Assembly: GCA_013314715.1 (NCBI GenBank) | Contig: JABUFC010000003.1 | Span: 1-64,000 of the forward strand | Origin: Bacteroidales bacterium | GTDB lineage: Bacteria; Bacteroidota; Bacteroidia; Bacteroidales; GWA2-32-17 | Reading direction: 5' to 3' | DNA length: 64,000 nucleotides | In this document: piece after piece, positions 1 to 64,000 of the stretch | Layout: the number at the start of each line of letters is the position of its first letter | Position numbering within the stretch: the first letter of the stretch is position 1 | Notes under the pieces: model-generated | Database searches by the model: none | Seen by the model: the letters and a program-made list of their open reading frames with translations, nothing else | What the model was told of the DNA's origin: nothing | Translations under genes and position numbers: made by a program

Positions 1-177
1 AAACCTCAAAGAGGTAAAGTTTTAGCCGTTGGTACAGGTACCAAAGATGAAGAAATGAAAGTGAAAGTGGGCGATATTGTACTTTATGGCAAATATGCTG
101 GTACCGAAATCAATATCCAAAACGATAAATATTTAATTATGCGTCAGTCGGATATTTTAGCAATTATAGAAGAATAA
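1..177 (+). CDS. groS: Co-chaperonin GroES, C-terminal part (5' end outside window)
   Basis: The first frame is open from base 1 and encodes about 58 residues ending in a TAA stop. They carry the GroES signature of the last two thirds of the protein: 'GKVLAVGTG', a V[13 protein letters not shown] stretch, and a [14 protein letters not shown]-terminus. GroES is the heptameric lid of the GroEL folding chamber in the cytoplasm. The gene lies 29 bases upstream of groEL on the same strand, the usual groESL operon order. Its promoter and N-terminus (including the mobile loop) lie before the window. Confidence 0.95.
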
Positions 178-206
178 TTAATTTAAAATTTAAAAATTTA
201 TAGATT

Positions 207-1832
207 ATGGCAAAAGAAATTTTGTATAGCATCGAAAGCAGAGAATCCTTAAAAAAAGGGATTGACAAACTAGCAAACGCAGTTAAAGTAACCTTAGGTC
301 CTCGTGGACGTAATGTGGTAATCGAAAAAAAATTCGGAGCTCCTCAAGTTACTAAAGATGGTGTAACAGTAGCAAAAGAAATAGAATTAAAAGACCCGTT
401 TGAAAATATGGGGGCTCAATTGCTTCGCGAAGTGGCTTCGAAAACATCTGATAATGCTGGCGATGGAACTACAACGGCTACTGTTTTAGCACAAGCTATT
501 ATTAATATAGGTATTAAAAACGTTACCGCTGGTGCCAACCCAATGGAACTAAAACGCGGTATCGATAAAGCTGTTGCTTCAGTTATAGCAAGCCTCAAAA
601 AAATGTCGAAAGAAGTAGGCGACGACTATAATAAAATTGAACAAGTTGCTCGCGTATCGGCAAACAACGATGCCGAAATTGGGAAACTCATTGCCGAAGC
701 AATGAAAAAAGTTAGCAAAGAAGGTGTTATTACTGTTGAAGAAGCAAAAGGTATTGAAACTACTGTTGAAGTCGTTGAAGGTATGCAATTCGACCGTGGT
801 TACATATCACCTTATTTTGTAACCAATACAGAAAAAATGGAAGCTGTTTACGATAATCCTTACATACTTATCCACGACAAGAAGATTTCTAACATGAAAG
901 AATTCTTGCCTATACTCGAAGCAACTGTACAAACAGGGCGTCCATTGGTGATTATAGCAGAAGATGTTGAAGGCGAAGCTTTAGCAACCTTAGTTCTTAA
1001 TAAGTTACGCGGCTCTATTCGTGTAATTGCTGTTAAAGCTCCTGGTTTTGGCGATCGTAGAAAAGAAATGCTCGAAGATATAGCTATTTTAACGGGTGGA
1101 ACAGTCGTAACTGAAGAACGTGGCTTTAAACTCGAAAACACAACACTCGATATGCTTGGAACAGCCGAAAAAGTTATTGTTGACAAAGAAAATACAACTA
1201 TAGTTAATGGTAGTGGAAAGAAAGATGATATTAAAGCTCGCATACAACAAATTAAAGCTCAAATACAAAACACCACTTCACAGTACGATAAAGAAAAATT
1301 ACAAGAACGTTTAGCTAAATTAAGTGGTGGTGTAGCTGTTCTTTATATTGGTGCTGCTACTGAAGTAGAAATGAAAGAAAAGAAAGACCGCGTTGACGAT
1401 GCATTACATGCAACTCGTGCTGCAGTTGAAGAAGGTATTGTTCCTGGTGGCGGTGTCGCTTATATTCGTGCTATTAACGACTTAGAAAAATTAAAAGGCG
1501 AAACCGAAGACGAACAAACCGGTATCGATATTATTAAACGTGCACTCGAAGAACCATTACGTCAGATTGCAGCTAATGCCGGATTAGAAGGGTCAGTAAT
1601 TGTAAATAAAGTTAAGGAAGGTAAAGACGATTTTGGTTACAATGCACAAGCTGAAAAATTTGAAAACTTATTAACTGCTGGTGTTATCGACCCAACTAAA
1701 GTTTCACGTATTGCACTAGAAAACGCTGCTTCGGTTGCAAGTATTTTCTTAACTACCGAATGCGCTATTTCAGAAATTAAAGAAGAAAAACCTGCTATGC
1801 CAGCTGCTCCTGATATGGGTGGTATGTATTAA
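207..1832 (+). CDS. groL: Chaperonin GroEL (Hsp60)
   Basis: A 541-residue protein with a full-length GroEL sequence: N-terminal MAKEI, the ATP-binding stretch [14 protein letters not shown], the [11 protein letters not shown] motif around residue 87 with the catalytic Asp, the apical domain, and the GGGVAYIRA motif near residue 415. The C-terminus ends PDMGGMY, shorter than the GGM tails of proteobacterial GroEL. It forms the tetradecameric ATP-driven folding chamber in the cytosol. It is co-transcribed with groES (29-base gap) and followed by a clear intrinsic terminator. ATG start; identification is certain. Confidence 0.99.
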
Positions 1833-1855
1833 TAAAAAAGAATATTCTTTTAAAC

Positions 1856-1890
1856 AAAAAAGCCTGCCGATATGGTGGGCTTTTTTTGTT
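1856..1890 (+). terminator. Intrinsic terminator of groESL
   Basis: GCCTGCC (1862-1868) pairs with GGTGGGC (1874-1880) over a GATAT loop with two G-U pairs. An A run precedes the stem and seven T follow it. It lies 30 bases past the groEL stop. Confidence 0.85.
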
Positions 1891-2452
1891 TTTATTTTAA
1901 AATAAGACTTTTGAATATCTCCTTTTTTATCATTGCGAATCATCTTATGTAATTGAGAAGAAGAAATTTATAAATAATTAAAATAAGATTGATTTTTTTT
2001 ATCGCTATAACGAATTGTTGTTAGTTTTGCAAAGATCTCTTTTGAGACATTTTTAACCAAAGTAGAATGAATAAACAAATTCAATCAGTCTAATAAAAAA
2101 GTAATATTTTTAGAAGAATAAAACCTAAACCCACCGTCATACCGAGCCTGTCGAGGTATAACCATTCACAAACCTAAATAAACATTGGGGTCATTCTTCG
2201 ACAAGCTCAGAATGACGAGCAAAAAGGTTGGACTCGAACAAAAAAAAGTTTTGCAAAAGTCTTCTATTGTTATTTTGCATCTACCTTCGGGTTTATATAT
2301 AGTTCGGAATGAGCAAGAAAATTATATAAGTAAATTTGTAAAGCAATAAATGGAAGAATAGTTGTTACATAAAAGCAGCTTTTTTGTGCAAATCGTGTGC
2401 AAATTAAAAACGGGCTTCAAACTTAAAACGTCTGAAACCCTTTTGTTATTAG
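1891..2452. other. Gene-poor intergenic region with a pair of hairpin repeats
   Basis: About 560 bases between the groESL terminator and tRNA-Pro. I see no convincing coding sequence; the only open frame at its right end runs through the tRNA and has no family resemblance. The one recognisable structure is the inverted repeat pair at 2136-2216, annotated separately. The rest is AT-rich spacer. Confidence 0.7.
2136..2216. repeat. Two inverted copies of a REP-like hairpin element
   Basis: Copy 1 (2136-2159) begins GTCATACCGAGCCTGTCGAG on the plus strand. Copy 2 (2191-2216), read on the minus strand, begins GTCATTCTGAGCTTGTCGAA. They share the core GAGCyTGTCGA in opposite orientations 31 bases apart. 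Each copy is an imperfect palindrome: ATACC...GGTAT in copy 1 and TCATTCT...AGAATGA in copy 2. The arms differ between copies but remain self-complementary within each. Dispersed elements with this core are common between genes in Bacteroidota. I noticed no further copy in the window. Confidence 0.75.
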
Positions 2453-2526
2453 TCGGGGTAGTCAGACTCGAACTGACGACCCCCTGCTCCCAAAGCAGGT
2501 GCGCTAGCCAACTGCGCTATACCCCG
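2453..2526 (-). tRNA. tRNA-Pro (anticodon TGG)
   Basis: Read on the minus strand, a 74-base cloverleaf: acceptor CGGGGTA pairs with TACCCCG followed by discriminator A. The D arm contains GCGCAGTTGGCTAGCGC, and the anticodon stem CCTGC/GCAGG encloses the loop TTTGGGA, so the anticodon is TGG. The T arm has GTTCGAGTC. No CCA is encoded. The gene starts only 6 bases after the stop codon of the S23-family gene, so it may be cut from a shared transcript. Confidence 0.96.
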
Positions 2527-2532
2527 AGAGTG

Positions 2533-2940
2533 CTAAATATTAAAATTTTCTTCTTGATTTTGATATTCAGCGTTTTGATATGATTGTTCGCGTTTATTAT
2601 AACTGCGAAACATTCCTAAAAGCATTTTTGAAGCTTTTTCGTAACCTTCGTAATATTCGTTGTAGGTGTTTTCATCGATGTGTCCTAAATCTTTACAAAT
2701 TTGTAAAATAGTAGTTGATTCGAAAATGTTACCACGAGCAGCTGTTAGGAAGTCTTTTTTCTCGTTGGTGTTTTTACGACCAGTTCCTTCAGCTAGGTTG
2801 ATAACACTGTTTAAACTAGCTTTTTTCCAATGTTCAGCTAATAATGGATCAATCTGATTGTTGTTTTTTAAGAAAGTCAAAACTTTATTGTTTTGCTCTT
2901 TTACAACCTGATAAACATCGAGTTTTTCAAAATCAAACAT
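2533..2940 (-). CDS. Four-helix bundle protein, S23 / 23S rRNA intervening-sequence family
   Basis: A 135-residue protein with the family features: an N-terminal FEKLDVYQ segment, the 'SLNSVINLAEGTGR' motif (about residues 43-56), 'FLTAARGNIFESTTIL' (about 64-79) and a C-terminal helix with 'GYEKASKMLLGM' (about 98-109). Members of this family (TIGR02436/PF05635) were first found inside intervening sequences of 23S rRNA genes. They form pentamers of four-helix bundles whose function is not settled. Here the gene is free-standing between tRNA-Ser (47 bases upstream) and tRNA-Pro (6 bases downstream), all on the minus strand. No promoter is evident between tRNA-Ser and this gene, so read-through is plausible. 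Confidence 0.9.
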   Translation of the reverse strand: MFDFEKLDVYQVVKEQNNKVLTFLKNNNQIDPLLAEHWKKASLNSVINLAEGTGRKNTNEKKDFLTAARGNIFESTTILQICKDLGHIDENTYNEYYEGYEKASKMLLGMFRSYNKREQSYQNAEYQNQEENFNI

Positions 2941-2986
2941 GGTATATGAGTTTTAAGCGTTATTAAATAAATTTAACTTTAATTAA

Positions 2987-3076
<90 letters not shown>

Positions 3077-3087
3077 AAACGCGGGCA

Positions 3088-3095
3088 CAAATATA
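3088..3095 (-). promoter_or_regulatory. Probable -7 element of the tRNA-Ser / S23 / tRNA-Pro transcript
   Basis: On the minus strand this reads TATATTTG, a perfect match to the Bacteroidota -7 consensus TAnnTTTG, 11 bases before the mature tRNA-Ser 5' end. The -33 element is weak (only T/A-rich sequence at the right distance). Confidence 0.55.
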
Positions 3096-3119
3096 GGAAT
3101 TTTTTAAATTAAAAAAAAA

Positions 3120-4100
3120 TTATTTTGAATCAATATTATTTCCTTTTGATAAAGAATCGCGCATATTGGTGTCGGCTTGTATATTTTTTATTCGATAGTA
3201 ATCCATAATGCCCAGATTACCATTGCGAAAAGCTTCAGCAATAGCCATGGGAATTTGTGCTTCGGCTTCGATAACTTTTGCACGAGCTTCTTGTGCTTTT
3301 GCTTTCATTTCTTGTTCTAAAGCTACTGCCATAGCACGACGTTCTTCGGCTTTAGCTTGTGCAATATTTTTGTCTGCTTCGGCTTGGTCCATCATTAATT
3401 GAGCCCCTATATTTTTGCCTATATCAATATCGGCAATATCAATGGATAAAATTTCGAATGCTGTTCCACTATCTAAGCCTTTCGCTAAAACAACTTTTGA
3501 AATAGAATCAGGGTTTTCAAGAACTGCTTTGTGCGATTCGGCTGAACCTATAGAGGTAACAATTCCTTCGCCAACGCGGGCAATAACGGTTTCTTCGCCA
3601 GCACCGCCAACAAGTTGTTTTATGTTAGCTCTTACAGTAACTCGAGCTTTTACAATAAGTTGAATACCATCTTTTGCAACAGCAGCTATTGGAGGCGTAT
3701 TGATGACTTTTGGATTTACTGACATTTGTACTGCTTCAAATACATCTCTACCTGCAAGGTCAATAGCTGTTGCCATTTTGAAGTTTAAATCGATATTCGC
3801 TTTGCCGGCAGATACTAAAGCGTGAACAACTTGGGCTACTCTACCGCCTGCTAGGTAATGTGCTTCAAGTTCGTTGCGATTGAGAACTAATCCTGCCTTG
3901 GTCCCTTCTATCATAGCATTAACAATAACGCGAGGTGGAACTTTTCGCCAACGCATAAGTATGAGCTGTAATAGAGAAATATGCACTCCAGATACTAATG
4001 CAGAAAACCATAAGCCGATGGGTACAAAATATAAAAGTATCCATAATACAATTAGTCCAATAGCGGACAAAAACAAAATTAAAGCACTTCCTTCAAACAT
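3120..4100 (-). CDS. floA: Flotillin-like membrane scaffold protein FloA
   Basis: A 326-residue protein matching the FloA (formerly YqfA/UPF0365) family over its whole length. It has an N-terminal hydrophobic hairpin (about residues 5-50), the conserved '[20 protein letters not shown]' stretch, an SPFH-type core with '[20 protein letters not shown]', and a C-terminal helical part rich in Ala/Glu (about 230-300) that mediates oligomers. FloA forms membrane microdomain scaffolds on the cytoplasmic face. It lies 11 bases after nfeD, and flotillin-NfeD pairing is conserved widely. ATG start. Confidence 0.96.
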
Positions 4101-4111
4101 AATTTATTTAT

Positions 4112-4576
4112 TTATTTTGGTTTAACAATTAGAGTATTGCCTTCTACATTAATTATTTCTACTATTGTATTGGGTTCAATAATATTATTGTACGATTTTG
4201 CTTCGTAATATTCATTTTCAAAATTTACTTTTCCAAAAGGGTTTAGACGAGTAATGGTTATACATTCTTTGCCAATATATTTTGATTTGTCTTCGCCTAG
4301 AAAATTTACAGTGCTATCAATGGAAGTATTAAGCATGGCGCGTTTCCATGTTTTTGGTCTTAAAGAAATAATTAAGATGATTATAAAAGCTACTAAACTT
4401 ATACCTAGGGTATAATGGCCTGTTGTTGTATTTATTTTAGAGTAAGATAAATATACACCTACAACCATTAGTGTAAAGCCTAAGAAACCAACGACAGTTG
4501 TACCTGGTATAACTAAAACTTCGAGTATAATTAAAACAATACCTATTAAAATTAAAGCGGATATAATTCCTAACAT
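4112..4576 (-). CDS. NfeD-like membrane protein, flotillin partner
   Basis: A 154-residue protein: three hydrophobic segments within residues 1-75 (the first with 'ALILIGIVLIILEVLVIPG'), a linker, then a small OB-fold-like domain with 'NPFGKVNFENEYYEAKS' and a 'VEIINVEGNTLIVKPK' end typical of NfeD C-terminal domains. It is a short NfeD without the ClpP-like protease domain of NfeD1a. It sits between clpS (18-base gap) and floA (11-base gap) in one operon. Its role is presumably to assist flotillin microdomains; the molecular function is not known. Confidence 0.88.
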   Translation of the reverse strand: MLGIISALILIGIVLIILEVLVIPGTTVVGFLGFTLMVVGVYLSYSKINTTTGHYTLGISLVAFIIILIISLRPKTWKRAMLNTSIDSTVNFLGEDKSKYIGKECITITRLNPFGKVNFENEYYEAKSYNNIIEPNTIVEIINVEGNTLIVKPK

Positions 4577-4594
4577 ATAAAAATAAGGTATAAT

Positions 4595-4867
4595 TTATTC
4601 AATACTTACAATAATACCCTTTTCTTTAAAGCTTTGAGCAAGTTTTTTAAGGTCATTTAAGTCCCCTTTTTTAATTTCGCATTTGCCTTTGTAATGTGCA
4701 ATAAGTGCACACTGGCTTGCTTGATAAGGATCGTGATGACACAAATCTACTAATGTTTCGATAATAAACTCAAATGTATTAATGGAATCATTGTGAAGTA
4801 TTAAATAATGATGATTATGTTGAGTAGATTCGTATATTGTTGACTGTTTTTTAGGAGAAGTTCTCAT
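4595..4867 (-). CDS. clpS: ATP-dependent Clp protease adaptor ClpS
   Basis: A 90-residue protein with the ClpS core: a flexible N-terminus, then 'YLILHNDSINTFEFIIETL' (the family's L-x-N-D-x-x-T-x-x-x-F-V signature, about residues 23-41), a CHH segment, 'ALIAHYKGKCEIKKGDLN' and an 'IIVSIE' end. ClpS delivers N-degron substrates to ClpAP. An upstream in-frame TTG exists, but I chose the ATG at 4867, which leaves a short N-terminus. First gene of the clpS-nfeD-floA operon. Confidence 0.9.
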   Translation of the reverse strand: MRTSPKKQSTIYESTQHNHHYLILHNDSINTFEFIIETLVDLCHHDPYQASQCALIAHYKGKCEIKKGDLNDLKKLAQSFKEKGIIVSIE

Positions 4868-4882
4868 AAAATTCAATTTTTA

Positions 4883-4890
4883 CAAATATA
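4883..4890 (-). promoter_or_regulatory. Probable -7 promoter element of clpS-nfeD-floA
   Basis: On the minus strand this reads TATATTTG, a perfect TAnnTTTG, 15 bases before the clpS ATG. The matching -33 TTTG is absent; only a T-rich tract stands there. Confidence 0.5.
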
Positions 4891-4978
4891 CAATTAAAAT
4901 TTGAAAATAAAAATATTTTTAAGAAAAATTATAAAATTATAACTTACATATTGTCAGATATATACGAATAATGGTTGA

Positions 4979-7900
4979 TTATTGATTTAGCAATTCCTTG
5001 GCTTGTTTAACCGAGATACGTTGTTTGCCGTCGGTAGCAATAATAAACGCATCGGAAAAGCCTTGGTTTAGCAAATTGTTCTTACATTGAAGTGCTTCGT
5101 TGTATGTTTTGAATTTACCAGCATAATAAATGGTTGCTCCATCTTCTAACTGTTGATCAATACCATATTGACTTGAAATTTGTACAAACTTAGCAGCAAT
5201 ATCAAATGGAACTTTTTCTTTAAATGAACCAATTTGTACTCTATAAAATAGATTATTAATGTTTATATTGGCAACATTGTTGACATTAACGGGTTCGTAA
5301 GTGTTTTGAGTAGTAGGGAGAGTATTTATAACATCAGATTGTTGAATTACTGCATTGGGGTTCATTGCTTCGATGTTTGCCGCTTCGGCAAGGGTTATTT
5401 TTTGTCCTTTGTAATATGCAGAGACAAAAGCATCGGTGATTCCTAAAGCAACAATTTTATTCTTTTCGTTTTCAGCATCTTTGCGATTATTAAACTTACC
5501 TACAAGGTATCGAATAAAGTTGTATGCATGATCTTCGTACAATGGAGTTAAATTTTTAAGTGATGCGTGAGTTACAGGAGTTTTGTAAACGCCTATCTGA
5601 ACAGTATAAAAAAGTTCTTGGGTATTGTTAACTAAGGTTCCTAATACAGGCTGGGCATTTACATTTTTGTTTTGAAGATTGTTGGGGGCGTTTATTGCTG
5701 CTATATTGGGTGCAACGGAGGTAACCATTTTAATTTTTTCGGCTTCGTTTTGAACTATTTGTTCGTACTCGCTTGATGAAGATTGTTTAATTATTTGACG
5801 AGCCTCAAAAAGGCTAATCCGTTTACCATTATAAAAAGCAACTACAAATGCATCTTTGTATCCCATTGGTCTGACATAATCGCGTACCATAATAGCAGCT
5901 GCTTCGGAGTAGAACATACCAACGAAATATCGGTAATATTTACTGCCTTCAAGTTTTTCGGCACTAACAGGCGATAATCCGGTAAAAGCATTTGGTTTAA
6001 CAGGAGTGTTAAATGCTCCAATTTGAACTTTAAATACTAAACCTTGGGGCAATGGCGGATTGATGGGAATAGGATTGGCTTCGTTGTAAGGACTTGTGGG
6101 CATAAAGCTAAAGCCCATGGGGGTGGTAATATTGGTTGGTACTATGCTTGCGTTTTTGTTGATGGTAGCTTGATTCGTTTTTGTAGTTGATGTGTTTGTG
6201 TTAATCTCATTATCTTCGGGGTGAAGTATTTCTTCGTTTTTATTATTTAAATTTTCAGTTAATATTTTATTTTTGTCAGTATTGTTTTCGTTATTGATGT
6301 TTTGATTTTGTGCTGGGTTATCTTGTTGGTTATTTGTGGGGTTTTGCGCTAATATTTCGTTTTTCTCGTTATTATTTTCATTATTGATGTTTAGATTTTG
6401 TGGTGGGTTATCTTGTTGATTATTTGTGGGGTTTTGCGCTAATATTTCGTTTTTCTCGTTATTGTTTTCGTTATTGATGTTTTGGTTTTGTGGTGGGTTA
6501 TCTTGTTGGTTATTTGTGGGGTTTTGCGCTAATATTTCGTTTTTCTCGTTATTATTTTCGTTATTGATGTTTTGGTTTTGTGGCGGGTTATCTTGTTGGT
6601 TATTTGTGGGGTTTTGCGCTAATATTTCGTTTTTCTCGTTATTGTTTTCGTTATTGATGTTTAGATTTTGTGGTGCGTTATCATTAGTATTTTGTGTTTT
6701 ATTTTTTTTAGCATTTTCTTGTTCTATTTGTGCAAGTTCATCTTTAGTAATAGGAGTTACATTAGCGGGTGTTTTAATGACGATTAATTCATTGATTGAT
6801 TGTTTTTTGGGATGTTTTTCTGCATATTCTTTAATTTCTTCTTCGAGTGGTTTTAATTTTAAATATAATCCAAATGCTTTTTCTTGTTGTTCGATGGCAG
6901 ATTTTTCGAGTGAATCGGCTTGCAATAAGTAATTATATGCGATGTAAGGGTTTTCGGTAATAAACGATTTTTCTCGTAGTTGTTTTGCTTGTATATAGAG
7001 TTTATTAGCATTTTTTTCGAGTTGTTTTCCTTGTTTGGTTTCTTCTGATTTATCTTTAGGTCGTATTTCGGTAAATTTACTTTCGTATAATTTATAGTAT
7101 GCGTCATTTACATTTTCGGTGAGTTCGGCAGCAGTAAATTTTCTTGAGAAATATTCTTTTTCGAGCTTAGGAATAGATTTTTCGGCTTTTTTCTTTTCGC
7201 TTTTGTTGGTAGAATGTTGAGCCATCTCTTTTGCCAAATTGAGTTTACTTTCGTATTTTTCGGCTTCGGTTATTAGTTGGTTTATGGTTTGATGTTTGGC
7301 AATAGCATCGTCTAAAGCTTGTTTTTCAATTTCGCTAAGATTAAGATTGGCAATTACACGTTCGGTTTTTATACGAATAACCTCGTCGACATTGACTGGG
7401 TTATCGAGTGCTTCGAGTTTGTCGATTTTTGTGAGGTTATTGGTGGCTACAAATTCAACCGGTTCGGCTTGGGTAATGGCATCGAGTGCATATTCTAAGT
7501 TGTTAATAGCTTTTTGTTCAAGTGCCATTGCTTTATTCAGAAGAGCTATTTTATCTTCGTTTGTTGCAGCTGCTTTGCTGTTTAGTCGTACTTGCTGAGC
7601 TTCGTTGTAATAAAAGTCGGCTTCTTTTAAAAATTGTATTGCTATGGTTTTGTTGTCTTCGATAACATTTTCATTGTTAAGGAGTTGAGTAACTTTGTTG
7701 TGATATACATCGTGTTTTTGTTGATTGGCTTTTTCGTACATGTTATGTGCTTCAATTAATAACTGAACGGCTTCTTGTTCTTTTTTATCGACATCTTTTA
7801 ATATTTCTTTCTTTTTGCTATTGGAATAGGTTTTTGATGCTAGCTGTCGTTTTTCTTCAATTTCTTGGTAAAGAGATTTGCCTTGATTGAGTTTGTTTTC

Positions 7901-10900
7901 AGCTTTTGCAATTTGGGATTGGTATTGAACAATCTGTTTGTTTTCTTCAGGAGTTAATTCTACGCTGATTGTTTCTTTTGTTTTGATGCTATTATTATTT
8001 GTATTGCTGGTAGTGGTAGAGTCGTTATTGGTTTGTGTTACTTGTGCTATATTTTGACGAGATGAAACATAGAGATCGATCGCATATTTTTGTTTTTGAA
8101 TAGCAATTTGATCTATAATATTGGCTTTTTTGTATAGGTTAATTTTATCTTCGGGAGTTTGAACTAAGTTCGCTTGTTGTTTTAGTTGAGATGATTTCTC
8201 TTTAAGTGCTTCTATTTCTTTTTCAACAAGAATAGCTGTTTTTACTTCTGGATTTTCGACATTATAGTTTCTTATGTTGTTAATTATTTGATCGTATATT
8301 TGAATTGTATTGTTGTTGCTTTTGTCTATCATGTTGGTATATTCTCTAAAAAGCTGAGATTGTTGGAGTTTCAATTTATTTATGTCATTTTCAGTAGCTT
8401 TTTGGTCGGCATTATTGTTTAATGAAGTCTTAATGGTTTCAAGACGTTTTATTTCTTTAGCTATTTCAAAAAGTTTTGATTCTTTTTGTTTTAGTTCGTT
8501 TTGTATATTTACTGCATTAGCTAATTGTTGTTTTTGAGCTAATGTGAAATTTATTTCGTATTTATTTTCGTATTTACTTGCTTGCAATATAAGTTCTTCG
8601 TTTGAATAGTTCATGGCGGTGTCAACTTTGTTGGCTAGTGCTTTTTTGTATTCGGCAATTTTTTGTTGCGATTGATTTAACGCATTTTTATTTGATTGAA
8701 GTTCTTCAGTTAAATAACTTTTTTGTTGTTCTAGTAATTGCTTTTCTTTTTTATCTCGAGTTTTATTTATAGCGTTGTTTATTATCTCGAGTTTCTTTTG
8801 TTGTTCATTGACAATATTGGTATAGTATTGAACATTAAATTGTTCTTTTTCAATGTTTTCTACGGTGGCAGAGTTTGTGATGGTTGAATTTGGAATTAAT
8901 GGGTTGACACCTTTTATGACATATGGGTTATTTTGGTTGGTTTCGGATGTGTTTATAGTATTATTTTGTAATATGGGTTGATTTATATTATTTGAAACAG
9001 TATTAGTAGTATTTGTGTTGGGAGTGATGTTGTTAAAAGATTTATTGTTTTTGGGTGTTAAACTGTTGTTGTTTTTTGTATTGGTATTGTTTTTATTTTT
9101 TTGTCCAACTTTTTCTTTGACGGTTTGAGCAACAGCTATATCTGCTGATAATTCTTTGTCAAAAATATCTTTTTTAAGTTGATCTTTGGTAATATTTTCT
9201 TTCGATAGTTCTTCGTATGATCGGTTGTCGGTGCTTACTTGTTGTGCAAATTCGTTTAAAAATTGATTTTCACTATTTAGATTTTCGATGTCGATTTTGG
9301 TTTTTTCAATTAACTCAGCTATTTCTACTTGCTTGGCATCTAAAAAATCGTTACGTTTATTGAGTTCGTCGAGTTGCAATGATAAATAGTTTTTTTCGGT
9401 TTCGGAATTTGAATTGGCCATTTTTGTTTCGATTTGTTTAATTTGTTCGTCTATGAGAGTTATACTATCAGAGGTGTTGTTGAGCAGTTGTTCGTATGTG
9501 GCGAGCTCATTTTCTTTATTTTTTTGTAATGTTTTTCTTTCTTCGTATGCTTTTTGTAAAGACGAATATTTATTTTGACTTAGTTCAAGACGTTCTTTGT
9601 TTTTATTGGCGGCATCTACAATGGCTTCATCTACGGTGCCTTGTTTTTCGATAGCATTTATAAAGTTTTGCGATTTGGCTACATCTTTTTCCATTTCGTT
9701 GGCAATTTGCTCAAAATTTTGAGCAACGTTGTAGGCAGTAATAGCTTGTCGTTCTAGCTCCTCAGCATCATTAATGAGTTGATAAACTTCTTGTTTCGCT
9801 TGCTCTGCCTCAACCGGATCGGTTATGGTTTTAATTTTTGCATTTTTTTCGTATGCCTCTTTGCGTTTTTGATTTGCTTTTTCGTTTGTCTCTTTAGCTT
9901 TTATGTAGGCTAATTGGCTTTGACGTTTTATTTCGTTAGCATTTTTTAATATTTTTTCGTTATCGGCTTTAAGATTATTAGCCACTTCTTGACTTGTTAA
10001 ATTGGGACTATAAGATATAGGTTTAAAATTATATGGGCTTATAGTTATATTGTTATTGTTGTTCTCGTTTGAAGCAAAAATGATGTTCTGTTCGTTTGAC
10101 TTATTTTTTTGTTTCGATTCTTCAGCTTTTTTTATTGCGGCAATGGACGAGGTTTCGAGTCTTGCAACATTAATAATTTCTTCAATGTCTTTAAATTCAC
10201 GTTTTATAGGGTTTTTATCGACAATTATTTTGTAAACGGTAATGTTATTGTCTCGTGTTTCGCGATTCGATGTAAAATATGCATAAAAATTATCTTTGTC
10301 AGTGATGTATAAATAATCGTCGTATGGGGTATTTATGGGGAAATCCAAATTGATTGGTTTCGTCCAAGTCATAGCAGTACTGTCGAATTCAGACTTAAAA
10401 ATATCGTATCCCCCCATACTATTATGACCTTTTGACGAGAAATATAAGGTTTTGCCATCAGAATGTAAAAACGGATAGTCTTCATCGTATGGCGTATTGA
10501 TGATATTGCCTATGTTTTCTGGTTTACTCCATTTGCCGTCGGGCAAGCGTTCGATACGGTATATATCTCTTCCGTTATTTTTGTTATTACCATAACTGCC
10601 GTAATAAACAACGTTGGATTTGTTAGGTAAGAAGATAACCATATTGACGGGCTCTTCTTTCTTATCAATAGAGCTTTTTAACTCTTTGGGTTTTATTACT
10701 AGCTTACCATCAAATTCTTTTAAATCGTAAGAATAAAAATAATTTTCGCTTTTGATACGGCGATTATCAACCACCGTTAAGTCGCTTATAAATTTTATAA
10801 GGTCTAAACCGTTTTGGCACATTTCAATAAGTTTCTCTACCTGAAGTTCTTTTACTAATTTAGAAGTAGCTAATTGTTGAAAAGCATTATAGTTTTCAAT

Positions 10901-11251
10901 GGCTTCTTTAAAATGATAATTTAAATGGTAAGCACGACCTAAATAATATTTTATAATGGGATCGTTGCTTTTGCTATCAGCAAATTGAAGATATTTAATG
11001 GCTTTTTCGATAAGTTGATTGGTTTCAATTAAGCATGCTGCATAGTGTAAATTATAGCGATCGTCTTTGGGATATAAGCTTAATAATTGAGAAAATAAGG
11101 GAAGAGCTTCAGAATAATTTTTTTCTTGAAAATATTGAAAAGCCTTTTGTTCAGTAATTTTGTCGTCGTTGGTTTGTGCGTGTACTAAACCTCCTATCAA
11201 AAACCAATGCAAAATTAAAATTATAAGAAATAATTTTTTGTCTACACGCAT
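4979..11251 (-). CDS. Giant envelope protein: TPR, PD40 propeller, coiled coil, Asn-rich repeat, three SPOR domains
   Basis: A protein of about 2090 residues. The ATG at 11251 gives a clean signal peptide ending VHAQ; the upstream TTG is less likely. In order: TPR repeats (about residues 30-150), PD40/WD40-like propeller motifs such as 'GGYDIFKSEFDS' (about 210-350), a very long Lys/Glu/Gln/Asn-rich coiled coil (about 360-1500), a 30-residue tandem repeat (about 1531-1650), and three SPOR-like domains starting 'VFKVQIGAFNTP', 'FYTVQIGVYKTP' and 'FYRVQIGSFKEK' (about 1738, 1880, 2000). SPOR domains bind glycan strands of peptidoglycan lacking stem peptides. The TPR-PD40 head resembles PorE/OmpA-type gliding proteins, but SPOR replaces the OmpA-like anchor. 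Predicted periplasmic, bridging the cell wall and a protein complex; function is inferred only. Confidence 0.8.
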   Translation of the reverse strand: MRVDKKLFLIILILHWFLIGGLVHAQTNDDKITEQKAFQYFQEKNYSEALPLFSQLLSLYPKDDRYNLHYAACLIETNQLIEKAIKYLQFADSKSNDPIIKYYLGRAYHLNYHFKEAIENYNAFQQLATSKLVKELQVEKLIEMCQNGLDLIKFISDLTVVDNRRIKSENYFYSYDLKEFDGKLVIKPKELKSSIDKKEEPVNMVIFLPNKSNVVYYGSYGNNKNNGRDIYRIERLPDGKWSKPENIGNIINTPYDEDYPFLHSDGKTLYFSSKGHNSMGGYDIFKSEFDSTAMTWTKPINLDFPINTPYDDYLYITDKDNFYAYFTSNRETRDNNITVYKIIVDKNPIKREFKDIEEIINVARLETSSIAAIKKAEESKQKNKSNEQNIIFASNENNNNNITISPYNFKPISYSPNLTSQEVANNLKADNEKILKNANEIKRQSQLAYIKAKETNEKANQKRKEAYEKNAKIKTITDPVEAEQAKQEVYQLINDAEELERQAITAYNVAQNFEQIANEMEKDVAKSQNFINAIEKQGTVDEAIVDAANKNKERLELSQNKYSSLQKAYEERKTLQKNKENELATYEQLLNNTSDSITLIDEQIKQIETKMANSNSETEKNYLSLQLDELNKRNDFLDAKQVEIAELIEKTKIDIENLNSENQFLNEFAQQVSTDNRSYEELSKENITKDQLKKDIFDKELSADIAVAQTVKEKVGQKNKNNTNTKNNNSLTPKNNKSFNNITPNTNTTNTVSNNINQPILQNNTINTSETNQNNPYVIKGVNPLIPNSTITNSATVENIEKEQFNVQYYTNIVNEQQKKLEIINNAINKTRDKKEKQLLEQQKSYLTEELQSNKNALNQSQQKIAEYKKALANKVDTAMNYSNEELILQASKYENKYEINFTLAQKQQLANAVNIQNELKQKESKLFEIAKEIKRLETIKTSLNNNADQKATENDINKLKLQQSQLFREYTNMIDKSNNNTIQIYDQIINNIRNYNVENPEVKTAILVEKEIEALKEKSSQLKQQANLVQTPEDKINLYKKANIIDQIAIQKQKYAIDLYVSSRQNIAQVTQTNNDSTTTSNTNNNSIKTKETISVELTPEENKQIVQYQSQIAKAENKLNQGKSLYQEIEEKRQLASKTYSNSKKKEILKDVDKKEQEAVQLLIEAHNMYEKANQQKHDVYHNKVTQLLNNENVIEDNKTIAIQFLKEADFYYNEAQQVRLNSKAAATNEDKIALLNKAMALEQKAINNLEYALDAITQAEPVEFVATNNLTKIDKLEALDNPVNVDEVIRIKTERVIANLNLSEIEKQALDDAIAKHQTINQLITEAEKYESKLNLAKEMAQHSTNKSEKKKAEKSIPKLEKEYFSRKFTAAELTENVNDAYYKLYESKFTEIRPKDKSEETKQGKQLEKNANKLYIQAKQLREKSFITENPYIAYNYLLQADSLEKSAIEQQEKAFGLYLKLKPLEEEIKEYAEKHPKKQSINELIVIKTPANVTPITKDELAQIEQENAKKNKTQNTNDNAPQNLNINNENNNEKNEILAQNPTNNQQDNPPQNQNINNENNNEKNEILAQNPTNNQQDNPPQNQNINNENNNEKNEILAQNPTNNQQDNPPQNLNINNENNNEKNEILAQNPTNNQQDNPAQNQNINNENNTDKNKILTENLNNKNEEILHPEDNEINTNTSTTKTNQATINKNASIVPTNITTPMGFSFMPTSPYNEANPIPINPPLPQGLVFKVQIGAFNTPVKPNAFTGLSPVSAEKLEGSKYYRYFVGMFYSEAAAIMVRDYVRPMGYKDAFVVAFYNGKRISLFEARQIIKQSSSSEYEQIVQNEAEKIKMVTSVAPNIAAINAPNNLQNKNVNAQPVLGTLVNNTQELFYTVQIGVYKTPVTHASLKNLTPLYEDHAYNFIRYLVGKFNNRKDAENEKNKIVALGITDAFVSAYYKGQKITLAEAANIEAMNPNAVIQQSDVINTLPTTQNTYEPVNVNNVANININNLFYRVQIGSFKEKVPFDIAAKFVQISSQYGIDQQLEDGATIYYAGKFKTYNEALQCKNNLLNQGFSDAFIIATDGKQRISVKQAKELLNQ
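6240..6661 (-). repeat. Tandem 90-base repeat inside the SPOR-protein gene
   Basis: Four near-identical 90-base units fill 6302-6661; a degenerate fifth continues to about 6240. Each encodes 30 residues starting NINNENNNEKNEILAQNP and ending NQQDNPPQNQ or a close variant. The units differ at only a few bases, so the array expanded recently. The unit length is a multiple of three, so copy-number changes keep the frame. The encoded linker is Asn/Gln/Pro-rich and probably disordered. Confidence 0.95.
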
Positions 11252-11399
11252 TAACAATATTTTTTAAAGTACGAAAATAGATATTTTTTTTTAATTTATC
11301 ATAGGCTTTTACGAAATTTATAATAAAAGTGTTTTAAATTTCAATATTTGTTTGTATAATTGAAGTCAAAATTTGAATGTTTTATTTAAAAAAATTTAT

Positions 11400-14288
11400 A
11401 TGAAACGCATGCGTTTAAAATTGATTATTATTTGCTTTGTTTTAGGGTTAATAAGTCGTTTATCGGCACAAAATGACCTAAATTTTAAAATTAATCAATT
11501 TAAGCTTGATAATGGTTTAACGGTGATTTTAAGCGAAGACCATAACCAACCAACTGTTTATGGGGTTGTGGTAACGAAAGCGGGTTCCAAAAACGATCCA
11601 CCCGATGCTACAGGCATGGCTCATTATATGGAACACATGTTGTTTAAGGGAACAGAAGAATTGGGTACTATCGACTGGTCAAAAGAAAAACCATATATTG
11701 ATAAAATAATTTCGCTTTATGAAGAATTAGGAAAAACAACGGATGCAGAAAAACGTAAAGAAATTCAGAAAAAAATAAACGAAGCATCGGTTGAGGCTAA
11801 TAAATATGCTATTCCAAATGAATTAGACAAAGTTTTAAAACAAATTGGTTCTACGGATGTTAACGCTAATACTTCATTTGATCGAACTGTATTTCATAAT
11901 GCGTTCCCATCTAATGAAATAGAACGTTGGATTGAGATATACAGTCATCGATTTATGAGGCCTGTTTTTAGAAGCTTTCAGTCTGAATTGGAAACAGTTT
12001 ACGAAGAAAAGAATCTTTATTCCGACATGTTTCAATTCAATTTATTTGAGGAATTTAATAAAGTATTTTTTAAAAATCACCCTTATGGTCAGCAACCTCT
12101 TATTGGAACTATAGAGCATTTAAAGAATCCTTCATTAAACAAAATGTATGAATTTTTCAATACTTATTACGTTCCTAATAACATGGCATTGGTTTTAGTG
12201 GGCGATTTTGAAACCGAAAAAGTGTTACCCATTATAAAAGAAAAATTTGGAGTTTGGAAAGCAAAAGAATTACCTCAACCAAAAATTTGGGAAGAAAAAC
12301 CTTTTAATGGACGTGAATTTATAGAAAAAAAATTAAGCCCCATAAAACTAGAAATGTTAGGTTTTCGTGCTCCCAAAAGTGGCGATAAAGACGAAATTGC
12401 GATGGAAATATGTGCTTCTATGCTCTCTAATTCAAGCCAAACAGGGTTGTTAGATAAATTAACCATTGAACATAAGCTCTTAGCGGCAATGTCATTTTAT
12501 GAAAGCTATAACGATTATGGTCAATTTATTATTTTTGCCGTTCCAAAAATAATTGGACAAAAACTTGAGGATGCCGAAAAGCTTATACTCGAACAGTTAG
12601 AAAATCTTCGTAAAGGTAATTTTAGCGACGAACTATTACAAGCTATTAAACTTGAAAAATATATAGATTTTTCACAACAATTAGAAAGCAATGAAGGCAA
12701 AGCCATGTTATTAGCCGAAATGATGGGTCAAAATATTGATATTAACGAAATATATACGATCCTTGATAAGATTAAGCAAATTACCAAACAAGATGTTATA
12801 AATGTTGCCCAAAAATATTTAAACGGCAATTACCTCGCTTTCTATTCGCGTATGGGGTCAATGAAAAAAGAAAAATTAGAAAAACCAGGGTTTAAACCGG
12901 TAGTATCAAATACCAATGCTACTTCAACTTTTGCCCAAAAAATAGAAGAAATGCCAACATTACCCATAAAAGAAAAATTTATTGATTTTCGAAACGATGT
13001 GCAATTTAATCGTATCAAGAAGGGTATCAATATTTACAGAGTCGAAAACCCATACAACAATATTTTTACTTTGAAAATAAAATATGGCATGGGTGAATAC
13101 TATCATCCATTATTAAAATATGCTTGTCAATTAGCAAATTTATCTGGAACAACGAACAAAACCGTTAGTGATTTTAAATTTGAACTTGCTAAATTGGGAT
13201 GTAATTTAAATATTTTAAGCGATAGAAGTTATACCACTATTGAAATGTCTGGAATTGAAGATAACTTAAAACAAGCAGTATTATTGTTGAATGATTTTGT
13301 ACAATCCATTAAAGCTGATGCAAATAAGCTCGAAAATATACTCCAGGGCGAAAAATCGAATCGTAAAATTGAAATGTCCGAACCCGAACAAATTGCACAA
13401 GCCTTGTTTCAATGGGTTGAATTTGGGCGAAAATCAACTTTTATTGATAGACCAACTATGAGCGAACTAAAAAAAGTTGGCGTCGATTCGTTAATAAAAG
13501 TATTTAAATTGGCTACCACTTTCGAATGCGATGTACATTATATTGGCAAAAAATCGCTCGAAGAAGTTATTTCTATATTAAAAAATAATATAAGTTGGAC
13601 TCCAAATCCTAAAGCAAGTTTAGCTCCTGCCGATGTTAACATAAATCAATATAGCGAAAACACTGTTTATTTTATTAACGATCCCAAAGCTATTCAAAGC
13701 AAAATTTATTTCTTTATGAATCAAAAACCTTTTTACAACGATTTTGAACCTTATATAGACGCTTTCAATGCATATTTTAGTGGCGATTTTAGTGGTTTGG
13801 TTTTGCAAGAAATTCGTGAGTATCGGTCTATGGCATATTCTGCTGGTGCTCGTTTCACCATTCCGTCAAAATCGGGAAAAGAAAGTGTTTTTATGGGTTA
13901 TATTGGTACACAATCAGATAAAACGATTGAGGCAATTCAAGTTTTTGACTCTTTGGTGCGTTTTATGCCTCAAAAAACTGATAGATGGTCGTTTTTAATC
14001 AATTATTTAGTTAAATCATCGTTAAGCGATCGACCTTTTTTCCGTAGTTTAAGCGAAACCGTTGTACGATGGAAATTATTGGGCTATCAGCACGATCCCA
14101 ATCAAGAAAAAATACCTGTGTATTACGATATGAAATTTGATGAAATGTATCGTTTTTACAAAGAAAATATTCAAAATAAACCGATGGTAATTGTTATTGT
14201 GGGCGATGAAAAACGTATTGATATGAAAAAATTAACCCAATTTGGAAAAATTAACAAACTCAAAAAGAAAGATGTATTTAGAAATTAA
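11400..14288 (+). CDS. M16 family zinc metallopeptidase, secreted, full-length two-half form
   Basis: A 962-residue protein with a signal peptide ending SRLSAQ when started at the ATG 11400; an upstream TTG start is rejected because it lengthens the n-region. The N-terminal half carries the inverted zinc motif HYMEH (about residues 75-79) in 'MAHYMEHMLFKGTEE', followed by the downstream conserved Glu region 'ETVYEEKNLYSDM'. The C-terminal half has the M16 fold without a zinc motif, as usual for pitrilysin/insulinase-like proteins. It hydrolyses peptides in a closed chamber, here probably in the periplasm. It is divergent from the SPOR gene and has its own unit. Confidence 0.93.
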   Translation: MKRMRLKLIIICFVLGLISRLSAQNDLNFKINQFKLDNGLTVILSEDHNQPTVYGVVVTKAGSKNDPPDATGMAHYMEHMLFKGTEELGTIDWSKEKPYIDKIISLYEELGKTTDAEKRKEIQKKINEASVEANKYAIPNELDKVLKQIGSTDVNANTSFDRTVFHNAFPSNEIERWIEIYSHRFMRPVFRSFQSELETVYEEKNLYSDMFQFNLFEEFNKVFFKNHPYGQQPLIGTIEHLKNPSLNKMYEFFNTYYVPNNMALVLVGDFETEKVLPIIKEKFGVWKAKELPQPKIWEEKPFNGREFIEKKLSPIKLEMLGFRAPKSGDKDEIAMEICASMLSNSSQTGLLDKLTIEHKLLAAMSFYESYNDYGQFIIFAVPKIIGQKLEDAEKLILEQLENLRKGNFSDELLQAIKLEKYIDFSQQLESNEGKAMLLAEMMGQNIDINEIYTILDKIKQITKQDVINVAQKYLNGNYLAFYSRMGSMKKEKLEKPGFKPVVSNTNATSTFAQKIEEMPTLPIKEKFIDFRNDVQFNRIKKGINIYRVENPYNNIFTLKIKYGMGEYYHPLLKYACQLANLSGTTNKTVSDFKFELAKLGCNLNILSDRSYTTIEMSGIEDNLKQAVLLLNDFVQSIKADANKLENILQGEKSNRKIEMSEPEQIAQALFQWVEFGRKSTFIDRPTMSELKKVGVDSLIKVFKLATTFECDVHYIGKKSLEEVISILKNNISWTPNPKASLAPADVNINQYSENTVYFINDPKAIQSKIYFFMNQKPFYNDFEPYIDAFNAYFSGDFSGLVLQEIREYRSMAYSAGARFTIPSKSGKESVFMGYIGTQSDKTIEAIQVFDSLVRFMPQKTDRWSFLINYLVKSSLSDRPFFRSLSETVVRWKLLGYQHDPNQEKIPVYYDMKFDEMYRFYKENIQNKPMVIVIVGDEKRIDMKKLTQFGKINKLKKKDVFRN

Positions 14289-14359
14289 TAAGGCATATTC
14301 GTTTTGTAAAATTATAAATTGGAAAAATAAAAATACTTTTTTTTAAAAGAAATAATTCT

Positions 14360-14367
14360 TACCTTTA
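14360..14367 (+). promoter_or_regulatory. Possible -7 element of the slyD-like gene
   Basis: TACCTTTA, one mismatch from TAnnTTTG, 28 bases before the ATG. No clear -33 TTTG is present. Confidence 0.3.
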
Positions 14368-14394
14368 TCAAATAAATTTTTAAACCTTTTTTTC

Positions 14395-14868
14395 ATGAAT
14401 ATTGACAAAAACAAAGTAGTAGAATTATCGTTTCAGCTACATTTAAGTGGTTACGATGGTGAACTTATTCAAGAGTTTGCTAAAGAAGAACCTTTTAAAT
14501 TTATTTTTGGCGTTGGTCAACTTTTGGAAAGCTTTGAAAAAAAATTAAGTGGACTTTCTGAAGGTCAAGCATTTAAGTTTATGATCCCTGTTAATGAAGC
14601 ATATGGCGAAGTTGACGAAGAGGCAATTATCGATTTTCCTCCTTCTGCCTTAAATATTGATAAAGATTATTTATATGTTGGTTCTGTTCTTCCTTTTAAA
14701 GACGAAGAGGGTAACGAAATGGAAGGTACTATTGTTGAAATCAATGATAATGCTATTAGTATCGATTTTAATCATCCTTTAGCCGGCGAAGATCTTTATT
14801 TTGAAGGAAAAATAGAAAAAGTTCGCGAGGCAACTCCCGAAGAGCTTGCTCATGGACATGTGCATTAA
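14395..14868 (+). CDS. FKBP-type peptidyl-prolyl isomerase, SlyD-like
   Basis: A 157-residue protein of SlyD length and layout: an N-terminal FKBP half with 'FIFGVGQLLESFEKKLSGL', an inserted IF chaperone domain (about residues 70-125) containing 'PVNEAYGEVDEEAI', then the FKBP return strand with 'DFNHPLAGEDLYFEGKI' and a short His-containing tail AHGHVH. SlyD enzymes catalyse cis-trans proline isomerisation and bind unfolded chains in the cytoplasm; the tail often binds nickel, here with only three His. No signal peptide. Monocistronic between a possible promoter and a strong terminator. Confidence 0.92.
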   Translation: MNIDKNKVVELSFQLHLSGYDGELIQEFAKEEPFKFIFGVGQLLESFEKKLSGLSEGQAFKFMIPVNEAYGEVDEEAIIDFPPSALNIDKDYLYVGSVLPFKDEEGNEMEGTIVEINDNAISIDFNHPLAGEDLYFEGKIEKVREATPEELAHGHVH

Positions 14869-14888
14869 TAATCTAGCATTGTTAATTT

Positions 14889-14917
14889 AAAAAAAGCCTC
14901 AATCCGGGGCTTTTTTT
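14889..14917. terminator. Bidirectional terminator between slyD-like gene and the T9SS cargo
   Basis: An A run, GCCTC (14896-14900), a short loop, GGGGC (14906-14910), then seven T. The minus-strand gene's TAA overlaps the T run at 14916-14918, so the two convergent genes share the structure. Confidence 0.85.
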
Positions 14918-16343
14918 ATTGTCTATTGAAAACAAATGGCTTGGTAATTCGTTTATTGGCTCCCAACATGGTTACGTAGTACATACCTGTTGAAAAAACA
15001 TTTTCATATAAGTTTATAATCTCCTCACTCGATGTTAGATGAATTTGTTTTGATAGTAGTTGTTGACCCAGTATATTAGTGAATATTAGCTCATAAGTTT
15101 TATTAGGCTCTCCACGAACTATAAAATTTTGAGATTCGTTATTGGGTTGAATGGGTAAAATATCTTCTACCCACTCATTGGTTGAACAATCAACGGCAAT
15201 TACATTGGAAAAGGAAGTGGTACCATCAATATCTATTTGTTTAATTCTATAATAGTTAGTAGTATATGGGTCGTTATCGGTTGCTGTATATGAGTGAATA
15301 GCGTTAGTCGTACCATTGCCATCAACATATACCAAGGTCGTCCAGTTTTGAGTGTCGTTGCTTTTTTCTAGATAAAATCCGCTGTTATTTGTTTCGCTGG
15401 CTGTTTGCCAAAAAAGATCTACATGGTTTTGATTACAATTTCCGTAAAAAGATAAGTATTCAACAGGTAGTGGTACCGTTGTACTGGCTAATGTTATTAA
15501 AATATAATTTAATAATCCTGGATGTACTGTAGTACTTGTAACATAATCTGAAGCAGCAAATACGCTTGTAGAGCGAGGTTGCCAATAAATTGGTGTTCCG
15601 TATTGTACTTCTTGAAACATTTGGAGGTTTGCTTCGGGATGTATGTTTAATTCTGCAATGCCGGCACTAGGATTAGCCCCATCAACAAAATAATTGAAAT
15701 TATTAATAGTAAGGGTTTGCATGGTTGTTGGTATTATTCGATAATAACGATAGACGCTGTAGTTGCTTGTAAAACTGCCAGTACCTTGTAAGCGTAAATG
15801 TCCTCTTCTTATTTCGGTACTACCCAAATTACCAGCGGGTGTAAAATTAAGTCCGAAATTAGCAACATTGCCCGAGGGGTTGGTTCGAGTTGTGGTTAAA
15901 TATCCGGTCCCATAACCTTCGTTGCTGCCGTTTGTTGCTTTAATACGTTTATCGTAAGTTTCGTTAGCTAATGAAGCTGATGAGCTAAGTGTAATATTAT
16001 AATTTCGCAAATCTAAATCGCCACTTTCCATATAAATTTGATTATTTACTTGTTGATGTTGATTTAAATAAACATCAGCCGAAGTTTTTGCAATTCGTAA
16101 ATTGTAAAATGGAGTGGCTTGCGATCCTCCTATCTGTGTTGTAGTGTTGCCAATAAACTTTACTGTATTATTTGTTAGTGTAATATTTGCACTAGAATTA
16201 TTATTCAACCAATGACAATTATTAGATACAATATATCCTGTTGTTCCTGATATTATTCGACCCCCATCTATTCTTAAATAACATTGTGAAAACAAGTACG
16301 TCGAAATAAATAAACATAGTATTAAAAATGAATATAACTTCAT
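14916..16343 (-). CDS. Secreted protein with T9SS type A-like C-terminal domain
   Basis: A 475-residue protein with a signal peptide (ending YLFSQC). The N-terminal two thirds is Ser/Thr/Asn-rich beta-sheet sequence with many 'GNV/GNT' turns and no enzymatic motif I recognise. Residues about 290-390 match a domain common in Bacteroidota secreted proteins: 'LPVEYLSFYGNCNQNHVDLF' then W-x-T-A-S-E-T-N-N-S-G-F and 'YYRIKQIDIDGTTSFSNV'. The last 75 residues look like a T9SS type A tail with 'YELIFTNILGQQLLSKQI' and 'GMYYVTML'. Probably exported through T9SS and attached to the cell surface. The role is unknown. Confidence 0.8.
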   Translation of the reverse strand: MKLYSFLILCLFISTYLFSQCYLRIDGGRIISGTTGYIVSNNCHWLNNNSSANITLTNNTVKFIGNTTTQIGGSQATPFYNLRIAKTSADVYLNQHQQVNNQIYMESGDLDLRNYNITLSSSASLANETYDKRIKATNGSNEGYGTGYLTTTRTNPSGNVANFGLNFTPAGNLGSTEIRRGHLRLQGTGSFTSNYSVYRYYRIIPTTMQTLTINNFNYFVDGANPSAGIAELNIHPEANLQMFQEVQYGTPIYWQPRSTSVFAASDYVTSTTVHPGLLNYILITLASTTVPLPVEYLSFYGNCNQNHVDLFWQTASETNNSGFYLEKSNDTQNWTTLVYVDGNGTTNAIHSYTATDNDPYTTNYYRIKQIDIDGTTSFSNVIAVDCSTNEWVEDILPIQPNNESQNFIVRGEPNKTYELIFTNILGQQLLSKQIHLTSSEEIINLYENVFSTGMYYVTMLGANKRITKPFVFNRQ

Positions 16344-16402
16344 TTTAAAATTGTTTTAAAACTTTTACGAAGATATATCAAATTTCGTTACAATTTAATG
16401 AT

Positions 16403-16410
16403 TAATTTTA
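16403..16410 (+). promoter_or_regulatory. Possible -7 element of the Ddl-like gene
   Basis: TAATTTTA, one mismatch from TAnnTTTG, 16 bases before the ATG. No good -33 element; weak call. Confidence 0.25.
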
Positions 16411-16425
16411 CAAATTATTTGGAAT

Positions 16426-17379
16426 ATGTATAAAATAGCTGTTTTAACTGTAGATAATCAAAATAGTATTTCACAAGTTAGTAAAAACGAACCTGAAATA
16501 AATCCTTTACCTTATTTAAAAGAATATATAACTAAACAGTTTTTTTTATCAAAGAATAATTCTTTTCAAATATTAGAAAACATTTATCGCCATTATGATA
16601 TTTGTTTAAATTTGTGTGATGGTGCCGAAGGTGACGACCGTCCAGGAATTGAAGTTGTGCAGTTTCTCGAAAAAAAAACAATGCCATTTACAGGTGCAGG
16701 CTCAGCATTTTATGAACCATCGCGAATCGCAATGAAAGATGCCGCTCTAAAAAGTAAAGTCATGATTCCTGCATATCAATATATACATAAAATTGAGGAG
16801 CTTTCAACTTTAAAATTACAGTTCCCAATTATTGTCAAACATTTTAATAGTTATAGTAGCATTGGTTTAACTAAAGAATCGGTAGTTTTTGATTTTGATT
16901 CACTTCAGCAGCAAACTCGGCGTATGTTAAAGCTTTATAAAAAAGTATTACTTGAGTCGTATATAGAAGGCGATGAATATACGGTTTTAGTTGCATCGGT
17001 AAGCAAAAATGAAGTGAAAGCATATTATCCTGCCAAAATAATTTTTCCTCATGGTGAGCATTTTAAATATTTCGATCTTAAATGGCAAAATCACCATAAA
17101 ATGAAATATATTCCTTGCCCAAATAAGGGCGTAGCAGATTTGTTAATGGAGAAGAGTATTGCTATTTATAAAAACATGAATGGAAGTGGTTATGCTCGAT
17201 TTGATTATAGAATCGATAAACATAACAATTTATATTTTTTAGAACTAAATCCCAATTGCAGTCTTTTTTATCCACCCAACAATGCTTCAAGTGCTGATGA
17301 AATATTGTCTTTTAAACAAAATGATAAACAAACATTTGTGAATACAATTTTATCGTATGCTGTGCAACGTTTTCAATAA
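16426..17379 (+). CDS. D-alanine-D-alanine ligase-like ATP-grasp protein
   Basis: A 317-residue protein with the ATP-grasp layout of the Ddl family. An N-terminal Rossmann-like part has 'YDICLNLCDGAEGDDRPG' and 'LEKKTMPFTGAGSAFYEPS' (about residues 60-100), followed by the lysine strand 'FPIIVKHFNSYSSIGLT', the 'LLESYIEGDEYTVLVAS' strand, and the metal-binding 'LYFLELNPNCSLFYPP' near residue 285. The N-terminal segment diverges from housekeeping Ddl and lacks its GxxGEDG loop, so an amino acid or peptide ligase of unknown substrate is more likely than cell-wall Ddl. It is not linked to mur genes here; miaB follows 77 bases downstream. Confidence 0.75.
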   Translation: MYKIAVLTVDNQNSISQVSKNEPEINPLPYLKEYITKQFFLSKNNSFQILENIYRHYDICLNLCDGAEGDDRPGIEVVQFLEKKTMPFTGAGSAFYEPSRIAMKDAALKSKVMIPAYQYIHKIEELSTLKLQFPIIVKHFNSYSSIGLTKESVVFDFDSLQQQTRRMLKLYKKVLLESYIEGDEYTVLVASVSKNEVKAYYPAKIIFPHGEHFKYFDLKWQNHHKMKYIPCPNKGVADLLMEKSIAIYKNMNGSGYARFDYRIDKHNNLYFLELNPNCSLFYPPNNASSADEILSFKQNDKQTFVNTILSYAVQRFQ

Positions 17380-17456
17380 TTATTGAGTCATATATCAAAA
17401 TCTTGTTTTTAATGCTATCAAAACATTATTTTTGGAGTCTAATTGTTTTATAGATT

Positions 17457-18761
17457 ATGAAATATTTTATTGAGACTTATGGTTGTCAGATGAATGTTGC
17501 CGATAGCGAAGTTGTTTCATCTATTTTAAATCAGCAAGGTTATGTTAAAGCCCAAAAGTTAGAAGAAGCTGATATTATTTTAATTAACACATGCAGTATT
17601 CGCGAAAATGCCGAAACAAGAGTAAAAGGACGATTGAGTTTATTTTCGAAATATAAAAATGCCAATCATGCAATAGTTGGAGTTTTGGGATGCATGGCAG
17701 AACGTTTAAAAGAAGAACTTATTGCTCATAATAAAACGGTTGATATGGTGGTTGGTCCTGATTCATATCGTTTATTGCCTCAACTTATTGAGCAGGCTCG
17801 CTCTGGAAAAAGAATGGTAGAAGCGATGCTTTCAGACGACGAAACTTACGAAGATATTATTCCTGTTCGCTACGATAGTAATGGTGTTTCGACTTTTGTT
17901 TCTATCATGCGTGGTTGCCAGAATTTTTGTTCGTATTGTATTGTTCCTTATGTTAGAGGAGTTGAACGAAGTCGATCACCTGAAACAATAATAAATGAAA
18001 TCAAAGATATTGAACAAAAAAATTACAAAGAGGTTACACTTATTGGACAAAATGTAGATTCTTATCAGTATCATGATGTAAATTTTTCATTATTGCTCGA
18101 AAAAGTTGCAAAAACTTTTCCATCTCTTAGAATTCGATTCAGTACCAACCACCCAAAAGATTTAAACGACAATGTATTGCATGTAATGGCTCAATATTCT
18201 AATATATGTCATCATATTCACTTGCCTGTACAATCAGGAAGTAATCATATGTTGCAGCTTATGAATAGAGGTTATACGCGCGAGTATTATCTTGAACGTA
18301 TTGCTGCTATTCGAAAATACATTCCTGATAGTGCTATTTCAACCGATATTATGGTTGGCTTTTGCGACGAAACAGAGCACGATCATGAACAAACACTTTC
18401 GCTCATGAGAGAAGTAGGCTACGATTTTGCATTTATGTTTAAATATAGCGAAAGAAGTGGCACCTATGCCGCCAAAAATATGACTGATAATGTGCCAGAA
18501 AAGTTAAAAATTAAACGACTTAATGAAGTTATTGCTTTACAAAATGAATTAAGTAAAATTTCAAAACAAAACGACGTAGGAAAAATATATGAAGTATTAA
18601 TTGAAGGAAAATCGAAAAGGTCTGATAAAGAATTTATGGGAAGAAACTCACAAAACAAAGTGATTGTATTTCCTTCAGAAATAACATTAAAAGTAGGCGA
18701 TAAAGTTATGGTAAAAGTTGAAAAGTACACCTCGGCAACTCTTATAGGAAAAATTATTTAA
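17457..18761 (+). CDS. miaB: tRNA-2-methylthio-N6-dimethylallyladenosine synthase MiaB
   Basis: A 434-residue radical SAM methylthiotransferase. The N-terminal UPF0004 domain has its three cluster cysteines at C10 ('TYGCQMN'), C46 ('NTCSIRENA') and C79 ('GVLGCMAER'). The radical SAM motif is C154-x3-C158-x2-C161 ('RGCQNFCSYCIVPYVRG'), and a TRAM domain lies at about 370-434. MiaB adds a methylthio group to i6A37 of tRNAs that read UNN codons, using two 4Fe-4S clusters. The ETYGCQMN start and the ENAE stretch favour MiaB over RimO and MtaB. ATG start; 11 bases before the AhpD-like gene. Confidence 0.96.
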   Translation: MKYFIETYGCQMNVADSEVVSSILNQQGYVKAQKLEEADIILINTCSIRENAETRVKGRLSLFSKYKNANHAIVGVLGCMAERLKEELIAHNKTVDMVVGPDSYRLLPQLIEQARSGKRMVEAMLSDDETYEDIIPVRYDSNGVSTFVSIMRGCQNFCSYCIVPYVRGVERSRSPETIINEIKDIEQKNYKEVTLIGQNVDSYQYHDVNFSLLLEKVAKTFPSLRIRFSTNHPKDLNDNVLHVMAQYSNICHHIHLPVQSGSNHMLQLMNRGYTREYYLERIAAIRKYIPDSAISTDIMVGFCDETEHDHEQTLSLMREVGYDFAFMFKYSERSGTYAAKNMTDNVPEKLKIKRLNEVIALQNELSKISKQNDVGKIYEVLIEGKSKRSDKEFMGRNSQNKVIVFPSEITLKVGDKVMVKVEKYTSATLIGKII

Positions 18762-18772
18762 AGAAAATAGTT

Positions 18773-19120
18773 ATGAACAAAATAGAAGAATTTAGAACCT
18801 TTAGAAAACGTATGAATGAGCGGATATTGGCTGCTGATAATAAAGTTATAAAAAGAATTTACAGTATAGATACACTTACATACGAAGATGGAGCATTGAA
18901 CAAAAAAACAAAAGAAATGCTTGGATTGGTTAGTTCTTTAGTTTTACGTTGCGATGATTGCGTAAAGTATCATTTAGAGCGTTGTTTCGAGCTTGGAGTT
19001 AGCGATGATGAGCTTTTTGAAGTTTTTGCTGTAGGAAATGTAGTAGGCGGTACCATTGTAATTCCTCATATGCGTAGAGCAGTCGAGTATTGGGATGAAC
19101 TTAAAAATAATCAAAAATAA
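18773..19120 (+). CDS. Carboxymuconolactone decarboxylase / AhpD-like family protein
   Basis: A 115-residue single-domain protein with the CMD/AhpD fold. The redox motif is C-x2-C followed by H three residues on ('RCDDCVKYHLERCFELGVSD', about residues 61-80), the AhpD-type CxxCxxxH signature. The C-terminal 'GNVVGGTIVIPHMRRA' helix is also typical. Related proteins act as peroxidase-coupled thiol reductants, though the substrate of this subfamily is not settled. It probably shares the miaB transcript (11-base gap). No peroxiredoxin partner is adjacent. Confidence 0.88.
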   Translation: MNKIEEFRTFRKRMNERILAADNKVIKRIYSIDTLTYEDGALNKKTKEMLGLVSSLVLRCDDCVKYHLERCFELGVSDDELFEVFAVGNVVGGTIVIPHMRRAVEYWDELKNNQK

Positions 19121-19194
19121 TTTAAGAAAATGTTCAAAAATTGAAAAAAAAATATCTATATTTAACCCAATGTTTAACCTAAAAAAGTTTATTT

Positions 19195-22086
19195 ATGATT
19201 AAAAAATTTAAGTTTTTAATGTTGTTATTGGCTTCGATGCTAATATTTGGCATTCAAGCATTTTGGGCTCAAACCATCGATCGTTATGCTTTAGATGGAG
19301 CTCTTTATTTTAAATTTAAAGACAATGTTCCAATGAATTTTTCGGTTAAAGCCGGTAAGGTATTGCCCGAAAACATTTCATTTTTGAGCGAACTAAAAGA
19401 CAAATACGGAATTATTTCCGTCCGCAACACCTTTTGGCAGACTACCGATCCTAAACTTCATCGAATTTTTAAAGTACAATTCGAGAAAAAAGAAATGGTA
19501 GAGCAATTTATTCGCGATTTGGCTTCACAACCAGAAGTAGAATATGCCGAAAAAGCACCTTATTTTCCTATTCGTTTTACTCCAAACGATTATGGAACTA
19601 ATGCGGGTAATAATTGGCATTTAACCAAGATTAGTGCACAACAAGCATGGGACATTACTCATGGAAGTGCAACTGTTAAAGTTGCTGTTGTTGATAATGC
19701 TATAGATATTAACCATCCCGATATTGCTCCCAAAGTAGATCAAGCTATAGACTTGGGCGATGGCGACAATGATCCTACGCCTCCCAGTACATCTGATATG
19801 GTTTGGTCGCATGGTACTCATACATCTGGACTTGCAGTTGCTGCAACCAATAATGGTGTTGGTATTTCTTCAATTGGCTTCGATTGTAAATTAATAGCTA
19901 TTAAGGCAGGAGCCGATGCCGATGGTGGTCAAGGTATATCGGCTATGTTCGAAGGTATTACTTGGGCTGCCGACCATGACGCTGATATCATTAGCATGTC
20001 GTTTGGCGGACCTTCGTTTTTTCAAACCATGCAAATGATAATCGATTATGCATATAACAAAGGTTGTGTTTTAGTAGCTGCTGCTGGCAATAATGGTGAT
20101 GGAGCTGAAGATCCCAATAATGTTAATTATGTTGGATATCCTGCTGCATGTAATCATGTAATAGCTGTTGGTGCCACCAATGGTAATGATAAGGCAGCCT
20201 CTTTTTCTGAATATGGAACATGGATTGACGTGATGGCACCAGGTGGTTATCAAAATGATGGTGGATTTTTGGATATCCTTTTAAATAATAGCGTTTATAG
20301 TACATTTGCTGGTAATAGTTATGGCAAAATGCAAGGAACCTCTATGGCTTGTCCTATTGCAGCTGGATTATGTGCTCTTATGAAATCGGTCGATCCTAAT
20401 ATTTCTGTTGACAGATTAACTTATTTCTTAAAAGCTTCGTGCGATAATATTGAATCATTACAAGATGCCAATCATCAAGGCATGGTAGGAGCCGGACGTA
20501 TCAATGCTTTTAAAGCTGTTAAAATGGTACAAGATAGCATGCAATCGGTATATGCCAACTTTACTTGTTCTGGTAATTTTATCAATGCGGGTGGATATGT
20601 TAATTTTACCGATCAATCTGTTGGTAATATCACTTCTTGGAATTGGCAATTCCCTGGTGGTAACCCTTCATCGTCCACTCAACAAAATCCTCAAAACATT
20701 GTTTACAATACTCCAGGTACATATGCTGTAACTTTAGCCGTATCGGATGGTACAAATAGCAGTACAGAAACAAAAACCGCTTATATTACAGTACAAGAAC
20801 CTGCTAATACTGCATGGATTGAACAAGCTAGTGGCTTTACAACTATGTACAGAGGGGTATATCATATTTCTATTGTTAACGATACTATTGCATGGGCTAC
20901 TGCTGTTGATGGAACTAATGGTTCACCAGTAAATGAATTTACTAAAACACTTAATGGCGGTAATCTTTGGACACCAGGAACTATTACTGTAAATGGTGCA
21001 TTGGCTCCAGCAAATATATCTGCTGTAAGTGCTACTAAGGCTTGGGTTGCAGAATATCCTACCAGTGGAGTCGGTGGTAAAGTTTATGCTACTTCTGATG
21101 GAGGGGCTACATGGGTAAACCAAAATAACGCATCTATGTTTACTAATTCAGCAAGCTTCTTAAATATTGTTCATTTCTTTAATGAAAACGATGGTTTTTG
21201 TATGGGCGATCCCATTAGCGGTAAGTTTGAAATTTATTATACTCACGATGGTGGTGCCACATGGACGGCTGTTGCTAGTGCTAATAATCCTGCTGCTCAA
21301 AGTGGTGAAATGGGATGGACTGGAGTTTACGATGCATACAATAATATTGCATGGTTTGGAACGAATAAAGGACGTATTTTTAAAACTACCGATAAAGGAG
21401 AAACATGGACTGTATTAACTCCTGGATTAACTGATATTCAAAAGGTAACTTTCAATAATGAAATGAATGGTATTGCTCAACAAATAGTTTACAATACTTC
21501 TACAGGGGCAATTACTTCCTTAACTATGAAGAAAACAACAGATGGTGGTGCAACATGGAGTAGCGTTACTCCTGGTGCTAATTTCTGGAAATCTGATATT
21601 TGTGCAGTTCCCGATATGCCAGGTAAATATTATTCTGTTGGTACCGATGGTGCTGCTTCTGGTTCTGCAAAATACGGAAGTTCATATTCGTTAGACTTTG
21701 GAGCAACTTGGACACCAATTGATACTGGCGTTCAATATATTTGTGTAGAATTTTTGAACGATCAAACCGGATGGGCTGGTGGCTTTAGCACCAATGCAAC
21801 TACGAGTGGTGTTTTTAAATGGGACGCTCAAACTTCGGTTCAATCTATTCAGCAATTGGTAAATATTAGCATTTATCCTAATCCTGCTTCTGAATATTTA
21901 AATGTTGAGTCAACTGAAAATATTCGTTCTATTCAAGTTATCAATCAACTGGGACAAGAAATAATGAGTCAAAATGTGGATAGTTTTAAATCGACACTTT
22001 TATTACAACAAATGAATAAAGGTTTGTATTTATTAAAAGTTAATACCGACAAAGGTTCAAATATTTATAAGTTTATAGTAAAATAG
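19195..22086 (+). CDS. Secreted S8 (subtilisin-like) protease with PKD domain, BNR-like repeats and T9SS tail
   Basis: A 963-residue protein. Signal peptide ending FWAQ; prodomain-like segment (about 30-130); catalytic domain with Asp in 'VAVVDNAIDINHPD' (about residue 166), His in 'SHGTHTSG' (H206) and Ser in 'GTSMACPIAAG' (S383), so the triad is intact. A PKD domain follows (about 455-540, 'WNWQFPGGNPSSS'). Then come at least four Ycf48/BNR-like units with 'GGATWV', 'GGATWT', 'KGETWT', 'GGATWS' (about 560-880), and a type A sorting tail 'ISIYPNPASEYLNVES...KGLYLLKV'. Predicted cell-surface or released protease exported by T9SS. Single gene ending in a shared terminator. Confidence 0.95.
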   Translation: MIKKFKFLMLLLASMLIFGIQAFWAQTIDRYALDGALYFKFKDNVPMNFSVKAGKVLPENISFLSELKDKYGIISVRNTFWQTTDPKLHRIFKVQFEKKEMVEQFIRDLASQPEVEYAEKAPYFPIRFTPNDYGTNAGNNWHLTKISAQQAWDITHGSATVKVAVVDNAIDINHPDIAPKVDQAIDLGDGDNDPTPPSTSDMVWSHGTHTSGLAVAATNNGVGISSIGFDCKLIAIKAGADADGGQGISAMFEGITWAADHDADIISMSFGGPSFFQTMQMIIDYAYNKGCVLVAAAGNNGDGAEDPNNVNYVGYPAACNHVIAVGATNGNDKAASFSEYGTWIDVMAPGGYQNDGGFLDILLNNSVYSTFAGNSYGKMQGTSMACPIAAGLCALMKSVDPNISVDRLTYFLKASCDNIESLQDANHQGMVGAGRINAFKAVKMVQDSMQSVYANFTCSGNFINAGGYVNFTDQSVGNITSWNWQFPGGNPSSSTQQNPQNIVYNTPGTYAVTLAVSDGTNSSTETKTAYITVQEPANTAWIEQASGFTTMYRGVYHISIVNDTIAWATAVDGTNGSPVNEFTKTLNGGNLWTPGTITVNGALAPANISAVSATKAWVAEYPTSGVGGKVYATSDGGATWVNQNNASMFTNSASFLNIVHFFNENDGFCMGDPISGKFEIYYTHDGGATWTAVASANNPAAQSGEMGWTGVYDAYNNIAWFGTNKGRIFKTTDKGETWTVLTPGLTDIQKVTFNNEMNGIAQQIVYNTSTGAITSLTMKKTTDGGATWSSVTPGANFWKSDICAVPDMPGKYYSVGTDGAASGSAKYGSSYSLDFGATWTPIDTGVQYICVEFLNDQTGWAGGFSTNATTSGVFKWDAQTSVQSIQQLVNISIYPNPASEYLNVESTENIRSIQVINQLGQEIMSQNVDSFKSTLLLQQMNKGLYLLKVNTDKGSNIYKFIVK

Positions 22087-22101
22087 ATTGATCTTAAAAA
22101 C

Positions 22102-22138
22102 AAAAAAGAGGCTGTCTCAAAAGGGCAGCCTCTTTTTA
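22102..22138. terminator. Bidirectional terminator between the S8 protease and the type B cargo
   Basis: GAGGCTG (22108-22114) pairs perfectly with CAGCCTC (22126-22132), with an A run before and T run after, so it serves both strands. It resembles the hairpin at 55853-55880. Confidence 0.92.
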
Positions 22139-23638
22139 TTATGGAAAATAAACGGTTACGCTTCCAACTTTTTCGCGAATACCACCGTCTAATGATTTAT
22201 ATTTTAAATAATAAGTGTACATGCCCGATGGAGCTTTTTGCCCTCCCGATTTTCCATCCCAACCGATTGCAGGATCTTGAGTGCTAAAAACAACATTGCC
22301 CCAGCGATCAAAAATTTTAAATACAAAACCATCATGATCAACAAAAGCAGTAGATGGTTTAAATACATCGTTTAATTCATCGCCATTTGGACTAAATGTG
22401 TTGGCTATAAAAACTCGAGGAAATTGGTACGCACAGGCAATATTCGATTTGGAATGCCCTCTTATACCGTATGGATTCGATGTGCCTTCGATGTATTCAA
22501 TATAGTAACAAAATTTATTATTGGTAGTTGGGTTTTGCATTACAATATTTGTTAAGTCGTCAAGATAGGAAGTATTTCCGACTGTTTGAGCGTAAATCAA
22601 ATTTGAATTATTATCGGTGAGTCTGTAAATATAAACAGAATCGATATTCCCTAACCATGCTTGGTAATGATTCCATTGGAGTAAGTTTTGTACTTCTTCA
22701 TTTCCTTGAGCAGTTAAAACAATATTACTAGCTATATTCGATTCTAAACGAATATTATTGCATTGATCGAATGAAACTAGTTTGTAATAATAATTATGTT
22801 CTGGATTAGCAGTCGGATCGGTATATTCAAAATGAGCTTTACCACATAAATTAAAGGAGGTTATAGAACTATAATTAATGCCATCGGTTGATCGCCACAA
22901 TTGATACCGGCATATGGTTGCATTAGTGTCGAGCGTAAAACTTACTTTAATTGAATTATTTTCAACCGTTGCAAAATCGGCATTTATAAATGATGGCAAA
23001 TTAGGTAAGTTTGTAAAGAAGCAAGTTTTATTGGACGATGATGTTTTATAGTCATTGCTAATAGCACGTATAATGTAACAATAAGAGGTATTGTCTTGCA
23101 CGTCCATATGGTAATATTGATTAGTACTACCATTGACGGTAGCTAATAATTGCCAGTTGCCGAAATCTTGGCTTACAAATATTTGATACTCTTTGACACC
23201 TTCGGTCCAATTAATATAACGGTTCCAGTTTAAACGTATAGCAAAATGGCAATTGATGCTATCTTGATAAGGGAAGACATAAATTGAATTATGATAAGCA
23301 TTGGCAGGAGTCATAGGGCTATAATTACCCGCATGGTCGTATGATGCAATGCGATATAATTCGGGGTGAAAATTACCAGCAGCAGTATTGTCAATATAAG
23401 ATGTTGCTGGAGCAGGAACATTGGCAATAATTTGCCATAAAGCATTTACCGAACGATATATTATATATCCCGCTACATCGGGAGAGTCGCATGGAAACCA
23501 TGAAACAATAATACTTCCGGTATTTATATCGTAAACACTTACGCTGTCAATTTTGGGTATATCAGGTGGAATAGTGTCTTGTGCATTGATTTTGAATGCA
23601 AAACTAAGCATGAATATTATTAAAAAACTCCCTCTCAT
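22139..23638 (-). CDS. T9SS type B (gliding motility-associated C-terminal) surface protein
   Basis: About 499 residues from the ATG at 23638; the upstream TTG would overlap the preceding gene. Signal peptide ending FKINAQ. Several fibronectin III-like modules follow with 'IYRSVNALWQIIANVPAPAT' and 'YQLWRSTDGINYSSITSF' strands (about 40-400). The C-terminal 90 residues are the CHU_C/type B sorting domain: 'NTFSPNGDELNDVFKP', 'FKIFDRWGNVVFST', 'GWDGKSGGQKAPSGMYTYYL'. It is the last gene of a four-gene minus-strand operon, one base after the inactive M16 subunit. Function probably adhesive or structural. Confidence 0.93.
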   Translation of the reverse strand: MRGSFLIIFMLSFAFKINAQDTIPPDIPKIDSVSVYDINTGSIIVSWFPCDSPDVAGYIIYRSVNALWQIIANVPAPATSYIDNTAAGNFHPELYRIASYDHAGNYSPMTPANAYHNSIYVFPYQDSINCHFAIRLNWNRYINWTEGVKEYQIFVSQDFGNWQLLATVNGSTNQYYHMDVQDNTSYCYIIRAISNDYKTSSSNKTCFFTNLPNLPSFINADFATVENNSIKVSFTLDTNATICRYQLWRSTDGINYSSITSFNLCGKAHFEYTDPTANPEHNYYYKLVSFDQCNNIRLESNIASNIVLTAQGNEEVQNLLQWNHYQAWLGNIDSVYIYRLTDNNSNLIYAQTVGNTSYLDDLTNIVMQNPTTNNKFCYYIEYIEGTSNPYGIRGHSKSNIACAYQFPRVFIANTFSPNGDELNDVFKPSTAFVDHDGFVFKIFDRWGNVVFSTQDPAIGWDGKSGGQKAPSGMYTYYLKYKSLDGGIREKVGSVTVYFP

Positions 23639-23639
23639 A

Positions 23640-24908
23640 TTAACAGAAATTACCAACTATCACTTCGCTATAACCCTCTTTTAAATAACGTTGAGCTATG
23701 GATAATATTTCTTCTGGACTTATTGTTTTTAAATGATTTAGATATTGTTCAAAATGTTCCATTCCAAGATTTAGGTCGTCTAATGATTTATAGGCTTCCA
23801 TAATATTAAAACACCCGTCGAAAGTACGAAGAAATTCTCCCATTAAGTATGAACGTGCCTGCTCTAATTCTTCATTACTTACTTTTTCGGAACAGAATTG
23901 ATGAATTACTTCATAAATTGCATTAAGTGCATTTTGAGTATGTTTAGAAGCGACTTCGGTTGTAATTACTATGTATCCAGTTTCTTTGAGACTTATTATA
24001 AATGCTCCAATACCATATGTATATCCTCTTCGCTCTCTAAGCTCTTGCATAAGTCTTGAACCAAAATAACCTCCTAAAAGGGTAATAGCAATTTGTAAGG
24101 CATTAAAATCGGGATGATGTTTTGAAATGGTAAGCTTACCTATTCGAATAGCACTTTGAACGGCATTTTCTTTTTTAATAAAAAGTTTTTGTGAAGTGTT
24201 CGGATTAAGTTTTGGTATAAATGGTAAAGTATTGGTAGAATTCGAAAAATAAATACTATTCTCTATGTATTTTAAATGTTCTTCCATTACATCGCCAGAA
24301 ATAAAAATGCGAGCATTATCTTTATGGTATAGACGTCTATAATGTTCATTGAGTTGCTTTGTAGTAATTATATCAAAGTCGTTGAGTTCGTATAAACGCC
24401 CGTAAGGGTGATCGTTGCCGAAAATTAATTGTTTAAAAAATCGGCGTGAAAGTTGGTTTACATTGTTGAGTTCAATTTGAAATTGCTTACGCTTATTGGC
24501 TTTAAGTGTATTGAAATCATTTTCATCAAATTTAGGTGAGCTAATTAGTTCTAATAAAATATCCCAGGCTTTATTGAAATGCTTAGATAGGCATATCATT
24601 GTAAGGTTTGAATAAATAATGCCATTAGAAGGAACTATTTCAGCGCCTAGAAAATCGATCATTTCTGCTATTTCGGTGGCACTATGTTTATGTGTGCTTT
24701 CTATAAGTAACGCATTGGTAAATAATGAAACTAAAGGATTATCGTTATAGGCTTCACCAGCTGAAATTGATAGGTCGAATTTTATAAGAGGTTGACTAGA
24801 TCCGGTTATTATTGAACAGGGAATATTGGCCAATGAGCATCTCTGAACCTGGGGAATAGGTATGTCGATTATTTTTTTTATGTTTGGTATGATAGAACGG
24901 TCTTTCAT
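23640..24908 (-). CDS. M16 peptidase-like protein without zinc motif (non-catalytic partner)
   Basis: A 422-residue M16-fold protein. At the place of the HxxEH motif it reads 'LFTNALLIEST' with no His pair, so it cannot bind zinc in the usual way. The C-terminal half keeps 'YFGSRLMQELRERRGYTYGI', the conserved R/Y substrate-binding motif of inactive M16 subunits. Its ATG overlaps the stop of the active subunit (24905-24908), so it is translationally coupled. This matches bacterial M16B heterodimers in which one subunit gives zinc and the other the R/Y pair. No signal peptide. Very likely partner: the 24905-26149 product. Confidence 0.9.
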   Translation of the reverse strand: MKDRSIIPNIKKIIDIPIPQVQRCSLANIPCSIITGSSQPLIKFDLSISAGEAYNDNPLVSLFTNALLIESTHKHSATEIAEMIDFLGAEIVPSNGIIYSNLTMICLSKHFNKAWDILLELISSPKFDENDFNTLKANKRKQFQIELNNVNQLSRRFFKQLIFGNDHPYGRLYELNDFDIITTKQLNEHYRRLYHKDNARIFISGDVMEEHLKYIENSIYFSNSTNTLPFIPKLNPNTSQKLFIKKENAVQSAIRIGKLTISKHHPDFNALQIAITLLGGYFGSRLMQELRERRGYTYGIGAFIISLKETGYIVITTEVASKHTQNALNAIYEVIHQFCSEKVSNEELEQARSYLMGEFLRTFDGCFNIMEAYKSLDDLNLGMEHFEQYLNHLKTISPEEILSIAQRYLKEGYSEVIVGNFC

Positions 24909-26149
24909 GCTTTTTCTTTTTGATAATATAATACAATCGATTTGTCTATTATCATTTCGCTGTCAAATATGTTAAAAATAGCTTCTAATGAAACATTAGA
25001 ATATTTTTCCATTTCATGATTAATAAGTTCAGCATCGCCAATAAATTCATAAAAAGCGAGATTTTCGGCTCTTGACATTAAATTTACAAGCGACGAATAA
25101 TAATTGGTTTCGTATTTATTTTTGACTTTTGATAATTCGTATTGATTAATAGAATTCCTAGTTTTTTTTATTACTTTCCAGATGGCTGCTTCTGCTTGCT
25201 CGAGCGTGTAGTGGTCGTGAATTTTACCTTCAATAATAATAAATCCCTGATCTAACGATCCTGAAATATAACAAGTGATGTCTTGAAAGATATTTTCTTT
25301 AACAACAAGTTCTTGATAAAGCCTCGACGATTTGCCATTGCCTAAAATATCTGAAATCATATCGAATGCGTAATAATGAGGATCTTGGCGGTTCGTCATT
25401 AAAAATGCTATGTATATGGCAGAAGCAGGCACGTCGCGTTTTACTTGCAAAAAAGTTCGACTTTTTTTAAATGGTTCTTTGGGTAAACTTAACGGCTGAA
25501 TGTATTGTTTTGGAATATCTTCAAACCATTTTACAACCATTTTTTTTACATTATCTACATCAAAATTTCCAGCAATAGAAAGAATGGCATTATTGGGGGC
25601 GTACCATTTTTGGTAAAACTTTTTAACCTCGTCTAAGGTTGCTTGTTCAATATGAGAAGGATCTTTGCCAATAGTTGGCCATTGATACGGATGTTGGGTG
25701 TAAATTAGGGGACGCAAAAGCAATGATGTATCACCATATGGTTTGTTTAAATATCGTTGTTTAAATTCTTCAACAACAACTTTACGTTGTGTCGAAAGTG
25801 ATTTTTCGTTGATATTAAGCAGAAACATACGATCGGCTTCAAGCCAAAGAGCGGTTTCAATATTTGTGGCTGGTAGATTAATATAATAATTTGTAAAATC
25901 GGTATTAGTAAAAGCATTATTTTCGCCACTTGCTTGTTCTACAATACTATCGTATTCGGGAGCATTTTGTGAGCCGCTAAACATTAAATGTTCAAATAAA
26001 TGAGCAAAGCCTGTGCGTTGAGGGTTTTCATTGCGTGAGCCAACTTTATATAGAATATTTACAACAGCCAGTGGAGTGTTTTTATCTTGATGCAAAAGAA
26101 CGGTTAATCCATTAGTTAAAAGTAAACGTTCAAAAATAATTTTACTCAT
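24905..26149 (-). CDS. M16 family zinc metallopeptidase, catalytic subunit
   Basis: A 414-residue M16B-type protein with the inverted zinc motif HLFEH in 'TGFAHLFEHLMFSGSQ' (about residues 43-57) and the downstream 'STQRKVVVEEFKQRY' carrying the third zinc-ligand Glu. The C-terminal half lacks the R/Y motif found in its downstream partner. It starts 3 bases after the unknown gene 26153-26788 and overlaps the inactive subunit by 4 bases, so the three are one operon. No signal peptide, so cytoplasmic unless exported by another route. Confidence 0.93.
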   Translation of the reverse strand: MSKIIFERLLLTNGLTVLLHQDKNTPLAVVNILYKVGSRNENPQRTGFAHLFEHLMFSGSQNAPEYDSIVEQASGENNAFTNTDFTNYYINLPATNIETALWLEADRMFLLNINEKSLSTQRKVVVEEFKQRYLNKPYGDTSLLLRPLIYTQHPYQWPTIGKDPSHIEQATLDEVKKFYQKWYAPNNAILSIAGNFDVDNVKKMVVKWFEDIPKQYIQPLSLPKEPFKKSRTFLQVKRDVPASAIYIAFLMTNRQDPHYYAFDMISDILGNGKSSRLYQELVVKENIFQDITCYISGSLDQGFIIIEGKIHDHYTLEQAEAAIWKVIKKTRNSINQYELSKVKNKYETNYYSSLVNLMSRAENLAFYEFIGDAELINHEMEKYSNVSLEAIFNIFDSEMIIDKSIVLYYQKEKA

Positions 26150-26152
26150 AGT

Positions 26153-26788
26153 TTATTTAACAACCTGATTGATGATAATAGCACTAGCAACTCCTAATCC
26201 TAAACCAATAAGTCCGCCTTTAATGGTATTGTTAATCCGTTTTTGAGTTGCTACCTCGCGATATCCTGCAATAAAATAATTGTCGTCTTTATGTTCAGGA
26301 TATTTTTCGATTACTTTTTTTTCTTTGTAATTAAACAATCCGACAATAGTAGAATTGGCTGCTGGTACAAGCGGAGCAAAAAAAACATTCAATCCGAGTA
26401 ATGAAGGTACTGCATATATTGAACCTGTTCCTGTAATAATACCCGAAACGGTTGAAAATGGTGAATGATAGTTTTCATGAGCTATAAATTCACCTCTGAT
26501 AAAACTGCGCATTTGTTCGACAGTAAAATACGTTTTGCCAATTGTAGTTGATTCGAAAAAAACTTTTTCTTTATTTTTTGAGTCAACGATTGAAAATACA
26601 TATTCTAAACCAATTTGTTTTTTCTTATTTCGTTTGTTTATGTATGTTAAAATACCATCTTCAACATTAATGGTATATTGTGAACTTATTAATCGTTCAC
26701 CGCTAAGAAACCAAATGGTGTCTTCTTGTGCATAAGAGGTTAAATTGTATAACCACACAAAAAAAGTTAATAAAACAAATAGTTTCAT
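26153..26788 (-). CDS. Unknown secreted or envelope protein
   Basis: About 211 residues from the ATG at 26788, which gives a standard signal peptide ending TSYAQ; an earlier in-frame ATG at 26809 adds seven residues. After the signal a small beta-rich domain starts 'DTIWFLSGERLISSQ'. Then two glycine-rich hydrophobic segments: 'GIITGTGSIYAVPSLLG' (about 110-140) and a C-terminal 'GGLIGLGLGVASAIII' (about 190-207), so membrane association is likely. I do not recognise the family. It is the first gene of the M16-pair/type B cargo operon, divergent from gcvP. Confidence 0.7.
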   Translation of the reverse strand: MKLFVLLTFFVWLYNLTSYAQEDTIWFLSGERLISSQYTINVEDGILTYINKRNKKKQIGLEYVFSIVDSKNKEKVFFESTTIGKTYFTVEQMRSFIRGEFIAHENYHSPFSTVSGIITGTGSIYAVPSLLGLNVFFAPLVPAANSTIVGLFNYKEKKVIEKYPEHKDDNYFIAGYREVATQKRINNTIKGGLIGLGLGVASAIIINQVVK

Positions 26789-26851
26789 ATAAATAATATT
26801 AAAATTCATTTTTACTGAGTTAGAGTTAGGAAATTTTTTATATATATTTTA

Positions 26852-26859
26852 TACCTTTA
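26852..26859 (+). promoter_or_regulatory. Possible -7 element of gcvP
   Basis: TACCTTTA, one mismatch from TAnnTTTG, 42 bases before the ATG, with TTAG at 26826-26829 at about the right distance. I see no glycine riboswitch structure in the short leader. Confidence 0.35.
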
Positions 26860-26901
26860 CCGCATAAAATAATTTGTAAAACTAATAATTTTTTATAAAA
26901 T

Positions 26902-29784
26902 ATGGAAATAGATGTATTTGAATCTCGTCATTTAGGACCTCGTTCAACAGAGGTTGAAGAAATGTGTAAAACAATAGGAGTAAGTAATTTAGATGAACTT
27001 ATAAGCAAAGTTGTACCAACAAATATTTTACGTAAAAGTAAATTAAATCTTCCTCCTGCAATAAATGAAACCGAATATTTAAAACGTATAAAAAAAGTTG
27101 CTGGAAAAAATAAAATGTACCGTACTTTCATTGGTATGGGTTATTACGGAACTCACATGCCAGCCGTTATTCAACGCAATATTTTAGAAAACCCTAGTTG
27201 GTACACTTCGTACACTCCTTATCAGGCAGAAATTTCGCAAGGTCGTTTAGAAGCCCTTTTGAACTTTCAAACAGTTATAATTGAGCTAACAAAGATGGAG
27301 ATAGCGAATGCGTCTCTTTTAGATGAAGCAACCGCTGGAGCTGAAGCTATGATTATGATGTATAATAGCCGTTCTCGCGATGCTGTTAAACGCAATGCCA
27401 ATAAAATTTTTGTAGATAAAAATATTTTTCCACAAACTCTTGCTGTTATTAAAACGCGTGCAGTTCCTTTTGAAATAGAGGTTGTTACAGGAAATTTTAA
27501 TGAAGTAAACACAGATGATACATTTTTTGGTGCCATAGTACAATACCCTGCTGCCGATGGTTCTATTCCTTCTTACGAAACATTTGCAAAACAATTGCAC
27601 GAAAAAGGTCAAATGTTAGCAGTGGCAGCTGATATTTTAAGCCTAACTCTTTTAACTCCTCCAGGTGATTGGGGAGCTGATATCGTATTTGGCTCAACCC
27701 AACGTTTTGGTATTCCTATGGGGTTTGGTGGTCCTCATGCTGCCTATTTTGCTTCGAAAGAAGAATTTAAACGCAATATGCCTGGACGCATTATTGGTGT
27801 CTCAAAAGATGCTAAAGGGCGTCCTGCATTGCGTATGGCATTGCAAACAAGAGAACAACATATAAAACGTGAGCGAGCAACTTCTAATATTTGTACAGCA
27901 CAGGCATTATTAGCTACGATGGCTGGTATGTATGTAGTATATCATGGATACGAAGGTATTAAGAATATCGCTTTGAATATTCATTCACTTACTGCTACTT
28001 TAAGAGAACAATTGCTTGCATTAGGTTATACCACTAATGAAACATTTTTCGATACTTTAACCATTCAACTACCCCCAAATGTAAAGGCAGAACAAATTAA
28101 GGAAATGGCATTAGCTAAAGAAATAAATTTAGCTTATATAAACGATGCTACCATACGTTTGTCGTTAGATGAAATTACAACCATTGATGATGTAAATGAC
28201 TTAGTAGATATTTTTGCAAGCGTTCAAAATAAAGCAAAAACTAATTATAGCCTATCTTCAAAATTGTATATTCCATCGTTAAGAAGCGATAAAATATTAA
28301 ATCAAAATGTATTTAATGCATATCGTTCCGAAACCGAGATGATGCGTTACATTAAGAAATTGGAACGAAAAGATATTTCACTTACTCACAGTATGATTTC
28401 GCTTGGTTCGTGTACAATGAAATTGAATGCTGCATCCGAAATGCTTGCTTTAAGTTTTCCCGAATTTGGCAATATTCACCCATTTGTTCCCAAAGACCAA
28501 GCAGACGGTTATTATCAAATTATTGATGAGTTAGGTAATTATTTAAAAGAAATTACTGGTTTTGATGCTATAAGTTTTCAGCCAAATTCTGGTGCTGCAG
28601 GTGAGTATGCAGGTTTAATGGTTATTCGCAAATATCATGAAAAACAAGGAAATCGTCATAGAACCGTGATGTTGATACCTTCATCAGCTCATGGAACTAA
28701 CCCTGCAAGTGCCGCCATGGCGGGTATGGATATTGTGGTTGTTAATTGCGATAAAATGGGAAATATTGACGTAACAGACCTTAAAACTAAAGCCGAACAA
28801 TACAAAGATAAATTAGCTGGTTTAATGGTTACTTACCCCTCGACTCATGGTGTTTTCGAAGAGGCTATAAAAGACATAACTCATATTGTCCATGAAAACG
28901 GTGGTCTAGTGTATATGGATGGTGCTAATATGAATGCACAGGTTGGTTTAACAAGTCCAGCCGATATTGATGCTGATGTTTGCCATCTTAATTTACACAA
29001 AACATTTGCTATCCCTCATGGTGGCGGTGGACCAGGAGTTGGACCCATATTAGTTCGCAAAGAATTAGCTGAATTTTTACCACAACACCCCATAATTGAA
29101 ACGGGTGGTAAAAATGGTGTCGAAGCTGTTGCTGCTGCTCCATTTGGAAGTCCATTAGTATTGCTTATTTCACATGCATATATAACTATGATGGGACCTG
29201 AGGGCTTAACCAATGCTACCAAATATGCTATTTTGAATGCAAATTATTTAGCTGCTCGCCTTAAAAAGTATTACGATATTTTATATACTGGTACAAGTGG
29301 CTTTAACGCTCATGAAATGATATTAGATTGCCATAAGTTTAAAGATATAGCTCATGTTACTGAGATCGACATTGCCAAACGACTTATGGATTATGGTTAC
29401 CATGCGCCAACGGTATCGTTTCCAGTGCATAGTACTTTAATGGTTGAACCTACCGAAAGTGAGTCAAAACAAGAACTCGATCGTTTTATTGATGCTATGA
29501 TCAATATTTATCATGAAATAATGGAAATTAAAGATGGAAAATATAATTTCGAAGACAATGTTTTAGTTAATGCACCACACCCAGCCGAAGATATCATTTC
29601 CGATGATTGGAATCATAGCTATTCACGTAATAAAGCAGCATATCCATTGACTTGGGTTAAAGAAAATAAATTTTTCCCCGCCATTGCTCGCATAGACGAT
29701 GCATATGGTGATCGCAACTTAGTATGTACTTGCACACCGATTGAAGAATATAAATTATCAAAATTAGAATTTTCGACTATATAA
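26902..29784 (+). CDS. gcvP: Glycine dehydrogenase (decarboxylating), P-protein
   Basis: A 960-residue, single-chain P-protein of normal length for the fused form. N-terminal half: 'RHLGPRSTEVEEMCKTIG', 'YYGTHMPAVIQRNILENP', 'TPYQAEISQGRLEALLNFQT'. C-terminal half: 'SLGSCTMKLNAASEM', 'SSAHGTNPASAAMAGM' and the PLP site 'NLHKTFAIPHGGGGPG' with the Schiff-base Lys at residue 700. It decarboxylates glycine and passes the aminomethyl group to the H-protein lipoate. The T, H and L partners are not in the window. Monocistronic, with a terminator 60 bases downstream. Confidence 0.98.
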   Translation: MEIDVFESRHLGPRSTEVEEMCKTIGVSNLDELISKVVPTNILRKSKLNLPPAINETEYLKRIKKVAGKNKMYRTFIGMGYYGTHMPAVIQRNILENPSWYTSYTPYQAEISQGRLEALLNFQTVIIELTKMEIANASLLDEATAGAEAMIMMYNSRSRDAVKRNANKIFVDKNIFPQTLAVIKTRAVPFEIEVVTGNFNEVNTDDTFFGAIVQYPAADGSIPSYETFAKQLHEKGQMLAVAADILSLTLLTPPGDWGADIVFGSTQRFGIPMGFGGPHAAYFASKEEFKRNMPGRIIGVSKDAKGRPALRMALQTREQHIKRERATSNICTAQALLATMAGMYVVYHGYEGIKNIALNIHSLTATLREQLLALGYTTNETFFDTLTIQLPPNVKAEQIKEMALAKEINLAYINDATIRLSLDEITTIDDVNDLVDIFASVQNKAKTNYSLSSKLYIPSLRSDKILNQNVFNAYRSETEMMRYIKKLERKDISLTHSMISLGSCTMKLNAASEMLALSFPEFGNIHPFVPKDQADGYYQIIDELGNYLKEITGFDAISFQPNSGAAGEYAGLMVIRKYHEKQGNRHRTVMLIPSSAHGTNPASAAMAGMDIVVVNCDKMGNIDVTDLKTKAEQYKDKLAGLMVTYPSTHGVFEEAIKDITHIVHENGGLVYMDGANMNAQVGLTSPADIDADVCHLNLHKTFAIPHGGGGPGVGPILVRKELAEFLPQHPIIETGGKNGVEAVAAAPFGSPLVLLISHAYITMMGPEGLTNATKYAILNANYLAARLKKYYDILYTGTSGFNAHEMILDCHKFKDIAHVTEIDIAKRLMDYGYHAPTVSFPVHSTLMVEPTESESKQELDRFIDAMINIYHEIMEIKDGKYNFEDNVLVNAPHPAEDIISDDWNHSYSRNKAAYPLTWVKENKFFPAIARIDDAYGDRNLVCTCTPIEEYKLSKLEFSTI

Positions 29785-29844
29785 AAGCATCGTTAGTCAA
29801 AATTATTTTTTTATTTAAAATTTGAAATTCTACCACATAATTGG

Positions 29845-29874
29845 GCGTCAGAAAATATCTGACGCTTTTTTTTT
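29845..29874 (+). terminator. Intrinsic terminator of gcvP
   Basis: GCGTCAG (29845-29851) pairs perfectly with CTGACGC (29859-29865) around a 7-base AT loop, followed by nine T. Confidence 0.92.
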
Positions 29875-29907
29875 GGAAACTAATTTTAATATTAACCGTA
29901 AAAATAC

Positions 29908-29938
29908 TTGACATGTATTAGAAAAAATACTTAATTTG
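29908..29938 (+). promoter_or_regulatory. Possible promoter directly before the 29943 gene
   Basis: TTGA at 29908-29911 and TTAATTTG at 29931-29938, 19 bases apart, approximate the TTTG / TAnnTTTG pattern. The predicted start of transcription would fall on or within a few bases of the ATG at 29943, giving an almost leaderless message. Confidence 0.35.
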
Positions 29939-29942
29939 CATT

Positions 29943-30560
29943 ATGAATTTTTTATTGTCTTATATTGAAAAGCATAAGTCAAAAAATTATTATAAAAATT
30001 ATTATTATAAAAATAGTTTTTATAATTTCGATTTTTTTGAGCGATATACTCAAATAAAATCTTTTGATAATCAATTTTATTATAATCAGCTAATTTTTTT
30101 TAAAGGCAAAATTGCCTTTAACATGTCTATTAAAGAAGTTCAAGAATATATAGGTAAACCTAGATTTACGAGTCAATATGATAATATTTACAATTATAAT
30201 ATTTTACACTATAAAAATTCAATTCAGTTATTAAAAAACCGTTCGCAATTACATTTTTACAATCATACTTTTTTCTATGGCATACAAATATTTCCTTATT
30301 TAACTACCAATCAGAAGGATGAAATTTTTAAGTTATTGGAAATTAAATATGCACTTCCTATAAATGTTGAATTGCCTTTAAAGATAGTTGATCTCGATAA
30401 TAACATATTATTTGTTTCTAATAATGTTTATTTAACACTTGAATATATTTCTGGTAATACTCAATTACTGCAAAATTTGCAATTTGAATATGCCAATTGG
30501 CAAAAAAATAAAGAAAAACACGAGAAAGAAAAAATTCAGATATTATTAGAATCATTGTAA
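29943..30560 (+). CDS. Unknown, very AT-rich protein (205 residues)
   Basis: I do not recognise the family. The protein is rich in Tyr, Asn, Phe and Lys, most strongly in residues 1-60 ('NYYKNYYYKNSFYNFDFFER'). The middle part is more ordinary, with 'KIAFNMSIKEVQEYIGKPRF' (about 55-74), which recalls the G-x-s-x-x-e-V-x-x-x-x-G-k-P motif at the start of SmpA/BLIP-like folds. A charged helix ends it. No signal peptide. Hand counts give about 13-15% GC in the first 120 bases, far below the neighbours. It lies alone between gcvP and the convergent SpoIIE sensor gene, whose stop is 3 bases away. Translation is likely because the frame stays open over 600 bases, but function is unknown. Confidence 0.6.
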   Translation: MNFLLSYIEKHKSKNYYKNYYYKNSFYNFDFFERYTQIKSFDNQFYYNQLIFFKGKIAFNMSIKEVQEYIGKPRFTSQYDNIYNYNILHYKNSIQLLKNRSQLHFYNHTFFYGIQIFPYLTTNQKDEIFKLLEIKYALPINVELPLKIVDLDNNILFVSNNVYLTLEYISGNTQLLQNLQFEYANWQKNKEKHEKEKIQILLESL

Positions 30561-30563
30561 GCA

Positions 30564-33500
30564 TTAAATAATTTCGACACCTATCACCGTGATATCGTCA
30601 ACCTGATCGAAATTTTTTTTCCATTCATTTAAAAAAGCGAGCATAGATTCGTGTTGTTGTTTCATTCGAAGCATAGAGGTGTTAATTAAAAGCTGTTTAA
30701 AGTTCTTGTACATTAGTTTTTTACCTTTATCGCCGCCAAACTGATCGGCAAAGCCATCTGAAAAGGCATAGATTCTATCCCTCTTATTTAACTGAAATTC
30801 TTGAGGTGTAAATTTGTCCATTTTATCGTATATAGAGATAGGCATTTTGTCGGGCTTTAATTCGAATAAATGAAATTGATTGGAATCATGGTTTATGGGT
30901 CTAATTATATAAATAGGATTATTGGCTCCTGCATATTGCAGTAAAAGTGAGTCGAGATGAATGCTTACAACAGCCATGTCCATTCCATCTTTTAATTCGC
31001 CGACTTCAGTAGATTGTCGAAGCGTTTTTACAATATCTTTCCTCAATCGACGCAGAATTACTGCCGGATATGTAATAAATTCTTTATTTACGATTTCGTT
31101 AAGCATCGATATGCCTAACATACTCATAAATGCTCCAGGTACTCCATGTCCCGTACAATCGGCAACTGTTAGTACTAATGTGTTTTCGTGTTTCATGTGG
31201 GTCCACCAGTAAAAATCTCCACTTACTTTATCGCGTGGCATAAAGAGTATAAAATGATCGTTAAAATATTTTGAGAGTGTTTTTTCATCTGGTAAAATAG
31301 CTTTTTGTATATTTTGTGCATACTCTATGCTTTGATTTAAAACGTGGTATATTTCTTCGATTTTTTCTTTTTGTTTTAGAATTTCAGTTGTACGTTCTTT
31401 GACCTGTTTTTCAAGTTCAATATGTTTTTTACGTAAAGATAAAGTTCTTATGCGATAGGCATAATAAAGACTAAAAATAAAAAGAATAGCAATTAAAAGT
31501 CTAAACCACCAAGTTGTCCAAAATGGAGGTACAATTTCAAATGAATATACAATTTCATTTTTTGTCCATAATCCCTCATCGTTAGATGCTTTAAGTTTAA
31601 ATGTATATTTTCCTGGTTCTAAATTAGAATAAATAGCTTGTCGGCTAGATGTAGATGGATTCCATTTTTTATCAAATCCTTCAAGTATCCATGAGTAGGT
31701 AACTTTTTTAGGGTTTTTGTAGCTAATTCCTACAAATTCGAATGTTATATGATTGTTTTTAAAAGATAACTTTAGATTTTCGGGAATATGATACCACGAG
31801 GTAGTTTTAAAATGATATTTATTCCAGTTTGTTTTTTTTGAAAAAAGTTTTATGTCGGTGATGTGCGTAATGGGTGGAACACTATTGATAATATCTTCGT
31901 TATAGCTATATTTTAAGAGCCCATTATTAGTAGCAAACCATAAATTATCGCGATGGTCCATAATAGAACCGTTGAGATTCATTTCTAATGTTTGTAGACC
32001 GTCGTCGGTATCGTAGTGTCGAATTACAATTTGATGATTTTTATTGTAGGGATATAATATCATTTTATCGAGTCCTAAATTAGTTCCAATCCATAAATTA
32101 CAATGATTATCGGCTTGTAAAAAATAAACTAGCTTTGAAGAAAGTCCATGCGATTCATTTAGCCATACAGGATTTTTTGTGCTAATATTCATTACACCAT
32201 CGGTTTGCGATGCAATCCAAATATCTCTAAAGCAATCTTCGCATATAGAAGCGATTATTTTATTTTTTAAATGATTTTCTAACACAGAATAAAATTTACC
32301 ATTGCGTTTAACAAAAACTCCTTTGTTGCGTGTAGTAACCCATAATTCTTTTTTTGAAGAGAAAAGTAGCTTTTGCACAAAAACTTGACCGGTATCTCCT
32401 TCGAATAATGGGTAATGAATAGGGTCTAATTTATTAGGTAAACAAAAATATAATCCTTTGCTCGAAGCAATCCAAATAGTATCGTTATGGTCTTTAATAA
32501 TGTCGTCTATTCTTGTTTCGCCTTGGTTAAGTTTTATTTTTAGCTGTTCAAATGTCCATGTATTTATTTTAGGGTTATAATTAGCCATGCATAGCCCATG
32601 TTTAGCCGTACCTAAGAGCATTTTGTATTTATTAATTTCAAAAATTTTTCCTATAAATAAATCGGGTAAGCCTTCTTTTAAGCCAAAGCGTTGTATAATA
32701 GTATCTTTAGAAATAATTGAAAGTCCTTCGCCAATGGTACCAGCCCAAATACGATGTTCGGAATCTTCGGTAACGCCCCATATTTTGTTGCCTATCATTC
32801 CGTTTTTAGTGTGATAATTAATAAAACTTTCACCTCTTAATATGCTTAATCCACCAAAAGAACTGCACCATACATTATTTTCATGATCAATGAATAGGGA
32901 GGTAGGATCGTTTATGAGCCCATTCTTTTTTCCAATTTTTCTAAAATAATCGGGGTTTGATAACTTTAAACATATTAAATAACTTTCTGATTCACCTTTC
33001 CATTTTGCTATTGCCCAAATTTTAAATTTGCTTATTTTTATTTTAAGGATAGATGCGTTTTGGGTAAAATATTTTCTGAATGGTTTTAAAGATAAGTTGT
33101 TAAATAAAAAAAAACCTTTATTGGTTCCAATTAGAATTTCGTTATTATCGAGTTCACATGCCGAAAACACTCGAATAGAATCTGGCATTATAATTTTATT
33201 CATTCTTTTATTATGAAACCAAAATAATGATCCACCATAACCAATGAAAGTTCCGATATTTTTTGTTTGTAGTACGAAATTATTTAAATCGCGTTGTTGA
33301 AAAATACTTATTTCGTTTTTATGTCCTAAATTGTATGGTAAATGCTTGAATTTAATAATATTATTTACCAGTGTTGCTATATTTAACCCACTATCGGTCA
33401 GTATCCACATAAGGTTGTTATTGGCTTTTTCTAATGCCAGCACAGTTTTCCCAAGTTTGGGGTCTTGGCACGATAAAAAATGATCGCCATTGAAAACATT

Positions 33501-33797
33501 TATTCCTTGTGACGAACCAATCCATATATTGCCGCTAAAGTCTTCGGATACGGATAATAATCTTGAATAATTTAATCCAAATTTAGACGTGTAGTTCAAA
33601 AATTCAACTCCATTAAATTTAGATAGACCACCTCCTGTTGCTAACCATACATTTCCTTTACTATCTTGAATAATATCGTTAACAAATTCGTGTAATAATC
33701 CGTCTTCAATAGTATAGTGTTTAAAATTATAATTTTGAGCAATAATATTTTTTGTGCTAACAAAGACTAAAAATACTATTACAATAATTCTAAACAC
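30564..33797 (-). CDS. Propeller-type sensor with SpoIIE (PP2C) phosphatase output, sensor 1
   Basis: A 1077-residue membrane protein. Signal peptide to about residue 21; repeated two-component-regulator propeller units ('DIIQDSKGNVWLATGGGLSK', 'IWIGSSQGINVF') over about 22-690, forming two beta propellers; a Y_Y_Y domain ('LEPGKYTFKLKASNDEG', about 735); one TM helix (about 760-782); a coiled coil; and a SpoIIE domain (about 840-1077) with 'DKVSGDFYWW', 'VADCTGHGVPGAFMSMLG', 'DGMDMAVV' and 'YAFSDGFADQFGG'. The metal-binding Asp residues are kept, so it should dephosphorylate Ser/Thr. No histidine kinase part. Start is GTG, since no in-frame ATG precedes it. A likely target would be an anti-sigma antagonist; none is adjacent. 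Confidence 0.93.
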   Translation of the reverse strand: MFRIIVIVFLVFVSTKNIIAQNYNFKHYTIEDGLLHEFVNDIIQDSKGNVWLATGGGLSKFNGVEFLNYTSKFGLNYSRLLSVSEDFSGNIWIGSSQGINVFNGDHFLSCQDPKLGKTVLALEKANNNLMWILTDSGLNIATLVNNIIKFKHLPYNLGHKNEISIFQQRDLNNFVLQTKNIGTFIGYGGSLFWFHNKRMNKIIMPDSIRVFSACELDNNEILIGTNKGFFLFNNLSLKPFRKYFTQNASILKIKISKFKIWAIAKWKGESESYLICLKLSNPDYFRKIGKKNGLINDPTSLFIDHENNVWCSSFGGLSILRGESFINYHTKNGMIGNKIWGVTEDSEHRIWAGTIGEGLSIISKDTIIQRFGLKEGLPDLFIGKIFEINKYKMLLGTAKHGLCMANYNPKINTWTFEQLKIKLNQGETRIDDIIKDHNDTIWIASSKGLYFCLPNKLDPIHYPLFEGDTGQVFVQKLLFSSKKELWVTTRNKGVFVKRNGKFYSVLENHLKNKIIASICEDCFRDIWIASQTDGVMNISTKNPVWLNESHGLSSKLVYFLQADNHCNLWIGTNLGLDKMILYPYNKNHQIVIRHYDTDDGLQTLEMNLNGSIMDHRDNLWFATNNGLLKYSYNEDIINSVPPITHITDIKLFSKKTNWNKYHFKTTSWYHIPENLKLSFKNNHITFEFVGISYKNPKKVTYSWILEGFDKKWNPSTSSRQAIYSNLEPGKYTFKLKASNDEGLWTKNEIVYSFEIVPPFWTTWWFRLLIAILFIFSLYYAYRIRTLSLRKKHIELEKQVKERTTEILKQKEKIEEIYHVLNQSIEYAQNIQKAILPDEKTLSKYFNDHFILFMPRDKVSGDFYWWTHMKHENTLVLTVADCTGHGVPGAFMSMLGISMLNEIVNKEFITYPAVILRRLRKDIVKTLRQSTEVGELKDGMDMAVVSIHLDSLLLQYAGANNPIYIIRPINHDSNQFHLFELKPDKMPISIYDKMDKFTPQEFQLNKRDRIYAFSDGFADQFGGDKGKKLMYKNFKQLLINTSMLRMKQQHESMLAFLNEWKKNFDQVDDITVIGVEII

Positions 33798-33848
33798 AAT
33801 ATGAATTTTAATTACATAAAATTAAAAAAATACCTTTTGTAAAAAAAA

Positions 33849-34334
33849 TTAAAACTGATTATTTTTTCTAATCCAAGCCATTTTAATAGCAGTTTCGGCA
33901 CATTCGCTACCCTTGTTACCATATTTGCCTCCGGCTCGCTCGAGTGCTTGTTGTTGATTTAAAGTTGTTAAAACTCCAAAAATAAAAGGGATGTCGTATT
34001 GCAGATTAAGTTCGGTAACTCCTTGCGTAACACTATTGCAAACGTAGTCGAAATGTCGTGTTTCGCCTTGTACAACACATCCCAGCATAATAATAGCATC
34101 GTATTTCATTGTATTAGCAAGCCATTGTGCAGCTTTAGTAAGTTCAACACTGCCCGGTACCTTCACTACTGTAATATTTGATTTTTTTACTTTAGCTTTT
34201 TTTAAAGTTTCGAGTGCTCCTTTTAATAAGGATTCGGTTACTTCGGGATTCCATTCGGCAACTGCTATTCCAAATGAAAAAGGAGAACCATTAAGTAGTT
34301 CTCCTTTTTTGTCTTTTTTTAAATATGTAGCCAT
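33849..34334 (-). CDS. ribH: 6,7-dimethyl-8-ribityllumazine synthase
   Basis: A 161-residue lumazine synthase with the substrate-binding segments 'FGIAVAEWNPEVTESLLKGA', 'KVPGSVELTKAAQWLA', 'MLGCVVQGETRHFDYVCNSV' (catalytic His in the RHFDYV stretch) and 'FGVLTTLNQQQALERAGG'. It condenses ArP with dihydroxybutanone phosphate in riboflavin synthesis. It starts 4 bases after the TPR gene, forming a two-gene minus-strand operon; the other rib genes are elsewhere. Identification is certain. Confidence 0.97.
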   Translation of the reverse strand: MATYLKKDKKGELLNGSPFSFGIAVAEWNPEVTESLLKGALETLKKAKVKKSNITVVKVPGSVELTKAAQWLANTMKYDAIIMLGCVVQGETRHFDYVCNSVTQGVTELNLQYDIPFIFGVLTTLNQQQALERAGGKYGNKGSECAETAIKMAWIRKNNQF

Positions 34335-34338
34335 TTTT

Positions 34339-35040
34339 TTAAAGTTCGTCTTTATTTAACTTTATTTTAGCACGCGTAATATATTTTTCTATTTTGCGTC
34401 CTTCATTGGTTCGGTTATATTCCTTTTCAATATATTCGTATATTTCTAATGCTTTATCCCATTTTTCTTGTTTTTCATAAACAAAGCCTAATTTCATTAA
34501 ATAAAATGGTGATGAAAATTGATTGGGTTTATCGTATGCAGCTTTTTTGTAATTTGAGATAGCATCATCGAGTTTTCCGCTTTCTAAGTAAGCATCGCCC
34601 AAAGCACCTTTTGCAGCGGTGTAAAGCAATGGATCGTCGGTGTTATAGTCAGATAAATATTTTATAGCATTATCAAATTGTCCTAAATGTAAATAGCATA
34701 CACCTGCATAATAGTTTGCTAAATTGCCAGCATTGGTAGAACTATAATCTTCAATTATTTTTATAAAGCCAGGGTATTGACCATCGCCATTAAGAGCTAA
34801 CTTAAAGGAATCTTTTGCAAAATAATTTTCGGCCATAAACATTTCTTGATGTGCTTCGTCTTCTAAAGGTGCCAAATAACTTTTCTTATATATAAAGTAT
34901 AAGGCTATAATAATAACTAAACCCGCTACTACATATGTAATACTTTTTTTATTTTTATCTATAAATTGTTCGGTTTTTGAAAGGGTGCTTTCTTCGGTTT
35001 CAAGTTCCTTATTTTCAATGCTTTTATTGTTTTCTTCCAT
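34339..35040 (-). CDS. Membrane-anchored tetratricopeptide repeat protein
   Basis: About 233 residues from the ATG at 35040; an upstream TTG was rejected. An acidic N-terminus of about 30 residues is followed by one TM helix ('YVVAGLVIIIALYFIYKKSY', about 35-54), then a periplasmic domain with three or four TPR units ('AKGALGDAYLESGKLDDAIS', 'KLGFVYEKQEKWDKALEIYE'). The layout resembles YfgM-type periplasmic chaperone partners of the Sec translocon, but the similarity is only architectural. It lies in an operon upstream of ribH and has a good promoter. Confidence 0.85.
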   Translation of the reverse strand: MEENNKSIENKELETEESTLSKTEQFIDKNKKSITYVVAGLVIIIALYFIYKKSYLAPLEDEAHQEMFMAENYFAKDSFKLALNGDGQYPGFIKIIEDYSSTNAGNLANYYAGVCYLHLGQFDNAIKYLSDYNTDDPLLYTAAKGALGDAYLESGKLDDAISNYKKAAYDKPNQFSSPFYLMKLGFVYEKQEKWDKALEIYEYIEKEYNRTNEGRKIEKYITRAKIKLNKDEL

Positions 35041-35069
35041 ATTCAAAATGATTCTTTTTTTTGAAGTTG

Positions 35070-35101
35070 CAAACGTACTTATTTTTTGACAAATTTACAA
35101 A
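35070..35101 (-). promoter_or_regulatory. Consensus promoter of the TPR-ribH operon
   Basis: On the minus strand, TTTG (35101-35098), 20 bases, then TACGTTTG (35077-35070). Both elements match the Bacteroidota -33/-7 consensus exactly; the predicted start lies some 20 bases before the ATG at 35040. Confidence 0.85.
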
Positions 35102-35189
35102 TTTATGTGAGCATATATTGAAAAAAACTTTATACTTTTTGAAAGTACAATAAAAAGATGTTAAAAATATATAAATGTAATGAAAGATA

Positions 35190-35220
35190 TTTGTATTTAG
35201 AATAATTCTAAATAAATTTG
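35190..35220 (+). promoter_or_regulatory. Consensus promoter of the glutathione peroxidase-azoreductase pair
   Basis: TTTG (35190-35193), 19 bases, then TAAATTTG (35213-35220), both exact matches to the Bacteroidota consensus, 24 bases before the ATG at 35244. It is divergent from the TPR-ribH promoter. Confidence 0.85.
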
Positions 35221-35243
35221 TAAAAATCGAAAAAATTAAAAGT

Positions 35244-35777
35244 ATGAAACTAGCAATTCTTATTATAGGGGTAATTTTTATAAATACTTCTAATAGTCAA
35301 ACAACTATTTATGATTTTACTGTTAATGATATTAATGGTAAAACTTTTAAATTTAATGATTTAAAAGGCAAAAAAATAATGATAGTTAACGTAGCGAGCA
35401 AGTGTGGATTTACGCCACAATATGAGCAACTACAAGCCTTGTATGATAAATATAAGGATAAAAATTTTTTAGTTATAGGATTTCCTGCCAATAATTTTCT
35501 AAATCAGGAGCCTGGGACAGCCGAAGAAATTAAAGCCTTTTGTTCAACTAAATATGGGGTAACTTTTCCATTGATGGAAAAAATTAGTGTAAAAGGTAAA
35601 GATATGCACCCTATATATCAGTGGTTGACACAAAAAGAAAAAAACGGACTAATAGATGCTCCTGTTCAATGGAATTTTCAGAAATTTCTTATCAATGAAA
35701 AGGGGCAGATAGATCAAGTGCTTGCACCTCGTGAAAGTCCTATGAGTGAAAAAGTTATTAATTGGATTGAACATTAA
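35244..35777 (+). CDS. Secreted glutathione peroxidase-family thiol peroxidase
   Basis: A 177-residue protein. An N-terminal signal peptide (ending NTSNSQ) predicts a periplasmic location. The GPx fold shows the peroxidatic Cys54 in 'VNVASKCGFTPQY', Trp143 and Asn144 in 'WNFQKFLI'. The position of the catalytic Gln in most GPx proteins ('NQF') is Asn84 here ('FPANNFLNQEPG'), which I believe is common in Bacteroidota members. Enzymes of this type usually use thioredoxin-like reductants rather than glutathione. It is followed 18 bases later by the azoreductase, so the pair is probably a redox-stress operon. Confidence 0.93.
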   Translation: MKLAILIIGVIFINTSNSQTTIYDFTVNDINGKTFKFNDLKGKKIMIVNVASKCGFTPQYEQLQALYDKYKDKNFLVIGFPANNFLNQEPGTAEEIKAFCSTKYGVTFPLMEKISVKGKDMHPIYQWLTQKEKNGLIDAPVQWNFQKFLINEKGQIDQVLAPRESPMSEKVINWIEH

Positions 35778-35795
35778 TTTTAAAAACACTTTGTT

Positions 35796-36425
35796 ATGAA
35801 TATATTAATTGTAAAGTACCTGCCTGCAAGAGAATTTTCGAATACTGCCATTCTTTTAAATTGTGCAAAACAGCAAATAAATGGTAGTCATCAAATTGAA
35901 GAATTAGATTTAGAGACAGTTCCTCCGCCTTATTTTGATTATGGTATATTGATGAATTATTATCGTAGAAACTATCAGGGCAAGGAATTATCTAAAGACG
36001 AAAGTAGTAAAATGCTTGCTATGGACAAGTTAGTGTCGCAGCTTAAAAGAGCCGATGTGGTTATATTAGCTTCGCCTATGCATAATTTTGGAATGCCTGG
36101 AATTGTGAAGCTTTGGTTTGATGCTGTTATGCAAAAAGGTGTGGCATTTGACTACGGCGAAAAAGGACCAATAGGTTTATTCAAAAATAAAAAAGCTTTA
36201 ACTATTTTTACAAGTGGTGGCGAATATTCCAATTGTCAAGTAAGTTTAAACTACCCCGAATGGGATACTTATACCTTTTTGTCAAAAATTGAATTTAAAT
36301 TCATGGGATTTAGTCAAGTTGAAGTAGTATCGGCTGCGGTAGCTAATCCACATAATAAAGATAAAAATATATTTGCTGCTAAAAACAAAATAATGCAAAT
36401 ATTAAAAGACTGGAAGCTAAATTAA
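35796..36425 (+). CDS. NAD(P)H-dependent oxidoreductase, AzoR-like flavoprotein
   Basis: A 209-residue flavodoxin-fold protein of the AzoR/NQO family. It has an N-terminal 'ILIVKYLPAREFSNTAIL' phosphate-binding segment, 'VILASPMHNFGMPGIVKLWF' and the FMN-contact stretch 'LTIFTSGGEYSN'. Such enzymes reduce quinones and azo compounds by two electrons with FMN. The canonical SPR-x-S-x-S loop is altered to 'LPAREFSNT', so substrate preference is open. Second gene of the peroxidase operon; its terminator lies inside the 3' end of convergent mqnA. Confidence 0.87.
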   Translation: MNILIVKYLPAREFSNTAILLNCAKQQINGSHQIEELDLETVPPPYFDYGILMNYYRRNYQGKELSKDESSKMLAMDKLVSQLKRADVVILASPMHNFGMPGIVKLWFDAVMQKGVAFDYGEKGPIGLFKNKKALTIFTSGGEYSNCQVSLNYPEWDTYTFLSKIEFKFMGFSQVEVVSAAVANPHNKDKNIFAAKNKIMQILKDWKLN

Positions 36426-36429
36426 TAAT

Positions 36430-37170
36430 CTATATTTTTTTTGCTAATTGATAGAAGGCTTTTAAGCCTTCTATTTTTTTTTCATCAAAATGAAAGCTTA
36501 TGTTAAAGTTTAAGTATTCATATAATGCTTGGTTAAAATTTGTATATTGAACCAAACTTTCTTTTTTATGTTCAACACCCCATTTTAAAGAGTCAATAAA
36601 TTTTTTTAACCATTGATGGTCTATTGGGCTAGTTTTTACCCAGTAAGCAAAAACAAAAGGTAAATTGGTGAAAGCGACCCATGCTTGTGCTAAATCTGTT
36701 TTAAACAAAAATTTGTTTTCTAAGTATAACGCTCTATCGCCAATAATGAGTCCTGCTGTATTGCCGTTTATTTCTTGTTCAAAATCACTTTGAGTTGCAA
36801 TAAAAGTTACTTCTTTTTTCCAAAAGTAATGAAATAATATTTTTAGTAGTTTGATAGATGTAGTCGATTGATAATCGAGAAGAATTGTTTTTATGTTTTC
36901 AATGGGCACTTGCGAAAACAACATAACCGACCTTACGTTTTGAGTAGCGCCAATACAATAGCCTGGTATTGTAATTGATTCGTCAAAATCTGAAATAGCT
37001 CCAGAGGGCATCAAAACAACTTCTGCTTCTTTATTATGAAAAGCTCGTGAGCATAAAGATGGGTATATTTTGTTTAAACTAAATTCATGAGGGTTAAATA
37101 TACCCGATTGTTCAATTCCATAGATAAATGGATATGTATTAATATACGATACAGCAGCAATTTTATTCAT
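36430..37170 (-). CDS. mqnA: Chorismate dehydratase MqnA (futalosine menaquinone pathway)
   Basis: A 246-residue periplasmic-binding-protein-like enzyme with the family start 'KIAAVSYINTYPFIYGI', the 'EVVLMPSGAI' strand, 'IGATQNVRSVMLFSQ' and 'AWVAFTNLPFVFAYWV' near residue 165. MqnA converts chorismate to 3-[(1-carboxyvinyl)oxy]benzoate, the first step of the futalosine route. MqnD has a similar fold, but the short 'VSYxNTxPF' start favours MqnA. It overlaps the CysZ-like gene by 8 bases. Its last codons contain a perfect hairpin that probably terminates azoR (see 36451). Confidence 0.88.
   Translation of the reverse strand: MNKIAAVSYINTYPFIYGIEQSGIFNPHEFSLNKIYPSLCSRAFHNKEAEVVLMPSGAISDFDESITIPGYCIGATQNVRSVMLFSQVPIENIKTILLDYQSTTSIKLLKILFHYFWKKEVTFIATQSDFEQEINGNTAGLIIGDRALYLENKFLFKTDLAQAWVAFTNLPFVFAYWVKTSPIDHQWLKKFIDSLKWGVEHKKESLVQYTNFNQALYEYLNFNISFHFDEKKIEGLKAFYQLAKKI
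36451..36482 (+). terminator. azoR terminator embedded in the mqnA coding sequence
   Basis: ATAGAAGGCTT (36451-36461) and AAGCCTTCTAT (36464-36474) form a perfect 11-base-pair inverted repeat followed by eight T (36475-36482). It lies 26 bases after the azoR stop and wholly within mqnA, where it encodes part of 'KKIEGLKAFYQLA'. Confidence 0.88.
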
Positions 37171-37948
37171 TTAAAACAATGTTTTCGACCGAGAAGGTAG
37201 CAGCAACAACTAAGAAAATTGCAACAAATGGCGCCAAAAAATTGCCCAATACGGGTATGATATAAGCTAAATAAAACAACATGCCTAAACCTAATGCTAA
37301 TCCTTTATTTTTACGTATAATGGCGATGCTTTGTGCAATTGATAGGCCTTTACGCTCAAATGAATAATCGAGAAAAGAAAATCCAAAAAAATATGCATTG
37401 ATAAAGAAAATAATAATGGCTGCAAAAGGCGAAAGTATCCAACCAATGATAGGGATAAAACTTAAAATTAGCACAAGTATTGTAAGTAATAGTTGAATAC
37501 CCATGTTTCGTATAGAAAGTAACAAACTCCGTCCAACTTGTTGCATCCAAATGCTTACAGAAAAAGGATAAGTTTTGTTGTTAGTAATTTTTTCGGTTTT
37601 CTCAGATATATATGACAATAGAGGAGATAAGATTATTAAAATAATGTAACCACTTAAAAAGAAAAAAATAAAGAAAAACAGTAATTTGAAAAGTATAAAC
37701 AAAATGCCACGCAGCAAGTAACTTAATAGGTTATAAAACCATCCACTGTCTGAGTTGTTTTGAAGCTGACTTAAAAAGTGATTCGAAATATAATGATAAG
37801 TTGAGTCGCCAATTAATACAGTAATGATAAACAATAAGATAAACAACAATAAAGGGACAAACAAAAATACTCCAAAATGTTTAAAAGTAAACGGGATTGC
37901 TTTAAAAAATGAGTCTATGCTTTTAGAAATTCCATCGAATAGGCTCAT
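37163..37948 (-). CDS. CysZ-like (EI24 domain) membrane protein
   Basis: A 261-residue polytopic protein with the EI24/CysZ layout: a start 'LFDGISKSIDSFFKAIPFTF', hydrophobic segments at about 24-45, 70-100, 150-190 and 210-250, and 'FGFSFLDYSFERKGLSIAQS' before the last pair, as in CysZ. E. coli CysZ is a sulfate transporter; the role in Bacteroidota is not established and no sulfate genes are near. It lies 3 bases after yidC and overlaps mqnA by 8 bases, suggesting one transcript yidC-cysZ-mqnA. Confidence 0.85.
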   Translation of the reverse strand: MSLFDGISKSIDSFFKAIPFTFKHFGVFLFVPLLLFILLFIITVLIGDSTYHYISNHFLSQLQNNSDSGWFYNLLSYLLRGILFILFKLLFFFIFFFLSGYIILIILSPLLSYISEKTEKITNNKTYPFSVSIWMQQVGRSLLLSIRNMGIQLLLTILVLILSFIPIIGWILSPFAAIIIFFINAYFFGFSFLDYSFERKGLSIAQSIAIIRKNKGLALGLGMLFYLAYIIPVLGNFLAPFVAIFLVVAATFSVENIVLNE

Positions 37949-37951
37949 ATA

Positions 37952-39826
37952 TTATCGTTTTTTATTCATTTGTTGACGTTGACGAGCCATTTCTTCTAAT
38001 CGTTCTTGAAAGCGACTTTTTTTAACAGGTTTCTTTTTGTTTTCGTTTATTTGTGCTAATAGTTTTTCTTCATTAACAAAGCGACGTATAAGATACATTT
38101 GTCCAAATGTAATAACATTGGCTAAAAAGTAATAGTAGCTTAAACCAGCAGAATAGTTGTTGAAAATAAATAAGAACATAATCGGCATCATGTATGAAAT
38201 AATTTTCATGCTGGGCATGGCAGTATTTTGAGGATTTAATTTATTTTGTTGATAAGTATAAATAATAGTGCTTATAGTCATTAGTAAGCAGAAAAGGCTC
38301 ATGTGGTCGCCATAGAAGGGAACGTTAAAGCCAAAATCCCAAATTGAATCATATGACGATAAATCGGTTGCCCATAAAAAGGGTTGTTGTCTTAATTCAA
38401 ACGATGTAGGAAAGAATTTAAACATTGCAAATAATATAGGTAATTGGAGCAGCATGGGTAAGCAGCCACCCATAGGATTAACGCCTGCTTTTTTATATAG
38501 TGCCATTGTAGCTTGTTGACGTTCTAGCGGTTTGTCTTTAGGAATTTTGGCATTAATTTCATCTACTTGAGGTTTTAGTACCCTCATTTTGGCGGTTGCT
38601 AAATATGATTTATAGGTTAAAGGGAAAAGTATGATTTTAATGAGAATGGTGAGTAAGAGTATAATAATACCATAACTGCCAATATAATTGTCGAAAAAGT
38701 TGAAAACAGGAATCACAATAAAACGATTAATCCAACCAAATATACCCCATCCAAGTGGAATAAGTTTTTCTAAATCGGGTATATTTTGATCTTTCAGCGT
38801 ATGAAAATGATTGGGACCAAAATAAAATACATAATCTTTCGATTCTAAAGATTTGGCTTCATAACTAAGTGTAAGTTCGGAATTAAATTCTTTTAAAATG
38901 CGAGGGTTAGTACCATTATAAATTTTAGATTCAACGGTTGCGCTCGAAAAGGCTTCTTTTGCCATTAATACTGAGCTAAAAAATTGTTGTTTATAGGCAA
39001 CCCATTTAACTTTTGTAGTTAAGTCTTCTTTTGAGTCGCTTGTTTCGCTTAAGTAATCTACTTCATCTGCGTCGTATTTATAGTAAATAGTAGAATTTGA
39101 TTTTTCAAAGTCAGCATTTTTTTCAAATTGATGTGCATACATTTTCCAGTCTAAGACCATGTAATCGAGCTTGTTGCCGGTTATTTCGTTAAAGTTCTTA
39201 GATTGTATTGTAAAATTGAGTTTGTACGAATTGGGTTCTAGTTGGTAAATAAAATCGATATATTTATTAGAATCGGCTTCTAAACGGAACGTTATTTTTT
39301 GAGCTTTGTCTTTAACTTCAATTATCGAATCGTTGGTTAACGCTTTAAAATAAAAGTTTTGTGTTTGAATATTACGGTTTTGAGCAAAAAAGTTTAATCC
39401 AAAAATAGTTGAATCGCCTTGCCATAAAATAATTGGAAGTGAGTCGTATGTTTTATATTCTTTTAGAATTATTTGATAAGGGCATCCTCCCTTATTGGTA
39501 AATATTATCTTGAGTTTATTATTTTCGAGTGTATAGAGTGTTGTGTCGCCTAAAGCTGCTTTGCTTAGCAAACCATATTTTTCTGTTAATTCTTTTTTTA
39601 AAAGTGTGTCGGGTTTTGAAATAGTGTCAGTAGCTTTGAATTCTTGGTTAAGAAGTGTTTGTTTTTTTTGAGCCACTTGAGCCAACGAATCTTTAATAAC
39701 TTGCTCAATGGAATCTTTTCGATGTTGTGCTTTTGCTAGTTCTTCTTCCGAAGGTTTATTTATAATTCCAAATACAACAAAAATAGCAAAAATTAAGAAA
39801 ATTCCTATAATGGTATTTCTATCCAT
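37952..39826 (-). CDS. yidC: Membrane protein insertase YidC
   Basis: A 624-residue protein with an N-terminal TM helix ('NTIIGIFLIFAIFVVFGII'), a large periplasmic domain (about 60-340) and the five-helix core (about 370-590) with 'YGIIILLLTILIKIILFPLT', 'SYLATAKMRVLKPQVDEINA', 'GVNPMGGCLPMLLQLPILFA' and the C-terminal basic tail KKPVKKSRFQERLEEMARQR. It inserts and folds inner-membrane proteins with or without SecYEG. The membrane-groove Arg is probably the one in 'YKSYLATAKMR'. A consensus promoter lies 22 bases upstream of the start. First gene of the yidC-cysZ-mqnA unit. Confidence 0.98.
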   Translation of the reverse strand: MDRNTIIGIFLIFAIFVVFGIINKPSEEELAKAQHRKDSIEQVIKDSLAQVAQKKQTLLNQEFKATDTISKPDTLLKKELTEKYGLLSKAALGDTTLYTLENNKLKIIFTNKGGCPYQIILKEYKTYDSLPIILWQGDSTIFGLNFFAQNRNIQTQNFYFKALTNDSIIEVKDKAQKITFRLEADSNKYIDFIYQLEPNSYKLNFTIQSKNFNEITGNKLDYMVLDWKMYAHQFEKNADFEKSNSTIYYKYDADEVDYLSETSDSKEDLTTKVKWVAYKQQFFSSVLMAKEAFSSATVESKIYNGTNPRILKEFNSELTLSYEAKSLESKDYVFYFGPNHFHTLKDQNIPDLEKLIPLGWGIFGWINRFIVIPVFNFFDNYIGSYGIIILLLTILIKIILFPLTYKSYLATAKMRVLKPQVDEINAKIPKDKPLERQQATMALYKKAGVNPMGGCLPMLLQLPILFAMFKFFPTSFELRQQPFLWATDLSSYDSIWDFGFNVPFYGDHMSLFCLLMTISTIIYTYQQNKLNPQNTAMPSMKIISYMMPIMFLFIFNNYSAGLSYYYFLANVITFGQMYLIRRFVNEEKLLAQINENKKKPVKKSRFQERLEEMARQRQQMNKKR

Positions 39827-39847
39827 AGATACGTTTTTTTAAGAGGG

Positions 39848-39878
39848 CAAACGTACGCAATTATTTGCTATTTTCAAA
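39848..39878 (-). promoter_or_regulatory. Consensus promoter of yidC-cysZ-mqnA
   Basis: On the minus strand, TTTG (39878-39875), 19 bases, then TACGTTTG (39855-39848), exact matches to both consensus elements. The -7 element is identical to that of the TPR-ribH operon. Confidence 0.85.
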
Positions 39879-39974
39879 ATGGTTTCTTAAGAATAGTTTT
39901 GAACTTATTATTAACGATTAGAGGATTCTTTTTTTTATCTAACATTTTATGTATTTTTACAAAAACAATATTTT

Positions 39975-41261
39975 ATGGGATATATAGCACAAATTCATGC
40001 AAGACAAATCTTAGATTCGAGGGGTATTCCAACTATCGAAGCCGAAGTTTATACCGATAGAGGTATTATAGCACGAGCTAGTGTGCCCAGCGGTAGTAGC
40101 AATGGAAAATATGAAGCTTCTGAATTACGTGATCAGGATAAAGGTCGTTTTTTAGGAAAAGGTGTTACAAAGGCTATTTATAATATAAATAAAGCCATAA
40201 ACGATGAGTTAAAAGGGCAGTATATAACCAATCAGGTGGCAATAGATATGATAATGAACCAGCTAGATGGTACCGACAATAAATCCAATCTAGGGGCTAA
40301 TGCGATTTTGGCTGTTTCGATGGCTGTTGCACGTGCAGGAGCAATGACCACCAATCAACCGTTATATCGTTATTTGGGAGGTGTAAATGCCAATATGTTA
40401 CCTATTCCTATGTTGAATATGATTTCGGGTGGAGTTAATGCCAATAACGATATTGATATTCAAGATATAATGATTTTACCGCTTACCGCTAATACTTTTA
40501 CAGATGCTTATCGGGTGGGGGTAGAAATTTATTTTTATTTACAAGAATTATTGCAAAAAGAAGGTTATTGGTTGCAAGTATCGCTCGATGGCGGACTCGC
40601 TCCTAATCTTGAGTCAAATGAAAAAGCATTGGATTTAGTAGTAGAAGCTATAAAAAAATCAAACCATAAACCAGGCGAAGATGTCGCTATTGCACTCGAT
40701 TTTGCAGCTAGTCATTTTTATCAAGCTGAAAACGATTCCTATAAATTAAAAAAGGAAAATCGCGTTTTAAATAAACAAGAATGGTTAAAATATTGCATTG
40801 AGCTTATAAAGAAATATCCTATCATTGCTATTGAAGACCCTTTAAGTCAAGACGATTGGCAAACATGGAAAGCATTAAGCGATGCCCTTGCTGATAATAT
40901 CCTTTTAATTGGCGACGATTTATTTGTTACCAATACCGAACGTTTTATTCAAGGTATTACTAATAATGTAGCCAATGGCATTTCTATTAAATTAAATCAG
41001 ATTGGCACTGTTACTGAAGCTTTAAATACAATACAACTAGCGACTAATTATGGTTACTATCCGGTAATAAGCCACCGAAGTGGTGAAACCGAAGATACTT
41101 TTATTGCTGAACTTTGTATTGCTACCAATTCTGGTATTTTAAGAAGTGGTGCTCCTTGTAGAATGGAAAGAGTTGCTAAATACAACCAAATACTTCGTAT
41201 TGAAGAAAATTTAGGAGGTTCGTCTAATTATCACGGGCAATTTTTTAAATATCGCAGGTAA
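39975..41261 (+). CDS. Enolase-family protein with substituted active-site residues
   Basis: A 428-residue enolase homologue aligned over its full length. Kept: metal ligands D242, E287, D314; catalytic base K339 ('SIKLNQIG'); H367 ('ISHRSGETED'); loop S42. Changed relative to known enolases: T to N43 in 'PSGSSNGKYEA'; the GG-x-HA His to N155 ('GGVNANND'); the QEF Glu to D164 ('IQDIMI'); the GDEGG Glu to D205, with Asp to L204 ('VSLDGGLAPN'); and the IKTG Lys to R390 ('GILRSGAP'). Family knowledge places these residues at substrate phosphate/carboxylate binding and acid-base catalysis. It is therefore a divergent paralogue with weak, altered or lost enolase activity. UbiD follows 6 bases later. 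A weak -7 element (TATTTTTA) ends 15 bases before the ATG. A standard eno gene probably exists elsewhere. Confidence 0.85.
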   Translation: MGYIAQIHARQILDSRGIPTIEAEVYTDRGIIARASVPSGSSNGKYEASELRDQDKGRFLGKGVTKAIYNINKAINDELKGQYITNQVAIDMIMNQLDGTDNKSNLGANAILAVSMAVARAGAMTTNQPLYRYLGGVNANMLPIPMLNMISGGVNANNDIDIQDIMILPLTANTFTDAYRVGVEIYFYLQELLQKEGYWLQVSLDGGLAPNLESNEKALDLVVEAIKKSNHKPGEDVAIALDFAASHFYQAENDSYKLKKENRVLNKQEWLKYCIELIKKYPIIAIEDPLSQDDWQTWKALSDALADNILLIGDDLFVTNTERFIQGITNNVANGISIKLNQIGTVTEALNTIQLATNYGYYPVISHRSGETEDTFIAELCIATNSGILRSGAPCRMERVAKYNQILRIEENLGGSSNYHGQFFKYRR

Positions 41262-41267
41262 TCTTAT

Positions 41268-43112
41268 ATGCAACATTTTATTGAACTTTTAAGGGGAAAA
41301 GGCGAGTTGATAGAAATATCAGAATATGTAAACCCCGAACTTGAAATAACCGAGATAGTCGATCGTTTATCAAAATCAAATACTAATAAAGCTTTACTTT
41401 TTACAAATAATGGTACTTCATTTCCTTTGCTAATCAATGCTTTTGGTACCGAACAGCGTATAGCATATGCTTTACATGCTAATTCCTTATACGAAGTTGA
41501 AGAAAATATTCAAAGCTTATTTCAAATACTAAAGCCACCAAAAACAATTAAAGATAAGTGGTCATTGATATTAAAATTAGCAAAAATAGGCTCATATATG
41601 CCAAAATTTATTAAACGTAAAGGCAAATGCCAACAGGTTGTGCATTTTAATCCTGATTTGAATATTTTACCTATACTAAAATGTTGGCCACACGATGGAG
41701 GGAAATTTATTACCTTACCGTTAGTACATACTAAAGATGCTATTGATGGTAAAAGAAATGTCGGTATGTATCGTATGCAAGTGTTTTCTAATAATACAAC
41801 AGGCATGCATTGGCATATTCATAAAACGGGGGCTCTACATTTTGATGAATATAAAAAGCAAGGCAAAAAAATACCTGTGGCAGTTTGCTTAGGAGGCGAT
41901 CCTGTTTATACTTATTGTGCAACAGCACCATTACCAGAGGGAATAGATGAGTATATACTTGCTGGTTTATTGCGTAAAAAAAAGGTAAAACTTGTTAGGT
42001 GCCTTACTCAGAATATTGAAGTACCAGAAGATGCCGATATAGTGATAGAAGGTTATATAGACCCAAACGAACCTTTGGCAAACGAAGGACCATTTGGAGA
42101 TCATACCGGTTTTTATTCATTAACTGGGTTATATCCAATATTTCATATAACGGCTATAACTCATAAAAAAGATGCTATTTATCCTGCTACTATTGTAGGC
42201 ATTCCACCTCAAGAAGATTACGGGTTTATTAAAGCATCGGAGCGTATTTTTTTACAATTTCTAAAAAATACTTTATTGCCCGAAATTATTGATATGCGAA
42301 TGCCAGCATATGGAGTAGCTCATAATTTGGTACTAACTCAAATAAAACCACGTTATCCTCAACACGCTGCAAAAGTTGCTCATGCATTGTGGGGGATAGG
42401 TCAAATGATGCTTAATAAAATATTAATTATTACCAATGAACCAATAGATTTACCTGAAAAGTTGTTTAAAAAAATAATAACTTTAGAAAGTTGGGCAGAT
42501 AGAATTCAATTGTCATTTGGACCTTTAGATGTTCTTGAACATTCGGGCTTAAAGCCAACCGAAGGAGGAAAAATGTTTTTCGATGCGGTATTCAATCATT
42601 CAACTCAGTTTACAGAAAATATGAATATTGAAAATATTGTTTTTAGTTATAAGCCTATTTATACTAACTTTTTAAGCTATGGAATTTTGATTTTATTTGT
42701 TGAACCCGAATTTGATGTTTTTAAACATTCTATATTTAATGAATTAAAACAAATAAATCGTAAAGAAGTTAGAGTTTTTTTAGTTGATAAAAATCTCGAA
42801 GGGCTCGATTGGTCATATATTGCATGGCATTTTATGGCCAATTTCGATCCTTCTGTCGATTTTAATATAATAGAAAATAAAATTTTAATATTTAATGGAT
42901 CAATAAAAATAAATAATCAAAGAATAACACCAAATACTACTATAAGCAATAAAGAAACTATTGATATAATAGACAAAAAATGGTCATCTTTGCTTCCATT
43001 ATCATTTATAAAATCTCCTTCATTAATACTTAAAAAGCTTAACTATGGAGATGGATATTTAGCAAGTTTAAATAAAAATGAAAGTAACCATAATTCTGAA
43101 TTAAAAAAATAA
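41268..43112 (+). CDS. UbiD-family decarboxylase (menaquinone-type)
   Basis: A 614-residue UbiD homologue of the long Bacteroidota type. It carries 'NVGMYRMQVFSNNTTGMHWH', 'VAVCLGGDPVYTYCATAPLP', 'ANEGPFGDHTGFYS' (prenylated-FMN site Glu/Asp region, about residues 277-290) and 'YPATIVGIPPQEDYG'. The last 120 residues are less conserved. UbiD enzymes decarboxylate aromatic acids with prenylated FMN from UbiX. In genomes using the futalosine route, such a protein fits the late decarboxylase MqnL, and mqnA lies 4 kb away. It is probably co-transcribed with the enolase-like gene (6-base gap). Substrate not proven. Confidence 0.88.
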   Translation: MQHFIELLRGKGELIEISEYVNPELEITEIVDRLSKSNTNKALLFTNNGTSFPLLINAFGTEQRIAYALHANSLYEVEENIQSLFQILKPPKTIKDKWSLILKLAKIGSYMPKFIKRKGKCQQVVHFNPDLNILPILKCWPHDGGKFITLPLVHTKDAIDGKRNVGMYRMQVFSNNTTGMHWHIHKTGALHFDEYKKQGKKIPVAVCLGGDPVYTYCATAPLPEGIDEYILAGLLRKKKVKLVRCLTQNIEVPEDADIVIEGYIDPNEPLANEGPFGDHTGFYSLTGLYPIFHITAITHKKDAIYPATIVGIPPQEDYGFIKASERIFLQFLKNTLLPEIIDMRMPAYGVAHNLVLTQIKPRYPQHAAKVAHALWGIGQMMLNKILIITNEPIDLPEKLFKKIITLESWADRIQLSFGPLDVLEHSGLKPTEGGKMFFDAVFNHSTQFTENMNIENIVFSYKPIYTNFLSYGILILFVEPEFDVFKHSIFNELKQINRKEVRVFLVDKNLEGLDWSYIAWHFMANFDPSVDFNIIENKILIFNGSIKINNQRITPNTTISNKETIDIIDKKWSSLLPLSFIKSPSLILKKLNYGDGYLASLNKNESNHNSELKK

Positions 43113-43146
43113 CTATTTTAGCATAGAAATTTGTGAGTACTATTGA

Positions 43147-46100
43147 ATGAAAATTTGTTGTTATATTTTATTGATATGTTGGCTATTAGCGGTATCTTCT
43201 TATGCTCAAAATAATGGTTATTCGTATGAGTATTATACTGTAGATAGGGGACTGTCTCAAAGTTCTGTTAATTGTATATATCAAGATAAAAAAGGTTTTT
43301 TATGGATTGGTACGCAAGATGGCTTAAATATGTTTGATGGATATAGTTTCACTGTTTATCAACATAATCCGCTCGATACCAATACCATATCAGCAAACTG
43401 GGTATATTCTATCGACGAAGACGATAACGGCATTATTTGGGTTGGAACACAAAATGGATTGAATGCTTTTAATCCTAAAACAAATCAATTTAAACATTAC
43501 TCAACATCAAAAAAAGCCAATGTAAACGAAGAAATATTTGCTGTCTTAGTTGGTAGTGATGGTTTTATTTGGTTTAAAACATCGCAAACGCTTTATAAAC
43601 TAGATCCAACAACAAATAAAATTGATAAATTCGATTTACCTCAGGATTTTTTTATAAATAACAAATCAGATAAAGGATTTCCAATATTGGAAGATGACGA
43701 AGGTATTTGGTTAGGCGCAGCCAATGGTTTGTTCTACTTTATTAAAAAATTAGAAGTATTTAAACCTTACAAGCATATCGAAGAAGATCCCAATTCTTTA
43801 TCAAATAATTTTATTACTGGTTTATGCTTTGATGATAATGGAAATTTATGGATAGGAACGCAAAATGGATTAAATAAATTAGATAAAAAAAAGAATCGCT
43901 TTGTTCGTTATTTTTCTGACGAAAAGAATCCAAAACAAGGTCCTTCATCTAATAATATATCATCTGTTTGCAAAAGTAGTAATAATATTTTGTGGATAGG
44001 TACCTTTGGAGGAGGTTTGAGTGCATACGATTTTACAACCAAACAATTTTATCATTATAAACACGAAGATGGAAACAATAATTCATTAGCATACGATTAT
44101 GTTCTATCACTTTATGAAGATCGGTCGCTTAATTTATGGATAGGTTTAGATGCTAATGGATTAAATAAAATTGACTTAAAGCCACAAAAATTTAAAACAT
44201 ATATTTCTTCAAAAGGAAAAGATGGTCTTCACTTTAGTTCAGATAACATTGCATCGGTATATTTAGAAAATGATTCCACTCTTTGGATAGGTACATGGGA
44301 AAATGGCTTAAATATTTTTAATAGAAATGCGAATACAATAAAAATAATCACCACCGAAACAACCCCTGCCATAATTGGTAATAATGTTCATAGTATATAT
44401 GCCGATAGTCATGGCTTAATTTGGATAGGTACTAAATCGGGTATTTCAATATACGATAAAAAAACAAAAAAATTTATTGACTTAGATAATTACTTTAATA
44501 TCGAATTAAATGTTAAACTAAAGGGAGTTAGAATTTACAACATTACCGAAGATTATAAAGGTAATATATGGATTGCTACGCGTAATGGATTGCATCGTTT
44601 TAATTTTGATAGCAAGACAGTGAATACCTTTACTTCGAATTTAAACGATAGCTTATCCTTGTATAACAATACCGTTGTTTGTGTTGCTTGCGATAGAAGT
44701 GGATTTGTTTGGATAGGTACGCAAACAGGCTTAAATCGTTATGACTATAATACCAACAAATGTTTTCGAATAGGATATAATAAATCAAAAAAGCCAATTC
44801 CAGGAACAACAAGAACGTATTATGTGCCAAGTAACCCCTATATATACCATATTATTGAAGATATGTTTGATGAAAATATAATATGGGTTGGAACGGGTTC
44901 TGGACTTGACAAATTTAATAAAAGAGCCAATACATTTGAGTATTATACAATAGATGATGGCTTACCTAATGGAACAATATATGAACTCATACAAGATAAG
45001 AATGGTAATTTGTGGATGAGTACCAACAGAGGACTTGCTTTTTTTGATGTATCTAAGAAATATTTTACTGCCTTCGATCCCGAAGATGGAATTCAAGGTT
45101 TAGAATTTAATAATGGTGCTTCATTTATCGCTTCGAATGGCGAAATATTTTTTGGTGGAATTAACGGCTTAACTAGTTTTAATCCCAATAATCAAAGAAA
45201 CAACCCATTTATTCCGAATGTGGTGTTTACGTATTTTGAAAAAAGCAACTCAAAAGGTAAAAGAACGCATCAAAATTTATACGACGAAAATACAGTAGTA
45301 TTTAGTTATGACGATCATTCAATAACTTTTTGGTTTGCTGCATTAGAATTTACAAACCCCAAAAAGAACTCATTTAAGTATTGGATTGAAGGCTTAATGA
45401 ACGATTGGGTTTATATTGGGAATAAAAATTTTATCGATATTGGTATTCTACCACCGGGTGAATATATACTTCATATTAAAGGTAGCAACAATAATGGTGT
45501 TTGGAATGAACAAGAAGCAAATATTAAAATAATAGTTAAACCTCCACTTTATAAAACTATTTGGGCATTTATTATTTATGCTTTGATTCTGGGAGGCATC
45601 ATTTTCTTATATGTTCGTTCACGAACCAAAAAATTACAAGAGGCCAACGAAGCACTACGCCAAAAGCAGCTTATATCACTCGAAATTGCTCGACAAAAAG
45701 AAGAACTTAGTGTTAAAAACAAAAATATTACCGATAGTATTAATTACGCCAAACGAATTCAGGAAGCCTTACTCCCATCTGAATATCTGTTTAGAAAATT
45801 ATTGCCCGATTCATTTATTTTATATAAACCTCGCGATATCGTTAGTGGCGATTTTTATTGGATAACCGAAAAAGAAAGTAAAATCTTTGTTGCTGCGGTC
45901 GATTGTACAGGACATGGAGTGCCAGGAGCTTTTATGAGTATTATTGGTTATGACTTACTTAAAAATATTACACGCGAACAAAATGTTGAAGACCCTGCCG
46001 AAATACTTAATTTACTTAATTTAGGAGTTGCCGATACTTTTAGTAAGCAATCTACCGATTACGAAATTAAAGACGGTATGGACGTTAGCTTAGTTGTTAT

Positions 46101-46479
46101 CGATAGAGTTAATAAACAATTACATTATGCTGGAGCCTTTAATCCAATGTACCTGATAAGAAATAAAGAATTGATTGAAATAAAAGGTAACCGATTTGCT
46201 ATTGGAAAAATTGAAGGAAATGAAAATAAGCGTTTTGATGTACATACGCTCGAATATGAAAATAACGATATGATTTATTTATTCTCTGATGGATATGCCG
46301 ATCAAATTGGAGGTCCATTTCAAAAGAAATTCAAATTTCGTCGTTTTCAACACCTTTTAGTATCCGTTCATAATTTACCCCTTGCTAAACAAAAAGATTT
46401 TCTTAATGAAACATTTGAAACATGGAAGGGACAAATGGAACAGGTAGATGATATTTTAATTATTGGAATCAGAATGTAA
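43147..46479 (+). CDS. Propeller-type sensor with SpoIIE (PP2C) phosphatase output, sensor 2
   Basis: An 1110-residue paralogue of the sensor at 30564. Signal peptide ending SSYAQ; propeller repeats with the recurring 'LWIGTQNGLNKLDKKKN' pattern (about 22-720); a Y_Y_Y domain ('LPPGEYILHIKGSNNNG', about 770-785); one TM helix ('AFIIYALILGGIIFLYV', about 803-820); a coiled coil; and SpoIIE with 'DIVSGDFYWI' (about 895), 'VDCTGHGVPGAFMSIIG' (about 918), 'DGMDVSLV' and 'YLFSDGYADQIGG' (about 1045). All metal Asp residues are present. A periplasmic signal would control a cytoplasmic Ser/Thr phosphatase. It is tightly followed by two unknown genes and ettA, with gaps of 2, -4 and 6 bases. Confidence 0.94.
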   Translation: MKICCYILLICWLLAVSSYAQNNGYSYEYYTVDRGLSQSSVNCIYQDKKGFLWIGTQDGLNMFDGYSFTVYQHNPLDTNTISANWVYSIDEDDNGIIWVGTQNGLNAFNPKTNQFKHYSTSKKANVNEEIFAVLVGSDGFIWFKTSQTLYKLDPTTNKIDKFDLPQDFFINNKSDKGFPILEDDEGIWLGAANGLFYFIKKLEVFKPYKHIEEDPNSLSNNFITGLCFDDNGNLWIGTQNGLNKLDKKKNRFVRYFSDEKNPKQGPSSNNISSVCKSSNNILWIGTFGGGLSAYDFTTKQFYHYKHEDGNNNSLAYDYVLSLYEDRSLNLWIGLDANGLNKIDLKPQKFKTYISSKGKDGLHFSSDNIASVYLENDSTLWIGTWENGLNIFNRNANTIKIITTETTPAIIGNNVHSIYADSHGLIWIGTKSGISIYDKKTKKFIDLDNYFNIELNVKLKGVRIYNITEDYKGNIWIATRNGLHRFNFDSKTVNTFTSNLNDSLSLYNNTVVCVACDRSGFVWIGTQTGLNRYDYNTNKCFRIGYNKSKKPIPGTTRTYYVPSNPYIYHIIEDMFDENIIWVGTGSGLDKFNKRANTFEYYTIDDGLPNGTIYELIQDKNGNLWMSTNRGLAFFDVSKKYFTAFDPEDGIQGLEFNNGASFIASNGEIFFGGINGLTSFNPNNQRNNPFIPNVVFTYFEKSNSKGKRTHQNLYDENTVVFSYDDHSITFWFAALEFTNPKKNSFKYWIEGLMNDWVYIGNKNFIDIGILPPGEYILHIKGSNNNGVWNEQEANIKIIVKPPLYKTIWAFIIYALILGGIIFLYVRSRTKKLQEANEALRQKQLISLEIARQKEELSVKNKNITDSINYAKRIQEALLPSEYLFRKLLPDSFILYKPRDIVSGDFYWITEKESKIFVAAVDCTGHGVPGAFMSIIGYDLLKNITREQNVEDPAEILNLLNLGVADTFSKQSTDYEIKDGMDVSLVVIDRVNKQLHYAGAFNPMYLIRNKELIEIKGNRFAIGKIEGNENKRFDVHTLEYENNDMIYLFSDGYADQIGGPFQKKFKFRRFQHLLVSVHNLPLAKQKDFLNETFETWKGQMEQVDDILIIGIRM

Positions 46480-46481
46480 TC

Positions 46482-47129
46482 ATGGCTGTTATTGTTCTTT
46501 TTTTATCGTTGATATCTTATTCTGTGTTTGGACAAAACGATACAAGTAAAACTTTTGTTTTAACTCCTAATGCTGTATTAAAAGACGGAGTTTATTTTTC
46601 GTATGACCGATTTTTAAAACAACAACCTCTTCCGTTTGTTAAAATTTTAAATTACGAAAACTACACCGATAAAGAATCTTTTTTTAAACAGAAAAATATA
46701 CAAATATTAGACGAATACGGTATTGCTAAAACCATCGATACTCGTACCATTTGGGGATATGTTTTAAATAATGTGCTATTTGTAAATTATAACAAGGATT
46801 TTTATCGAGTATCTTACTTGGGAACAATATCACACTTTTTAGCAACACAAACGGTAAGAAATTATGCTACACCTTACGACCCTTATTATGGATATTATTC
46901 GCCCTATCCGATGCAAACATACGAAACAACAAATATTACCCAAAATATCATTGATTTTAAAACGGGTAAGATATATCCTTTTTCTCCAGAAGCGATGTTG
47001 GCTTTAATGGCTGACGATAACGAACTATTTAACGAATACAACGCACTCAAAAAAAAGAAAAAAAAAGAAATGATTTTTTATTATTTGCGAAAATATAATG
47101 ATAAACATCCTTTAATTCTCTACAAATGA
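46482..47129 (+). CDS. Unknown secreted protein in the SpoIIE sensor 2 operon
   Basis: A 215-residue protein with a short signal peptide ending SVFGQ. No family recognised. It contains 'TPNAVLKDGVYFSYDRFLKQ' (about residues 27-46), a Tyr/Pro-rich segment 'YATPYDPYYGYYSPYPMQTY' (about 127-146), a 'IIDFKTGKIYPFSPEAMLAL' strand-helix and a lysine run 'KKKKKKE' before a C-terminal helix. It starts 2 bases after the sensor gene and overlaps the next gene by 4 bases (ATGA), which suggests coupled expression. Predicted periplasmic or envelope associated. Confidence 0.75.
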   Translation: MAVIVLFLSLISYSVFGQNDTSKTFVLTPNAVLKDGVYFSYDRFLKQQPLPFVKILNYENYTDKESFFKQKNIQILDEYGIAKTIDTRTIWGYVLNNVLFVNYNKDFYRVSYLGTISHFLATQTVRNYATPYDPYYGYYSPYPMQTYETTNITQNIIDFKTGKIYPFSPEAMLALMADDNELFNEYNALKKKKKKEMIFYYLRKYNDKHPLILYK

Positions 47130-47968
47130 AAAAGATTTATATAATATATTGTTTATTTTTTCTAACCGAGCATACTTTTGCACAGTTCGAAGTGCCTACT
47201 GCCGATGTAATACATAATTTTTTTAAAACCAAAACTTGTTTTATTATTGACGATAATCCTTTTTCGGAAACTAATATTCAATTAAAATCAGCAGCCCAAA
47301 AATTCTGGAAATTAACACCTTTTGAGTTTATTAATGTAGAAGAATTTGAAAAACGTAAAAAATCAAATAATTATTCGTTTGTTTCTGTTGACGATGTTTA
47401 CTTTGATTCAGATAAAAACGCTACAAAGTATAAATTTCTTTGTGTGTATTTAGGTGGAAATTATAAAAACGAAAGCACAATGCCACAGTTATGTACTATC
47501 CCACTTGCTTATGCCGAACAAGAAGAAAATGAATATGCCTATAAATTAGGTACACTATTGTTATTTGTACAAAATCATATCGAGTTAGTAAAAAATAATC
47601 CAAACCTAAAAAAAACTAATATCATTGATTATTATAACAACAACAAAGGTAAGCTTCAAAACAAAACATTATATTTAAATGCCAATGAAGTTGAAAAAAA
47701 AATTAACCATCAAGCATCGTTCAAGCAAATATATCCATATCCTTTTAAGTTTGTAAGTCAAGATGATATTGAAAAAGCCATTGACGAAAAAGCTTCCGAT
47801 GTTGTATTTTTACATAAAGTCGGACCTGGGAAAAAGCATGGTTACCGTACTTATCAAATTATATTAGGCACAGCCGATGCCAATATTTATTTTTACGACT
47901 ATCATACCGTCGACGAAAATAATCCTGATGTGTTATTGGAAAAAGAAGTTAAAAAAATGGTAAAATAA
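47126..47968 (+). CDS. Unknown secreted protein in the SpoIIE sensor 2 operon
   Basis: A 280-residue protein with a signal peptide ending EHTFAQ. No known domain recognised. 'VIHNFFKTKTCFIIDDNPFS' opens the mature part; later 'YKFLCVYLGGNYKNESTMPQ' and 'VVFLHKVGPGKKHGYRTYQI' form alternating strand and helix segments. Bacteroidota genomes contain many uncharacterised secreted proteins of this look. The overlapping start with 46482-47129 and the 6-base gap to ettA place it in the sensor operon. Confidence 0.75.
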   Translation: MKKIYIIYCLFFLTEHTFAQFEVPTADVIHNFFKTKTCFIIDDNPFSETNIQLKSAAQKFWKLTPFEFINVEEFEKRKKSNNYSFVSVDDVYFDSDKNATKYKFLCVYLGGNYKNESTMPQLCTIPLAYAEQEENEYAYKLGTLLLFVQNHIELVKNNPNLKKTNIIDYYNNNKGKLQNKTLYLNANEVEKKINHQASFKQIYPYPFKFVSQDDIEKAIDEKASDVVFLHKVGPGKKHGYRTYQIILGTADANIYFYDYHTVDENNPDVLLEKEVKKMVK

Positions 47969-47974
47969 TCAGTT

Positions 47975-49651
47975 ATGGCCGATGATAAAAAAATAATCTT
48001 TTCGATGGTGGGAGTGAATAAAATATATCCTCCTCACAAACAAGTTTTAAAAAATATCTATTTAAGCTTTTTTTATGGAGCCAAAATAGGAATTATTGGT
48101 CTTAATGGAAGTGGAAAATCATCACTATTGAAGATTATTGCTGGTGTTGATACTTCGTTTCAGGGCGAGGTTGTTTTTTCGCCAGGTTATTCGGTTGGTT
48201 ATTTAGAACAAGAACCCAAATTAGACCCTCATAAAACAGTAAAAGAAATTGTTGAAGAAGGGGTACAAGAAGTTGTTGATTTATTAAAAGAATATGAGCA
48301 ACTAAATATGCGATTTAGCGAACCTATGTCCGATGACGAAATGAATAAGCTTCTTGAAAGGCAAGGCGAGCTAACAGAGCTTATAGAGCAGCACGAAGGT
48401 TGGGAATTAGATAGCAAGCTCGAACGTGCTATGGATGCCTTACGATGTCCAGCCCCCGATACACCCGTATCGGTTTTAAGTGGTGGCGAGGCACGTAGAG
48501 TTGCATTGTGCCGTTTATTACTTAAAGAACCCGATGTGCTTCTGCTCGATGAGCCTACTAATCACCTCGATGCAGAATCTGTACAATGGCTCGAAATGCA
48601 TTTGCAACAGTACAAAGGAACGGTAATAGCAGTAACACACGATCGTTATTTTCTCGACAATGTGGCGGGGTGGATTCTTGAACTCGATAGAGGCGAAGGA
48701 ATACCATGGAAAGGAAATTATTCATCATGGTTAGAGCAGAAGGCTCGACGCCTTGAACAAGAAGAAAAGGCAGCAAGTAAACGCATGAAAACACTAGAAC
48801 GTGAGTTAGAATGGGTGCGAATGTCGCCCAAGGCACGCCAAGCAAAACCCAAAGCCCGTTTGGCCGCCTACGAAAAACTCATGGACGAAGATATTAAACA
48901 ACGCGAAGAACGTCTTGAAATATTTATACCCAATGGACCTCGATTAGGCTCAAAAGTTATTGAATTTAAAAATGTTTCGAAAGCTTTTAATGATACAATA
49001 TTATTCGAGAATTTATCATTCGATTTGCCACCAGCGGGTATAGTTGGAGTTATTGGACCCAATGGTGCCGGTAAAACTACATTGTTTAGAATGATAATGG
49101 GATTAGAAAAACCAACAACCGGCGAAATTATTATTGGCGACACGGTTAAAGTGGGCTATGTCGACCAAACGCACCAAGCTATTGATCCAGATAAAACAGT
49201 ATTTCAGGTAATTTCGGGCGATAGCGAATGGATTAATGTTTCGGGTAAACAAATAAATGCAAGAGCTTATGTAGCTCGCTTTAATTTTAGTGGGGCAGAC
49301 CAAGAAAAAAAATGTGGGGTTCTTTCAGGAGGTGAGCGAAATCGATTACATTTAGCCTTAACATTAAAATCAGAAGCAAATGTGTTGTTACTTGACGAAC
49401 CTACCAACGATATTGACATTAATACCTTACGTGCATTAGAAGAAGGCTTGGAAAATTTTGCCGGCTGCGCTGTTATTATTTCCCACGACCGATGGTTTTT
49501 AGATAGAGTAGCTACGCATATTTTAGCATTCGAAGGCGATTCGCAGGTATATTATTTCGAAGGAACTTATTCCGAATATCTCGAAAATAAGAAAAAAAGA
49601 CTTGGCGATGAAGGTCCAAAAAGAATTAAATATAAAAAGTTGATAAAGTAA
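47975..49651 (+). CDS. ettA: ABC-F translation factor, EttA type
   Basis: A 558-residue protein with two ATP-binding domains. Domain 1: Walker A 'GLNGSGKSSLLK', signature 'LSGGEARRVALCRLLL', Walker B 'VLLLDEPTNHLD'. Domain 2: 'GPNGAGKTTLF', 'LSGGERNRLHLA', 'VLLLDEPTNDID'. The arm insertion (about 95-140) and the linker with 'WVRMSPKARQAKPKARLAAY' are EttA hallmarks. EttA binds the ribosomal E site and gates the first elongation step according to the ADP/ATP ratio. No membrane domain. It lies in the apparent sensor 2 operon, 6 bases after the unknown gene. Confidence 0.95.
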   Translation: MADDKKIIFSMVGVNKIYPPHKQVLKNIYLSFFYGAKIGIIGLNGSGKSSLLKIIAGVDTSFQGEVVFSPGYSVGYLEQEPKLDPHKTVKEIVEEGVQEVVDLLKEYEQLNMRFSEPMSDDEMNKLLERQGELTELIEQHEGWELDSKLERAMDALRCPAPDTPVSVLSGGEARRVALCRLLLKEPDVLLLDEPTNHLDAESVQWLEMHLQQYKGTVIAVTHDRYFLDNVAGWILELDRGEGIPWKGNYSSWLEQKARRLEQEEKAASKRMKTLERELEWVRMSPKARQAKPKARLAAYEKLMDEDIKQREERLEIFIPNGPRLGSKVIEFKNVSKAFNDTILFENLSFDLPPAGIVGVIGPNGAGKTTLFRMIMGLEKPTTGEIIIGDTVKVGYVDQTHQAIDPDKTVFQVISGDSEWINVSGKQINARAYVARFNFSGADQEKKCGVLSGGERNRLHLALTLKSEANVLLLDEPTNDIDINTLRALEEGLENFAGCAVIISHDRWFLDRVATHILAFEGDSQVYYFEGTYSEYLENKKKRLGDEGPKRIKYKKLIK

Positions 49652-49723
49652 AATAACCATGATAGAATTTTTATTCCGTTATTTTTATATGAAGCTTAAT
49701 TAAAAAATTAAAAATAATTACAG

Positions 49724-50269
49724 ATGAAAACAGTTATTTTGATATTTACAATATTATTGTTGCAATCGCCTCCTGAGCTTGTTGATAAGTTAGTAACAGC
49801 AGCAGCTAATGGCGATATTTCTAAAGTATCGACTATATTAAAAAAAGGTGTCGATATTAATGCCAAAAACAGAGCTCGTTGGAATGCCTTGGGCTATGCT
49901 TGTAAATATGGACACATCGATGTTGTAAAATTTTTGGTTCAAAAAGGAGCCAATGTTAATGAGCAAATAAATACGGGTTCTACCCCTTTAGCGGTAGCAT
50001 TACTCGAAGGTCATTTCGATATAGCTTCTTATTTAATTGAAAATAAGGCTGATGTAAATATACCCGATTTAATGGGTATGAGTCCTCTTATGTGGGCGGT
50101 TAAGGCAAATCAATTAAAAATGGTTGAATTTTTAGTGAAGTATGGAGCTAAAGTAAATGATGTAAATCAGAATGGACGTTCGGTATTAGATCTTGCTACC
50201 GATGAATCCATTCGTAAATATTTAATATCAAAAGGAGCAAAAACTAGTAGTGATTTATTGAAACAGTGA
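49724..50269 (+). CDS. Ankyrin repeat protein
   Basis: A 181-residue protein with a hydrophobic N-terminus ('MKTVILIFTILLLQSP', a possible signal peptide without a strong cleavage site). Four to five ankyrin units follow, for example 'ARWNALGYACKYGHIDVVKF', 'GSTPLAVALLEGHFDIASYL' and 'GMSPLMWAVKANQLKMVEFL', spaced about 33 residues. Binding partner unknown. hisS begins 5 bases after its stop, so the two may be co-transcribed. Confidence 0.9.
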   Translation: MKTVILIFTILLLQSPPELVDKLVTAAANGDISKVSTILKKGVDINAKNRARWNALGYACKYGHIDVVKFLVQKGANVNEQINTGSTPLAVALLEGHFDIASYLIENKADVNIPDLMGMSPLMWAVKANQLKMVEFLVKYGAKVNDVNQNGRSVLDLATDESIRKYLISKGAKTSSDLLKQ

Positions 50270-50274
50270 TATTT

Positions 50275-51657
50275 ATGGCAGAGTCAATAGCAATACCCAA
50301 AGGGACAAGAGACTTTTTACCCGAACAAGTATTAAAACGAAATTATATTTTCAATACCCTTCAATCAATTTTCATTCGATATGGATTTGTGCCAATCGAA
50401 ACACCTGCAATGGAACAGCTTTCTACTTTAATGGGAAAATATGGCGAAGAAGGCGATAAGTTGTTGTTTAAAATTTTGAATTCGGGCGACTTTTTATCAG
50501 ATGTTTCTGAGCAAGATATTCTAAATAAAAATTTACCGTCGTTAGCAGCCAAAATTTGCGAAAAGGGCTTACGCTACGATTTAACAGTACCATTTGCTCG
50601 TTTTGTCGTAATGCATCGCAACGAAATTACATTCCCGTTTAAACGTTTTCAGATACAACCAGTTTGGCGAGCCGATCGGCCACAAAAAGGTCGTTATCGT
50701 GAATTTTACCAATGCGATGTGGATATTATTGGAAGCCCTTCATTGATGAATGAAGTAGAATTGTTGCTTATAATTAATGAAGCCTTTGAACAATTAAATT
50801 TAAAAGTTAAAGTATTACTCAATAATCGAAAAATATTGTTGGGTATTGCTGATCGCTTACAAATGACGGAACGTTTTTTTGAGTTTTCGGCAATACTAGA
50901 TAAACTAGATAAAGTTGGAGTTGAGAAAGTATTCGAAGAATTAAGGATATTGGGAATTTCTGAAAATAATTTGAATGCTCTACATTTATTTTTAAATCAA
51001 AGCGATCAAGCTTTGTCGGCTATAGATAAATTAAATTTGGCTGAACAATTCATTCAAAGTGAGATAGGACAGAAGGGAATTCAAGAGATGCGATTTTTGC
51101 TTGAGAAGGCTTCAGTTTTAGATTTAAAAACTGAAATTCATTTCGACTTTTTATTAGCTCGTGGATTAAATTATTATACCGGTACAATACTTGAAGTTAA
51201 GTCAACCGAAGTTCCTATGGGAAGTATATGCGGTGGAGGGCGCTATGATAATCTGACGGGCATTTTTGGGATGCCCGATGTTTCGGGAGTGGGTATGTCG
51301 TTTGGCGCTGACCGTATTTACGATGTACTTGAAAATCTTCAACGTTTTCCAAAGAATTTATTACAAACAGTAAAATTATTCGTAACAAACTTCATCCCCG
51401 AAATTGAAAACGAACTGTTGCAACTTTGCCTCGAATTGCGAAAAAAACAAATTGCACTTGAGTTGTTCCCCGATAGTTCTGTGAAACTAAAAAAACAACT
51501 TACCATTGCAAGTCAAAAAAAGATTCCTTTTGCACTTATTGTGGGGGATAACGAAATAAAACAAAAGCTATATACATTGAAAAATATGCTTAACGGCGAA
51601 CAAAAAACACTCGATTTTAATGAACTCATAAGTCTATTTACCAATGATGAACAATAA
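50275..51657 (+). CDS. hisS: Histidyl-tRNA synthetase
   Basis: About 460 residues from the ATG at 50275; an earlier GTG at 50266 would overlap the ankyrin gene. Class II aaRS core: 'IPKGTRDFLPEQ', motif 2 'RPQKGRYREFYQCDVDIIG', the histidine motifs 'LARGLNYYTGTILEV' and 'GSICGGGRYDNLTGIFG', motif 3 'GVGMSFGADRIYDVL' and a C-terminal anticodon-binding domain (about 365-460). It charges tRNA-His. The end overlaps the thioredoxin gene by 14 bases in another frame. Confidence 0.97.
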   Translation: MAESIAIPKGTRDFLPEQVLKRNYIFNTLQSIFIRYGFVPIETPAMEQLSTLMGKYGEEGDKLLFKILNSGDFLSDVSEQDILNKNLPSLAAKICEKGLRYDLTVPFARFVVMHRNEITFPFKRFQIQPVWRADRPQKGRYREFYQCDVDIIGSPSLMNEVELLLIINEAFEQLNLKVKVLLNNRKILLGIADRLQMTERFFEFSAILDKLDKVGVEKVFEELRILGISENNLNALHLFLNQSDQALSAIDKLNLAEQFIQSEIGQKGIQEMRFLLEKASVLDLKTEIHFDFLLARGLNYYTGTILEVKSTEVPMGSICGGGRYDNLTGIFGMPDVSGVGMSFGADRIYDVLENLQRFPKNLLQTVKLFVTNFIPEIENELLQLCLELRKKQIALELFPDSSVKLKKQLTIASQKKIPFALIVGDNEIKQKLYTLKNMLNGEQKTLDFNELISLFTNDEQ

Positions 51658-52633
51658 ACTATTTTCAGTACTATTAAGTATTCTATTAACATTAAACTTA
51701 TTTGCTCAAAACGAGCATTTAAAATGGTATTCGTTAAAAGAAGCGATTGAATTAAACAAAAAACAACCCCGTAAATTTATTATTGACATGTACACCGACT
51801 GGTGTGGTTGGTGCAAAAAAATGGAAGCCGAAACTTTTCAGCACCCTGCCATAGCCAATTATATACAAAATAATTTTTATCCTGTAAAATTTAATGCCGA
51901 AACTCATGATACAATTGAGTTTAAAGGGAAAAAATATACTAATTCGGGTACCACTTATCGTTCACCTCATAGTTTGGCAATTGAGCTTATGAATAACAAA
52001 ATGTCGTATCCAACGATAGTATATTTAGACGAAGAATTAAATCTTATTAGTGCCGTACCTGGTTATATGAATGCCGCTGATATTGAACCTGTATTAATTT
52101 TTTTCTCTCGAAATTTATACAAAATTTACCCTTTCGAAAATTTTAAAGCCGATTTTAATAAAACTTTTAAAGACTCTACCTTTAAAGAACATGTTCAATG
52201 GAAAACATTTGCAGAAGGACTGAAAAGCAATAAAAAGAAAATTATTTTTTTAACTCATTATGGTTGTATTGATTGCAATATAATGCTAAAAGCATCATTG
52301 CAACACGATACAATTGCAAATTATTTGAATCATAATTTTTCATGCATACAGTTTAATATTTTAACGAACGATACAATTGATTTTAATGGCACAAAATATT
52401 ATTTCAATTCAAATCAATATCCATTTCATCAATTAGCGGTTGCACTTACCAACGGACAAATTAACTTGCCTCAAATGGTTTTTCTTAACGAACAAAATCA
52501 ATTATTATCGCTTGTTCCAGGTTTTTTTCCAACAAAAAATTTCGAAATGTTAATTCACTTCTTCAACGAAGAAGCTTTTAAAAAAATGTCGTGGGAAAAT
52601 TATGTAAAACAATTTAAATCGAATATCCCATAA
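51644..52633 (+). CDS. Secreted protein with two tandem thioredoxin-like domains
   Basis: A 329-residue protein with a signal peptide ending LNLFAQ. Domain 1 (about 30-175) has the redox motif CGWC in 'MYTDWCGWCKKMEAETF'. Domain 2 (about 185-329) has C-x-x-C as CIDC in 'THYGCIDCNIML'. The halves are clear duplicates: 'HDTIEFKGKKY' against 'NDTIDFNGTKY', and 'LISAVPGYMNAADIEPVLIF' against 'LLSLVPGFFPTKNFEMLIHF'. It probably acts in the periplasm on disulfides; substrate unknown. Two adjacent ATGs (51644, 51647) are possible starts, both inside the 3' end of hisS. Confidence 0.9.
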   Translation: MMNNKLFSVLLSILLTLNLFAQNEHLKWYSLKEAIELNKKQPRKFIIDMYTDWCGWCKKMEAETFQHPAIANYIQNNFYPVKFNAETHDTIEFKGKKYTNSGTTYRSPHSLAIELMNNKMSYPTIVYLDEELNLISAVPGYMNAADIEPVLIFFSRNLYKIYPFENFKADFNKTFKDSTFKEHVQWKTFAEGLKSNKKKIIFLTHYGCIDCNIMLKASLQHDTIANYLNHNFSCIQFNILTNDTIDFNGTKYYFNSNQYPFHQLAVALTNGQINLPQMVFLNEQNQLLSLVPGFFPTKNFEMLIHFFNEEAFKKMSWENYVKQFKSNIP

Positions 52634-52709
52634 CATTTTTGTGTTTGTCCCAAGTAGTTAAGTTCGATAAAATGCTCGATTTTATAAACTTTTGATAATA
52701 GCAAAAAGA

Positions 52710-53564
52710 TTACATGAGTTTATCGAAGGGTTTTATAATCGAGTCTTGTCTGAAGTCTATCTCGTTTAGTTCCGATTTTTTTTGTAAAATGACGAAAGTA
52801 TGTTTGTTTAATAGATTTTTAACCGCAATATTCATGTTCAATTGTTCTTGATATACTTTCTTTTTCATACTAAGATCGATGTTTTTGTGTTTCTTTAAAT
52901 TACGGAAGTAGCGTAAATACGAACTTATCCAAATAAATGGGTAGAGAAAAGGAAAAAGTACTAACGAACCTTTGCTCAAACGCATATATTTCATTTCTTT
53001 AATGTCAAAACCGGCAAGTTTTGCTAATATTCGTAATTTCTGATTCCCTATTAAAAAAATATGTCCGTAATAAATATTTTTTGTTAGCGATTGGTCCGAC
53101 ATCCAAATATCGTCTATTTCATTGGGAGGCATTTGTTTGCTGGTTTCGCTTTCGAATAGTAAATAGCTCCAGCGGGCTGCAAGATTCGAGTATGAGGGAG
53201 TTGTAATAATTAATTGCCCGTTGGGTTTAAGAATACGGTTAAATTCTTTAAGCGATTTTAGTTGATCGCTAAAATGTTCAATTCCTTCTTGGCAAATTAC
53301 CATATCGGCAGTCGCATTTTCGATGGGTAGGGGGTGGTCAATATCGGCACGGCTACATTTTACACGGTCAAACATAAAATACTCGGGAAAAAGGTCAAAG
53401 GCCATGACTTTTGCACCGTATTCATAAAGAATTTTTGATGTAACGCCATTGCCGGCTGGTAAATCAACTACCACTTTGTCTTTAAAGCTGTCTTTAATAG
53501 AATCAAAGTATTTTTTTACATAATACTTTGGACTTTTAGGATTGTGAATGTATTCGTCTATCAT
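52710..53564 (-). CDS. Class I SAM-dependent methyltransferase
   Basis: A 284-residue protein with a Methyltransf_11-like core: motif I 'VVVDLPAGNGVTSKILYEYG' (about residues 34-53; the usual GxGxG appears as PAGNG), acidic motif 'KVMAFDLFP', 'ADMVICQEGIEHFSDQ' and 'ILKPNGQLIITTPSYSN'. After residue 180 a hydrophobic stretch, 'SLVLFPFLYPFIWISSYLRY', may anchor it to membrane. That layout resembles lipid- or glycan-linked methyltransferases, but the substrate is not evident. It shares one base with the aldehyde dehydrogenase stop (TAATG arrangement), so the two are co-transcribed. Confidence 0.88.
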   Translation of the reverse strand: MIDEYIHNPKSPKYYVKKYFDSIKDSFKDKVVVDLPAGNGVTSKILYEYGAKVMAFDLFPEYFMFDRVKCSRADIDHPLPIENATADMVICQEGIEHFSDQLKSLKEFNRILKPNGQLIITTPSYSNLAARWSYLLFESETSKQMPPNEIDDIWMSDQSLTKNIYYGHIFLIGNQKLRILAKLAGFDIKEMKYMRLSKGSLVLFPFLYPFIWISSYLRYFRNLKKHKNIDLSMKKKVYQEQLNMNIAVKNLLNKHTFVILQKKSELNEIDFRQDSIIKPFDKLM

Positions 53565-54982
53565 TATTTAGGTTTTACTAATATTTTGGGTTCCATCATT
53601 TCGTAAATGGCATATTTTACTCCTTCGCGTCCAAAACCACTGTCTTTAATGCCTCCATAGGGCATATGATCTACTCTAAAAGTGGGTACATCGTTGATTA
53701 TCACTCCACCTGCTTCGATATGTTCAAAGGCATAATTCATTTCGTCGATGGCATTGGTAAACACTCCTGCCTGGAGACCATAAGGGCTGTCGTTAATTTG
53801 TTCGATGGCTTGTTTAAAATTATCGTAGGGTTCTATGTTTACAATAGGTCCAAATACTTCTAAGCCGCATACTTTCATGCTACTTTGAGTGTTAGTTAAT
53901 ACGGTTGGTTCTACCACACTTCCATGGCGTTTGCCACCGCAAGCAATGCGAGCTCCTTGTGAAACAGCTTCGTTTATCCAAGCCTCAACTCGTATAGCAT
54001 TTTCTTCGTCTATCATGGCCGAAATATCGGTATCGGGGTCTAAAACATGACCAATTTTTAATTTAGAAGCTGCTGTACAGAATGGTTCTAAAAATGAATT
54101 AAAAATAGAGCGATGAACATAAATGCGTTGAGTGTGAATACAAATTTGTCCTGAATATGAAAATGCACCTGTTAAGCATTTCTGCAAAGCTAAATCAATG
54201 GGGGCGGTGGGGGTTACTATGACACCGGCATTGCCTCCCAGTTCAAGGGTGATTTTCTTTTTACCGGCTTGGCTTTTCATTTTCCATCCTACTTCAGGCG
54301 AACCTGTAAAAGTGAGCATTTGTATGCGTGGGTCTTCGACCAACTGCTGACCGGCAATTCGATCCATAGGTAGTACCGAAAATGCTCCTTTGGGGAGTTC
54401 GGTTTTGTCGATGATTTTAGCTAATTCTAACGTAGAAATGGGCGTAGAGCGGGCTGGCTTAATAATAATGCAGTTGCCTGAGGCGATGGCAGGAGCTATT
54501 TTATGGGCAGCCAAATTGAGTGGGAAATTAAAAGGCACAATGCCAGCAATGATTCCCAACGGAAAATAACGGACAATAGCTTCTTTGCCTAAACCCGCAG
54601 CAGTCCAATCTATCGACAAATATTCGGAAGGTAAACGTTTACTTTCTTCGGCTGCTATAATGAAGGTTTGAATTCCTCGGTCTATTTCGCCTAAAGCATA
54701 TTTAATGGGTTTACATGCTTCTAATGCCAAAAGCTCGGCTAAACGGCTGCGCTCTTGTTTTAGCTCGTGGGCTATTTGCATCAAAATTTCGTATCGCTTA
54801 AACGAAGGTAATTGTTTCATCACTTCGCGGGCAACCATAGCTTGCCGAATGGCTTTTTCAAGTTCGTTTTTAGAAGCTAAAAAAGTTGTTGCAACTACTT
54901 CGTTTGTATATGAATTTCTAATAGTTAATGGTTCGGAGGTACGAACAAAATCTCCTCCCGCATAGATGGCATATGTTTCCAT
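53564..54982 (-). CDS. NAD(P)-dependent aldehyde dehydrogenase family protein
   Basis: A 472-residue ALDH with the full fold: 'GIIAGIVPFNFPLNLAAHKI', the 'FTGSPEVGWKM' nucleotide loop, the catalytic Glu in 'ITLELGGNAG' and nucleophile Cys in 'FSYSGQICIHTQRIYVHRS'. The C-terminal 'PYGGIKDSGFGREGVKYAI' is typical of lactaldehyde/phosphonoacetaldehyde/G3P-type family members. The substrate cannot be assigned. Upstream gene of a two-gene minus-strand unit with the methyltransferase. GC is higher than in the neighbouring unknown genes (about 45% in one hand-counted line). Confidence 0.92.
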   Translation of the reverse strand: METYAIYAGGDFVRTSEPLTIRNSYTNEVVATTFLASKNELEKAIRQAMVAREVMKQLPSFKRYEILMQIAHELKQERSRLAELLALEACKPIKYALGEIDRGIQTFIIAAEESKRLPSEYLSIDWTAAGLGKEAIVRYFPLGIIAGIVPFNFPLNLAAHKIAPAIASGNCIIIKPARSTPISTLELAKIIDKTELPKGAFSVLPMDRIAGQQLVEDPRIQMLTFTGSPEVGWKMKSQAGKKKITLELGGNAGVIVTPTAPIDLALQKCLTGAFSYSGQICIHTQRIYVHRSIFNSFLEPFCTAASKLKIGHVLDPDTDISAMIDEENAIRVEAWINEAVSQGARIACGGKRHGSVVEPTVLTNTQSSMKVCGLEVFGPIVNIEPYDNFKQAIEQINDSPYGLQAGVFTNAIDEMNYAFEHIEAGGVIINDVPTFRVDHMPYGGIKDSGFGREGVKYAIYEMMEPKILVKPK

Positions 54983-55006
54983 AATAATTTATGATAGACG
55001 ATTGCC

Positions 55007-55014
55007 CAAAGATA
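55007..55014 (-). promoter_or_regulatory. Probable -7 element of the aldehyde dehydrogenase operon
   Basis: On the minus strand this reads TATCTTTG, a perfect TAnnTTTG, 25 bases before the ATG. No clear -33 TTTG. Confidence 0.5.
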
Positions 55015-55192
55015 ATGGTTATATTTGAAAATATTTACTACAAGCTTAGCTATTTCATTTTGTTTTGCTCACCCAAAACAAAAAGAATGTTTTCAGCTTC
55101 AATCAAAAATAATAAAAATAAACTTTTGTAATTAATCAAAAAATATTGCAAAAGTATGACAAAAGTCATAGTTTATTTTTATCGTAATTTGT

Positions 55193-55200
55193 TATATTTG
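55193..55200 (+). promoter_or_regulatory. Probable -7 element of the 55239 gene
   Basis: TATATTTG, a perfect TAnnTTTG, 38 bases before the ATG. The -33 region is only T-rich (GTTT). Confidence 0.5.
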
Positions 55201-55238
55201 TATTAGTAGTAAATGTTTAATTTTAAAAATCAAATGTT

Positions 55239-55754
55239 ATGAAAAAAATTATTCTTTTACTTGGTTTTATTGGTATTTATGTTAGTTCATTTTCACAATT
55301 TTCATTAAATGGTGACTTTGTTATAGGAACTAAGTTTAAAGGTTCGCCCAACATTGGCTTATCTGGAGTATTAATGAAAGAAATTGATAATGGTTTTTGT
55401 GCAGGTGGTTTATTGGGATTACAATTTTATACGGGTTCTGGCATATCTTCATTTAGAATTCCAGTTATGGCAGAAGCAAGATATTTTGTAAGTGGAGGAA
55501 CAGATGGATTTTATCCGCTTGCCAATCTAGGCTTTGTACATGAAGAAAGTAAAACAAAGGGATTAATAGAAATTAAACTGTCAACTACAAATTTTGCTTT
55601 TGCTTTAGGTGCTGGAGTTAAATTTGGTAATACAGATTTTTCATTCCGATACGAAAATATTCAATACTCATTTGGACATGGCGAAGTTTTTGATTTCAAA
55701 TTAGGTTTTTGGCTCGGCGAAAGTGGTGGTAAAGGTCATAAAAGACGTAGATAA
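55239..55754 (+). CDS. Small secreted beta-rich protein, probable outer-membrane barrel
   Basis: A 171-residue protein with a signal peptide ending SSFSQ. The mature part alternates amphipathic strands with glycine/aromatic turns ('FVIGTKFKGSPNIGLSGVLM', 'GGLLGLQFYTGSGISSFRIP', 'FALGAGVKFGNTDFSFRYEN'), as in eight-stranded outer-membrane barrels of Bacteroidota. The last segment is 'KLGFWLGESGGKGHKRRR': the aromatic strand before a basic tail is unusual, since barrels normally end on an aromatic residue. Monocistronic, with its own promoter and terminator. Function unknown. Confidence 0.75.
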   Translation: MKKIILLLGFIGIYVSSFSQFSLNGDFVIGTKFKGSPNIGLSGVLMKEIDNGFCAGGLLGLQFYTGSGISSFRIPVMAEARYFVSGGTDGFYPLANLGFVHEESKTKGLIEIKLSTTNFAFALGAGVKFGNTDFSFRYENIQYSFGHGEVFDFKLGFWLGESGGKGHKRRR

Positions 55755-55852
55755 TAACATGGTTTACATTTAAAAAAATTAAGGCTAATGAGTAGTAAAT
55801 TCAAATTTCTGCGAATATTGAAATAAATGCTAACCCTAATTTAAAAATAAAA

Positions 55853-55887
55853 GAGGCTAACTCAAATAGGAGATAGCCTCTTTTTTT
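55853..55887. terminator. Bidirectional terminator between the barrel gene and iadA
   Basis: GAGGCTA (55853-55859) pairs with TAGCCTC (55874-55880), with an inner CTC/GAG stem, an A-rich tract before and seven T after. It resembles the hairpin at 22108-22132. Confidence 0.88.
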
Positions 55888-55905
55888 GTGATACATTATT
55901 ATATA

Positions 55906-57075
55906 TTATTTTTCGTAGCTACCTTTTTTTAGTATTTGAGCGTCTTTCATCATAAATTTGCCCATTGCCATTACGTGGTAAATGCGTTGGTTGTCGATGA
56001 AAACCAAATCGGCATCTTTACCAACTGCTATGCGGCCTTTCTGATGCAATTTAAGAATGTCGGCAGGGTTAGAAGTCAGCACCTTAAGAGCTATTTCGAG
56101 AGGTACACCTTCTTGGTTAACGGCATCCATCAATTCGCGGAAATTGGCAGATGGCAAGCCCATTTCGAGTTTTATCAAGTTGCCGTTTTCGTCGAATCCC
56201 GGAAGCGAACCGCAAGCATCCGAAGTAAAGGTTATTTTTTCGATGGGGATTCCTGCTTCTAGAAGCATAGGGATACATTTCGATGGTTTTACTTCGTATT
56301 CGGGGAAGTACGGATACGAACTGGTTGTAATATCGATATATCCACCGCGTTTTGCAAATTCTTTTGCCGATTCGAGGGTGTAATCGTTGCGGTTGCAATG
56401 TGTTGGGAAGAATTGGGTTAATTTAAGCATTCCATGGCTACGTTCAATAACCTCGTACATGGGTTGAAAAGGTTCTTGCTGGTCGCCTAAGTGAATATTT
56501 ACAATACCGGCTTTACTTCCTAACATGCCGCCAACGCGTGCATGTTCTACTAAGCGGAGCAATTCGTCGGTATTGGGCCACGATGACCGATGGTCGCTAA
56601 GTGCGATTTCGCCAACGCCAATCACTTCGTCGATAAGGGCAATATCGCGACCTACATCGCCGGTAATGGTTGGTGTAGGTATTTGGTACGAACCGGTATA
56701 AATCCAGCTCGAAACTCCTTCGGCACGTAAGCCTTTAGCTTTCATCAATACCGATTCAACGGTGCGGGTCATGCCATCGGTACCAAGGCAACCAATAACG
56801 GTAGTAACACCAGCTTCGACCAACATACTCAATTGCAATTCGGGGGTGCGTGTAGATGGTCCGCCTTCGCCACCCGCACCTGCAATGTGTACGTGAGCAT
56901 CTATAAATCCGGGAACAGCTTTTAAACCCTCAGCTGAAATTACTTCGCAATCATAACCAGTAGGAGCTTCTAAATTATCGCCTACGGCTAAAATTTTGCC
57001 GCCGCCTACTAAAATGTCTTTTCTGCCAATAAATTCGGGTGCATAAACATCGGCATTTTTAAATAATGTAAACAT
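55906..57075 (-). CDS. iadA: Isoaspartyl dipeptidase (beta-aspartyl-peptidase), IadA type
   Basis: A 389-residue amidohydrolase. Metal motif H61-x-H63 in 'PGFIDAHVHIAGAGGEGG'; the 'EGGPSTRTPE' substrate loop; 'GEIALSDHRSSWPN' with H162; 'NIHLGD'; 'FFPTHCNRND'; and the catalytic Asp in 'TFTSDACGS'. In E. coli IadA the bridging residue is a carboxylated Lys at the position where E156 stands here ('GVGEIAL'). Amidohydrolases with a bridging Glu are known, so activity is expected. The enzyme hydrolyses beta-Asp-X dipeptides such as those from damaged proteins or cyanophycin. It starts 17 bases after the CphA-like gene. Hand-counted lines show 43-55% GC. Confidence 0.92.
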   Translation of the reverse strand: MFTLFKNADVYAPEFIGRKDILVGGGKILAVGDNLEAPTGYDCEVISAEGLKAVPGFIDAHVHIAGAGGEGGPSTRTPELQLSMLVEAGVTTVIGCLGTDGMTRTVESVLMKAKGLRAEGVSSWIYTGSYQIPTPTITGDVGRDIALIDEVIGVGEIALSDHRSSWPNTDELLRLVEHARVGGMLGSKAGIVNIHLGDQQEPFQPMYEVIERSHGMLKLTQFFPTHCNRNDYTLESAKEFAKRGGYIDITTSSYPYFPEYEVKPSKCIPMLLEAGIPIEKITFTSDACGSLPGFDENGNLIKLEMGLPSANFRELMDAVNQEGVPLEIALKVLTSNPADILKLHQKGRIAVGKDADLVFIDNQRIYHVMAMGKFMMKDAQILKKGSYEK

Positions 57076-57092
57076 AGTTCATCGTTTTATAG

Positions 57093-58985
57093 TTAAACAT
57101 CGTATTTCTTTAAAAGTTTTTCCATTTCGTCAGTAACCAATTGTGCTAATACTTTATCTTTTTCGTCTTCAGAATAAAATGTAAAGCGGTCTATTTCATC
57201 ATCGTTTCTATAAACAATACCCTTATCTTCTTCGAGAACAATCAGTAAACCATCTTTTAGTAGTTGTTCTTGTAAAACCTTTTCTTCGGAATAACTAGGT
57301 TCGTCGAGAATAACAATATCGGCTCCTTGATGTAGAATACCGTAGTCGTAAATGTCGTCTTTAGTATGTTGGAAAATGGCAATGTTTACTTCGGGGTTAC
57401 GTAAAATAATTTTAACGTTTTGATCGTGTTCAGGGTTTTTGTAAAAATATTCATTATTAAAAAATACACCCTCATCGCTTAACGATCCAACAAATATTTT
57501 GCTATATTCATCATTAAGCATAGTTACCATTTTTTCAACCCTGGCTTGTGGAAGATAATTGCCGACGATGATGGGAATTCTGCCCTTTGTTTTTTCGTCA
57601 AAGTGTGAAAGCATTATATGACGAGGGACGTCGATACTTCCACCATATGCAGGCGCAAGGTGCATAAATACACCGGGTCCGGCATTAATTTCGATAATTC
57701 CGAAATTTCCTTCACGCCAAGATTTTGATATATCTTGAGCAAGTACATCTATTCCTAAGCATTTAACTTTAAAATAGCGTGCAATGTTTTCAACTAATTT
57801 AACATTGTCGGGGTGAATTTTAGAAGTTACGTTAATAGAAACTCCACCTGCCGAAATATTAGCAACTCGTCGAAGGGTGATTTTTTCGCCTTCGGCAGGA
57901 ATGTAGTTTAAATCTTTGTGCTGAATAGCAAGAAAGTCTTTAAGGTTGTCATCGATCTTAATTTTGCATAGTGGCGAACGCGCATTGTCTAATCTAATTT
58001 CTTTAGCATTTTCTATTTCAATCAGTTTTTCGATAGTGTCTTTGCCATTCCCTTCGACATATGCGGGAACACGTTCGAGTGCAGCAATAAACTTACCACC
58101 AACGGCTAATAAACGATGATCGGTACCGTAAATTTGTTGTTGTACTAAAGCACCTTCGAATGGAACTCCCTGTTCTTCGGCAAGTGTTACTATTTGTCTA
58201 AATGCCTTAATAGCTTCTTCAACACTTTCTATACCTGTTGTAACTCCTTGACCTTTATGTCCGGCAACAGGTTTAACTGCCACAGGGAATCCTAATTTTT
58301 GAGCTTCGGCTGCTACTTCTTCTTCCGAAAAGCAGTTAACTCCTTGCGGGGTTGGAAATCCACACATCATCAGAAAATCGCCTACCATGTCTTTAAACAT
58401 AGTAAATTCGGTGTCTTTTATACCATCGTTGTGGAAAGTGGTAGAGCGTCCACGTAATTGTTTAACTCCATAGCCCCATTGAAATTGATTTTCTTCGTAT
58501 AGATAAAAAACAGGAATATCGAGTTTTATGCCCGCTTCGATAAGTGAATAAAGGGTAGGTCCACCAAATAACGACCTGTCGAAACGAGCTTGTAAGTTAG
58601 CAAATTGTTCTTTAAAAGGGTAGTGGCTTTTATTTTCGATAGCTTGAAACCATTCACTTACAAGATAAGCAGCTGCTTTAGTAGTACTTTTATCTAAATA
58701 TTCAACCGCTATAACATATTCATCGCCATCGGTAGATATACTATAATGTTGAATAAACAAATCAATATCCATTTTAAGAACAGCCATTAGTGTTTCGGCA
58801 AATAAATCGACTACGTCGGAGTGTTTTTTATTTTTTAGTAAAGGAAATTCTTTATATACTTCTTCTACAAAATCGTTAATCGAACTTTTGCTCGAGATAT
58901 AAACATTAAAAACGCAGGCTGGCTTATTTAAATAATAGCTTGGTCCTGTGTAAAAATAGAATTTTGATAGTTGAAAATTACTCAT
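57093..58985 (-). CDS. Cyanophycin-synthetase-like ATP-grasp protein with degenerate Mur-ligase domain
   Basis: A 630-residue protein; CphA1 enzymes are about 870-900. The N-terminal domain (about 1-175) resembles the CphA N-domain, with 'FGGPTLYSLIEAG'. The ATP-grasp domain (about 190-480) looks intact: 'FPVAVKPVAGHKGQGVTTGI', 'LLAVGGKFIAALERVPAYVE', 'RRVANISAGGVSINVTSKIH' and the metal motif 'FGIIEINAGPGVFMHLAP'. After 'KGRIPIIVGN' the Mur-ligase part should show GTNGKTTT but reads 'YLPQARVEKM'. Only about 145 residues remain, including 'VKIILRNPEVNIAIFQHTKD', which mirrors the domain's D-P-x-V-D-x-A-V-L-E-T-A strand. So the second ligase site is lost, as in CphA2-type enzymes. It is followed by iadA. 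It may ligate beta-aspartyl dipeptides; the product is unknown. Confidence 0.82.
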   Translation of the reverse strand: MSNFQLSKFYFYTGPSYYLNKPACVFNVYISSKSSINDFVEEVYKEFPLLKNKKHSDVVDLFAETLMAVLKMDIDLFIQHYSISTDGDEYVIAVEYLDKSTTKAAAYLVSEWFQAIENKSHYPFKEQFANLQARFDRSLFGGPTLYSLIEAGIKLDIPVFYLYEENQFQWGYGVKQLRGRSTTFHNDGIKDTEFTMFKDMVGDFLMMCGFPTPQGVNCFSEEEVAAEAQKLGFPVAVKPVAGHKGQGVTTGIESVEEAIKAFRQIVTLAEEQGVPFEGALVQQQIYGTDHRLLAVGGKFIAALERVPAYVEGNGKDTIEKLIEIENAKEIRLDNARSPLCKIKIDDNLKDFLAIQHKDLNYIPAEGEKITLRRVANISAGGVSINVTSKIHPDNVKLVENIARYFKVKCLGIDVLAQDISKSWREGNFGIIEINAGPGVFMHLAPAYGGSIDVPRHIMLSHFDEKTKGRIPIIVGNYLPQARVEKMVTMLNDEYSKIFVGSLSDEGVFFNNEYFYKNPEHDQNVKIILRNPEVNIAIFQHTKDDIYDYGILHQGADIVILDEPSYSEEKVLQEQLLKDGLLIVLEEDKGIVYRNDDEIDRFTFYSEDEKDKVLAQLVTDEMEKLLKKYDV

Positions 58986-59062
58986 AAATATGAAAGTTTA
59001 AAATTTTTAGAGGGTAAAATTAAGTTAAAAAAATGGAATTAACGTTACTAAAATAAAAAATC

Positions 59063-59094
59063 TTTGGCTATAAAAAATAATTTCTATACCTTTG
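59063..59094 (+). promoter_or_regulatory. Consensus promoter of DUF177-rpmF-plsX-fabH
   Basis: TTTG (59063-59066), 20 bases, then TACCTTTG (59087-59094). Both elements match the consensus exactly; the GTG start follows 17 bases later. Confidence 0.85.
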
Positions 59095-59111
59095 CGAAAA
59101 TTTTTTTGTAG

Positions 59112-59630
59112 GTGAGTAAACAGAATGATTATATTGTTCCAATTGTCGGCACAAAAGACGGTTTGCACCAATTTGACTATGAAATTGATGCATCGTTTTT
59201 GAAACAATTTAATTATTCTGAGGTGATGGATATTCATGCTCATGTGCATGTAAGTCTATACAAATCGAATCGTTTATTTGATATAAGCCTTTCTATCAAT
59301 GGCGAACTGCTCGTAGAATGCGATCGTTGTTTAGACGAATTTACAATGTCCATTGCATTTAATCATCATATTATTATTAAAGTAGAAGATAACGTTACCG
59401 ACGAGAACGAAGATGTAGTATTTATGCCCGAATCTTCTACTGAAATAGATTTAGCGCCTTATGTTTTCGAAACGGTTGTTTTTTCGATACCCATGCGAAA
59501 AGTACATCCCGACGATATGCAAGGTAAAAGCCAGTGCAACCAAGAAATGATAACTAAGTTAAATCAATATTTAATAAACGATACTCCCATCGATCCACGT
59601 TGGGAATCTTTAAAAGGATTGTTGAATTAA
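59112..59630 (+). CDS. DUF177 (YceD) family protein
   Basis: A 172-residue protein matching the DUF177/YceD family found directly before rpmF in most bacteria. It has 'LLVECDRCLDEFTMSIAF' (the family's C-x-R-C motif, about residues 73-90), the acidic 'VEDNVTDENEDVVFM' and the 'DPRWESLKGLLN' end. YceD proteins are linked to 23S rRNA/50S maturation and to control of rpmF-plsX expression. Start is GTG because a stop codon lies directly upstream in frame. First gene of a classic fatty-acid/ribosome operon; rpmF starts 13 bases later. Confidence 0.92.
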   Translation: MSKQNDYIVPIVGTKDGLHQFDYEIDASFLKQFNYSEVMDIHAHVHVSLYKSNRLFDISLSINGELLVECDRCLDEFTMSIAFNHHIIIKVEDNVTDENEDVVFMPESSTEIDLAPYVFETVVFSIPMRKVHPDDMQGKSQCNQEMITKLNQYLINDTPIDPRWESLKGLLN

Positions 59631-59643
59631 AAAATTATAGAAA

Positions 59644-59829
59644 ATGCCACATCCAAAGAGAAAACACTCGAAACAGAGAAGAGACAAAAGAAGAACTCAT
59701 TACAAAGCTTCTTTACCAACTTTAGCAACTTGTTCCAATTGCGGTGCAACTATTGTTTATCATCATGTTTGCCCAGAATGCGGTTTTTATCGCGGTAAAA
59801 AAGCAATTGAGAAAGAAGTAACTGCTTAA
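59644..59829 (+). CDS. rpmF: 50S ribosomal protein L32
   Basis: A 61-residue L32 with the basic start 'MPHPKRKHSKQRRDKRRTHY' and a zinc ribbon C-x2-C...C-x2-C ('CSNCG', 'CPECG'), the zinc-binding form. It sits between DUF177 and plsX in the usual order. Confidence 0.97.
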   Translation: MPHPKRKHSKQRRDKRRTHYKASLPTLATCSNCGATIVYHHVCPECGFYRGKKAIEKEVTA

Positions 59830-59844
59830 GTTAGTTAAAGTACA

Positions 59845-60780
59845 ATGAGGCTAGGGATAGACATTATGGGGGGTGATTATGCTCCCCAAGTTCCTATGCA
59901 AGGAACAATAATGGCTTTAGAGCATTTACCCAGCAATATCAAAATGGTATTGTTTGGCGATGCTGCTTTTATTGAGTCATATTTAAAAGACAATGGGATA
60001 CGTGATCCCCGTATCGAAATTGTTCCAACTACAGAAGTTATCGAGATGCACGAATCGCCGGCACAAGCATTTCTTCAAAAACATAATTCGTCGATAAGTG
60101 TTGGCTTTCAATATCTTAAAGACGATAAAATTGATAATTTTGCTAGTGCTGGGAGTACTGGAGCTATGATGGTGGGTGCTATGCAGGTGATAAAAGTAAT
60201 AGAAGGCATAAATCGCCCATGCATTGCTTCGTTGGTGCCTAAACCCGATGGCAATTATTCTATCATTGCTGATGTTGGATTAAATCCCGATGCTAAGCCT
60301 GATGTTTTAAATCAATATGCTATTATAGCGAGCAAATATGCACAATTTGTTTTAGGTGTTGAAAAACCAAAAGTAGCATTGTTAAATATTGGCTCAGAAC
60401 CCGAAAAAGGAAATTTATTAGCCAAAGCTACTTACGAGTTAATGAAAGAAAATAAAGAAATTAATTTTATCGGCAATGTTGAAGGATTCGATGTCTTGAA
60501 AAATAAAGCCGATGTTATTATTACCGATGGATTTGTTGGAAATATTGTGCTTAAAATGGCAGAGGGCTTTTATTCGGCAATGAAAAAAAGAAATATTCAA
60601 GACGAATACTTACAAAAATTTAATTTTGAAAATTATGGAGGCACTCCTGTTTTAGGAGTTAATAAGCCTATCATTATTGGTCATGGGGCTTCTACCCCAA
60701 AAGCTATAATGAATATGATTATACATACTTATAAGGTGACTAAAGCAGAATTAGTAGAAAAATTAAAAGAAGCTTTTTAA
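59845..60780 (+). CDS. plsX: Phosphate acyltransferase PlsX
   Basis: A 311-residue PlsX: '[19 protein letters not shown]' at the start, '[14 protein letters not shown]', '[14 protein letters not shown]', '[14 protein letters not shown]', '[20 protein letters not shown]' and '[12 protein letters not shown]' near the end. It converts acyl-ACP to acyl-phosphate for phospholipid synthesis. It starts 15 bases after rpmF and is 11 bases before fabH. ATG start. Confidence 0.97.
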
Positions 60781-60791
60781 ATATTGTTTCA

Positions 60792-61790
60792 ATGAGTAAG
60801 ATTAATGCTGTTATTACAGGTGTAGGAGCTTATGTTCCTGAATATATTTTAACCAATGAAGAGCTAAGTCGCATGGTAGATACAAGCGACGAATGGATAA
60901 TGACTCGAATTGGTATAAAAGAACGTCATATTCTTAAAGAACAAGGCAAAGGAGCAAGTGATTTAGGCACAGAAGCGGTAAAACAAGTGCTTGCAAAAAC
61001 AAATACCAAACCCGAAGAAATAGATTTGTTGATTTGTGCTACCGTTACACCCGATATGCAATTTCCTGCTACTGCCAATATTATTTGCGATAAAGTAGGC
61101 ATAAAAAATGCTTTTAGTTACGATATAAATGCAGGATGTAGTGGTTTTTTATATTCTCTTGCTACGGCAGCAAAATTTGTAGAAAGTGGTAAGTTTAAAA
61201 AAGTAATTGTGGTAGGGGCCGAAAAAATGTCGTCTATTGTTGATTATACCGATAGAACTACGTGCCCAATTTTTGGCGATGGTTCGGGTGCTGTTTTATT
61301 AGAACCTACTACCGACGAATTTGGCATTATGGATGAAATACTCCAATCGGATGGAGTAGGTCGTGTACACCTTCACCAAAAAGCGGGAGGATCTCTAAAA
61401 CCTGCTAGTTTTGAAACGGTTGCCGCACGCGAGCATTTTATTTATCAAGAAGGACAACCTGTTTTCAAATGGGCAGTTTCTAAAATGGCAGATGTTAGCG
61501 TTGAAATAATGAAACGCAATAATATTACTCCCGAAACATTAGCATGGCTTGTACCCCATCAAGCCAATATGCGTATTATTGAAGCTACTGCTAATCGTAT
61601 GGGAATAAGTAAAGATCAGGTTATGATTAATATTGAGCGTTATGGTAACACTACATCGGCTACTATTCCGCTTTGTTTATATGAATGGGAACCTAAACTT
61701 AAAAAAGGCGATAATATTATTTTAGCAGCTTTTGGTGCTGGATTTACATGGGGAGCTATTTATTTGAAATGGGGATATAATGGGAAATAA
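60792..61790 (+). CDS. fabH: 3-oxoacyl-ACP synthase III (FabH)
   Basis: A 332-residue KAS III with the catalytic triad: C116 in '[15 protein letters not shown]', His in '[11 protein letters not shown]' and Asn in '[13 protein letters not shown]'. It opens '[19 protein letters not shown]' and has the '[15 protein letters not shown]' loop. It starts fatty acid synthesis by condensing acetyl-CoA with malonyl-ACP. Last gene of the operon; a hairpin terminator follows. Confidence 0.96.
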
Positions 61791-61812
61791 TAATTTTTAA
61801 TATAATTTTAAT

Positions 61813-61844
61813 AAAAAAGCTGTTCATTTAGGACAGCTTTTTTT
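61813..61844. terminator. Bidirectional terminator between fabH and the minus-strand gene
   Basis: GCTGTTC (61819-61825) pairs with GGACAGC (61831-61837) over a short loop, with six A before and seven T after. Confidence 0.9.
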
Positions 61845-61854
61845 ATGCCTTGTT

Positions 61855-62448
61855 CTATTCAATGGTACTTTTATATGCACCTGATAAATAAAAATGTAAT
61901 TGAAGTCCAATTATATTATAGTACTTGTTTATTGACCCATATATCGAAATTCCGGTACCAATATCGTAAAAGGGTTTAAAGGTTAAATCTATAGTGCCAA
62001 AAATTCCAGGTTGGCTAAAACCTCTATACCATTTTTCTAATTTCCCGTCTTTCCATTCTGTATGATCGAGAGTACCTCCATATGAGTAGCTTATACCTCC
62101 AAATGCAGCAAGATTGAAATATCTGGTTTCTTTACGTTGGCCTACAGTAAAATAAAAGTCGTTTAATCGCTGAAGGGTGGGCTTAGTTAAAAATACATCG
62201 GAAGATACATGATAACCAATTTGAAAATATACCTTTTTAACTTTAAAACTATATGCAAATGTAGTGTTATATTCTATTTGCGATAACCAAAAATGATAAC
62301 CCATTCCTTGCCCTATTTTAAACCAATTGGATCCTTTTTTATAAATCTTATTACCAATAATAAATGTTTCGTCTTGTGTTTCTTGTGAAAAAGTAATGAA
62401 CGAAGCAATTGAAAAAAATAATATAAAAAAGAAAATTTTGAACTTCAT
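61855..62448 (-). CDS. Unknown secreted protein, probable outer-membrane barrel
   Basis: A 197-residue protein with a signal peptide ending TFSQ. Aromatic and glycine-rich alternating strands ('WFKIGQGMGYHFWLSQIEYN', 'LAAFGGISYSYGGTLDHTEW', 'IGTGISIYGSINKYYNIIGL') suggest an outer-membrane beta barrel. No family recognised. It shares one base with the DUF3109 stop (TAATG), so it is the third gene of the gpmI-DUF3109 unit. Confidence 0.7.
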   Translation of the reverse strand: MKFKIFFFILFFSIASFITFSQETQDETFIIGNKIYKKGSNWFKIGQGMGYHFWLSQIEYNTTFAYSFKVKKVYFQIGYHVSSDVFLTKPTLQRLNDFYFTVGQRKETRYFNLAAFGGISYSYGGTLDHTEWKDGKLEKWYRGFSQPGIFGTIDLTFKPFYDIGTGISIYGSINKYYNIIGLQLHFYLSGAYKSTIE

Positions 62449-63026
62449 TATTTCGCTTTTTTATTGTTTACAAACTCGGCTGCCTGCAATAATTTATCAT
62501 ACCATTCTTGTCCAAAATATTCGATGAGTGCATCTTTACATGCTTCGTAAACTTTTATGTTATTTTTTTTCCCATTTTCAATAGCAGGTTTGCAAATATT
62601 CCATGCATGATAATTTATAGCTATAAACGAAGAGTATTTAGTAAGTCGAATGGGGTATAGAAAACACGAAATAGGCTTTCGAAATGATATTTTATTATCC
62701 AAAAAAGCCTTTTCGATACTACAATAAGCAATATTATTTTCGAAACATGTAAATACACATTCTTTATTTTGATTGAGTTGAGTAACTTTATCGCCATCAT
62801 TATCAATAAAATAAAAGCCAAATTGTTGTATAGTTTGTAATGATTTATGTGGTAGATATTTTTGAATAATGTTTATATTTTCTTCAATTTTAATAATTTC
62901 ATGATCTTCGAGAGGGGCTCCTGAGTCGCCTTCAACGCAGCAGGCACCTTTGCAATGCATTAGATGGCATGCAAAGGGTTGCTCAATTACATCTAAACTA
63001 ACAATAGTATGGTCAATTTGAATCAT
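62448..63026 (-). CDS. DUF3109 family Cys-rich protein
   Basis: A 192-residue protein of the DUF3109 family, frequent in Bacteroidota. Cysteines are conserved: '[20 protein letters not shown]' (about residues 18-37), '[20 protein letters not shown]' and a later '[10 protein letters not shown]', a pattern like CxxCxxxCC zinc or iron-sulfur proteins (YkgJ-like). Function unknown. Its ATG overlaps the gpmI stop by four bases, so translation is coupled. Confidence 0.9.
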
Positions 63027-64000
63027 CGAACAAGTATTTTACCGGTCATTTCGGGTGGTATTGGAATGCCCATTAATGTTAATATAGTGGGTGCCACATC
63101 GGATAAAATTCCAGGTTCAATAGTTTGATACTGTTTTGACACAAGAATAGAGGGGACTGGGTTCAATGAATGAGCTGTATTGGGTGTGCCATCGGGGTTA
63201 ATGGTGTAGTCGGCATTGCCGTGGTCGGCAATGATGAGGGCTTCGTAGCCGTGAGCAAGAGCGGCTTCGATAACTTTGCCCACGCAATCGTCGACTACTT
63301 TTACTGCTTTAATGATAGCGTCATAAACTCCGGTATGTCCTACCATATCGCCATTGGCAAAGTTAAGGCATATAAAATCGTGTTTTTGTTGCTTTATTTC
63401 GTTTATTACCGATTCACAAACTAGAGGAGCACTCATTTCGGGTTGAAGGTCGTATGTTGCAACTTTAGGCGAAGGTATGAGTATGCGTTTTTCATTTTCA
63501 AAAATTTCTTCGCGTCCTCCTGAAAAGAAAAAAGTAACGTGTGGATATTTTTCGGTTTCTGCTATACGTAATTGTTTAAGACCTAGTTTAGATAAAACTT
63601 CTCCTAACGTATGGTTTACATTAACATTATCGAATAGAACATCGATATTTTTGAATGATTCGTCGTAACGTGTCATAGTAAAATAATGTAACGGAATAGT
63701 GTGCATGCCCCATTCAGGCATATCTTTTTGTGTAAGTACGGTTGTTATTTCACGAAGTCGGTCTGTTCTGAAATTAAAACATAAAAATACATCTTCTTGT
63801 TTTATTTGAGCAAGTGGTTGTTGGTTTTCATTAACAAAAACAACAGGTTTAATAAATTCGTCGGTAATGCCTTCGTCGTAAGATTCTTGAATGGCTTGTA
63901 AAATATTAGTAGATTTTTTTCCAATACCATTGACCATGGCATCGTATCCTTGTTTTATGCGTTCCCAGCGTTTGTCTCTATCCATGGTATAATAGCGCCC
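63023..64000 (-). CDS. gpmI: 2,3-bisphosphoglycerate-independent phosphoglycerate mutase, C-terminal part (5' end outside window)
   Basis: The frame is open to the window edge: upstream of the internal ATG at 63985 it reads G-R-Y-Y-T, giving '[20 protein letters not shown]', a hallmark of cofactor-independent PGM. Further motifs: '[16 protein letters not shown]', '[16 protein letters not shown]', '[16 protein letters not shown]' and the alkaline-phosphatase-like metal site '[20 protein letters not shown]' (Asp-His-Gly-Asn). It interconverts 3- and 2-phosphoglycerate with two Mn ions. About 326 residues are visible of a usual 510; the N-terminal part with the catalytic Ser lies beyond the edge. 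Confidence 0.96.

Follow-up and report, generated by a model that had tools for sequence, protein, structure and literature searches.

What does a CphA-like protein without a second ligase site do beside a gene for an isoaspartyl dipeptidase, and which polymer would such a pair serve? The question is raised by a locus in the window, by which we mean the whole stretch of 64,000 nucleotides of Bacteroidales DNA that was analysed. Here, a gene for a 630-residue CphA-like protein is separated by 17 bases from a downstream iadA gene. We consider it quite likely, from sequence and modelling, that this pair belongs to a cyanophycin system whose genes are dispersed, and in which a CphA2 would polymerise and an IadA would split the dipeptide. 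The features of the locus are the following.

57093..58985, minus strand: predicted CphA2-type cyanophycin (dipeptide) polymerase, 630 aa, ATG start (479 bits to 7ta5, G-domain clade, residue map, model Z)
58566..58985, minus strand: N domain, from residue 1 to roughly residue 140, without the Cx19HxxEH hydrolase motif
57582..58565, minus strand: ATP-grasp (G) domain with conserved residues for ATP and substrate, spanning roughly residues 141-468
58251..58262, minus strand: CphA2-type phosphate loop GHKG, residues 242-245, in which K replaces H267 of TeCphA1
57537..57587, minus strand: KGRIPIIVGNYLPQARV, residues 467-483, site of the lost Mur-ligase P-loop
57096..57581, minus strand: M-domain remnant, 162 aa, without P-loop and without Mlid
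55906..57075, minus strand: iadA, predicted isoaspartyl dipeptidase, 389 aa, ATG start (TIGR01975 481.8 bits, cut-off 331; alignment to solved IadAs)

Among solved structures, the 630-residue protein matched best the CphA2 of Gloeothece citriformis (7ta5; protein residues 3-597 against 7ta5 residues 8-597), followed by the CphA2 of Stanieria sp. (8fxh; 425 bits), whereas CphA1s (7lg5, 7wac) reached only about 209 bits over a shorter aligned range. A structure model (mean pLDDT 79.7), for which 20 relatives were used, gave Z scores of 35.8 against 7ta5, over 572 residues, 33.7-34.2 against 8fxh/8fxi and 21-27 against CphA1s. In a G-domain tree, 25 sequences of the Bacteroidota type grouped with the two solved CphA2s in one clade (100/100) apart from CphA1; with two cyanobacterial CphA2 references only, the tree and the residue map give a placement rather than a full phylogeny.

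The ATP-grasp core and overall fold of CphA1 (7lg5, 7wac) are the same as those of the window protein, but the second (M) ligase site and the primer-cutting motif of CphA1 are both missing from it. Pfam detected no Mur_ligase domain, the alignment and residue map revealed neither P-loop nor Mlid in the M domain, and a motif check found no Cx19HxxEH primer-cutting motif in the N domain. Directly after KGRIP the protein reads IIVGNYLPQARV, with Pro and Gln at the positions of the M-site residues Lys499 and Thr500 of TeCphA1. Lack of the M P-loop and Mlid (PMC9427784) and of the N-domain motif (PMC9262961) are stated properties of CphA2, so a short ligase domain is what a CphA2 should have. Since its length and layout are also those of a normal CphA2, we rejected the ideas of a damaged CphA1 and of a novel truncated form. 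The cyanobacterial CphA2s (7ta5, 8fxh/8fxi) are like the window protein in domain order and length, lack the same three elements and have in common with it the GHKG loop and F/Y at position 458. By sequence and predicted structure, the 630-residue protein is a CphA2, an established type of enzyme in a phylum where it was not expected, and by analogy it would polymerise beta-Asp-Arg.

The first-pass annotation had described two open reading frames at these positions with a 17-base gap, which the coordinates bear out, and had named the neighbour an iadA-type dipeptidase, in keeping with its TIGR01975 score. Its report that the Mur-ligase P-loop is missing agrees with the Pro/Gln exchange and the Pfam result, and its estimate of about 145 residues for the ligase domain is near the 162 residues counted from RIP. 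The check that it proposed, structure prediction and alignment to CphA1 and CphA2, placed CphA2 nearest and revealed no full CphA1 P-loop. Thus, its picture of a shortened CphA without a second site holds for the lost site and the likeness to CphA2, but not for the idea of a cut-down enzyme, since this is the normal CphA2 architecture.

Next to these losses stands an apparently intact first site. On TeCphA1 numbering, with the important residues taken from PMC9427784, E215, K220, K261, R309, R323, N394, S396, D431, E450 and G456 are all kept in the window protein. H267 is replaced by K inside the GHKG loop, as in the solved CphA2s, and R458 is replaced by F (F in 7ta5, Y in 8fxh). In TeCphA1, R458 holds the incoming free Asp by its alpha-carboxylate, and E215 touches the terminal unit at its Arg side chain (PMC9427784). 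Of the 27 sequences of the group, 26 agree with the window protein at position 267 and all agree at position 458. The ATP-grasp site is therefore intact by this map, and its loop and pocket are of the CphA2 type. An iadA-linked CphA2 in a sister genome (G002, L031:1489-3390) has VVDQRKQTT where the GHKG loop should be and no longer has N394, so that it may have lost its activity or taken on another role.

The neighbouring IadA matches solved IadAs over its full length (1onw from E. coli, 8dqn and 7cdh) and keeps their metal and substrate motifs. Unlike E. coli IadA (1onw), it has Glu in place of the carboxylated Lys, as does the isoaspartyl dipeptidase of Leucothrix (PMC10206079). By analogy with the known activity of the family, the window IadA would hydrolyse beta-Asp dipeptides.

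We then considered the rest of the genome (3.0 Mb, 99.5% complete), which besides the window CphA2 encodes two more CphA-like proteins, another CphA2 and a CphA1-related protein. The second CphA2 (C16, L011:8178-10208) is 63% identical and has an intact GHKG loop, with neither iadA nor cyanophycinase as a neighbour; sister genomes hold close relatives of it. The CphA1-related protein, a reduced CphA1-like partner that we call A1r, has 746 aa (C7, about 55730-57967; L002:7728-9968), and its gene diverges from mraZ at the division/mur cluster. A cyanophycinase is encoded on C33 (198 bits, cut-off 126.6), and it shares the motifs GTSAGA, DxHF, RxR and DEDT with the solved CphBs, having T at the Q of their DQHF. 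An IaaA-type protein is encoded on C1. Neither cyanophycinase nor A1r lies alongside the window cphA2-iadA copy. Judged from these genes, nothing is missing from the degradative half of a cyanophycin cycle, but its genes lie scattered over the chromosome. No canonical Arg-adding ligase site was found in any CphA-like protein of the genome.

In relatives these genes come together. A scan of 84,980 species genomes returned 20 loci, all from metagenome-assembled genomes (MAGs) and mostly from Bacteroidales. Many loci hold operon-like gene runs, and the orders include cphB-cphA2-iadA-cphA1 (L043, and L149 from G042), cphB-cphA2-iadA (L049, L150), cphB-cphA2-cphA1 (L040, L134, L135) and cphA1-cphA2-iadA (L042), where cphA1 denotes a CphA1-related gene and not canonical CphA1. 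The same kind of operon was seen in MAGs labelled Negativicutes and Desulfobacterales (L040, L041), reflecting either horizontal transfer or a binning error. CphA2 is present in 10 of 60 genomes of the order, and these ten comprise nine with a CphA1-related gene, nine with a cyanophycinase over the cut-off and eight with iadA; in the tenth, G035, the CphA1-related gene is cut off by the contig end. Where both iadA and cphA2 occur in the order they adjoin in seven of eight genomes, and they also do so in the MAG loci L042, L043, L044, L048 and L049. Fisher tests over the 60 genomes gave p=7e-10 for co-occurrence of CphA2 with A1r (3e-6 with one vote per family; G035 counted as lacking), 1e-6 with cyanophycinase (3e-5) and 4e-5 with iadA (0.001), and iadA co-occurred with cyanophycinase at p=5e-9 (also significant when counted by family), tracking it in 12 of 14 genomes; given relatedness and MAG incompleteness, these p-values are guides and not exact probabilities. 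The pairing of iadA with cphA2 is far beyond chance and not accidental. Elsewhere in the order, genomes without CphA2 or A1r carry iadA near one or two cyanophycinase-type genes (G019:C24, G022:C153, G033:C15, G029:C84), and these look like cyanophycin-utilisation loci.

The neighbourhood survey of the iadA link that had been suggested was thus answered by the adjacency in the order. The proposal of a build-and-recycle pair proved largely right, as operons of relatives hold cyanophycinase, iadA and a CphA1-related gene. The remark that no cyanophycinase stands alongside is correct for the window copy but not beyond it: the genome has the C33 copy, and several orthologous loci have one directly next to cphA2. 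The annotation had left undecided whether the product is cyanophycin. With a cyanophycinase and a CphA1-related gene at other places in the genome, and in one operon with cphA2 in relatives, the polymer is most likely (beta-Asp-Arg)n, the nitrogen-storage compound cyanophycin.

A1r itself forms its own clade (100/100) in the G-domain tree, nearest to CphA1. Every A1r found keeps Cx19HxxEH, including the contig-cut copy of G035. In all 12 sequences H267 is replaced, R323 is changed to L/M/V and G456 to D, and S396 is changed to R/K in 11 of 12; the ATP-binding residues are kept by A1r of most genomes. Eleven of the 12 still carry the M P-loop, and Mlid is missing from A1r of the window's own genus and most others, being present only in L042 and L060; its absence from the L040 and L043 proteins, which end at or near contig ends, is uninformative. 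The window genome's own A1r has the N-domain motif, lacks the CphA1 residues H267, R323 and S396, keeps the M P-loop as GSKGKT and stops before Mlid, so that its M domain is incomplete. Outside the order, in G342 and G400, the A1r beside cphB-cphA2 no longer has the M P-loop or the known residues of the ATP-grasp site, and the N domain is the only Pfam match of the G400 protein. The CphA1-like proteins at L134:8697-10823 and L135:4931-7057 keep the N hydrolase motif; in both ligase domains their known catalytic residues are gone, which makes them candidate pseudo-ligases.

Mean pairwise identities for N, G and Mcore were 70, 66 and 78 in canonical CphA1, 55, 50 and 42 in A1r, and 44, 68 and 50 in CphA2. 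The N domain is therefore the best conserved part of A1r, unlike in CphA1 and CphA2. Between the A1r of G003 and G001, dN was 0.086 (N), 0.093 (G) and 0.209 (M), and this pattern fits selection on the N domain with relaxation of the M domain. A stand-alone N domain in G035 was ruled out, as the match runs to the end of a 7209-long contig and thus represents a cut A1r. An arrangement of complementary sites, CphA2 keeping G and A1r keeping M, is weakly tenable, since Mlid is usually missing and G042, G342 and G400 also lack the P-loop.

Across 395 genomes of the phylum, CphA1 exceeded the cut-off in 45, and none of these 45 carried a CphA2 of this type. This CphA2 was found in four (G000, G334, G342, G400), in none of which the residue check revealed canonical CphA1; canonical CphA1 was likewise absent from every CphA2-bearing Bacteroidota genome checked. 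A1r was present in all but one of them, the exception being G334, where none was found at E<=1e-20. A search of plasmid records for CphA2 returned, among the best 30 matches, CphA1-like, GshAB-like and other ATP-grasp proteins with identities of at most about 33%. Several loci (L129-L133 and L137-L148; family f69, genus g112) encode both long and short divergent CphA-like proteins, without the N motif and with loops such as PADxDGGxG where GNHGRG is expected; their polymer is possibly another one. Membership of the short f69/g112 proteins in the CphA2 group was ruled out by the different loop (mostly PADxDGGxG), the lack of GHKG and about 30% identity. A Mur-ligase-like gene that matches only the CphA1 M domain (about 476-860) adjoins full CphA1 in four places (G399:C21, G301:C18, G155:C89, G290:C1).

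These data suggest a division of labour, in which CphA2 would polymerise and A1r would cut primers. By homology, the ATP-grasp site of CphA2 would use ATP to activate the backbone carboxylate of the growing chain and then add a whole beta-Asp-Arg dipeptide. Cyanophycinase would release beta-Asp-Arg, as established biochemically for its family (PMC10206079, PMC9262961), and IadA, by its family activity, would split it into Asp and Arg. The CphA2/IadA pair would thereby decide whether the dipeptide is re-polymerised or turned into amino acids. More loosely, since CphA2 has no primer-cutting motif of its own, we propose that the N-domain metallohydrolase of A1r probably cuts the polymer and supplies primers. 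The lack of a canonical Arg-adding site among the CphA-like proteins of the genome counts against the scheme; beta-Asp-Arg may first come from import, from activity left in A1r or from an altered site of A1r. Removal of Mlid cut TeCphA1 activity substantially but not wholly (PMC9427784), so residual Arg-adding activity of A1r is possible, and the ATP residues kept in most A1r mean that it may do more than cut primers. We put forward tentatively that this two-protein system replaced CphA1 in the CphA2-bearing Bacteroidota, with A1r acting mainly as an endo-cyanophycinase and the dipeptide being external or made by altered A1r sites.

A version of this explanation, rather than an exclusive alternative to it, is that the cells only scavenge, imported cyanophycin dipeptide or polymer being re-stored by CphA2 or burnt through IadA with no de novo synthesis. 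The absence of canonical CphA1 from every CphA2 genome searched is consistent with this, as are related genomes such as G019 and G033 with iadA and cyanophycinases; however, A1r of L042 and L060, with P-loop plus Mlid, could add Arg, and most A1r keep their ATP-binding residues, so we regard pure scavenging as possible but somewhat doubtful. A beta-aspartyl polymer with non-Arg side chains is an improbable product of this clade's CphA2 and A1r. The consistently altered Asp-binding site of A1r (R323, G456 and S396), the lack of a canonical Arg-adding site in the window's genome, the T for Q in the cyanophycinase and the promiscuity of IadA (PMC10206079) would fit such a polymer, but CphA2 keeps E215, the counterpart of the Arg contact (PMC9427784), together with R323, N394 and S396, and the cyanophycinase scores above its cut-off and shares an operon with these genes in relatives. 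That IadA is a general protein-repair dipeptidase placed here by accident is very improbable: many isoaspartyl dipeptidases are encoded away from cyanophycin genes, and IadA is a promiscuous enzyme (PMC10206079), but the adjacency to cphA2 and the tracking of cyanophycinase described above argue against it.

CphA2 has been described as a specialised cyanobacterial enzyme (PMC9262961, PMC10206079), and the name has also been used for proteins of Bacillus horikoshii (PMC5532821) and Sideroxydans (PMC5178258), which may belong to this clade or to another. In the clusters of Sharon and Schmeing 2023 (PMC10206079), cphA, cyanophycinase and isoaspartyl dipeptidase occur together, as here; their survey concerned cphA1, whereas here cphA2 and the reduced CphA1-like gene take its place. 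Unlike cyanobacterial CphA2, the window type occurs in Bacteroidota, is linked to iadA and cyanophycinase and resides in genomes without canonical CphA1. Older works on CphA2 and CphA groups, by Klemke (2016) and by Fuser and Steinbuchel (2007), may already mention CphA2 outside the cyanobacteria. The combination of CphA2 and A1r without canonical CphA1 is a predicted new variant of cyanophycin metabolism. CphA2 as the sole intact cyanophycin ligase in some Bacteroidota would revise who stores cyanophycin, and how, and it raises the question of whether the polymer is made in a cell without a canonical Arg-adding site. CphA2-type enzymes, which need only one ATP site, could serve cyanophycin production from dipeptides, and the A1r series would constitute a natural record of CphA1 shrinking towards its primer-cutting domain.
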